Source: Arcobacter sp.
GTDB taxonomy: Bacteria > Campylobacterota > Campylobacteria > Campylobacterales > Sulfurimonadaceae
DNA: 38,777 bases
Direction of reading: 5' to 3'
Assembly (NCBI GenBank): GCA_002733885.1
Contig: NVXJ01000007.1
Location: forward strand, 6,460 to 45,236
Of the stretch, positions 1-38,777 are shown one piece after another. Positions within the stretch are counted from its first letter, which is position 1. Every line of letters starts with the position of its first letter. The position numbers and the translations under genes were made by a program. The notes under the pieces were generated by a model. It did not search any database, had not been told where the DNA came from, and worked only from the letters and a program-made list of their open reading frames with translations.

Positions 1-190
1 CATTTGTAGATAATACTAAAAATTCAAAACCTTCAATGAGTTCTATTGTTTTCACTAAGGCTTTTATATGTTGTTTTTCTTGCTTTTTTTCTTCTTCTTC
101 ATTGGGATAATATTCAATGGTAGAAGGAATTTTTCTTTCCATGGCCACGGTTATTTGGTCAAAAAAGACAGTTGATATAGGGTTGTACAT
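1..190 (-). CDS. Partial host CDS, hypothetical protein (MYNPISTVFFDQITVAMERKIPSTIEYYPNEEEEKKQEKQHIKALVKTIELIEGFEFLVLSTN...), runs off window
   Basis: Open minus-strand frame from ATG at 190 to the window edge, with upstream aagaaaggtcctt; absent from the supplied ORF track because truncated. Confidence 0.55.
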   Translation of the reverse strand, partial: MYNPISTVFFDQITVAMERKIPSTIEYYPNEEEEKKQEKQHIKALVKTIELIEGFEFLVLSTN

Positions 191-241
191 AAGGACCTTT
201 CTTGAAATGTAAATGATAAATAAAAGTATAGAATTTGGAAA

Positions 242-852
242 TCAGATAATCCAATTTTTTATGGGAATCTTCATTTTTATTCTATATCGCACTAATGGGA
301 ACATAACGAAAAATGAGCCAATGGCCATATATGCAGGGAGTAAGGTACTTTCAATATTATGATGTTCAATTGCAAACAGAGCAATCAAAAAGCCCAGAAA
401 AAATAAAATCCACGCCAGTGGTTGTTCTTCATTTGGGGAAGTAAAGACAAAGCGTAGGGTTGGGATAAGTGCACAAAAGTCAGCAAAGATTGCAATGATG
501 ATAGGAACTACCCCGGAGCTTTCCTTGAAAACATACCATATTAAGATGGCAGATAGTCCTATAACTAAGGAAAACTTTTCCAGCATATCTGGTCTTGTGC
601 TTTCTCCTTTAAACAGTGTTAGTATAAAAACGACCGTTGGGTTTACCATGAAAATAATGGTTAGCATCTTTGTGACTTCATCTGCTGTTTCTGGTGTAAT
701 TAACCAAAATGCAAAACCAATAATGCTCCAAATAAACCAAGAAATTCGATTTGGTTTTACTGTACCGCGAAAAATACTTATAATATAAGGAAGTATGGAT
801 ATAACGAGAATAAACTGCGCTAGAGCGCCTAATAAATATGTTTCTATAATTA
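242..852 (-). CDS. Host multi-pass membrane protein; listed ORF begins at an internal Met (667) but the coherent frame continues upstream to about 852
   Basis: In-frame upstream translation ETYLLGALAQFILVISILPYIISIFRGTVKPNRISWFIWSIIGFAFWLITPETADEVTK is hydrophobic and contiguous; AAGGAAAA precedes, but no ATG/GTG/TTG is apparent near 852, so the start is uncertain. Confidence 0.6.
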
Positions 853-942
853 TTTTCCTTAAGTTCTTAAAATCTTTTAAACATTATACTATATGTAAGT
901 AAGCATAAATCAGTATATAATGATGTAACTAGATGGAGCCCT

Positions 943-1485
943 ATGTATATAGAAATGAAACAAAAAGATATTAAAGTCTTAAAAGAGAAGCTTTGGCTTA
1001 TGAATGATAAAAAGTGTCCTGTCCTAGGCAAGCCAATGCCACTTGATAAAATGGTACTTGATCATGCTCATAAAAGAAATGCTGAAGCGTACTCACCTAC
1101 TAAGGGTGTTGTGAGAGAAGCATTAGACAAGAGAGCTAACGCGATTTTAGGTAAGCTTGAAAATGCACTTAAGAGAACCGGTCTAGGGTATGAAAAAGAT
1201 TTTGATTTACCGGCTTTTTTAAGAAATGCAGCTGATTATTTTGAGAAAGGTGCTTATGTTGATGAGAAGGGATCTATGTACATTCATCCTAGTGAAGTAC
1301 CAAAAGAGCCTAAGGTCAGTAAGAGTAACTATAATAAACTTTGCAAGATATATGATAAAGAGCCTTTTATACCTAAACGAAAAGGACAAATAAAAAAAAC
1401 TATGCCCAAGTATCCTTCTAGTAAAAAGTTAACAAAGGGTCTTAAGGAGTTATTTGAAAAATATGAGATATCTCCTTATAATTAA
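943..1485 (+). CDS. Recombination endonuclease VII-like (HNH-type) protein
   Basis: Motif arrangement KCPVLGKPM..DKMVLDHAHKRN...GVVREALDKRANAILGKLENALKR...FLRNAADYFEK resembles phage endonuclease VII family proteins. Confidence 0.65.
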   Translation: MYIEMKQKDIKVLKEKLWLMNDKKCPVLGKPMPLDKMVLDHAHKRNAEAYSPTKGVVREALDKRANAILGKLENALKRTGLGYEKDFDLPAFLRNAADYFEKGAYVDEKGSMYIHPSEVPKEPKVSKSNYNKLCKIYDKEPFIPKRKGQIKKTMPKYPSSKKLTKGLKELFEKYEISPYN

Positions 1486-1533
1486 ATATGGCTATACAGG
1501 CTAGAGATTAGTTAGTTTTTAGACAAAGTATCT

Positions 1534-1539
1534 TATAAT
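1534..1539 (+). promoter_or_regulatory. Probable rnpB -10 element (TATAAT)
   Basis: TATAAT ends 6 nt before the predicted 5' end of RNase P RNA; weak -35. Confidence 0.5.
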
Positions 1540-1544
1540 CACGT

Positions 1545-1910
1545 TATGGTAGAACAACGGCAGCTTTTATTCACTTGAGTAAAAGAGGAAAGTCCGGGCT
1601 GCAGTGAGACAGGGTTCCATCTAACTGATGGCCGTGGTAACATGAGGGAAAGTGCAACAGAAAATGTACCGCCTAGTTCAAGACGTAAAAGTTTTTTAAA
1701 TCTTTTACATCTTGAACTAGGTAAGGGTGAAAAGGTGGGGTAAGAGCCCACCAGTCCTTTCAGTAATGCTAGGAGCTTGAAAACCCAACCCGCAGCAAGA
1801 AGCAAATGGTTACAGTCTCACAATGTAATGCTTCGCTAGAGGTTTATAGTAATATAAACAGTAGATGAATTGTCGTTTAAAAACAGAACTCGGCTTAGTG
1901 TTCTGCCATA
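1545..1910 (+). ncRNA. rnpB: RNase P RNA, bacterial type A
   Basis: Conserved GAGGAAAGTCCGGGC, ACAGAAAATGTACCGCC, GGTAAGGGTGAAAAGGTG, TAAGAGCCCACC, and 3' CAGAACTCGGCTTA; P1 helix pairs 1546-1556 (ATGGTAGAACA) with 1899-1909 (TGTTCTGCCAT). Confidence 0.95.
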
Positions 1911-1913
1911 CTC
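1886..1913 (+). repeat. attL: direct repeat of attR within the rnpB 3' end
   Basis: gaactcggcttagtgttctgccatactc; 26/28 match to 37225-37252; identical 15-nt core tgttctgccatactc at 1899-1913. Confidence 0.88.
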
Positions 1914-1943
1914 ATTAAGAGCCTTGTTTTAGGGGCTTATTAA

Positions 1944-3041
1944 CTATCCTATTTTCGATTGTGACCGTGATGTGTCAGCAAATAGAGAAAAATTAGTTCC
2001 TAAATCAATGTTCTTAGTATTAATAATACTCGCATAATGTTCTAGAGTTACCTTCGGTGATGAATGTCCTAGCAGGCCCGCTAGTTCATTTAGACTTACA
2101 ATATTTTCCTTGAGCATTAGTGTTGCAAACGTATGACGGGTACAATACATTTTTCTTTTTGGAACTCTACTGTTTTTTAATATATTCAACCAAAAGACTC
2201 TAAGGCCTTGTGCATCATCTATCTCACCAAAGATAAATAACTGTTTTGGATCTTGAAACTTTTTAACTGCATCCAGTAAAAAAGGAGGATAAGGAACTTT
2301 TCTTATTGAGTTTTGTGTCTTTCCTGTTCCTAACATTCCTTTTGTCCTGGTACGTTTAATATGGATGAATCCATCGTCTTTAAAATCACCCATCTGTAGC
2401 CCCAAAATTTCACCTGTTCTCATTCCTGTGTTAAACGCAATCTTCAAGTAAGGGATCATCGGGCCTTTTGCAACTTCCATTATCTTTGCAACTTCTTCTC
2501 GTGTAAAGTATTCAACTTCTTTTCTTGGTTCAGGTTTCAACTTGATACCAAGAGCCGGGTTAAAGCTAATTACCCCATCATCCACTGCAAACTCAAATAT
2601 CTCTTTCATGCAGCTCTTATAGGTACTTTTAGAACGAGAAAGCATTTTTAATGTGTTCAGGTATTGTTTACAGTCTAAACGGGTTATAGAGTCTATGTCT
2701 TGACCTCTAAAATGTTCAATGACTCTCTTCCAGTACTCGACTTTAAGACCATAGGTTTTATTATGATCTTTGTGTTCTAAAAATATACGACCGTAATACT
2801 CGAAAGTCTTAGGTTTCTTTTTGTATATTTCACCGGTGGCTATTTTACTGTCTAGGGCAGGTACCATCTGTTGTGTAACTAGCTTGATGTTTTGCGGTGT
2901 GTTCTTGAGCTTAGTGCTCTTTCTTTTTCGCTTTCCATCAACATAGTAGTTGAGCCAGATGACATCGCCTCTTATAAAATGACTTGTCATGCCTTTTTTG
3001 TTACTCCTTTTTGAAGTAACAGTATCGCTATGCTTTGACAT
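1944..3041 (-). CDS. int: Tyrosine recombinase phage integrase
   Basis: C-terminal FNTGMRTGEILGLQ...CTRHTFATLMLKENIVSLNELAGLLGHSSPKVTLEHYA catalytic signature; adjacent to attL. Confidence 0.96.
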   Translation of the reverse strand: MSKHSDTVTSKRSNKKGMTSHFIRGDVIWLNYYVDGKRKRKSTKLKNTPQNIKLVTQQMVPALDSKIATGEIYKKKPKTFEYYGRIFLEHKDHNKTYGLKVEYWKRVIEHFRGQDIDSITRLDCKQYLNTLKMLSRSKSTYKSCMKEIFEFAVDDGVISFNPALGIKLKPEPRKEVEYFTREEVAKIMEVAKGPMIPYLKIAFNTGMRTGEILGLQMGDFKDDGFIHIKRTRTKGMLGTGKTQNSIRKVPYPPFLLDAVKKFQDPKQLFIFGEIDDAQGLRVFWLNILKNSRVPKRKMYCTRHTFATLMLKENIVSLNELAGLLGHSSPKVTLEHYASIINTKNIDLGTNFSLFADTSRSQSKIG

Positions 3042-3092
3042 AATAGCACCTTTGTTATGGGATAAATTTGGGGAATAGTCTGAAGAGGGGAA

Positions 3093-3311
3093 TTAAGAGA
3101 TTAAAAAATCATCTAAATTGAAGGTGTTTGTAGGATCAGAAGAATGTTCTTTAAACATCTTAGAATTAAATTCTTCGGTATCTATAAAGATTCTACTCAT
3201 CCCTTGTAAGTAGTGTTTTGTGAGAACTCCAGCTTTGATGAGTTTGGTGATTGATGTTTCGTGAATACCAACATCTTCAGCTAGTTTTTGAATAGTGCAA
3301 AACTTACTCAT
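3093..3311 (-). CDS. Small HTH protein, probable excisionase
   Basis: 72 aa with IQKLAEDVGIHETSITKLIKAGVLTKHY HTH-like segment; directly upstream of int. Confidence 0.6.
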   Translation of the reverse strand: MSKFCTIQKLAEDVGIHETSITKLIKAGVLTKHYLQGMSRIFIDTEEFNSKMFKEHSSDPTNTFNLDDFLIS

Positions 3312-3374
3312 GGAGTCTCCTTTTGTTTAATAATTAATGTTTGATATAATGATAAAAATTTTATTCAGGATAAT

Positions 3375-4098
3375 ATGATGGAAAATGACAACCATGCTTC
3401 AAGGCTTCATTCGATTTTAGAAAGTGGAATGTCAATTCCTAGAGGTTCAAACTGTAGAGATGCCTGGAGAAAATTATTAAATACAAAAGAAGAAGCATTG
3501 CTCATGTCCCGTTTAGGTAAGGTCATGGAATTGACAAGTCTAATTATTAAAGATGTTGAAAACAATCCTTCTGCATTAAAGAGTTCTAAGCATTGGAGTG
3601 CTCAAGTTACAAAAGCTTTTATGACTCAAAATTTAAATGATCAATGGTCAGGCTTTATTGCACATATAGATAGCCACTCTTTAAACTATCTTCATATGAC
3701 AGCAGATTTTATTCAGTCTAACTCTCATAAAGAAATTATTTCTGATTCAAAACTACAAGAAATAAGAGAACAAGTTGATGCTTTATATAAGGAAGTCCTT
3801 TCAAGTGAATTAGACGAAGGCATAAAAGAGTATCTTTATAGAACATTACAAAAACTATTAGTCTCAATAGATGAGTACTTTATAACAGGAGTAAATCCCA
3901 TTATAGATAGTGTAGATCAAGTAATAGGGCATATTGTTACCGATGAACCATTTAGAGTAGAATTAAAAAAAAGATGCAGTTGTGGGAAAAAGTATTATTG
4001 ATACTTTAGGAAATATTACTTTGGTAATCTCAATTGTAAAGGGTGGTCAAGAAGTGATTGAAGGATTTAGTAAATTAATAAAGTTGATATCTAATTAG
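3375..4098 (+). pseudogene. Hypothetical protein gene frameshifted at an A8 tract (208-aa ORF plus 41-residue out-of-frame C-terminal hydrophobic segment)
   Basis: Listed ORF 3375-4001 ends RCSCGKKYY; removing one A from the run 3965-3972 continues to KDAVVGKSIIDTLGNITLVISIVKGGQEVIEGFSKLIKLISN, stop at 4098. Own promoter-like TATAAT upstream. Confidence 0.55.
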
Positions 4099-4235
4099 AG
4101 TATAAGGAATATTTCTGTCTATTGCTATCCACGTTAATATGTGGTAGTAAGAAGCCACTTTGCTAGTTTTGTCCTTTACAATTGAAAAATATTTAGTTAA
4201 AATTGATGTCTGCAAAGATGGAAACATCTATGTGA

Positions 4236-4309
4236 CGGCGAGTAGCTCAGCTGGATAGAGTACGAATTTCATAAATTCGAGGTCGAGGGTTCGAGTCCCT
4301 CCTTGTAAT
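4236..4309 (+). tRNA. tRNA-like gene, anticodon CAT (Met/Ile2-like), degenerate acceptor stem
   Basis: D-arm TAGCTCAGCTGGATAGAGT, anticodon stem CGAAT/ATTCG with loop TTCATAA, T-arm GAGGG-TTCGAGT-CCCTC; first two acceptor pairs mismatched; no encoded CCA. Confidence 0.6.
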
Positions 4310-4338
4310 ATCTGCACAATTTATTAAGATTATATTTT

Positions 4339-4461
4339 TCAATCACACCTCCTTGATTTTTCTTGTATCATTTCTTTTAACTCTTTATCTGTGTACTCTT
4401 TTCCATCTATTAAAACCTTATCGGCTTGACCAACGGCTTTTCCTTTTAAAAATGCTGTCAT
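4339..4461 (-). CDS. Small hypothetical protein (40 aa: MTAFLKGKAVGQADKVLIDGKEYTDKELKEMIQEKSRRCD)
   Basis: Start overlaps the end of the next gene (4458); coherent charged small protein. Confidence 0.5.
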   Translation of the reverse strand: MTAFLKGKAVGQADKVLIDGKEYTDKELKEMIQEKSRRCD

Positions 4462-4652
4462 ATCTTTTCTACCTCAAGACTTAGCCGCACATAATCAAAA
4501 GGATCATCTTCTGTGTATTCATGCCCTTCAACAATAACCTGCGCCCAAGTGTCATCTTTTCCAAGAAGTGTGCAGCGGTTTGTGTAAGCACCTTCTTCAA
4601 AGATGAACTTGTCACCTGTTTTTAATGAGGATAATTTTACTAAGATAGACAT
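4458..4652 (-). CDS. Hypothetical protein
   Basis: 64-aa ORF overlapping neighbours in the leftward phage operon. Confidence 0.6.
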   Translation of the reverse strand: MSILVKLSSLKTGDKFIFEEGAYTNRCTLLGKDDTWAQVIVEGHEYTEDDPFDYVRLSLEVEKI

Positions 4653-5041
4653 TTAGATCCTTTTGTTGGTTTTAAACTATTGAACACTTCTCTTGCGTTG
4701 AAAAGGTTATTTTCTGAGTAGGTTTTAATAGCGTCTGCTTTAGCCAGTGCTATTAATTCTATGAGCTGTGACTTTGTAATGTTTATGATCTGGTCATCAT
4801 CTATCTCATTAAACTCTTTTTGGAGTTTTGTTTCATGGGACATGGGTAACTCCTTTTTATTAGGGAAAAGTTTTATTTTAGTCCAGTAGTTTTGAAGCTT
4901 TTGATTGTAGTAGGCGAGGGTGTTTGTCTTTGACATTCTTTTAGGAAGACCCTTATCAATCGATGTACAATTATTAAAATATTTAGTACTTTTATAAAAA
5001 CGATCTTTGTTCGAAAGCCATTGCTCACCGTGGGTTCTCAT
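4640..5041 (-). CDS. Hypothetical protein
   Basis: 133-aa ORF; true start may be the internal MSHETKLQKEFNEIDDDQ, preceded by aaaaggagtta. Confidence 0.5.
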   Translation of the reverse strand: MRTHGEQWLSNKDRFYKSTKYFNNCTSIDKGLPKRMSKTNTLAYYNQKLQNYWTKIKLFPNKKELPMSHETKLQKEFNEIDDDQIINITKSQLIELIALAKADAIKTYSENNLFNAREVFNSLKPTKGSKCLS

Positions 5042-5044
5042 AAA

Positions 5045-5206
5045 TCATTTCTTTGGACGGTAAAAATCATCAATGACATAATCATCACGATGAACATAAT
5101 CATTTTTTTTACGTTTGTTATATCTGAGCATTACAAAGATTGATAAAGATATGACAATTACTAAGATGGCTAGGTAAGTTAAAAGGACTAAGGTTAGGTC
5201 TTGCAT
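5045..5206 (-). CDS. Small single-TM protein (53 aa: MQDLTLVLLTYLAILVIVISLSIFVMLRYNKRKKNDYVHRDDYVIDDFYRPKK)
   Basis: RBS-like aaaaggaaata before ATG; one hydrophobic helix followed by a basic stretch. Confidence 0.55.
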   Translation of the reverse strand: MQDLTLVLLTYLAILVIVISLSIFVMLRYNKRKKNDYVHRDDYVIDDFYRPKK

Positions 5207-5327
5207 TTATTTCCTTTTAGAGTGTTGTGTATTTCACTGAGTCGACTCATGGCTTCTAGGAGTGTGATACCAGGGCTAATCTAATCATGTGTTTTAGGAG
5301 TTTGAATTGTAGGTTTGGGTTGTTCAT
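5194..5327 (-). pseudogene. Small phage ORF disrupted by a 5-bp tandem duplication (CTAAT x2 at 5276-5285)
   Basis: ATGA start overlap with the upstream gene. Removing one 5-bp copy gives MNNPNLQFKLLKHMISPGITLLEAMSRLSEIHNTLKGNKCKT ending inside the next gene's start region. Confidence 0.5.
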
Positions 5328-5545
5328 GCTGAGACTACCAACATCGTTGATAAATGCTCTATGACTTCACGTTGATTATCTTCTTCATATAGACAATATG
5401 TATAGTCGTATTTTTTTTCGTTCGCCCAACCATCTCGGTAAATAGTTATATCTAAGCTTTTAGTATGTCCTGCAAAATTGCACATAACATCGTGAGGTGT
5501 GTTTGTATTAACTAATATGCATAAGGCCATTATTTCGGTAAACAT
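5324..5545 (-). CDS. Hypothetical protein
   Basis: 73-aa ORF in leftward operon. Confidence 0.55.
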   Translation of the reverse strand: MFTEIMALCILVNTNTPHDVMCNFAGHTKSLDITIYRDGWANEKKYDYTYCLYEEDNQREVIEHLSTMLVVSA

Positions 5546-5557
5546 GATGAGTCCTTC

Positions 5558-5629
5558 TTATAGAATTTTGTTGGCTAGGTTTTCTAGCAGGTCTTCGAAT
5601 TTGGCCCATTTTGTTTTGATGTATCTCAA
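5558..5629 (-). CDS. Very small ORF (23 aa, TTG start: MRYIKTKWAKFEDLLENLANKIL)
   Basis: TTGA overlap with the stop of the clamp-like gene; amphipathic sequence. Confidence 0.3.
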   Translation of the reverse strand: MRYIKTKWAKFEDLLENLANKIL

Positions 5630-6183
5630 GAAAGTTCTTCAAAAGAATCTGTTATTGGCATCATGACAATAATTATGTTTTCATGTTCAATTAAGACCGG
5701 TGTACTTGTAGAAGTTATTCCAATGGTTCCATGACTTATATTTGGTACTCTTTTAGGCTCAATATGTACTTTATTAAAAGCCAAAATTCCTTCTATCTGA
5801 GTTTGTTCTACAAATTCAATCTTGTTGATGACTTCTTTTGGAATAATTCGTTGAAAGTCTGGATAGTTAAAGGTTCTCTCTCCTAATAGACTTTCAATTG
5901 AGATGGTAATAATCTCTCTCTCGTATTCATCTAAACAAACTATTTTGTTTGGTTGTAAATCAAAGTATAAGGATTTTTTGTACTTGATGCTTAAGTCAAC
6001 AATGCTTTTATGGATATAAAAATCCTTATCAGCGTGACCATGGTGTTTGATGACAGCAAGTGCTCTTGTATCAGTTGAGACAAGATGCTCTTTATCAATA
6101 TATAAATAATTTAATTCAAATTTAGGATTATTGGTATCAATGTATTTTGCTACAACTTGTAATTCTTTTTTACTTACGATCAT
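5626..6183 (-). CDS. Divergent DNA polymerase III beta/sliding clamp-like protein
   Basis: FELNYLYIDKEHLVSTDTRALAVIKHH resembles the DnaN/phage clamp motif; domain-level resemblance only. Confidence 0.45.
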   Translation of the reverse strand: MIVSKKELQVVAKYIDTNNPKFELNYLYIDKEHLVSTDTRALAVIKHHGHADKDFYIHKSIVDLSIKYKKSLYFDLQPNKIVCLDEYEREIITISIESLLGERTFNYPDFQRIIPKEVINKIEFVEQTQIEGILAFNKVHIEPKRVPNISHGTIGITSTSTPVLIEHENIIIVMMPITDSFEELS

Positions 6184-6214
6184 GTATGGTCCTTTGTTGG
6201 TTAAGTGTTTAATC

Positions 6215-6232
6215 AGAGTAAATATTTACTCT
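6215..6232. promoter_or_regulatory. 18-nt perfect palindrome AGAGTAAATATTTACTCT upstream of the clamp-like gene
   Basis: Perfect dyad about 32 bp upstream of the 6183 start codon; possible operator. Confidence 0.45.
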
Positions 6233-6357
6233 CAGGTAAAAACTATATAGTTGGTTGCCCTTGCCTTGGGAGAAAGGACAAGGGCATAAGTAAATCTAAG
6301 GAGTAAAATGTTTTCTAAAGAAACATCGCTATGCGAACGACATGTCTTGTTTTATGC

Positions 6358-6435
6358 ACGAAACTGTGGGATTCGAACCCACGACCTTTGCACTTTGGGG
6401 AAATGAAAATGCTCTAACCGCTGAGCTAAGTTTCT
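6358..6435 (-). tRNA. tRNA-like gene with intact D-arm, T-arm and mostly paired acceptor, but anticodon arm plus variable region 5 nt too long
   Basis: Minus strand agaaact-TAGCTCAGCGGTTAGAGC-ATTTTCATTTCCCCAAAGTGCAAAGGTC-GTGGG-TTCGAAT-CCCAC-agtttcg. Confidence 0.6.
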
Positions 6436-6455
6436 GTATTTACGGGGGAGGCCTT

Positions 6456-6464
6456 GTGTTATAA
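6456..6464 (+). promoter_or_regulatory. Extended -10 promoter (TGTTATAAT) for the 6522 gene
   Basis: TGnTATAAT in ccttgTGTTATAATtctg. Confidence 0.5.
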
Positions 6465-6521
6465 TTCTGTTGCGTACAAAAAAGACAAAAGGACTCCATA
6501 ATAAATATTGGAGATGGAAGT

Positions 6522-7175
6522 ATGAGAATTAGAGATCAAAAAATAAAAGACGAAAAACAATGGATAGAAGGTTATGAACATAATCTTAGGTTAGCTTATG
6601 ACTTAATGAAAGACGAATTAAAAACCTTACATTCGGATAAAGTTAATCAAGGAAATACTATTAAGCTTGTACTGTGGCTGAATATTATTTTTGTGGGTAT
6701 TTCAATAAAAGTTTCTGAAGAGGGAAGTGATATATATCTTCTTGGAATATTTTCTTTGATTGCTTTCTTTAGTATTTTTGTTGCCTTTGTAGGCTTAATG
6801 ATGGGTAGGTATAGTGCTTATGCCTCTATGCGAAGAGCATCTTCATTTTATAAGCTCAACAATGACAAGTGGATAAAGACACAAGGCCTTGAAACTGCTA
6901 CTCAAACTGTTCAAAAGGCTATTAGATACAACGGTCTAATTATTATTAAGCGTGCTAAGTTGATAAGAATTTCAATGTATATCACTCTTAGTTCTCTATT
7001 CATGCTTTTGATTTTAAGTGCGCACACAGTTTATATAAAACAAGGAAATGAAATGGCAGATAAACCAAGCAAACCAGCGGTTACAGTTGTGCAGAACCCA
7101 AGTATTAAAAGAGCTAACGATAGTGCTCCAAAAACACCAAAAGCTACACCCGAATCAAACTCTTCAAAGAAGTAA
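6522..7175 (+). CDS. Multi-TM protein (SLATT-like topology), probable moron
   Basis: Soluble N-terminus, about three hydrophobic segments, and a Pro/Lys/Ser-rich tail; opposite strand to neighbours; own promoter; 8-bp hairpin at its end (7171-7190). Confidence 0.6.
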   Translation: MRIRDQKIKDEKQWIEGYEHNLRLAYDLMKDELKTLHSDKVNQGNTIKLVLWLNIIFVGISIKVSEEGSDIYLLGIFSLIAFFSIFVAFVGLMMGRYSAYASMRRASSFYKLNNDKWIKTQGLETATQTVQKAIRYNGLIIIKRAKLIRISMYITLSSLFMLLILSAHTVYIKQGNEMADKPSKPAVTVVQNPSIKRANDSAPKTPKATPESNSSKK

Positions 7176-7240
7176 GCCTCTTGGCTTACTCATCAAACAA
7201 CCATACAGTCATTACGACTAAAAACCAAAAGAACCACCAA

Positions 7241-7678
7241 TCATCCATCTGGAGATTCTTTTTTTAAGATCCATTCAGCAGCTTTGAAAACACCTTCTAA
7301 ATAATTATCTACAAGTCTAAATTTTATCAAACTGAAAATATTTTTTTCTGCAATCATAACAACACTGACTGAAAAGAAAAACTGTCCATCAGGTTTTTTA
7401 CCAGAGTAGATAGAATATCCTTTATTGAATGCCCACTCTTTACACTTATTAGCTATTTCATAAGCATTTGCTCCGTCTTGGGTATAGCCAATGTGTTCTC
7501 CCTCCTCATTAAGTAACTTATAACTGATACAAATTACATTCTCGCTATAAGGTACGCCCTTAAGTTCTTTTATCTCTAAAAACTTTTTGCATTTAGACTG
7601 TGGGTACAGTTTAAATGCAAGTTCTTTGCTCATCATCTGATTCCCTTTTATGCTCTTAATACCGTGAAAACACGACAC
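7241..7678 (-). CDS. Hypothetical protein; true start may be the internal MMSKELAFKLYPQSKCK
   Basis: 145-aa ORF in leftward operon. Confidence 0.55.
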   Translation of the reverse strand: MSCFHGIKSIKGNQMMSKELAFKLYPQSKCKKFLEIKELKGVPYSENVICISYKLLNEEGEHIGYTQDGANAYEIANKCKEWAFNKGYSIYSGKKPDGQFFFSVSVVMIAEKNIFSLIKFRLVDNYLEGVFKAAEWILKKESPDG

Positions 7679-7882
7679 TATAAAACATTCAACTGTAAAT
7701 TTATTCCAGCGTCCGTTGACGACACTTCATGCTTTGGCTCGATTGCTGCATGGAATTTTTAAAAACGATCCTCTTTTACCTGCCGAGGCTACCGCTGAAA
7801 ATTTAAGGTACTTGTCGAAACTATCTCCAATGAGATTGAATCGAGCGTTGAGCTAGGCTCAATAGAAGTCTTTTTAAGAACT

Positions 7883-8158
7883 CTATGAAACTAGGTGTAT
7901 GTTGTTTTGCTTGCAGTACTTTTTGAACCCGGGACAATTCTTTTCTAGATAAGTGAAGATTTTTTTGTCTAGGTTTGTACTTTGACCTTTTGGATGCTTT
8001 TTGCTTACTCTTGTAAACTTGTTGTTTATGCGATTTGTCAATGAACCGATTGTTGTTTCAAGCAATTCGGCTGTGTTTTCTAAACTGTTTTGATTCATAA
8101 GTAAAGAATTTTGTATGTTTTTGTAAAACGAAATCTCTTGATTAAATACCATGTACAC
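7883..8158 (-). CDS. Small early protein downstream of the PL-like promoter
   Basis: 91 aa, first gene after the consensus minus-strand promoter at 8234-8262. Confidence 0.6.
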   Translation of the reverse strand: MYMVFNQEISFYKNIQNSLLMNQNSLENTAELLETTIGSLTNRINNKFTRVSKKHPKGQSTNLDKKIFTYLEKNCPGFKKYCKQNNIHLVS

Positions 8159-8233
8159 GAAACCTTATGTATAAAAAGTTTATTTTGTTATAATCGTTAT
8201 TGTTATTAGAACGCTAACGAAAATGATAAATGA

Positions 8234-8262
8234 ATTATATGCAATTATGCATATAATGTCAA
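8234..8262 (-). promoter_or_regulatory. PL-like sigma70 promoter: TTGACA-17 nt-TATAAT, operator TATGCATAATTGCATA in the spacer
   Basis: Minus strand TTGACATTATATGCATAATTGCATATAAT: both hexamers match consensus exactly. Confidence 0.85.
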
Positions 8263-8296
8263 GTGTTTATGCATAAAATATGCAAAAAGGGTTATT

Positions 8297-8698
8297 TTGA
8301 ATACGATAGGGTATAGATTTTCAATTGCTTTAGATGCCGTTTATGGGGCTAGCAGTACAAAAAAGTGTGTTTCAGATTTAGGAGTAAGCCAAAGTACTAT
8401 AGATAGAGGAAAGCGTGGTGATAGTCTTACAAAAACAATTTCATTATTTGCTGCTAAAAATAATATATCAACTTCTTGGATACTTACTGGTTCAGGGGAA
8501 ATGATGACCGATGAGCGGTCAATTAACCAAGTAATCACTGGTAATAGCAATAATCAAGCAGGAAGAAATGTTCACTCCGGTGCTAATGCTTCTTCTGATC
8601 CTATTGTCGCGGCAATAGAATCTTTACTGGGTGAGCTTGACGCTAATGAAAAGCTTCAAGTCCTCAGTTATATAACAAGTTTAAAAGTAAAAAATTAG
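8297..8698 (+). CDS. CI-like phage repressor N-terminal HTH protein, no peptidase domain; TTG start
   Basis: YRFSIALDAVYGASSTKKCVSDLGVSQSTIDRGKRGDSLTKTISLFAAKNNISTSWILTGSGEM matches the CI-repressor HTH pattern. Confidence 0.75.
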   Translation: MNTIGYRFSIALDAVYGASSTKKCVSDLGVSQSTIDRGKRGDSLTKTISLFAAKNNISTSWILTGSGEMMTDERSINQVITGNSNNQAGRNVHSGANASSDPIVAAIESLLGELDANEKLQVLSYITSLKVKN

Positions 8699-8704
8699 AA
8701 AAAT

Positions 8705-9256
8705 ATGAAATATATCAATGGACATCAAAACAATCAAGCAGGTAGGGATCTAACTATACACAGTAGTTTGGTTCATAATGTAAAGGTTTCCCCCAAGGAC
8801 ATAGAGTTAAAGGCCATTGTTAACCATGACTGGATAGTTCTTTCTGTTTATGTTGCTTCACTTGCCTTGATGTGGGGATTTCTCTATGTAACTATTGTTT
8901 CAACAACAGTTTTGATACTAACAAGCATCGTTACTGGAGTAGGGATTGTTTTTTTAATTGAAGGTACTCAAAAGTTTATGTTGAAGTTTTCACCTTGGCA
9001 TATAAAGTACATTGATGGAAAAATAATCTTAGATGGAAGAGAACGAAAGTTTTATGAAGAAATCTGGAGCGTAAGTTATAGGAAGAACTGGATAGGCAAT
9101 GGGATTATCTCTTTTTATGGAGTAAATCCTAATAACAACAAGCCTTATCAACGAAAGATAAAGTTCTTATATAACGCAGAAGCGAAGTATGTGCATGACT
9201 GTTTTATGGATGAAGATAGGATACGTAAGTATAAGGAAGGTTTGAGGTATAAGTGA
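8705..9256 (+). CDS. Membrane protein with N-terminal NNQAGRD motif
   Basis: 6 bp after the repressor gene; two hydrophobic segments (VLSVYVASLALMWGFLYVTIV, VLILTSIVTGVGIVFLIEG). Confidence 0.65.
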   Translation: MKYINGHQNNQAGRDLTIHSSLVHNVKVSPKDIELKAIVNHDWIVLSVYVASLALMWGFLYVTIVSTTVLILTSIVTGVGIVFLIEGTQKFMLKFSPWHIKYIDGKIILDGRERKFYEEIWSVSYRKNWIGNGIISFYGVNPNNNKPYQRKIKFLYNAEAKYVHDCFMDEDRIRKYKEGLRYK

Positions 9257-9295
9257 AAAAAGAAACAATGAAATATCTGAAAGAAGATAAGTAAA

Positions 9296-10030
9296 TTGGC
9301 AATTATTAAAACTGAATACGAGACACTCTCGACTAAAGAGAAAACAAAACAAACCCGTGAAAGTCCTGTAATAGTATGGATATTAACAATAATGTGGCTA
9401 TTTGTCTGGACTATGTTTCCATTCATTATCTATATTATTAATGGGGCTTCTTTTTCTTTTAAGGACATAGACTTTAATGAAGTTGGAGATTATTTAGCAG
9501 GTGTCGCTGCTCCCGTGGCATTCTTTTGGCTTGTGTATGGTTATTATCAGCAAGGTAAGGAACTCAAGCTAAATAACAAAACCTTAAGCCTACAGTACGA
9601 GGAATTAAGACATTCAGTAAGTGCTCAGCAGGATCAGGCAGCCAGTATGAAAGAGCAGTTAAGTATTGTTGTAAGAGAGAAGTTCTATCCAAAATTTAAG
9701 ATTAAGAAGTTTAATTATCTAAAAGATGAAGCATACATAGGTATTGTAATAGAAAATGTGTCCAATGAAGTTTATTCGACTAATATAGAAGTTCTTTCTG
9801 ATGGAATGATCCTTGCTAATACAATAGACAGTAATGTAAAGTATATCGATTTCGAGATTCAAACTATTGATGATATACAAAAGCAATTTAAAATACTTCT
9901 GAAAATAGATTTTATCTTAGAAATTGGGCATAGTGTTGAAGAATTTTATGAGATTAATTACAGCACTTTAAAACATAATGTGTTTAATGAACCAATTTTA
10001 GAAAAATCTAAGCAGGAGGTAATCGGGTGA
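9296..10030 (+). CDS. Membrane-anchored hypothetical protein with coiled-coil and C-terminal beta-rich region (TTG start)
   Basis: Two TM segments, then GYYQQGKELKLNNKTLSLQYEELRHSVSAQQDQAASMKEQL. Confidence 0.65.
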   Translation: MAIIKTEYETLSTKEKTKQTRESPVIVWILTIMWLFVWTMFPFIIYIINGASFSFKDIDFNEVGDYLAGVAAPVAFFWLVYGYYQQGKELKLNNKTLSLQYEELRHSVSAQQDQAASMKEQLSIVVREKFYPKFKIKKFNYLKDEAYIGIVIENVSNEVYSTNIEVLSDGMILANTIDSNVKYIDFEIQTIDDIQKQFKILLKIDFILEIGHSVEEFYEINYSTLKHNVFNEPILEKSKQEVIG

Positions 10031-10464
10031 AATTATATTGTGATACACAGTTCAAGGCTGCCGGTAAAACATTAAAAAAACATCTAGTTGTTGTTGAAAG
10101 AGGTATTCCTAGAATCATCTACTATAAAATGTATTTTGAGCAAAAAAAACCTACCTATAAACAAGTTTCATTTAATGAGGAAATCATAAAAGGACTCATA
10201 GATATGCAAAAAGATAGAAAAATATCGGAAGTAGACTTCAAAGATATTGTGGTTAATATTAAGCATACGTATGAAGAATTAAAGAGTACAAATGAAGAAG
10301 GAGATACTTTACAGGCTTTGACAAGTATCTATAATGAGATGGGAGAAGAAGTGCATTTAGGAAATGGTGTTTTACTTGAGGATGAAAGCTTTGCTTTTTT
10401 TTATGACTTTTCTGATATTATTGCAGGAAAGACCAGTGCTATATTTCCAAAGGGGTTAGTATGA
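10027..10464 (+). CDS. Hypothetical protein, translationally coupled to upstream gene
   Basis: 4-bp overlap with the preceding ORF. Confidence 0.65.
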   Translation: MKLYCDTQFKAAGKTLKKHLVVVERGIPRIIYYKMYFEQKKPTYKQVSFNEEIIKGLIDMQKDRKISEVDFKDIVVNIKHTYEELKSTNEEGDTLQALTSIYNEMGEEVHLGNGVLLEDESFAFFYDFSDIIAGKTSAIFPKGLV

Positions 10465-10820
10465 GTGTATTTTCAGATATAAACGATTTACATGATTCTG
10501 ACTCTGTGGCATTTAATGTTCTTATCCAGAAAGCTATGAATAAAATTGTCAAGTTTGATGACAATACCTTTTCTAATACAAGTTTTGAGCCTAAAGAACT
10601 AGAAAGTTCTGAATTTAAAATATATTTTGGTGAACGATCAATTCGAGAAGCTATGGGTAATGGAACAAGTAGAACACATGTTGAGGCGGCTCTTTATTAC
10701 GTAATCAATAAAAGTAATGGACATATCATTACAGATAAAAATATCTTAGAGGGATGTAGTAGTTCAATGCAGTCTCATCTTGATGGAAAATATGATCTCA
10801 AAAACAATAGGTGGGTGTAA
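10461..10820 (+). CDS. Hypothetical protein, last gene of the immunity-region operon
   Basis: 4-bp overlap with the preceding ORF. Confidence 0.65.
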   Translation: MSVFSDINDLHDSDSVAFNVLIQKAMNKIVKFDDNTFSNTSFEPKELESSEFKIYFGERSIREAMGNGTSRTHVEAALYYVINKSNGHIITDKNILEGCSSSMQSHLDGKYDLKNNRWV

Positions 10821-10900
10821 GAGTACTGGTTAAAAGCTAATGCTCTAGATATGTTAGTTAATACCGTGCACTTCACTTTTCTTAGATATATAATCATGAT

Positions 10901-10929
10901 AAATAAAAATAAAAGTACTGGCCAGTACT
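10901..10929 (-). terminator. Intrinsic terminator for the minus-strand HIRAN/lipoprotein genes
   Basis: Perfect 16-nt palindrome AGTACTGGCCAGTACT (10914-10929) followed on the minus strand by TTTTATTTTTATTT. Confidence 0.7.
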
Positions 10930-10937
10930 CCATAATA

Positions 10938-11429
10938 TTAGTCTTCTACTAAGGCATAGGCCTTAGACTCTACCAGTATCTCATAGTTTATGAAGGGTGC
11001 TTCTTTTATCTCTACACTTAAAAGTCTAGGCTTTATCTTATCGTCTAGTTCTTTATATACCAATTCATCGGCTATCTCTGCTGCTACATAACCAAGTCTT
11101 CTTTTTCCTGTGGAGGACTTTCCATAGATGGCTATAGCATTGTCATCATGTTTGTTGTTTGGTTCTCTTTTAAATGACAGCTCTAGGTTCTCACCTGTTG
11201 CCCATTTGACACAGGCATCCATTCTATAGGTTACACCTTGGATGAAAAAATCATCATCTTCATAAACTTCATACCCTTCTGGAATATCTATAACTTTAAA
11301 AGCATCTTGTTTTTTAGTAAAAGCTTTATCGTTAGGTTGACTAGGCTTGTCTTCTTGTAAATACCCTTTGACTACATAATACAGTACCCAAAGTAAAAAT
11401 CCATAAAATGGATAGGCATAAATACTCAT
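10938..11429 (-). CDS. HIRAN-domain protein with N-terminal TM anchor
   Basis: FIQGVTYRMDACVKWATGENLELSFKREPNNKHDDNAIAIYGKSSTGKRRLGYVAAEIADEL is HIRAN-like; N-terminus YPFYGFLLWVLYYVVKGYL hydrophobic. Confidence 0.75.
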   Translation of the reverse strand: MSIYAYPFYGFLLWVLYYVVKGYLQEDKPSQPNDKAFTKKQDAFKVIDIPEGYEVYEDDDFFIQGVTYRMDACVKWATGENLELSFKREPNNKHDDNAIAIYGKSSTGKRRLGYVAAEIADELVYKELDDKIKPRLLSVEIKEAPFINYEILVESKAYALVED

Positions 11430-11770
11430 TACTTAGCTTGCAAATCTCTAGTGTTAACCCCGTTAGATGGTCCATTATCGTTGTAAGTAAAATTTACTAC
11501 AATATCATTCTTTACCGTATAAACATATTGTCTTACGCCTTCACCAGTACCTAATCTGTAAGATAAGTATTCTTCATCTCCTATAACTTTAGAGTCTTCA
11601 GGAAGTCCTAATACTTCTATTAATTGTTTTCTTGTCACCTTATTAATAGGAAAGTTCTTAGCGTAAGAAGTTGGTGCTGTCCATATTGATGGCTTCTTGA
11701 TCCCGTACTTACTAGCTCCGCTACATCCTATAAAAACAACTGCAAGAGCAGCAAACAATATTTTTTTCAT
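11429..11770 (-). CDS. Small lipoprotein
   Basis: Signal peptide and lipobox MKKILFAALAVVFIGCSG; overlaps the HIRAN gene start. Confidence 0.75.
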   Translation of the reverse strand: MKKILFAALAVVFIGCSGASKYGIKKPSIWTAPTSYAKNFPINKVTRKQLIEVLGLPEDSKVIGDEEYLSYRLGTGEGVRQYVYTVKNDIVVNFTYNDNGPSNGVNTRDLQAK

Positions 11771-11810
11771 TTATTCATCCTTTAAATTTTAATTAAATAT
11801 GCAAAATAGC

Positions 11811-11839
11811 TTGACTTATATGCAGTTTTGCATTAATAT
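11811..11839 (+). promoter_or_regulatory. PR-like sigma70 promoter: TTGACT-17 nt-TAATAT, operator TATGCAGTTTTGCAT in the spacer
   Basis: TTGACTTATATGCAGTTTTGCATTAATAT upstream of the CII-like gene; same operator geometry as PL. Confidence 0.8.
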
Positions 11840-11854
11840 ATCGCTATCCAACCT

Positions 11855-11905
11855 CAAAACATGAGTAGCAGTTGGAACCTTTATGGTGCTGCTCTTCATG
11901 TTTTG
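11855..11905 (+). promoter_or_regulatory. Leader hairpin of the CII-like mRNA (17-nt arms, 15/17 complementary, 17-nt loop)
   Basis: CAAAACATGAGTAGCAG (11855-11871) and CTGCTCTTCATGTTTTG (11889-11905). Confidence 0.6.
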
Positions 11906-11923
11906 ATCCAAAAAGGAGCCTTT

Positions 11924-12430
11924 ATGGCACTTGCTAAAGACCCATTTTTCTACAAAATCACTCATCAGGCTATCGAAGCCTTTGGTGAGAGACATAATAT
12001 CACTGCACGACAATACTTTGCCCAACTACTAGGCTACAAAGGCCCTAACTCTAACATCCAAATTGGCACGATGCTCAATTATAACACATACAATCCCCTT
12101 ACTCCTAGGCCTATGTCTGTTGATCAACTGTTAGTGGTGATGGATGAGTGTGAAGATGACAGACAAATTATCATAGATGCAATTTGTAAGCGTTTTGGTG
12201 GTCAGTTTGTCAAAGATAAAACTGTTACTAAGGCAGCGGATAAGTGCATCAAGGATGACTTAATGAAACTTTCTTTTATGACAGGTAACTTGTCTAACCT
12301 GTTTTTACAATATATGAAAGATGGTGTTCTTGATGTAGAAGAAGGGCAGGACCTTGAATCTAAAGGCCATGAAATACGCCAAGAGATGAAGAACATAGAG
12401 AACTACTTTAAATCTATTAAGCAAGACTAG
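11924..12430 (+). CDS. CII-like phage regulatory protein (listed ORF starts at 11861; MALAKDPFFYK start preferred)
   Basis: ALAKDPFFYKITHQAIEAFGERHNITARQYFAQLLGYKGPNSNIQIGTMLN...MSVDQLLVVMDE is CII-family-like; AAAGGAG RBS before 11924. Confidence 0.75.
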   Translation: MALAKDPFFYKITHQAIEAFGERHNITARQYFAQLLGYKGPNSNIQIGTMLNYNTYNPLTPRPMSVDQLLVVMDECEDDRQIIIDAICKRFGGQFVKDKTVTKAADKCIKDDLMKLSFMTGNLSNLFLQYMKDGVLDVEEGQDLESKGHEIRQEMKNIENYFKSIKQD

Positions 12431-12439
12431 GAGTAGGGT

Positions 12440-12715
12440 ATGCCAAAAATCTTTCAAGATGGTTCTCAAGTTGACATACTGAACAAGCATTTTAAACAAG
12501 GTCAGTCATTAACCCATGATGAAGCTATCTTGATAAAGATTAACAGACTAGCGCAGCGTATGCAAGACCTTAAGAAAAAGTATGAAGAGTATGCTGAGTT
12601 TAATCCTATTCGTGTGGTTGATGAGCCTAATGGTAGAGGTGGTGTTCATGCTCGGTATTTTTTTGCTGGGTCTGGATGTTCACTTGAAAAAAGTGAGAGT
12701 GTTAGAGTTTATTAG
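12440..12715 (+). CDS. Winged-helix/HTH domain small protein
   Basis: QGQSLTHDEAILIKINRLAQRMQDLKKKYEEY...GGVHARYFF pattern of phage HTH proteins. Confidence 0.55.
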   Translation: MPKIFQDGSQVDILNKHFKQGQSLTHDEAILIKINRLAQRMQDLKKKYEEYAEFNPIRVVDEPNGRGGVHARYFFAGSGCSLEKSESVRVY

Positions 12716-12782
12716 ATGAGTATTTTTCAAGAAAGAATCATACCTTCATGTGATTTGAAGAATATGATTTTAAATATTAATT

Positions 12783-13013
12783 CTATGCTTCTTCGATTTT
12801 TTTCAAAATTAAGATGTACATATCAGCTATTTCTTTTGCTCTTTCGGCTGTCTCAAAAGAATGTATTTTGTCTGATGAAATAGTCTTTGTTAGCTCTAAC
12901 GCAATTTCTGGATTAGTCATTGTTCTGTATCCTTTGGGGTATAGATAGTGGGTAACGATGGTGTCCGCCAAGACTAAGCCATCGATACTTTTCGCGCGTT
13001 GCACTAAGTACAA
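12783..13013 (-). CDS. Hypothetical protein
   Basis: 76-aa ORF on the strand opposite its neighbours. Confidence 0.45.
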   Translation of the reverse strand: MYLVQRAKSIDGLVLADTIVTHYLYPKGYRTMTNPEIALELTKTISSDKIHSFETAERAKEIADMYILILKKIEEA

Positions 13014-13126
13014 GCTTCATATTGTACCACAGTGCTTACAACTGTTATTGAAAAGGGTAGGATGCGTTGTTGGTCCTGGGCTTCCTTCCCCTTCCTTTTT
13101 CAATGATACCAAGACCAAGGTACACA

Positions 13127-14440
13127 ATGACTACAAATTACGATGTAAATATAGAACGTTCAATCCTTAACTCTTTGATATTTGAACCTGAGACTCTTAA
13201 AAATGTAAAATCTTATCTCAGTTCTGAAGACTTTTATATACCTAACCACCAAAATATTTACCAAGCTATATTAACGCTTGACGAAAAAGAAATGCCTATA
13301 GATGAAAGCTTTATATTAAAGACTTTAGGTAAGGACTTTGATAATAATGCACTTATAGACGTTATGTTAGGCAATCCTATCTATAACCTTCAGGCATATA
13401 TAGATGAGCTTAAGGAAAAGAGACAGAGACGTGATCTAATTCACTTGGCCTCCGGTGTTGCTAGAAATGTTGATGAGGCCCAAAATATTGGTTCTGTATT
13501 AAGTGATCTTAATAAAAGCCTTAGCAGCATAGAAGAGATAGGTTTAATTAGTGGTTATGCTAGTAAATGTATTGTGGATGCTGATGAGAAGCCGACTGAG
13601 TTTATACTTGAGAATTGGCTTCCTATGCCTCGTGGAACTGTGAGTATGTTCTCAGCAGCAGGTGGAACGGGTAAGACTTGGGGTGCTATTCAAGCAGCTC
13701 TTAGACATGCTGAGAGTTGTCCTGATAAGAAGGTAGCTCTTTGGTTAAGTGAAGACCCTGAAGCGGAGAGTAAGAATCGTGCAATTGCTGTTAGCAAATA
13801 CATTTTAGATACAACTTTTTCAAAATTTAGAAATGTAGATATATTTACTGATGTTCCTGAACCATTGATTATTGATGGCAAGATAGACATGTACGAGTTT
13901 AGAAAGCTGAGATCATCGCTTAAAGGGTATGACTTCATTATTCTTGACCCTTTGACATCTTTTTATGGTGGTGAGGAAAATAATAATTCTCAAGCTGTTG
14001 CTTTTATGAGACCATTTAAGAAGTGGGCGATAGAAGAAGATATTTGTATATTGTTTCTTCATCATGCAACTAAGCCTGGTAGTGATGGGCAAAGTAGTAC
14101 CCGTGGAGCCAGTGCCTTTGTAGATGCTACTCGATGTGTGTACATGATGGGTAAGGTTTACGTGGATACTACTCGTAAGGTTTTAGATATGGATAAGCTG
14201 CATATGAGAGACTTTCATCTTGTTAAGGATAACTATGGAGTTATTCGGATTCTCAAGGATCATAACGTACTTAGAAATATTACTCCTGTTACAAGTGCGC
14301 GTGAGGTTGAAGTAGTTGAAGAACACATATACGGTGGTAAGCCTATGCCTTTTGGGGGTTCTCAGGTTAATGATACCCGTGAAGTGAAGGAAGATGTTGT
14401 AGAGCTACCTTCTAACCTAGAAGGTGGTGGTTTTCTATGA
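13127..14440 (+). CDS. Replicative ATPase: DnaB N-terminal-like domain fused to RepA/AAA_25-type ATPase (ORF track start 13067; MTTNYDVNIERSIL start preferred)
   Basis: NIERSILNSLIFEPETLKNVKSYLSSEDFYIPNHQNIYQAIL (DnaB-N-like), Walker A SAAGGTGKTW, Walker B DFIILDPL, LFLHHATKPG. Confidence 0.85.
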   Translation: MTTNYDVNIERSILNSLIFEPETLKNVKSYLSSEDFYIPNHQNIYQAILTLDEKEMPIDESFILKTLGKDFDNNALIDVMLGNPIYNLQAYIDELKEKRQRRDLIHLASGVARNVDEAQNIGSVLSDLNKSLSSIEEIGLISGYASKCIVDADEKPTEFILENWLPMPRGTVSMFSAAGGTGKTWGAIQAALRHAESCPDKKVALWLSEDPEAESKNRAIAVSKYILDTTFSKFRNVDIFTDVPEPLIIDGKIDMYEFRKLRSSLKGYDFIILDPLTSFYGGEENNNSQAVAFMRPFKKWAIEEDICILFLHHATKPGSDGQSSTRGASAFVDATRCVYMMGKVYVDTTRKVLDMDKLHMRDFHLVKDNYGVIRILKDHNVLRNITPVTSAREVEVVEEHIYGGKPMPFGGSQVNDTREVKEDVVELPSNLEGGGFL

Positions 14441-15267
14441 GAATGAACTATATAAGCCTTCCTACTGATTATGTGATTGAGCTGCAAGTTCAAGGTAAGA
14501 GAGAGAAGGGTAGAGCCTTCATGGAGTACTTCTTGGATATGGAAGTAGAAGCTGTAAATAGCTTGAGCTTCTATGGTGTGAGTTGGGGTGCTAAGGACAA
14601 GCCAATGAATAAAGGTTCTGTAAGTAGATGGGTAGCTGAATTTAAGTATGAGATAGCCAAGTATTTTAATTTATGGGAGCTTAAAAATGCTCAACATTAT
14701 AGCTATGTAAAAAACGCGGTGCAACCCCAATGCAACCCTAAAGAAACAAAACACCCCCTTGAAACTACCAAGACTATGGGCTTTGAAGAATTGTGTGCAA
14801 CCTCTATGCAACCCCAAAGCAACCAAGCTCTTAATAACTATCATCATCATAACGCAGGCTTTATATCTGATAAGAATTTTAATGATTTATATTTTGTTTA
14901 TTCTCATAATACTAAGTTCACTGGCAAGAAAGAAGAAGCTTACAATGCGTTCGTACATGTGAAGGTTGATAACTCTCTTTTGAAGTTAGCAGCTATGAAG
15001 TACTTACATGATCCAGAAGTTAAGAAACCTTTTGGATTGAAGAAGTTTCTTGAGAACCAATCATACTTAGCTTATATGCCTAAGTATGTGAGAGTTAATA
15101 ATGTTAAGGATAATCAATGGTACGAAGGAATATATGACAGCACTACATTTGAACTAAAGGCTTACGACGGCAAACCGCTTGGGACCATTAAACCAGACTT
15201 ACTTGTGAAACTCTATGAAGATAAATGCTTAGAGTTTCTTAGTGGTCCAACGCAAGACGTGTCTTAG
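14437..15267 (+). CDS. Probable replication initiation/accessory protein
   Basis: Overlaps the ATPase gene; NKGSVSRWVAEFKYEI; internal GCAACC repeats. Confidence 0.5.
   Translation: MRMNYISLPTDYVIELQVQGKREKGRAFMEYFLDMEVEAVNSLSFYGVSWGAKDKPMNKGSVSRWVAEFKYEIAKYFNLWELKNAQHYSYVKNAVQPQCNPKETKHPLETTKTMGFEELCATSMQPQSNQALNNYHHHNAGFISDKNFNDLYFVYSHNTKFTGKKEEAYNAFVHVKVDNSLLKLAAMKYLHDPEVKKPFGLKKFLENQSYLAYMPKYVRVNNVKDNQWYEGIYDSTTFELKAYDGKPLGTIKPDLLVKLYEDKCLEFLSGPTQDVS
14720..14826 (+). repeat. Iteron-like GCAACC repeats inside the replication gene, candidate origin
   Basis: GCAACC at 14721, 14732, 14797, 14808 and 14819, followed by an AT-rich stretch. Confidence 0.4.
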
Positions 15268-15272
15268 GAGAT

Positions 15273-15518
15273 ATGATGGTGGAGATGGCAGATATTATAG
15301 AAAGAATCAAAGATGTTATTAGTAAAGAGCATGAAGGCCGTAAGGTGTTCGATAAGAATGTAGCGCACACACTTGGCTTCTCTCCTGATAATCTAGGTAC
15401 AAAGAAGTCTCGGAACTTAATCCCTTATGATGAGCTCACTATGTTTTGTTGGCAGCATAAGGTTAGCTTTGACTGGTTGTTCTTTGGCCTTGGTAAGATG
15501 GAGATGAACTATGCCTAA
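15273..15518 (+). CDS. Second small CI-repressor-like HTH protein
   Basis: VFDKNVAHTLGFSPDNLGTKKSRNLIPYDELTMFCWQHKVSFDWLFFGLGKM. Confidence 0.65.
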   Translation: MMVEMADIIERIKDVISKEHEGRKVFDKNVAHTLGFSPDNLGTKKSRNLIPYDELTMFCWQHKVSFDWLFFGLGKMEMNYA

Positions 15519-15879
15519 GAAGATATGCAATCAGCTTGGGTGTAATGTACTCATCGGGATGACAGTTACTCATTGTCCTGAGCACGAGAAGTTTAAGAAC
15601 CAAGACCGCAATAGAGACTACAACAAGTACAAGCGCAACCAAGAGCATCAAACCTTTCATAATTCAAAAGACTGGAAGGTTGCTAGAGCTGAGGCACTGA
15701 CAAGAACAGGTGGACTTTGTGAAGACTGCTTACAAATGGAGATGATTGTTAATGCTGATGTTGTAGATCATATGATCTCAATTAAAAAAGATTATTCTAA
15801 ACGTCTTGAACAATCAAACCTAAGACCACTCTGCCATGCACATCATAATAGAAAGACAGGAAGTGAAGACAATGAGTAA
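15511..15879 (+). CDS. HNH endonuclease
   Basis: GGLCEDCLQMEM...VVDHMISIKKDYSKRLEQSNLRPLCHAHHNRKT; directly upstream of terS. Confidence 0.88.
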   Translation: MPKKICNQLGCNVLIGMTVTHCPEHEKFKNQDRNRDYNKYKRNQEHQTFHNSKDWKVARAEALTRTGGLCEDCLQMEMIVNADVVDHMISIKKDYSKRLEQSNLRPLCHAHHNRKTGSEDNE

Positions 15880-16034
15880 GGGAGGGGGGCTTCTAATATC
15901 AGGAAACTTTAAGTCTCGTTTATCGACCTCCTGTTATCTTCTTACAAAAACCGTTTTTCGAAATGGTGGAAACTAATGACGTATTTTTTAAGGTTAGAAA
16001 ACCAAACCTTGAACCTTAAGCGAAATGATTAATT

Positions 16035-16583
16035 ATGGGCAAGAAGATTGATTGGATATTTATCAAGTCTGAGTATGAAGAGACACCTAAATCGGTTCGT
16101 CTTATTGCCAGCGAGAACGGGATTTCACATACCTATATTAATAAGAAATCCAAGGCTGAAAATTGGAAAAAGTTTGAGTCAGATTCAACTATTGACACAG
16201 CTGCTATTTACAAAAAATATAAGATTGGCAAGGTTGCCATTAGAAAGGTCCAGGAAGTAGTGGAAATGCTTGGCAACAATTATTCTCCATTATTCGAACC
16301 TACTATTTTAATGTTCGCAAATAATTATGAACTCTACTTAGATATGAAAACTCAGCTTGATAAGGTCGGCGTACTTCGCACCACTTCAAAAGGTACGAGA
16401 ATTATGTCTGAAGAGTACAAGGCCTTAGCTTACATAGAAAAGCGTTTGTCTGAGCTTGGTATAGAACTTGGCTTCACTACTGCGGCCGCAAAGAAGCTAG
16501 GTCTTGTTAAGTCTGAGGATAAAACACAGTCCACTGTATTTGATTTGAACGATAAGGTGGTCAAGTGTGCTATTGATGTTTGA
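16035..16583 (+). CDS. Terminase small subunit (P27-like)
   Basis: Position before TerL; C-terminal LSELGIELGFTTAAAKKLGLV. Confidence 0.75.
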   Translation: MGKKIDWIFIKSEYEETPKSVRLIASENGISHTYINKKSKAENWKKFESDSTIDTAAIYKKYKIGKVAIRKVQEVVEMLGNNYSPLFEPTILMFANNYELYLDMKTQLDKVGVLRTTSKGTRIMSEEYKALAYIEKRLSELGIELGFTTAAAKKLGLVKSEDKTQSTVFDLNDKVVKCAIDV

Positions 16584-16612
16584 TAAAACTATGAAAGCTA
16601 ACGTATACCTGT

Positions 16613-18274
16613 ATGTCTAAACCTTATTACGAAAAGACTTTTGACCGGCATAAAAAAGATTTAGAAGATGTAGCTTCAGGTAAACGAAATGATTGGCGTT
16701 TCAATAAAGAACTTGGAACTAAGTATGTCGTTGTTATACAAGAGCTCAAGCACTTTGAAGGGGAATGGGCTGGGGAAAACATCGTCCTTGAGTCTTGGCA
16801 AAAGAAAGGCCTTGCAATATGCTTTGGATGGCAAAAGAAAAGATTAGATAAAGATGGAAACCCTCTTTTAAAGAACGGTGAAATTCAATGGGTAAGACGT
16901 TTTAACACAGCCTTTTGGTTTATCCCTAGAAAAAATGGTAAGTCCATACTTGCTTCAGGTGTGATTATCGCTGAAGCTGTCCTTACCGTGGAAAAAGGAA
17001 ATCAAATAGTTTCCTTTGCAACTAAGAAAGACCAGGCTAAAATTGTTTGGAATGGTTGTTCAAAGATGATCAAGTCAAACAAGGGCATAGCTGCTAACTC
17101 AAATGAAGCCTACTCGGTGCTTAATATATTTCCAACGGATACAACTATCAAACCCTTAGGGCGTGATTCTAAAACTGAAGATGGGCTCAATGTTGGTTTA
17201 GGAGTAGGGGATGAAATACATGCGCACCCGGACCGTGGTTTGATTGAAGTTATTGAGTCCTCTCAAGGTGCTAGGGTTGAACCCTTGATGTTTTATGTGA
17301 CCACCGCAGGGTTTGACACGGCCTCCGTTGGTTATCAAGAGTATGAACATGCTAAGAAGGTGTTAGATGGCGTCATAGAAGATGATGGGTACTTTGCCTT
17401 TGTCTGTGAAATGGATGAAGGGGATGATCCTTTTGATGAAGCCTCATGGCTTAAGGCAAATCCAAATCTTGGAATTTCTAAAAGCTACGACTACATGCGT
17501 AAACAAGCAAACCAAGCCAAACTAAGAAGCGAATCATTAAATAACTTTTTAGTAAAAGATCTTAACAAATGGGTAAACGCATCTGAGAACTTTATCAAGT
17601 TTGAGGATTGGGAAAATTGTAAGGCTGATGAAATAGACTTATCTCAGGCCACAGGTGTTCTTCTTGGTGTTGACTTGTCTCGTACCGATGACTTCACAGC
17701 CCTTGCTAAGACTTATCTGTTCCCAAACAATAGGTGCCACACTACGCAGCACTACTACATCCCTAAAGATACCGTGCAAGAAAGAGAAAGAGAACTCAGA
17801 GCACCACTAGCTAAATGGATATTGCAAGGATACATAACAGCTACTCCAGGTAGTGTCATAGATCTAGACTACATAGAACAAGATATCTTAAAAGAAATAT
17901 CCTCTGGAGTAGAAGAAGTTTGTTATGATCCATACCGCGCGGCTACATTAATCTCAAACATTGAAAAAAATAGTGAGTTTGAGGACTGCGTACAAATTCG
18001 TCAAGGCTACCTAACCATTAGTGAGCCAACCTTCAACTTCAAAGACTACATAAAAAAAGGATCCTTAACCCACGATGGCAACCCCGTAACTAAGTGGATG
18101 GTGTCTAACATGAGTGTACTAAGTGATGCAACGGGTAATGTCAAGCCAGATAAGTCAAAGCCTAACCGTAAGATAGATGGTTGTGCTGCCATTATTAATA
18201 CGTTAGCTAGAGCTATTGCTTATGAACCTAAGGTTAAGAGTGTGTATGAAGAGAGAGGGCTGAGACAGGTATAG
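16613..18274 (+). CDS. terL: Terminase large subunit
   Basis: WFIPRKNGKS (Walker A-like), LNVGLGVGDEIHAHPD, nuclease motif GVDLSRTDDFTAL. Confidence 0.93.
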   Translation: MSKPYYEKTFDRHKKDLEDVASGKRNDWRFNKELGTKYVVVIQELKHFEGEWAGENIVLESWQKKGLAICFGWQKKRLDKDGNPLLKNGEIQWVRRFNTAFWFIPRKNGKSILASGVIIAEAVLTVEKGNQIVSFATKKDQAKIVWNGCSKMIKSNKGIAANSNEAYSVLNIFPTDTTIKPLGRDSKTEDGLNVGLGVGDEIHAHPDRGLIEVIESSQGARVEPLMFYVTTAGFDTASVGYQEYEHAKKVLDGVIEDDGYFAFVCEMDEGDDPFDEASWLKANPNLGISKSYDYMRKQANQAKLRSESLNNFLVKDLNKWVNASENFIKFEDWENCKADEIDLSQATGVLLGVDLSRTDDFTALAKTYLFPNNRCHTTQHYYIPKDTVQERERELRAPLAKWILQGYITATPGSVIDLDYIEQDILKEISSGVEEVCYDPYRAATLISNIEKNSEFEDCVQIRQGYLTISEPTFNFKDYIKKGSLTHDGNPVTKWMVSNMSVLSDATGNVKPDKSKPNRKIDGCAAIINTLARAIAYEPKVKSVYEERGLRQV

Positions 18275-18485
18275 AAGTGTTACAATAAGGAACTAAACAG
18301 TTTAGTTAGACATTATATTTAAGTATTAATCCAAGTAAAGTAGCTATAATGCGACTCATAAAACGTAACAGTTACTAAACTACACAAATCTTTAAGTATG
18401 TTGTGTATGATTTGGTATAGATATTGCTATTTAGCATAGTGTGTTACTATTAACACAGAAGTAGAAAACATCTTAAGGAGTTTTT

Positions 18486-18509
18486 ATGAGAGATTTAACA
18501 AGAGTTTAA
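18486..18509 (+). CDS. 7-codon mini-ORF (MRDLTRV) with strong Shine-Dalgarno
   Basis: TTAAGGAGTTTTTATG directly upstream. Confidence 0.3.
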   Translation: MRDLTRV

Positions 18510-18523
18510 TTATTAAGTTCGTT

Positions 18524-18547
18524 ACTGATAGTAGTCTAACTATCAGT
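18524..18547 (+). terminator. Hairpin ACTGATAGT-AGTCTA-ACTATCAGT followed by TTT
   Basis: Perfect 9-bp stem, 6-nt loop, at the end of the post-terL intergenic region. Confidence 0.5.
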
Positions 18548-19225
18548 TTTCCCCCTTTTCCCTTCTACCTTTTCCTCCCAGAAAAAATTATATAACCATT
18601 TAAAAGAAGCACCGAAATTTACAGCATCATGTTCCTGTATTTGATGTTCAATATATTGCTCATAAAACTTATAATTATTTTTTATTGGATTTCTAAAAGC
18701 ATCTTTAACAATAGTTTCATCAAATACTTCATTTTTTAATGCAATACCTATCTGCTCATATATATTGATAAATTCTATCATTTGATTTATGATTTTTTCA
18801 CCATCAGTTGACGTTTTACAAGGAGGATTTTTTCCTGCTTTAGAAGGAATATGCTTACCTTGGTCATCTGTTTCACAAACCCACCCATGAACTTCATCCG
18901 GTGTTAGCGGGTCTTGTTGATTTATTCTATCTGTAAAATTTATGTACTTTCCATTGGTACTTTTTATTATTTCTTTTTTACTACAAGTAAGTATATCAAG
19001 CTCATCTCTTATTTGCATGAGATTTTTTGATATAGATCCTATTTCTGCTGTTGTAAAGGAGCGTCGATTCCAGTCGTGATTTGCTTTTAACTGCCTTTTG
19101 TTAATTATAATAGTTATTGTAATAGCTGCAATGGATACTATACTTGCAAAAACACTTAGTCCTATATACCAATTTAATCTATTTGTAGCTACTTCTAATG
19201 CCATTATTGTTGTGTTGTTATCCAT
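18536..19225 (-). CDS. DUF4760-like membrane-anchored protein, moron between terL and portal
   Basis: N-terminal TM (LSVFASIVSIAAITITIII), then NHDWNRRSFTTAEI...; opposite strand inside the late module. Confidence 0.6.
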   Translation of the reverse strand: MDNNTTIMALEVATNRLNWYIGLSVFASIVSIAAITITIIINKRQLKANHDWNRRSFTTAEIGSISKNLMQIRDELDILTCSKKEIIKSTNGKYINFTDRINQQDPLTPDEVHGWVCETDDQGKHIPSKAGKNPPCKTSTDGEKIINQMIEFINIYEQIGIALKNEVFDETIVKDAFRNPIKNNYKFYEQYIEHQIQEHDAVNFGASFKWLYNFFWEEKVEGKRGKTDS

Positions 19226-19406
19226 TACTTAACCTCTTCAATATAAAACTCTATTTCTAATGGTATTATATTGTAATGACATTATGATTAGTATTAATTG
19301 TAAAAAATGTATTTATTATTTTGTAACACGATCTTTCTAGAGATAAAAACTTTTAATTTTGTTTAAGTGAAAGATACTTTATTTAATAAAATTGTATATT
19401 TTTTTA

Positions 19407-19436
19407 CAAAAAGCTTGCGGATCCGCAAGCTTTTTG
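19407..19436. terminator. Bidirectional intrinsic terminator, 30-nt perfect palindrome
   Basis: CAAAAAGCTTGCGGATCCGCAAGCTTTTTG; GC-containing stem with T5 on both strands. Confidence 0.75.
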
Positions 19437-19463
19437 ACCCTTTCCTATTTTCTGCTCTATATT
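19434..19463 (+). promoter_or_regulatory. Candidate promoter TTGACC-18 nt-TATATT overlapping the terminator's 3' edge
   Basis: TTGACCCTTTCCTATTTTCTGCTCTATATT. Confidence 0.45.
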
Positions 19464-19469
19464 TCGTCC

Positions 19470-19679
19470 ATGCAAAAACTTAAAAGTATTTTTATTATAT
19501 ATATTTTTTTTATAATCATCTCGTCCATTATAGGGGTAGGTGTATTTTTTATTAGTGAAAAATATTCTAGTTTTATATTTGGGACACTTCTTGTTCTATC
19601 TTCTTTAGTAATCTTATTTATTTTTATAAAAGCCTTTGTGTTTAATACCAAAGACAGTCATGATGGTGAAGAATCGTGA
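19470..19679 (+). CDS. Small two-TM protein (MQKLKSIFIIYIFF...; ORF track start 19392 lies upstream of the terminator)
   Basis: 69 aa, overlaps the portal GTG start. Confidence 0.55.
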   Translation: MQKLKSIFIIYIFFIIISSIIGVGVFFISEKYSSFIFGTLLVLSSLVILFIFIKAFVFNTKDSHDGEES

Positions 19680-20890
19680 ATTTTTTAGATCAATTTTCCA
19701 TTTCAGATGCCAAAGCAGAGGGCTCTTCCGAGAACACTAGCACGATAAGCGCTTTACTAGGTGGAATCGGTTCTGATGCTATAAATGCGTCAAATGCTCA
19801 AAAAATAGCAGCCGTTTTTGCATGTATCAATGTAAAAGCAAATGCGCTTGCCGTAATTCCTATCAAAACTTATAAACGCGTAGGGGATAGGAAGGAAGAA
19901 GATTATACTAACCCTCTTTTTTCTTTATTACGTTACGCCCCAAACGACACCTTAATCATATCCCTTTATAAAAAGATGATTTCTCAAGACCTTGATCTTC
20001 GGGGAAACCATTATTCTCAAATTGTTAGAAATGGATTAGGGGTAATACAGTCAATTCACCCATTAGTAGCTGATAACATGGAAGTATCGTTAGCTCATGG
20101 TGTGAAAACATTTAAGTATAACGGTGTTCCTGTTGCATCTACAAAAATACTTCATATTTTTGATATACCAGACGTGACAGGGACAAAAGGCATATCTCGT
20201 ATAGAGTATGCAAAAGAGTGTCTTCAGTTCGCAAAAAACACTTCTTCTCATGGGAATAGGCTCTTTAAAAATTCAGCTTCACCATCTGGAAGTTTTGAGA
20301 TTGAGGGATCTCTTAGCCAAGAAGCATTTGATCGTTTAAAATCTGATTTAGATAAAAAATGGGTAGGTTTATCAAATCTAGGAAAACCGCTACTTTTAGA
20401 AGAGGGGCTGACTTTTAAGCCTTTAGATATAAAAAACTCAGATGCTGAATGGTTAGAAAGTAGAAAGTTTAACCGTGAAGAAGTAGCTGCTATATTTGGT
20501 GTTCCTGTCGCAATGATTAATGATGCTGCTAATACTGCTTATGGAAACCTAGAACAAAAATATCTTGAGTTTTCAACGGGAACAATTTTTACTATTACCA
20601 CAATTTTAGAAGAGCAGTTCAGACAATCTTTGCTGACACCTCAAGAAAAAAACACAACAGTCATAAAATTTAAATATAACGCAATGTTAAGAGTAGATAC
20701 CGCAACAAGAGGCGAATATTACAAAACGCGTTTTAACACAGCCTCTATCACTCCAAATCAAATTCTTGGATATGAAGATGAAAATGGATTTGATGGTGGT
20801 GACGAAAGATACTTACAACTAAATATAGCAACGGTCAAAGATGTGAATTCAGGAAAAAATCTTAAAAAAGGAGGCTCTAATAATGAATGA
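19676..20890 (+). CDS. Portal protein (HK97 family)
   Basis: VFACINVKANALAVIPIKTYKR..., ESRKFNREEVAAIFGVPVAMI; gene order. Confidence 0.92.
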   Translation: MNFLDQFSISDAKAEGSSENTSTISALLGGIGSDAINASNAQKIAAVFACINVKANALAVIPIKTYKRVGDRKEEDYTNPLFSLLRYAPNDTLIISLYKKMISQDLDLRGNHYSQIVRNGLGVIQSIHPLVADNMEVSLAHGVKTFKYNGVPVASTKILHIFDIPDVTGTKGISRIEYAKECLQFAKNTSSHGNRLFKNSASPSGSFEIEGSLSQEAFDRLKSDLDKKWVGLSNLGKPLLLEEGLTFKPLDIKNSDAEWLESRKFNREEVAAIFGVPVAMINDAANTAYGNLEQKYLEFSTGTIFTITTILEEQFRQSLLTPQEKNTTVIKFKYNAMLRVDTATRGEYYKTRFNTASITPNQILGYEDENGFDGGDERYLQLNIATVKDVNSGKNLKKGGSNNE

Positions 20891-21596
20891 AATTGTTATT
20901 AAAGGTGTTGTTGGTAGTTGGGCGGTTGATCCCGAAGATATTACCTATAGACTTAAAAATATGGATGGTGATGTACTTGTACCGATTGACTCAATTGGAG
21001 GATCTGTTATCGCTGGAATTGCTATTTATAATGCATTCAAAGAGTATAACAAAGGGAAAATCACTTTTCGTATTATGGGTGTTGCAGCATCTATTTCATC
21101 ATACATCGTTTTATCAGGAGACTCTATTGAGGCTTATGACAACACGACATATATGATTCACAACGCTTCTCTTCCAGTACAAGGTGATCATCATAAGCTA
21201 AGAAAGGTAGCGGATATTGCTGAAGGGCTGTCTTCTATTATTGCGAAAGCTTATGCTTCTAAAACTGGTTTAAGTGAAGACGAGATAAAAAAACTCATGG
21301 ATTCAGAAACCTTTTATTTCGGTGGTGAGATGAAGGAAGCTGGCTTTATTGATGAGCTGCTGACTACTGAAAGTAACGTAACGAAGGCTGAAGCTGTGGC
21401 TGTGTCTCTTGAACATTTAAAGGCTTGTAATAACGATGTCCGAGAACACGAAAGTGATTTATCTTTTGAGGCAATAGCAAAACTACTGCCGCAAAAAGTA
21501 ATTATCAATCAAGTTGAAAACAAAGTGGTGGACTTGTCCGCTCAACAAAAAAGATCTCGCGATCTTGATATCTTAACAGAAGGAACAAACCTATGA
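20883..21596 (+). CDS. ClpP-like head maturation protease
   Basis: DSIGGSVIAGIAIYNAFKEY, MGVAASISSYIVLSGD, YMIHNASLPVQGD. Confidence 0.9.
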   Translation: MNEIVIKGVVGSWAVDPEDITYRLKNMDGDVLVPIDSIGGSVIAGIAIYNAFKEYNKGKITFRIMGVAASISSYIVLSGDSIEAYDNTTYMIHNASLPVQGDHHKLRKVADIAEGLSSIIAKAYASKTGLSEDEIKKLMDSETFYFGGEMKEAGFIDELLTTESNVTKAEAVAVSLEHLKACNNDVREHESDLSFEAIAKLLPQKVIINQVENKVVDLSAQQKRSRDLDILTEGTNL

Positions 21597-22750
21597 ACTT
21601 ACTAGAATTAATCAATGCCCGAGCTGAAAAGCTAACACAGATGAAAGCCTTTAACAATGAAAACCCAACAATGGATGACGCTACTCTAGGTAAATACAAT
21701 GCTTTAAATAATGAGTTTCAACAACTTAATCGTCAAGTGTCATTGGCTGAAGCTGAAAATATTTTGGCTGACCAAGTAGATCCATTATTGAATGGTGGTA
21801 ACTTAGATGAAGCTGCTGCTCAAAGTGATTATATTGGTGCTTTTGTAAACATGCTTCAAGGTAGACAAAGCGTCGAAGACTCTTTATTACTTGCTGAGAA
21901 TGCTGTTCATACAGGTGTTGATAGTGAAGGTGGATTTTTAGTTCCAGAAGAGTGGACAAAAAACATCTTTGAAACGCTAAAAGATGATTCTGATATCCGT
22001 AAGCATATTACAATCAAGCAAACAAAAACTACAACAAACATGCCTATTGATGGTGATGATATTGAGTTTGCCTGGTTGGCTGAACTTGCTGACTATCCAG
22101 AGTTACAACCAACTTTTGGTATGAAACAACTTGGCGCGCATAAAGCAGGTGGTGTTGTTCTAATTTCAAGAGAAGAGATTTTTGACTCTGTTTACAATGT
22201 CCAAAAGATTATTGAGAATAAGATGCGCCGTGGTATTACGAATGCAGATGATAAAGCATTTGTAACGGGTTCAGGTACTGACCGACCTACAGGTATTGTA
22301 ACGGCTACGACGCAAGAAGTAGTTACTGCTGCATTAGGTATTTCTTACAAAAACTTAGTGTCTATGAAATACAAAGTTCCGCCTCAGCATCGTAAACATG
22401 CAAGATGGAGAGCCAGTGATGCATTTCTGGAAGCTGTTGAAAATATGCTAGATGGAAATGGTCGTCCTATTTTCACTGAAGGGTCTATCGCTAAAGGAAC
22501 ACCTTCAACACTTCTTGGATTTCCTATTGATGCAGACAACAACCTAGACAATACGATTGCGCTTGGTAAGACACCTGCCTTATTTGGAAACTTTAAAGCG
22601 TATGTAGGTGCAGACAGAGGGATGCTTTATGTTCAAATTTTACGTGAAAAGTATGCAACAAAAGGGGCAATTGGTATCTTAGTTGATAAGCGTACAGATG
22701 GCGATCTTGCTGATGTAAAAGCTATGGCTAAACTTACGATTGGGGCATAA
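21593..22750 (+). CDS. Major capsid protein (HK97 fold)
   Basis: N-terminal scaffold-like region, then GGFLVPEEWTKNIFETLKDDSDIRKH...GSGTDRPTGI. Confidence 0.92.
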   Translation: MNLLELINARAEKLTQMKAFNNENPTMDDATLGKYNALNNEFQQLNRQVSLAEAENILADQVDPLLNGGNLDEAAAQSDYIGAFVNMLQGRQSVEDSLLLAENAVHTGVDSEGGFLVPEEWTKNIFETLKDDSDIRKHITIKQTKTTTNMPIDGDDIEFAWLAELADYPELQPTFGMKQLGAHKAGGVVLISREEIFDSVYNVQKIIENKMRRGITNADDKAFVTGSGTDRPTGIVTATTQEVVTAALGISYKNLVSMKYKVPPQHRKHARWRASDAFLEAVENMLDGNGRPIFTEGSIAKGTPSTLLGFPIDADNNLDNTIALGKTPALFGNFKAYVGADRGMLYVQILREKYATKGAIGILVDKRTDGDLADVKAMAKLTIGA

Positions 22751-22753
22751 GCT

Positions 22754-23161
22754 ATGAAAAAGTTAATGGTTGTATTTGTAATGAGTTGGGGAAATTCAAC
22801 CAACTCATACAAGGTCAAAGATGAAGCTTCATTTGAAAAGGATCAATACTTAGGACTAATTTCAGAGGGTACGGCTAAACCTAAGAACCAAAAGCAGTAT
22901 GTTGAGATTTTAAAAGAAGTGGAAAAAGAAAAAGAATCTCTTCTTGCCACTGAAGCTGAAAAAAATGCTCTGATTCAAAAAGAAACCTTAGCTTTAGAAC
23001 TAAGAGAACTTTATAAACAAGTGGCTCTTAAAGTAGCTGAGATTGAAGGCATTGTTCTTTCTGATGAAGAGGTTGAAAACTTTATCAATGAAAAGCTAAA
23101 TGGTGAGCCTGTAGTTCTTGTGAATAAAGCTGACATCATCATCCCAGAAGGAAAAAAGTAA
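22754..23161 (+). CDS. Hypothetical structural-region protein
   Basis: Position between capsid and connector; coiled-coil-like. Confidence 0.6.
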   Translation: MKKLMVVFVMSWGNSTNSYKVKDEASFEKDQYLGLISEGTAKPKNQKQYVEILKEVEKEKESLLATEAEKNALIQKETLALELRELYKQVALKVAEIEGIVLSDEEVENFINEKLNGEPVVLVNKADIIIPEGKK

Positions 23162-23164
23162 CTC

Positions 23165-23740
23165 ATGGGTCTAAAACTTAAAACAGCTTCGACATCTTTG
23201 CCAGTAGATTTGGTATTGGCAAAGGCGCATCTTAATATCTTGGATAACCAAGAAGATTTTTATATCACCTCTTTGATTGAAGCGGCTACAAATTTAGCTG
23301 AAGAGATTATGGGAAGACAAATTGTGTCTGCGGTGTATGAATTAACTATGGATGTTTTACCGGTGTGTTTTGAGTTGCCTAGACCTGAACTTATAAGTGT
23401 TGATATTATTCAATATATAGCGCCTGAGGATACTTTGTTTAGTACCTTGGACGCTTCTTTATACATAGTTGATGATACTAATATGATTGGTGAAGTTAGT
23501 AAACACCCAGATATTTCGTACCCATCTGTAAGAGCAATTAAAAACAGTGTGAAAGTGACTTATACAACAGGTTACAAGAACCAAAGTTCCGTTCCTGCTG
23601 CTATAAAACATTGGATTCTTTTACAGGTGGGTACCTGGTATGAGCATAGAGAAGAAGTAGTGGTTGGTGTTTCGTCAACTAGCATTAAAAATAAGTATAA
23701 CGACATGCTCTTGAACATGTACAAGTTGGTGAAGATATGA
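23165..23740 (+). CDS. Head-tail connector protein (HK97 gp6-like)
   Basis: LVLAKAHLNILDNQEDFYITSLIEAATNLAEEIMGRQIV...VKVTYTTGY. Confidence 0.85.
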   Translation: MGLKLKTASTSLPVDLVLAKAHLNILDNQEDFYITSLIEAATNLAEEIMGRQIVSAVYELTMDVLPVCFELPRPELISVDIIQYIAPEDTLFSTLDASLYIVDDTNMIGEVSKHPDISYPSVRAIKNSVKVTYTTGYKNQSSVPAAIKHWILLQVGTWYEHREEVVVGVSSTSIKNKYNDMLLNMYKLVKI

Positions 23741-24051
23741 GATCAGCAAGCCTAAAACATACAATTGTCATTCAATCTTCAATCGAAATTCCAGATAGTT
23801 TTGGTGGAGTTTCTAAATCATGGAATGACTTTAAAACTGTTAGGGCCAGTGTTAAACCTCAAAGCGCAAAAGAGTTTTTTAGCGCCGGTGTTCAAGCTGA
23901 AGCCACACATAAAATTGAAGTTCGTTATGTATTAGGGCTTAATCCTAAGATGCGAATTTTATTTGGAACGAGAGTCTTTGATATTAAATCAATTTTAAAT
24001 ATTCAAGAGCGCAATAAGGTTCTTCATATTATCTGTACGGAGGTTCTGTAA
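23737..24051 (+). CDS. Head-tail adaptor/stopper protein
   Basis: SSIEIPDSFGGVSKSWNDFKTVRASVKPQSAKEFFSAGVQAEATHKIEVRY. Confidence 0.85.
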   Translation: MRSASLKHTIVIQSSIEIPDSFGGVSKSWNDFKTVRASVKPQSAKEFFSAGVQAEATHKIEVRYVLGLNPKMRILFGTRVFDIKSILNIQERNKVLHIICTEVL

Positions 24052-24536
24052 TGGAAAATCCCATAGGTGTAAGTGTTTCAGGTTTAGAAGAACTATTTTC
24101 AAAGTTAAAAATTTTGCCTGAAGTTCTTGCTAAAAGGGTGATTGTCGGTGCTGTTAGAGCAGGGGCCTCTGTAATATGGAAAGAAGCTAAGAATAATGTA
24201 CCTGTACATAATGCGGTACTCCTATCATCTCTTAGAATTGTGAAAAGAAAACCTAAAAATAAAAATTTAATCTGGTTTACAGTGACTCCTAGTTCAAAAA
24301 TTATTAAAAAAGGGTTGATCGCTTTAGGTGTTGAAAAAAAGGTTTGGATTAATAAACGAACAGGGTTTAAATCCAGTAACTATGACAATTATGGAGGGTA
24401 CGTTGAACTTGGAAATTCAAAGGTAGCCCCTCAACCTTACCTTTTACCTGCTTATGAAAATAAAGGTGAAGAGTCCATTAAGGCTGTTGAAAAATATATG
24501 AAAAAACGTTTAGATAGAGAGATAGGTAAATTATGA
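24051..24536 (+). CDS. HK97 gp10-like tail completion protein
   Basis: Position and NVPVHNAVLLSSLRIVKR...YGGYVELGNSKVAPQPYLLPAYE. Confidence 0.82.
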   Translation: MENPIGVSVSGLEELFSKLKILPEVLAKRVIVGAVRAGASVIWKEAKNNVPVHNAVLLSSLRIVKRKPKNKNLIWFTVTPSSKIIKKGLIALGVEKKVWINKRTGFKSSNYDNYGGYVELGNSKVAPQPYLLPAYENKGEESIKAVEKYMKKRLDREIGKL

Positions 24537-24880
24537 TTGAACAAGAACTATTTTCTCATTTGTTAACAAAAGTTACGTTGGTAAATGAGAGGGTATATCC
24601 CTCGTTAATGCCTCAAGATTGTTTGAAACCAGCTTTGGTTTATTCAATTACGAATGATGCAGACACTCAAGGTTTCAATGGTGGTTTAACAGGCTTCAAA
24701 GTAAGAGTTCAGATCGATTGTTATTCGACATCTTACGCTGAAGTTAAAGAACTTAAAAATGCTGTCAAAGCAGCGCTCTATTCATTTATATATTATCCTC
24801 ATGGGTTAAATACCAGGGATAATTATGAAGAAGATGTGCAGCTACACAGACAGTTAATTGATTTTAGTTTAAAAGGATAA
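24533..24880 (+). CDS. Tail completion protein (DUF3168-like)
   Basis: VNERVYPSLMPQDCLKPALVYSI...VQIDCYSTSYAEVKELKNAVKAAL. Confidence 0.8.
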   Translation: MIEQELFSHLLTKVTLVNERVYPSLMPQDCLKPALVYSITNDADTQGFNGGLTGFKVRVQIDCYSTSYAEVKELKNAVKAALYSFIYYPHGLNTRDNYEEDVQLHRQLIDFSLKG

Positions 24881-24883
24881 ATC

Positions 24884-25297
24884 ATGGGTATCAGAACAGT
24901 TGGTCACAAAGTAAAAGCAAATTCAAAAGATTGTGGGACATTGCAGTCTCTTGGTGAAATTAGTCAAAAGCGTGCGGTTAAAGAGTACGACCCTATTAAT
25001 GCTGAAGATATTTTACAGGCACTGGGAAAGATTAAAACAGATCCTATTGCTATGAGTGTTATTTATGATCCAGATGACGCACTTGGAGTAGGAGAACTTG
25101 AAGCGGCTTTTAAAGCAGCGACACCTATTCCTTTTGCTATTGAGTTGTCAGATAAGTTGATTACAACTGGGACAACATTTACTTGGGCCTTAGCTTTAAT
25201 CAATGAGTTTAAACTAACTCAAGACGCGGATGGTTTTGTTATCGCTAACTTTACAGCGAACCTGAATGGTGCTCCAACTGTTACGGCGGCTGCATAA
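24884..25297 (+). CDS. Major tail (tube) protein
   Basis: Position and composition. Confidence 0.75.
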   Translation: MGIRTVGHKVKANSKDCGTLQSLGEISQKRAVKEYDPINAEDILQALGKIKTDPIAMSVIYDPDDALGVGELEAAFKAATPIPFAIELSDKLITTGTTFTWALALINEFKLTQDADGFVIANFTANLNGAPTVTAAA

Positions 25298-25782
25298 TGA
25301 AGCTTTTACTTGATTATAAAATCGAAGTTCATATTAAAGAAGGGGACAAGTCAAAAGAAAAGTTGACTGTCTTCCTAAGAGAATTTAATCGTGTAGAGAA
25401 AAAAGAATTCACCTCTATTCAAAAAAAGTTTCGAAGTATTTTTACAAGAGCTCAAGAGATTAGTAAAAAACAAATTTCACTTGAGAAAAAAGCAGAGCTT
25501 TATCAATTAGCTAAACAGTTTGATATGGCCATCAAAACGATGGAAAAAATTGAAATTCTTGAAAAAGATGTTGAAAAGTTAAATCAAGAACTTTGTGAAA
25601 TCGGTGGTGAAGATACTATGGAATTTGCAGAAGAAACTTCTAAAAAACGCTTTGAGTTATTAGTCAGTGGAGATGATAAAGAACGTCTTGCAGAGTATGC
25701 TGAGATCAAAGGGTATTCGAAAATAATGAGTGCTCTTGATAGCGAAAAGGTTGCTTTGGAAAAAAAGCACTCTGGAGAGTAA
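25297..25782 (+). CDS. Tail assembly chaperone (G analogue)
   Basis: Upstream of the T-analogue ORF; A_AAA_AAG slippery heptamer near its end (25761-25767). Confidence 0.78.
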   Translation: MKLLLDYKIEVHIKEGDKSKEKLTVFLREFNRVEKKEFTSIQKKFRSIFTRAQEISKKQISLEKKAELYQLAKQFDMAIKTMEKIEILEKDVEKLNQELCEIGGEDTMEFAEETSKKRFELLVSGDDKERLAEYAEIKGYSKIMSALDSEKVALEKKHSGE

Positions 25783-26093
25783 GCGAGTGCCTACGTTCAG
25801 GCAAAGGATTTGAAGGCTTACAGTACTTTGAATTGTTTTTTCTTGACATAGCTGCTAGTTGCGAGTTTTCTTATGGCCCTTCAGGGGCAGTAGGTTACTT
25901 GTATGAGTCCGTTAAGGATCAGATGAAATGGCATAAGTTAAGTGTAAAGAAATATATCAAAGTGGTAATGGGAATAGGTCGGATTATGGTGCTTAGTAAA
26001 GAAGACTATATGAAGCAAAAAGTTGAAAATATAAAAACACCTGAGGTCGATATGGCAGGTGCTTTAAAAGCTGCATTTGGAGATGGTTCATGA
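25768..26093 (+). CDS. Tail assembly chaperone T-analogue, expressed as a -1 frameshift extension of the G analogue
   Basis: Frame open from the slippery site: ALWRVSECLRSGKGFEGLQYFELFFLDIAASCEFSYG... Confidence 0.78.
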
Positions 26094-28468
26094 GTTCAAA
26101 AATTGGTACAGTAAGTATAGATATCCTCGCAAATACAGCTAAGCTTGTTAAGGGTATGGACACTGCCGAGAGAAAAGTAGACCGTGTTATTGGAAACATG
26201 AAAAAGGTCATTCTTTCTCTTGGTACGGCTTATGTAGCTTTTGAAGTTGTGGACAAATCTATTGAGTCTTTTATTAAACTTGAAAACTCACAAATTGGCG
26301 TGGCTAAAACTACAGGGCTTGTTGGATTTGAACTGGACCGTCTAAATGGTAGATTAAATGAAATGTCTGTGACCATGGCTGGTTTTGAGCTTGAAGGCAT
26401 TTATGATATTGCAGAAGCTGCTGGTCAACTTGGAATCACAGGTGTTGATAATATCGCAGAGTTTACTCGCGTTATTGGTATGGTTGGACTTACTACGGAA
26501 CTAAGCTCTCAAGAATCTGCTACTTCATTTGCTAAACTTTCTAATTCTTTGAATGAACCTATAGAGAATATAGAAACTTTAGCAAGTGTAGCTAACGAAC
26601 TTTCTAATACAACAACCGCAAATGTGGGACAACTTCTTAAGTTTTCCCAACGCTTGACTGGTGGAGCAAAAACTGCTGGACTAATGACGGATGAAATCTT
26701 TGGTCTTTCAGCGACCATGATAGACCTGGCAATAAACTTTGAAACAGGTGGGACAAATATCAACAGAGTTATGCTTGATATTATCTCTGACTCTAACAAA
26801 TTTGCAGAAGCGATAGGTGAAGACTCTGCTGCCTTTGCAAGTTCTGTTCAAAACGAACCTATCACTGCACTTCAAAAACTTTTACAGCATATGAATGGTT
26901 TGAGTAAAACAGATGCGGCTAACTTTTTAACAGGCTTAGGATATACCGGAACAGAAGTGAAAGATGTTCTTTTAAAACTTTCTTCAAATACAGAACTTTT
27001 AACAAGAAACTTAAAAATTTCACATGATGAGTATCTTGAGGGGACCTCTATTATGAAAGAATATGAAGTTTCATCCAAGTCTTTAGCTGCACAACTTACT
27101 AAAAGTAGTGCAATGATAGAACTTGCATTTGCAAATTTTGGTTCAGCTCTTAAAGAACCAATCCTTGCTATGAGTGAATATTTTTTAGAGTACTCAGAAC
27201 AAGTTAATTCATTTTTAATCCAATTTAAAAAGGTAGAAGACTTAAATATACAAAGAGATATTTCAATAAAACTTGCACAAGAATATCGTGATTTAAAAGA
27301 GCTAGAAGGAAAAAATACATTATTTTGGTTTAATAGTGACAAAGCTATTCATAATCAAAAGATACAAAATATCAAAGATGAAATTGAATTACTAGAAAAA
27401 AAGTCTAAAGAATTAGGAAAATCAAAAATAGATAAACCTAGTACAACCATTAATAAAGTGTCAGAAAATATCCCTAACCTCCCTGAATTTATATCGGCTT
27501 ACGATGAATATGGAATTCCAAATGAGGCAGAAGAACAACTTCAATCTTATACAAACTCTAGACTAGAAGCAAGTGCCAGAATGAACCAGGCTAGAGAGCA
27601 AGAACTTTCTCGTATCTTAGAACTTAATGATGCGATGATAGCTGCAACTGGTACGGATTATGATCAATGGTTAAATGAGACGAATAACCAGTTAATGAAC
27701 ATTGCTGATAGTGGGGCTGATTCTGAACAAATTATGGAAGTTTATAATTCCTTGTTACAGCAAAAATCAGATGCATTACAAGAAGCATTTTTATCAGAAG
27801 ATGAATTGCTATTAATGCGAAACGAAGAACAAACTGAATTAGTACAAGAAGCATTTGAAAACCAGTTGATAACAGAAAGTGAGCGTAGAGATAGGTTGCT
27901 TCAATTAGAAGCATTTTACCAAAAGAATCTAACTAAGCTTAATGCAAAAGGTTTTACAGAACGACAAAAGTTTTCCGCGAAGACAGGTAAGGACCAAGTC
28001 AAAGGTGTCTTAGGGGATATCCAAGCAACAACAGCTGGCGTAGCAAATGGTAATAAAACAATGTTCAATATAAATAAGGCCGCGGCACTAGCAAACGCAG
28101 GGATTAGTATGTATGAAGGTGTTTCTAAAACACTAGGTGCTTTTCCTTACCCTATTGCCATTCCTTTAGCAGCACTTCACGCAGCGGCAGGCGCAATGCA
28201 GATAGCTCAAATTGCATCTTCATCTTATGGTGGAGGTGGATCAACTTCTGTACCTTCAATAACAGGTGGTTATTCAACTACTGAAGGAGTCGTTCCTAGT
28301 GATATAGGTAACAGCACTTCGTCTCAAGTTTCAGAACCACAAGAAGAGCAAAAGAACATAACTATCAATCTTAGTGATTCTTCAATCATGAGTACAGATG
28401 CGGTTAGAGAATTAATAGAAGCCATTAACGAAGAACTTGGCGATGGCGCGAACTTGGTGGCCTCATGA
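26090..28468 (+). CDS. Tail tape measure protein
   Basis: 792 aa with TMP-like N-terminus (KIGTVSIDILANTAKLVKGMDTAERKVDRVI) and an Ala/Gly-rich hydrophobic region; follows tail chaperones. Confidence 0.9.
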   Translation: MSSKIGTVSIDILANTAKLVKGMDTAERKVDRVIGNMKKVILSLGTAYVAFEVVDKSIESFIKLENSQIGVAKTTGLVGFELDRLNGRLNEMSVTMAGFELEGIYDIAEAAGQLGITGVDNIAEFTRVIGMVGLTTELSSQESATSFAKLSNSLNEPIENIETLASVANELSNTTTANVGQLLKFSQRLTGGAKTAGLMTDEIFGLSATMIDLAINFETGGTNINRVMLDIISDSNKFAEAIGEDSAAFASSVQNEPITALQKLLQHMNGLSKTDAANFLTGLGYTGTEVKDVLLKLSSNTELLTRNLKISHDEYLEGTSIMKEYEVSSKSLAAQLTKSSAMIELAFANFGSALKEPILAMSEYFLEYSEQVNSFLIQFKKVEDLNIQRDISIKLAQEYRDLKELEGKNTLFWFNSDKAIHNQKIQNIKDEIELLEKKSKELGKSKIDKPSTTINKVSENIPNLPEFISAYDEYGIPNEAEEQLQSYTNSRLEASARMNQAREQELSRILELNDAMIAATGTDYDQWLNETNNQLMNIADSGADSEQIMEVYNSLLQQKSDALQEAFLSEDELLLMRNEEQTELVQEAFENQLITESERRDRLLQLEAFYQKNLTKLNAKGFTERQKFSAKTGKDQVKGVLGDIQATTAGVANGNKTMFNINKAAALANAGISMYEGVSKTLGAFPYPIAIPLAALHAAAGAMQIAQIASSSYGGGGSTSVPSITGGYSTTEGVVPSDIGNSTSSQVSEPQEEQKNITINLSDSSIMSTDAVRELIEAINEELGDGANLVAS

Positions 28469-29229
28469 GTTTATCAATAATCGGATATCAAAACCTTCTA
28501 GAAACGGCAACTGTAACCGCAACAAGTGAAGCAGTAGGCTTTGCAATAGAAAATCTTTATGATGGCTTGGCTTATGATTGGTGGAAACCTGCAGCGATTG
28601 GACTCCATTATATTAACATTGATTTAGGATCTGAAAAAGAGGTTGATTATATTTCTATATTTGCTCACAACCTTGGTGATACTTCATCGACTGTGAAACT
28701 CCAATATGATGAAGATGGACTAGGTAATTGGACGGATGCGACTACAACTTTAACTTCAGAAAATGGAAGAGTAATATTTAAGACACTTACCCCTTTTAAT
28801 AAACAGTTTCTTAGATTAGAAGTAGATGCACAAACCGCCATACCAACGATAGGCATAGTAAACATTGGTAAGTCTATGCAAATGCAAACAGGCTTGCCGA
28901 GTGGGTTTATACCTCCTACGATGGGAATGACAAACGATTATGTGAACGCTAAGAGTGATTCGGGTTTATTAATTGGAAGATCACTTATAAGAAAGTCAAA
29001 CAGTACAACGATAAAAGCTAATTATGTCACGCCTGCTTGGGTTCGTACTACTTGGATGCCTTTTATTTCACATGCGCAAGTTAAGCCATTTTTCTTTTCT
29101 TGGGATCCTGAAAGATATCCTGATGAAGCGGTATATTGCGTAACAAGTAAGAAAATAACACCACCGAAGTATTCAGGGTCTCTTCACATGAACGTATCTT
29201 TAAAAGTGGAGGCTTGGCATGAGCTTTGA
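28465..29229 (+). CDS. Distal tail protein with discoidin-like domain
   Basis: IENLYDGLAYDWWKPAAIGLHYINIDLGSEKEVDYISIFAHNLG. Confidence 0.65.
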   Translation: MSLSIIGYQNLLETATVTATSEAVGFAIENLYDGLAYDWWKPAAIGLHYINIDLGSEKEVDYISIFAHNLGDTSSTVKLQYDEDGLGNWTDATTTLTSENGRVIFKTLTPFNKQFLRLEVDAQTAIPTIGIVNIGKSMQMQTGLPSGFIPPTMGMTNDYVNAKSDSGLLIGRSLIRKSNSTTIKANYVTPAWVRTTWMPFISHAQVKPFFFSWDPERYPDEAVYCVTSKKITPPKYSGSLHMNVSLKVEAWHEL

Positions 29230-30970
29230 TAGTGAAAGAAAAAGGTTAGGAAAAGAACCTGTAACCTTAGTTGAATTAGATTTAGACTTTTGCTCTCTAA
29301 GTTTTAGTGGCGCGCCTTGTACTGCTACGGGAGTACCTTGCTATAACACTAGAAATACATGCAAGGACGCTGCAAACTTTACAAAAGGTACTAAGACGTA
29401 CACAATGATTACTAAGGGTGCTAGTGCTCCCGTAGGTCAAGTAATGTTCCCTTGTGTAAAAAAAGTTTCTTATTCTCCTACTAAACTTACCTTTGGAAAT
29501 GGTCTAGGTTATAGATCAAAGGTAACAATAACTTTTCAAGATTTTGCACACCACGACAGAGGTATAGACCCCTACCAAAGTCAAAGAACTTACGATACCA
29601 ACCAAGGCACGTTTTTTGGAAAGCTTTTAGCTAGAAACACTTACTACAACGGGAGAACGATAAGAATAAGAACCGGGTATCAAGCAACACCTTTTTCATT
29701 AGATAACTTTGATACTAGAGAATACATCATTGAAAAAATAGATATTTCAGCCAATGGTGTCGTAAAGATTGTTGGAAAAGATATCTTAAAGAAGATAGAT
29801 AATAAAAGATCTCAATGCCCTAAGGTTTCAGAAGGTTTATTGTCAGCGGATATGACAAAGACTGCTACTTCAATCACTCTTTTACCTGGGGGAATAGGAC
29901 TTGATTATCCTGATTCCGGAGTGATAAGAATCGGCGATGAAATAATGAGTTACTCCAGTAAAAATGTTGACACTTTGCAAGGTTTAGTTAGAGCAGGGTT
30001 CGGAACTGAAGCGGATGATGCACAGGACGAAGATACTGTTCAACTATGCAAGATATATGACAATTTAAACGTAGTAGATATTATTTACGACCTCTTGGTT
30101 AATTATGCAGACATAGATCCAAAATTTATTCCTTATAACAATGACGTTAACAACAAAGATGAGTGGGATATAGAAAAAGAAAATTGGCTTTCTCTAAAAA
30201 CTTATTACACCGTTGTTTCTACTTCAGAAGGTGTTCAAACCTTAATTGAAGAATTAACAGAACAATCATTAATCCTTTTTTGGTGGGATGAGCTTTCGCA
30301 AAAGATTAAACTAAAAGTTATTGCCCCACCGCAAAGGGGAGAGGTCGTTAACTATGTAAGTGATAAATTTAACATCTTAGAAAACTCCATGTCAATACAG
30401 AATGATGATTCAAAACGATTTAGTGAAATATGGGTTTACTCAGGTGTCAAAAATTGGGCTGAAACTTCAGAGATAGAAGACTTTACAAAGCTGCATATTA
30501 AAGCTGATCTTGAAAAAGAAGGTGAAGACCAATACGGAGATAGAAGAATAAAGAAGGTCATGTCTAGGTGGTTCACACTAGATACTCATTCAACAATATT
30601 TACAGAAAGATATATGTTGATGAGTAAAGATACACCCAAGGTTATTACCTTACAACTTGATGCAAAAGAGCATGAAGTTAAGACAGGTGACTTTTTAGAC
30701 GTATCGACAAGGTTAGTATTAGATGCAACCGGAAGCCCAACTGGTCAAAGATATCACGTTACAGAAGTAAAAGAAGTTGTTCTAGGTCACAGCATGCAAG
30801 TAACCGCTATGACCTCAGGGTTTGCGATAGATATTAGATACGGGTACATAGCACCAAACGGTGTGCCTAACTATTCAGAAGCAACAGCGGCCCAAAGAGA
30901 TGGAATGGCCTTTATTTCACCTAATAATGGTCTATTTTTGGATGGAACAGAAGCGTACAAAATAATTTAA
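29219..30970 (+). CDS. Tail tip/hub protein with N-terminal Cys-rich domain
   Basis: LDFCSLSFSGAPCTATGVPCYNTRNTCKDAANF; 583 aa after distal tail gene. Confidence 0.7.
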   Translation: MSFDSERKRLGKEPVTLVELDLDFCSLSFSGAPCTATGVPCYNTRNTCKDAANFTKGTKTYTMITKGASAPVGQVMFPCVKKVSYSPTKLTFGNGLGYRSKVTITFQDFAHHDRGIDPYQSQRTYDTNQGTFFGKLLARNTYYNGRTIRIRTGYQATPFSLDNFDTREYIIEKIDISANGVVKIVGKDILKKIDNKRSQCPKVSEGLLSADMTKTATSITLLPGGIGLDYPDSGVIRIGDEIMSYSSKNVDTLQGLVRAGFGTEADDAQDEDTVQLCKIYDNLNVVDIIYDLLVNYADIDPKFIPYNNDVNNKDEWDIEKENWLSLKTYYTVVSTSEGVQTLIEELTEQSLILFWWDELSQKIKLKVIAPPQRGEVVNYVSDKFNILENSMSIQNDDSKRFSEIWVYSGVKNWAETSEIEDFTKLHIKADLEKEGEDQYGDRRIKKVMSRWFTLDTHSTIFTERYMLMSKDTPKVITLQLDAKEHEVKTGDFLDVSTRLVLDATGSPTGQRYHVTEVKEVVLGHSMQVTAMTSGFAIDIRYGYIAPNGVPNYSEATAAQRDGMAFISPNNGLFLDGTEAYKII

Positions 30971-30981
30971 AGGAAAACTAA

Positions 30982-31209
30982 ATGCTACAAGTAACTACAA
31001 AATTACCTGATATACCAAATGGAACAGCGATTCCATGCCCTGAGATAGGCTTTAAATGGCGCAAGGTTTCATCATGTCTTAATTGTCCTTTTTTTAATGG
31101 TTTTGGGATCATGTCTACTGACACATTATTGCCTTTTGACAAGCAGTACGCTGTTAGATGTTCCCACGTGATAGAAAGAAGAACAACAATTTTGGAGGTA
31201 CATGATTAA
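30982..31209 (+). CDS. Small four-cysteine tail-region protein
   Basis: IPCPEIG...SSCLNCPFF...VRCSHV. Confidence 0.55.
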   Translation: MLQVTTKLPDIPNGTAIPCPEIGFKWRKVSSCLNCPFFNGFGIMSTDTLLPFDKQYAVRCSHVIERRTTILEVHD

Positions 31210-31679
31210 TGGCAAACTATACAGCTATACCAAACAGTGACTTAGACGCGGAAAGCCCGATTACACAATCTTTAATGGAAGCCCTTAGCTCTAACCCTAT
31301 TGCAATTGCTGAAGCTGCCACCGGTGCGCCAAAGATAAGTGGCAACGCTTTTGAAGATGGAGCGATACCATCTTCAAAGATAACATATAGTGATGCAGGG
31401 GTAAAAGGCGCAATTTCAGTAACTAATATTGATACTAACCCCCCGTCATATAAAACAATAAATGTGGAAGGAATATTATCTTACGCAGTAGTAATTACTA
31501 CTTATAACGGGGGACTTACAGGCGGTGTTCAAATCTATATTAATAATGCTTGGAGAGAAGCCGACATGCAAGGTGTTGTATTTTCCACAGGGGCAAATGT
31601 TCGTATTTATGCGGATGCTTATTATGGTGGAGTGCCTAACCCTACAACTACTGCAACATTTAATTATGATCTTTTTTAA
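31209..31679 (+). CDS. Hypothetical tail-region protein
   Basis: Co-directional, overlapping/abutting ORF. Confidence 0.6.
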   Translation: MANYTAIPNSDLDAESPITQSLMEALSSNPIAIAEAATGAPKISGNAFEDGAIPSSKITYSDAGVKGAISVTNIDTNPPSYKTINVEGILSYAVVITTYNGGLTGGVQIYINNAWREADMQGVVFSTGANVRIYADAYYGGVPNPTTTATFNYDLF

Positions 31680-31688
31680 GGAAATGAA

Positions 31689-32168
31689 ATGAAAATAGAT
31701 GATAGAAGCGGAAAAGTAATAGACAACACAACGAAAGACTTCTACGGATTTGACTCTTCTCTAAACGGAGAAATATTTTTAGGAATTGACGAAGAGGATG
31801 GAGGTGTATATACAAGGTTCAACTATACGCTAGATGATCTTAAAAGTTCAAAATACAATGAAATAGATCAAATGCTATTTACTCGTCAAGAATTACCCGT
31901 AATAGTTAGTGGCGTACAGTACCACGGGGGATATGTAAGTGCTTTAAAGCTTGATTCTGAATATAGATTAGCTGAAAGGATAGGGGTAACAGAAGTTATA
32001 TTTACAGACACTCACAATGATGAGCATGTGTTGTCTTTAGTTGATGCAAACACAGTAATCACAGAAGTATCTAAGAAGTACAGAAGTGACTTTCTTCATA
32101 AGCAAAAACTTGTAAGACTTGCTCAATCAGCTCAGGACAAAACAGAGCTAGATGCGATTGCGTGGTAG
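31689..32168 (+). CDS. Hypothetical tail-region protein
   Basis: Co-directional ORF with RBS-like aaggaaatga. Confidence 0.6.
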   Translation: MKIDDRSGKVIDNTTKDFYGFDSSLNGEIFLGIDEEDGGVYTRFNYTLDDLKSSKYNEIDQMLFTRQELPVIVSGVQYHGGYVSALKLDSEYRLAERIGVTEVIFTDTHNDEHVLSLVDANTVITEVSKKYRSDFLHKQKLVRLAQSAQDKTELDAIAW

Positions 32169-32224
32169 CCCCTTATGAAGCACTTCTGTTTTAAGAAAAA
32201 TTTTTATATTAAAGGAAAAATTAA

Positions 32225-32554
32225 ATGATTATAGCAAGGTTTATAGGGTTTGTGACCCTTCCATATTCACTAATAGCGATGGTAGCTTTTTACCTATTAT
32301 CGTTTATATTTAAGCCTTTTAGCCATTCCGGATCAAAGTTCATATTTAACCAAGCAATAAGTTTTGATCAAACGTGTAACAGCTTACTAAACGGAAACAT
32401 GGACAAAACAATGTCAGGTCGAATGGGTAGGCATATAAAGAATAATACCGCTCCAAAATGGATGAAAGCACTTTGCAAGGTACTTTCATGGCAGGACCCT
32501 GTTAAGAAGAAGCATTGTGAAGAAGTTTATGAAATTGAAATAAAGGAAATTTAG
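32225..32554 (+). CDS. Small membrane-associated phage protein
   Basis: N-terminal TM, then FDQTCNSLLNGNMDKTMSGRMGRHI. Confidence 0.6.
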   Translation: MIIARFIGFVTLPYSLIAMVAFYLLSFIFKPFSHSGSKFIFNQAISFDQTCNSLLNGNMDKTMSGRMGRHIKNNTAPKWMKALCKVLSWQDPVKKKHCEEVYEIEIKEI

Positions 32555-32914
32555 GTGGATAAATTAACAGATGGATTAAGTGAGGTCTTCAGTAATAACG
32601 GAATTTTTCAACACTTATGGATGTTGGGAATATCTTTATTAGCAGGGATGGTTGGGCATTTTGAGCGTATGGAAAAAGTTCATTATAAAAGCTTTAACGT
32701 AATGATTTTTATCTTTGATCTATTAACTTCAGGGTTTGTTGGATTGCTTTCTTTATACGCTTGTCTTGCAATGTGTACTGATATTTATATGATGGCAGTA
32801 ATTGTTGGGATGTCCGCTCATAGCGGAACAAAAGGTATAAGCGCTATTCTAAAACTTATTGCAGGTAGGTACAAGTTATCTATACAAATTCAAACAAAGG
32901 AAGAAAAGAAATGA
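32555..32914 (+). CDS. Holin-like membrane protein
   Basis: Multiple TM segments plus charged C-terminus, upstream of endolysin. Confidence 0.65.
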   Translation: MDKLTDGLSEVFSNNGIFQHLWMLGISLLAGMVGHFERMEKVHYKSFNVMIFIFDLLTSGFVGLLSLYACLAMCTDIYMMAVIVGMSAHSGTKGISAILKLIAGRYKLSIQIQTKEEKK

Positions 32915-33309
32915 GCTTTATAAAATCACTTTTTGGAAATACAGACCTTGTAAGAAATGGAATGAGCGCAATTGGAAAAATGGTGTTTACACCTGAAGAA
33001 AAGGCAGATTATTTAATTAGATTTCTTAATGCTTATGAACCTTTCAAGATAGCACAAAGAATCCTTGCCATTATGTTTAGTGGAGTGTTCTTGAGTGTGT
33101 TTATTATGTCTGTAATTATTTATGTAATGGGAATTTTTACTGAGGATATAGGAAGAGCAGGATTTTTGCTTGCTTCAGCACATGACCTTATTAACTTCAA
33201 CATAGACACATTAGGACTTCCAACTTCTATGATTGTTGGGTTTTACTTTGGTGGTGGAATGATTGAAGGGGTCATTAGATCAAGAATAAAGGATTTTAAA
33301 AATGACTAA
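32911..33309 (+). CDS. Second lysis-cassette membrane protein
   Basis: Two TM segments; overlaps holin-like and endolysin genes. Confidence 0.6.
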   Translation: MSFIKSLFGNTDLVRNGMSAIGKMVFTPEEKADYLIRFLNAYEPFKIAQRILAIMFSGVFLSVFIMSVIIYVMGIFTEDIGRAGFLLASAHDLINFNIDTLGLPTSMIVGFYFGGGMIEGVIRSRIKDFKND

Positions 33310-33718
33310 CATGGATGATTTAGTAATAGGCATTAAAGAACATGAAGGATTTAGAGGAAAAGTCTATGAGGACCACTTAGGCTTTCCCACCGTAGGCTAT
33401 GGAACAAAGATGCCATTGACCAAAAAAGAAGCAACCGTTCTTCTAAGATTAAGACTGACAGAGATGGTTGAAGAACTATTTATGAAACGTTCTATCTTTA
33501 GAAGACTACCTGTTGAAGCTCAAAATATTCTTGCAGAAATGGCTTATCAAATGGGAGTTCCAAACCTCATGAAGTTTAGAAAGACTTGGGCTTTTCTTGA
33601 AGAGCATGAGTTTATAGAAGCTTCTATTGAAATGCTTGATAGTCAATGGCATAAGCAAACACCTAGTCGAGCAAAAGAACTTTCAAAACGCATGAAACAA
33701 ATCAAAACACAAGGATAA
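33302..33718 (+). CDS. Endolysin, phage lysozyme (GH24)
   Basis: IKEHEGFRGKVYEDHLGFPTVGYGTKMPLTKKEA. Confidence 0.88.
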   Translation: MTNMDDLVIGIKEHEGFRGKVYEDHLGFPTVGYGTKMPLTKKEATVLLRLRLTEMVEELFMKRSIFRRLPVEAQNILAEMAYQMGVPNLMKFRKTWAFLEEHEFIEASIEMLDSQWHKQTPSRAKELSKRMKQIKTQG

Positions 33719-33721
33719 GAA

Positions 33722-33973
33722 ATGGCAACAGAAACAGCAACAGACAGTAGAGGCGTAGCACTACAAGTATTTAAGCCTACACAAGGCAAAGTTTTAACAG
33801 CTACAGTAACAACCGCTTACGTTCCAACTGAAACAGAAACACTTAAGTTGGCAAATCTTGCAAAGATTACAATTGATGGAATTCAAATTGAGTATGCACA
33901 AGGTGAAATTATTGCGCTCACTAAAGGCAAGTCCTACACTTTTGATATTGCAACTTCTGCACATGTGATGTAG
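33722..33973 (+). CDS. Hypothetical protein
   Basis: 83-aa ORF between lysin and fibre genes. Confidence 0.55.
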   Translation: MATETATDSRGVALQVFKPTQGKVLTATVTTAYVPTETETLKLANLAKITIDGIQIEYAQGEIIALTKGKSYTFDIATSAHVM

Positions 33974-33975
33974 TT

Positions 33976-35148
33976 GTGAATTTATCACTAGGGTTAAGTT
34001 TAGGATCAAATGTAAAAAAAACAATTTTATCTTATTTAGTTGAATATAGGTTAACTTCCTCACTAACAACAGACGGAACTTTTAGCTATACTGAAAATAC
34101 GGGCTCATCTAATGTAGATGGTAAATTAATACTACTTTCAAATGGTGTAGCATGGAATCCAATTAGCGGAGGGGCTGAATACCCTGAAGACGGGACTATT
34201 AATTTATCTGGTGGGTACGCTATTGATACACAAGTTATATTTCCTTCTGACCTAGAATGGTCTCTTCCTCTAACGTACAATATTGATGGAGCAGGAAACT
34301 ATGATTTAGCTATTATTAACTATAAGGGCGATGGGATTGCTAACATATGGAGAGGAAATCAATCAACATACTTTACTTTATCAGATGATGATACAGGATT
34401 ATCTTATGTGCCTCCATTATCTTCTTATAAGATAGAAGAGATTCCAAAGTTACCAGCCAAAGTAATATGGACTTTTGAGGGGATTATAGATATTACTGAT
34501 ACTATAGCACACAGTATAACTATAACTTCTAATACATACATAGACCCTTCAACATTCTCAGTAGCAGATATTACAGTATCAGTAGAAGCTAATGGAACTA
34601 TTAGCAACTTAATTCAAACAGCTAATCCTTTAGTATGGACTTTTGACTTTGCAGCTGATACAGTCACAGATACAACCAACGTATTTACTATAGGAACAGC
34701 TATTACAGACTTATGGGGAAATCTACCTAGTTCCACCTCAGTAAGTTCAAATTTTGAAATAGACGTAACAAATATACTAGGGCCTGAATTAGTAACTAAT
34801 GGTATGTTTGATACAGACCTTGCCGGATGGACTGTTGGCACTTGGGTATGGGGATCAGGTGGGATTGCAACTGACAGCACCGTAGGTGGATACGATACAT
34901 TTACTCAAAATGGGGTTCCCACGTCTAATTACACAACAAAACAGTATAGAGTATCTTATGATGTAGTAGGTGCAGTAGGAGGCGGTGCAAGAATTAAATT
35001 CAACAACGTGTACCTAAATGATTACCAGTCTAATGGAAGTTATACCTATGACACAACAACTACAACAAGCCTCTCTCAGGTTCTAATCTTAAGTAACTCT
35101 AGCTTTTCAGGCTCAGTAGATAACATTTCAGTTAAGGAGATTTTATGA
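33976..35148 (+). CDS. Tail fibre/receptor-binding protein with CBM-like C-terminus (non-ATG start)
   Basis: ELVTNGMFDTDLAGWTVGTWVWGSGGIATDST... carbohydrate-binding-like module; Thr/Ser-rich beta region. Confidence 0.6.
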   Translation: MNLSLGLSLGSNVKKTILSYLVEYRLTSSLTTDGTFSYTENTGSSNVDGKLILLSNGVAWNPISGGAEYPEDGTINLSGGYAIDTQVIFPSDLEWSLPLTYNIDGAGNYDLAIINYKGDGIANIWRGNQSTYFTLSDDDTGLSYVPPLSSYKIEEIPKLPAKVIWTFEGIIDITDTIAHSITITSNTYIDPSTFSVADITVSVEANGTISNLIQTANPLVWTFDFAADTVTDTTNVFTIGTAITDLWGNLPSSTSVSSNFEIDVTNILGPELVTNGMFDTDLAGWTVGTWVWGSGGIATDSTVGGYDTFTQNGVPTSNYTTKQYRVSYDVVGAVGGGARIKFNNVYLNDYQSNGSYTYDTTTTTSLSQVLILSNSSFSGSVDNISVKEIL

Positions 35149-37010
35149 TAACAGGAGCAATTTCATACGGTATAGGGTGGTCACTTTCTGCCACAACAAG
35201 TTTTAAATCTTTAGCTCATGCACAATACGGAGTAGGTGCTACAACACCATTAGGTTCATTTAGCTTAACCGCTCCTGCAAATAATACACAAATACTAATA
35301 GACCAAAAGGCCGTTATCTCAGGCGACTTATCAACAGTAACAAGTGTTACTTATTGGGCCGATAATGATACTATTAACTTAGGTACTTCAACTGTGCATC
35401 CTTTCAGTATTGATATAGACCCTGACCTTATCCCTAATGGTATACATACTATTAAAGCACTTGTATCTGAAGGTGCAACCCTCACTCAAACTAACTCTAA
35501 CGCCTTTATATCTGAGGTGGATAGGTTCAAATTAGGAAATACATACTATATATCTACCACAGGCTCTATTTCAGGAGATGGAAGTATTGGAGACCCTTGG
35601 GATATGGGTTCTGTGTTTAGTGGTGCTACTTCTGTAACAGCGGGTGATGTTGTGTATGTCAATGAAGGTTCTTATGGATGGCACAAAACGTATTTAGCAG
35701 GTACATTTTTAAACCCTATATTATTTAAAGCAATTGGCAATGTAAATATACTCGTAGCAGATGCAATAGGGTCAGCTCATAATTGGTTCCAAGGGTTTAG
35801 ACCTGATAATACAACAGAGGAGCGCGATTATCCAACAGTAGCTAGGCCAAGCGGTTTCTACTTAACTCAATTAGGTCACTCAGTAATAAACTGTGTACTG
35901 AGTAATGTAGGGCATCCAGCTATCGGGCATTGGGTTGGTTGTGAGGATTCATTTATTTACGGGAATATTATTTGGGGTACAGGTCAATATGGACAATCAC
36001 CTGACATTAGAGGGTCAGCGATATATGCTCAGAATAATATAGGTACTAGAAAATATCGTGATAATATGACTTTTAGAAACTTTACTAATGGACTTAAGCC
36101 TTATGCGGAGTCAGGATTTGTAAGAGGTTTTGAGATGGATGGAAATACTTCTTTTATGAACGCTTCTGCACCTTTTACAATGATTAGCCAAAATTCAGTT
36201 GAACGGTCAAAGTTCACAAACAACTATTCTTATGACGATAATAATGCTTCAACCTCCGCTACTAGGTTTGGGTATAACGCACTAAACTTTGCTAATACAG
36301 GATTAGAAATAACCGACAATGTACTAATGTGTTCAGGCAGAAGTCAAACAGGGGCCTTGGATATTCGTATGTTCAATAATCTTACTGTTAAAAGAAATAC
36401 TATTATCACGGAATATACTTTAGTAAATACAGAAACACCAAGACTTTTACAGCATTACCCAACAGCAACAGAAACATCAATTGATTGGGATAACAACGCT
36501 TATTGGGGCGGTAGAGATGTTAGTATTGGTAGTGATAATGTAATCAATGACCATACCGACCACATTGTTAATGATTACCATGGTTCATTTGAAGCATGGA
36601 AAACAGCTAGACCAACTTATGATATAAATAGTACACACACAAGAACATACCCCATAGCTAATGCTTCCTTTCTAAGACCTAACCTATACGAGAGAGGAAG
36701 GGGACATATAACGATTTATAATTGGGAATCTCTTTTAACTGTAAACATAGATATATCTTCATTTGGATTCGAAGATGGTGAAGCGTATGAAGTTAGAGAT
36801 ATTCAGAACTTATACGATGTTCCTGTTATCACAGGAGTATATACAGATGCTTCTAAAATAGTTGCAGTACCTATGGACTTAACAACTATTGCAGCACTAA
36901 TAGGTGTCAATGCTCCAGTTCGGCCTTGGAATCACATGGATGAGTGTTTAGTACACACAGATATTAAATTTGGTACGTTCTTAGTTATTAAGCAAGGGGT
37001 CCTTAATTAG
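35145..37010 (+). CDS. Tailspike with N-terminal Ig-like and right-handed beta-helix domains
   Basis: TYYISTTGSISGDGSIGDPWDMGSVFSGATSVTAGDVVYVNEGSY (pectate-lyase-like helix entry) and Asn-rich repeats. Confidence 0.75.
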   Translation: MITGAISYGIGWSLSATTSFKSLAHAQYGVGATTPLGSFSLTAPANNTQILIDQKAVISGDLSTVTSVTYWADNDTINLGTSTVHPFSIDIDPDLIPNGIHTIKALVSEGATLTQTNSNAFISEVDRFKLGNTYYISTTGSISGDGSIGDPWDMGSVFSGATSVTAGDVVYVNEGSYGWHKTYLAGTFLNPILFKAIGNVNILVADAIGSAHNWFQGFRPDNTTEERDYPTVARPSGFYLTQLGHSVINCVLSNVGHPAIGHWVGCEDSFIYGNIIWGTGQYGQSPDIRGSAIYAQNNIGTRKYRDNMTFRNFTNGLKPYAESGFVRGFEMDGNTSFMNASAPFTMISQNSVERSKFTNNYSYDDNNASTSATRFGYNALNFANTGLEITDNVLMCSGRSQTGALDIRMFNNLTVKRNTIITEYTLVNTETPRLLQHYPTATETSIDWDNNAYWGGRDVSIGSDNVINDHTDHIVNDYHGSFEAWKTARPTYDINSTHTRTYPIANASFLRPNLYERGRGHITIYNWESLLTVNIDISSFGFEDGEAYEVRDIQNLYDVPVITGVYTDASKIVAVPMDLTTIAALIGVNAPVRPWNHMDECLVHTDIKFGTFLVIKQGVLN

Positions 37011-37056
37011 ACTACACGGTGATAGGCGCTATCCGTAAAAGGTTGTTAATATTTAC

Positions 37057-37197
37057 TGTCACCATTTTGTCACCAAAAGGGGTCGGAAGTGGTTACCAAA
37101 TGTAGTGCTGACCCCTTAAGCTAGGGGTGGTCATAATTGTGACCATTTTGTGCCAGTAATCATGTATATGCATAACGATACTGTCACAGTTTTCCCC
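37057..37197 (+). repeat. Putative arm-type integrase-binding repeats
   Basis: TGTCACCATTTTGTCACC (37057-37074), TGTGACCATTTTGTGCC (37138-37154), TGTCACAGTTTTCCCC (37182-37197). Confidence 0.5.
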
Positions 37198-37224
37198 TAA
37201 AGTAAGTGTCTTAGGGTGCATATA

Positions 37225-37252
37225 GAATTCGGCTTATTGTTCTGCCATACTC
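37225..37252 (+). repeat. attR: displaced rnpB 3' end
   Basis: gaattcggcttattgttctgccatactc; 26/28 match to 1886-1913. Confidence 0.88.
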
Positions 37253-37264
37253 TTACAAAACCTT

Positions 37265-37328
37265 AGTAAACCTTCTTATCAAAGATAAATTCAAAGATCT
37301 CTTTTATACTACTTTGATAGCTAAACAA
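37265..37328 (-). pseudogene. Remnant of an integrase core-binding domain (LFSYQSSIKEIFEFIFDKKVY*)
   Basis: Aligns with prophage integrase STYKSCMKEIFEFAVDDGVI; about 27/36 nt identity around KEIFEF, same strand, immediately outside attR. Confidence 0.6.
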
Positions 37329-38348
37329 TTACTCTTTGACTTCCCAAGTTTCTCCAGAGTTTAGGAGTTTATGAAAGTCTCCTTCACCTTTTATTGCTTT
37401 AATCTCAGCAAGCTGAGCCGCTACTTGTTCGTTATAAATAACATCTTTAACGGCATATATAACACCGTATAGTTTAGGCATACTAGGATTAGCATCCATA
37501 GCAACGAGCAAGGAGGCTAACATTTCGTTTGTTTTATCATGAATTAGACAATCCTCTTCAGTGTAGGTACTTCCAAGTTCAACTACTTTCAATCTAAGAT
37601 TATCAAGGATAATTCCCTTTTTGACTTCACTACCAAAGAGCAGGGGCTTACCTTGCTCAAGTATGATTGAATGATCATCTCTCGTCTTTTTATCAGAGTA
37701 CTCTGAGTGACAAGCATCATTGAAGATAAGACAGTTTTGATAGACTTCAATAAAAGATGTCCCTCTATGCTCTTCTGCTTCGAGTATAATTTCTTCTATG
37801 TGTTTAGGATTTTTATCTGTTGTTCGTGCAATAAAGGTTGCACTAGCACCAAAGGCAAGTTTTGCAGGACTAAAGGGTCTGTCAAGAGATCCGTAGGGTG
37901 TGGACTTAGTAATTTGACCTAGTACGGAAGTTGGAGAGTATTGACCCTTGGTTAAGCCATACACTTGGTTATTAAACAAAACAATATTCAAATCAACGTT
38001 TCTTCTAAGGGTATGAATAAGATGATTACCCCCAATAGACAAACTGTCACCATCACCTGTAATGACCCAAACACTCAAGTTAGGATTGGCTGTTTTGACA
38101 CCAGATGCGACCGCAGTGGCTCTACCGTGGATAGTATGATAACCATAGGTGTTTAGATAATAAGGAAATCTGGAAGAACATCCGATTCCTGATACACAAA
38201 CAACATCTTCACGTTTTCTACCAATCTTTGTCATGGCAGTTTGTATAGCTGAAAGTATTGCAAAGTCTCCACATCCTGGGCACCATTTTACTTCTTGATC
38301 GCTGACAAAGTCTTTTTTTGTATATTTCAAATCATTATCTTTAGCCAT
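37329..38348 (-). CDS. korB: 2-oxoacid (2-oxoglutarate):ferredoxin oxidoreductase beta subunit
   Basis: KWCPGCGDFAILSAIQTAM, GIGCSSRFPYY, WVITGDGDSLSIGGNHLIHTLRRN (TPP-binding). Confidence 0.92.
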   Translation of the reverse strand: MAKDNDLKYTKKDFVSDQEVKWCPGCGDFAILSAIQTAMTKIGRKREDVVCVSGIGCSSRFPYYLNTYGYHTIHGRATAVASGVKTANPNLSVWVITGDGDSLSIGGNHLIHTLRRNVDLNIVLFNNQVYGLTKGQYSPTSVLGQITKSTPYGSLDRPFSPAKLAFGASATFIARTTDKNPKHIEEIILEAEEHRGTSFIEVYQNCLIFNDACHSEYSDKKTRDDHSIILEQGKPLLFGSEVKKGIILDNLRLKVVELGSTYTEEDCLIHDKTNEMLASLLVAMDANPSMPKLYGVIYAVKDVIYNEQVAAQLAEIKAIKGEGDFHKLLNSGETWEVKE

Positions 38349-38777
38349 TTTGAGCCTCCTTTAATGCCTTTGTAAAAGCCTCTTTAAGTTCGGAAATTTT
38401 AAAGGGTAGTCCCTGAACCTTGTTATAGGATATGGCATTACAGGCAAATTTTGCATTGATGATATGAACCATTTGTCCCATATTAAGTTCAGGCACGATG
38501 ACTTTTTTGAAGTTTTTAATGACATCTGCTATATTTTTAGGCATGGGATGAATGTATCTTAAATGAATCAAAGATATTTTTTGGCCATCTTTTTGAAGTG
38601 CTCTGATTGCCATTTCCACTGAACCATAGGTTCCACCCCATGAGATAACGAGCAAATCGCCACTTTCATTTCCCTCGACCTCTTGTAAGGGGATGTTATT
38701 GGCTACATATTCTACTTTTTTCTGTCTTGTCTCACACATTTTTTTATGATTAGCAGGGTCGTAAGAAATATTTCCTG
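38341..38777 (-). CDS. korA: 2-oxoacid:ferredoxin oxidoreductase alpha subunit, C-terminal part; runs off window
   Basis: Frame open to the window edge (ISYDPANHKKMCETRQKKVEYVANNIP...); VISWGGTYGSVEMAIRAL; overlaps korB. Confidence 0.88.
   Translation of the reverse strand, partial: GNISYDPANHKKMCETRQKKVEYVANNIPLQEVEGNESGDLLVISWGGTYGSVEMAIRALQKDGQKISLIHLRYIHPMPKNIADVIKNFKKVIVPELNMGQMVHIINAKFACNAISYNKVQGLPFKISELKEAFTKALKEAQNG

Follow-up and report, generated by a model that had tools for sequence, protein, structure and literature searches.

A sequence motif matched between a prophage repressor and its neighbouring membrane protein in Arcobacter suggests a repressor-gated membrane effector

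The immunity region and its operon

Where several genes follow a prophage repressor in the place held by rexA and rexB in phage lambda, the question arises of whether they act with the repressor as a single system and, if not, which of them does. This question is raised by a window of 38,777 nucleotides (the whole stretch of Arcobacter sp. DNA analysed here), which harbours a prophage with an integrase gene (1944-3041), a CII-like gene at 11861, and terminase, portal and further structural genes downstream. The prophage lies on a contig of 99 kb, in a genome of 3.1 Mb, and contig IMGVR_UViG_3300005043_000148 represents a near-identical phage. An earlier note on this DNA had described a five-gene operon between PL and PR, and an ORF check indeed placed five co-directional plus-strand genes at the coordinates given there, with intergenic gaps of 6 bp (between the ORFs at 8297 and 8705) and 39 bp (between those at 8705 and 9296), and with the last three genes joined by 4-bp overlaps (10027-10030 and 10461-10464). 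By sequence, both ends of the region carry outward-facing promoter-like elements, i.e., a leftward PL-type promoter (8234..8262, minus strand) with a perfect TTGACA-17-TATAAT (12/12 consensus positions), and a PR-type promoter (11811..11839, plus strand) with the pattern TTGACT-17-TAATAT. Within each lies an operator-like, perfect ATGCAN4TGCAT palindrome, ATGCAATTATGCAT at 8239..8252 in PL and ATGCAGTTTTGCAT at 11820..11833 in PR. The count of such palindromes alone is without significance, being reached in 15 of 100 shuffles, and what appears to count is their placement over both promoters rather than their number. The CII-like regulator (11861..12430, plus strand; phrog_101, E 1.1e-12) completes the region. 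The cI-rexAB-like position of the genes is thus upheld, as is co-expression with the repressor, which the anatomy of the region suggests. Two hydrophobic segments each in the 8705 and 9296 products agree with the membrane components that had been proposed, and the 10027 and 10461 products look soluble. PADLOC returned no match for any of the five gene products; a listed defence system was accordingly rejected, and the statement that no named defence family is present stands.

Several neighbouring genes deserve mention in their own right. The first leftward gene under PL (7883-8158, minus strand) encodes a small protein without a family name and with a possible Cro-like role; a similar small protein occupies the same place in the related loci L005, L009, L043, L058, L060, L064 and L065. 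Between the operon and PR lies a minus-strand gene (10938-11429) for a HIRAN-domain protein with an N-terminal hydrophobic segment, which matches the PADLOC candidate models PDC-M03B (E 3.7e-8) and is adjoined by a small lipoprotein-like ORF (11429-11770). To the left of the immunity region, 6522-7175 (plus strand) encodes a membrane protein (phrog_19900, E 1.2e-6) resembled by a membrane protein of L069 (5068-5574), and a DUF4760 membrane protein (18536-19225, minus strand) is encoded opposite to the structural genes among which it lies, as a moron-like insertion.

The first gene of the operon (8297..8698, plus strand; 133 aa, TTG start) encodes a short CI-like repressor composed of an HTH, a linker motif and C-terminal helices, which matches the transcriptional regulators of phrog_8 (E 1.4e-5) and, below threshold, Phage_CI_repr; a domain-profile search did not find an S24 peptidase domain in it. 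Its linker motif, ITGNSNNQAGRNVHS (8534..8578, plus strand), aligns with the N-terminus of the product of the next gene (8705..9256, plus strand; 183 aa), where the matching motif is INGHQNNQAGRDLTIHS (8714..8764, plus strand). The motif common to both is represented by ITGNSNNQAGRN in the linker and INGHQNNQAGRD in the membrane protein, the two products sharing NNQAGR(N/D). The disordered, motif-bearing N-terminus of the 8705 product is followed by two predicted TM helices (residues 42-61 and 67-95; 8828..8989, plus strand) and a C-terminal beta-rich domain (8993..9253, plus strand), for which six to seven strands and then a helix are predicted at low to moderate confidence and which is the best-conserved part of the 8705 family. 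The AlphaFold model, of modest confidence (pLDDT 54), shows residues 1-30 as disordered, followed by the helices 42-61 and 67-95, strands and a C-terminal helix. Foldseek searches of PDB and viral models with it gave no significant match, and PH/PTB-fold chains, which were among the top but insignificant matches, were excluded as evidence. The short hairpin of the model implies that both termini would be cytoplasmic, so that the motif could meet the repressor.

A scan of 399 genomes for the DNA pattern of this motif flavour gave three occurrences; two constitute the window pair, 180 bp apart, and the third is out of frame. Other in-frame matches of NNQAGRD type in viral contigs belonged to T4-type capsid proteins and unrelated ORFs and were discarded.

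Nine pairs with matched motifs

A search with the 8705 product returned three relatives in phages or viral contigs, namely in L005 (66% identity), in L006, which is Sulfurimonas phage SNW-1 (30% identity), and in L009, the last reached by alignment-based search; a truncated copy is present in a Campylobacteraceae MAG (L003/L010). The membrane gene is immediately preceded by the repressor gene in L005 and SNW-1, and the two are separated by an SNase gene in L009. Repressor and membrane protein carry LSGNHNNQAGGN and INGHGNNQVGGN, respectively, in L005, IVGNNNNQAGRD and IDGNNNNQAGRD in SNW-1, and a distinct motif on both partners, GNMGPGAIANQGHDQNIN and GNLGSFASLNQGNNQNIN, in L009. In L005, tandem membrane paralogs (6001-7123) with an NNQxG motif in both follow one repressor, the motif of the second paralog being HGSYNNQAGRD. 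A search with the repressor led to L043, where a full CI protein with an S24 domain has the linker SITGNSNNQINGSNNTV and the membrane protein after it starts with NIEGSNNIQIIGNGNTI. The CII-like regulator then served as an anchor, without use of the motif, for gathering further immunity regions, which yielded the pairs of L060 (ISQSGNGNIQHVGN in the repressor, IDQSGSNNFQHIGD in the membrane protein), L065 (MVGNGNNQVNGSNNSI and NIDGNDNVQVFGDGNTI) and L076 (GKNNIGTVGTARNIHVGDK and GKNQIDHIDQARDIHNGDN). Finally, a scan with the DNA pattern of just one membrane-side flavour led to the membrane protein of L095 (NINGDKNVQILGDGNII), and a motif-bearing repressor (VVGNGNNQVNGSGNTL) is encoded directly upstream of it.

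Five motif flavours are represented among the nine pairs, and within every pair both proteins have the same one; the motifs are 12-25 residues long and nearly all N/G/Q-rich. The window and SNW-1 repressors have the same flavour on unrelated-looking HTH domains, and similar HTH_3 domains come with different flavours in the repressors of SNW-1 and L009; S24 domains are present in the motif-bearing repressors of L043, L065, L076 and L095 and absent from the other five of the nine (window, L005, SNW-1, L009 and L060). Judging from these comparisons, the motif moves independently of the remaining protein, and its presence in both members of a pair is not accounted for by homology of the remaining sequence. 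Three groups of membrane partners can be told apart: the window family, which includes L009 and which L076 joins by hhalign (probability 80), a family comprising L043, L065 and L095, and L060 on its own. A single homology family for all partners was not supported, as no relationship to the window family could be demonstrated for the second group or for L060; all partners nonetheless share the layout of motif, two hydrophobic segments and C-terminal domain. The membrane families are rare in genomes (2/399 and 1/200).

The matching was evaluated by local alignment scores of repressors against membrane-protein N-termini. The cognate scores sum to 422, a value reached by three of 40,320 re-pairings, against a re-pairing mean of 276; the cognate matching ranks first of 720 in sets without closest relatives, and first of 120 with one pair per flavour in all nine possible choices. 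The independent flavours number five, and the loci all belong to a single phage lineage or host phylum. Each pair also scores above shuffles of its own composition (p 0.0002 to 0.0032); the partners in L060, L065 and L076 had been picked by eye before these statistics. The cognate motifs share 81 identical residues, of which 42 have different codons in the two partners; independent draws would give 45.5. Since codon divergence equals that of independent draws, the match appears to be maintained at the protein level, and a recent DNA duplication as its source is ruled out.

The control loci comprised eight annotated phages of other hosts and eight motif-free Campylobacterota regions; none of these sixteen repressors has a motif or a matching neighbour, the best score being 36 against 43-70 for cognate partners. 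Among the regions gathered with the CII-like anchor, motif and partner are absent, by reading and score, from L066, L068, L070, L072, L073, L077, L078 and L080, and by reading from L074, L058 and L064. The S24 domain of the L073 repressor closely resembles that of L076, but L073 has neither motif nor partner, and the repressors L076:3877-4599 and L073:4449-5180 thus offer a natural plus/minus comparison. Among the remaining genes of the case operons, no repressor match was significant, and for 9296, 10027 and 10461 the comparison with the repressor motif gave p 0.18 to 0.52. Taken together, a genuine matched-motif system is very probably present.

The third gene (9296..10030, plus strand; 244 aa, TTG start) encodes an accessory membrane/coiled-coil protein without the matched motif, and belongs to phrog_9267 (E 1.3e-20), which is widespread in unrelated contexts, including Agrobacterium phage, Vibrio and Agrobacterium plasmid records. 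The accessory orphan genes 10027..10464 (plus strand; 145 aa, GTG start) and 10461..10820 (plus strand; 119 aa) have no detected relatives in 50,697 phage and 72,556 plasmid records; for 10027, only a copy of the same phage was found in 2.9 million viral contigs, and a single-sequence structure model of its product was uninformative (pLDDT 33). Elsewhere, other genes surround the repressor: a HipA_2 kinase and DUF3037 in SNW-1, SNase in L009, WYL-TerB in L060, and DUF4760 in L076, where the DUF4760 protein is encoded between the repressor and the membrane partner. In SNW-1, the HipA-like kinase (PF20613), labelled an aminotransferase in its record, and DUF3037 directly follow the pair (L006:1048-2573). 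The suggestion that the four genes after the repressor form one system therefore did not hold: 9296, 10027 and 10461 lack the motif and do not accompany the pair in relatives, and a five-gene functional operon was rejected. From their distribution, these three genes are locus-specific accessories, the segment around the repressor behaves as a cargo site, and the conserved unit is the repressor with the first membrane protein, 8705, rather than the five-gene operon.

From matched motif to membrane: likenesses, proposed mechanism and rival readings

The locus resembles lambda RexA/RexB in its position after the repressor, in expression in the lysogen (suggested here by the anatomy) and in a membrane partner; it differs in that no separate RexA is present and the coupling motif is found on the repressor itself. 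Searches of Pfam, PHROGs, NCBIfam and PADLOC found no Rex homologs among the products of 8705-10820. The 8705 product is also reminiscent of the 2TMbeta effectors of Cap15 and Panoptes, which collapse the inner membrane (PMC12657230), as two TM helices precede a C-terminal beta domain (predicted here with moderate confidence); no cyclase is present in the locus, however, the motif is an additional N-terminal element, and neither a sequence nor a fold match to Cap15 was found for 8705.

The closest parallels to the motif itself are adaptor systems. The EAD1-10 domains of VMAP/GAP1 and related conflict systems occur as cognate copies on a sensor or core protein and on the effector that the neighbouring gene encodes, and EAD10 has been proposed to act by homotypic interaction (PMC7159879); likewise, the present copies on adjacent-gene products are closer to each other than to non-cognates. 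The repressor and membrane motif windows of L076 both match the same one of 24,736 Pfam families, EAD10, with E values of 0.0012 and 0.026 that both fall short of the Pfam cut-off, and no EAD match was found in Pfam for the window pair or the other flavours (four of the five). Unlike in EAD systems, the core is an HTH phage repressor without an NTPase, VMAP, GAP1, MoxR-vWA or STAND component, and the motif is only 12-25 residues long. Cognate copies on adjacent-gene products are also a feature of BASS amyloid motifs, by which the effector is recruited to the sensor (PMC7889193), and the BASS/RHIM motifs of NLR-Bell pairs (PMC7889193, PMC8086366) share with the present ones their short, N/G/Q-rich nature and adjacent genes of which one encodes a membrane-active product. 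A RHIM/BASS3-like look is seen in the L043- and L060-type flavours (NVQVFGDGN or NIQHVGNG). Similarity to two aggregating BASS3-type peptides (PMC8086366) reached a nominal p of ~0.005 among 36 tests, and this for L065, L095 and L060 only; the window flavour showed no significant similarity to them. The region differs from BASS loci in that no NLR was found in it and in that the motif lies in a repressor linker and a membrane-protein N-terminus.

Matching of this kind is characteristic of homotypic adaptor motifs of EAD or BASS/RHIM type, which couple a sensor to an effector, and a physical homotypic interaction between repressor and membrane protein is likely; that the motif is of a beta-arch or amyloid type is a more tentative proposal. 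The concerted change of the motif in both proteins suggests that the repressor signals directly to the cell membrane. The most likely reading, to which we assign a probability of roughly one half, is a repressor-gated membrane effector with a Rex-like purpose and a different coupling. The repressor would be the sensor and the membrane protein the effector, and the cognate adaptor motifs, one in the repressor linker and one in the N-terminus that the two-TM protein exposes to the cytoplasm, would bind each other, possibly by co-polymerisation as a beta-arch. In an undisturbed lysogen, operator-bound repressor would keep its motif inactive or its partner silent. Should an incoming phage, DNA damage or loss of operator DNA lead to displacement, cleavage or titration of the repressor, the freed motif would cluster the membrane partners, whose TM hairpins would then depolarise or permeabilise the membrane, so that infection is blocked or aborted. 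Direct motif coupling would thus take the place of RexA, and 9296, 10027 and 10461 would be interchangeable cargo expressed in the lysogen. An abortive-infection or exclusion role is plausible, and the pair may serve the prophage as an alarm or exclusion device of a new kind.

Whether the membrane protein is an effector or rather a regulator of the repressor is evenly balanced as a question on its own, and the strongest rival, repressor capture, takes the latter side. A membrane signal (envelope stress, depolarisation, superinfection, or the binding of a lipid or protein to the beta domain) would cause the membrane protein to polymerise and to draw the repressor off its operators and to the membrane, thereby setting an induction threshold. 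The same matched motif supports the binding that this requires, and a precedent exists in Hex of phage 434, a repressor-linked neighbour that modulates induction (PMC3564112). Hex is likewise a second protein from the repressor transcript that affects lysogen stability via the repressor, in its case by blocking RecA-stimulated autocleavage; that paper (PMC3564112) does not present Hex as a membrane protein with a matched motif, and an S24 domain is lacking in the window repressor. The five of nine repressors devoid of S24, and thus of RecA-dependent induction, would need another induction route, and it may be noted that SNW-1 was obtained with mitomycin C despite a repressor of this kind (PMC11290706). 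The S24 domain is kept in four motif-bearing repressors, however, which argues that the partner is no simple substitute for RecA induction, and a two-TM protein bearing a cytosolic beta domain has the build typical of an effector; capture is rated as rather unlikely. In S24 repressors the motif lies between the HTH and the peptidase domain, so that autocleavage would free an HTH-motif fragment, which could be the natural trigger in an effector as well as in a capture model. Were the linker needed for the effector, repression could be compromised, a consideration that counts against the effector model.

Considerably less probable is an addiction arrangement, in which the membrane protein would be constitutively toxic and the repressor its antidote, acting via the motif, so that loss of the prophage or repressor kills the cell. 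It would account for a matched motif within one operon, and a 2TMbeta effector that is silent until its inhibitor disappears is on record (PMC12657230); the two membrane paralogs per repressor in L005, however, would demand more antitoxin. That these are ordinary low-complexity linkers, alike by composition or as the remnant of an old duplication and devoid of interaction, is very improbable: Asn/Gly-rich linkers are common, nearly all motifs are of such N/G/Q-rich composition and residues 1-30 of the membrane protein are predicted to be disordered, yet composition shuffles and re-pairing reject this explanation, five flavours switch in concert, codons are saturated while residues match, and the control repressors show no such matching.

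Implications for the lysogeny switch

A search of the open-access literature for CI or prophage repressors linked with amyloid, prion-like or RHIM motifs returned nothing relevant, and the word "repressor" is absent from the paper on SNW-1 (PMC11290706). Within that literature, the coupling principle is known and the phage repressor as a partner appears to be new: in cellular immune and cell-death systems, sensors are known to be joined to membrane effectors by homotypic adaptor motifs. We tentatively propose a new class of prophage device, in which the linker of a CI-type repressor carries a switchable, amyloid-like homotypic motif that signals to a membrane effector with the cognate motif. 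With the matched-motif criterion, further pairs can be sought even where the partners share no sequence homology, and concerted motif switching makes the prediction testable by swaps. If the reading of a repressor-gated effector is true, amyloid/EAD-type signalling would extend to the lysis-lysogeny switch, the linker of a CI repressor would gain a function, and a direct route would lead from the state of the repressor to the membrane, a step that needs RexA in lambda; the lysogeny state itself would thereby be wired to membrane integrity or exclusion.
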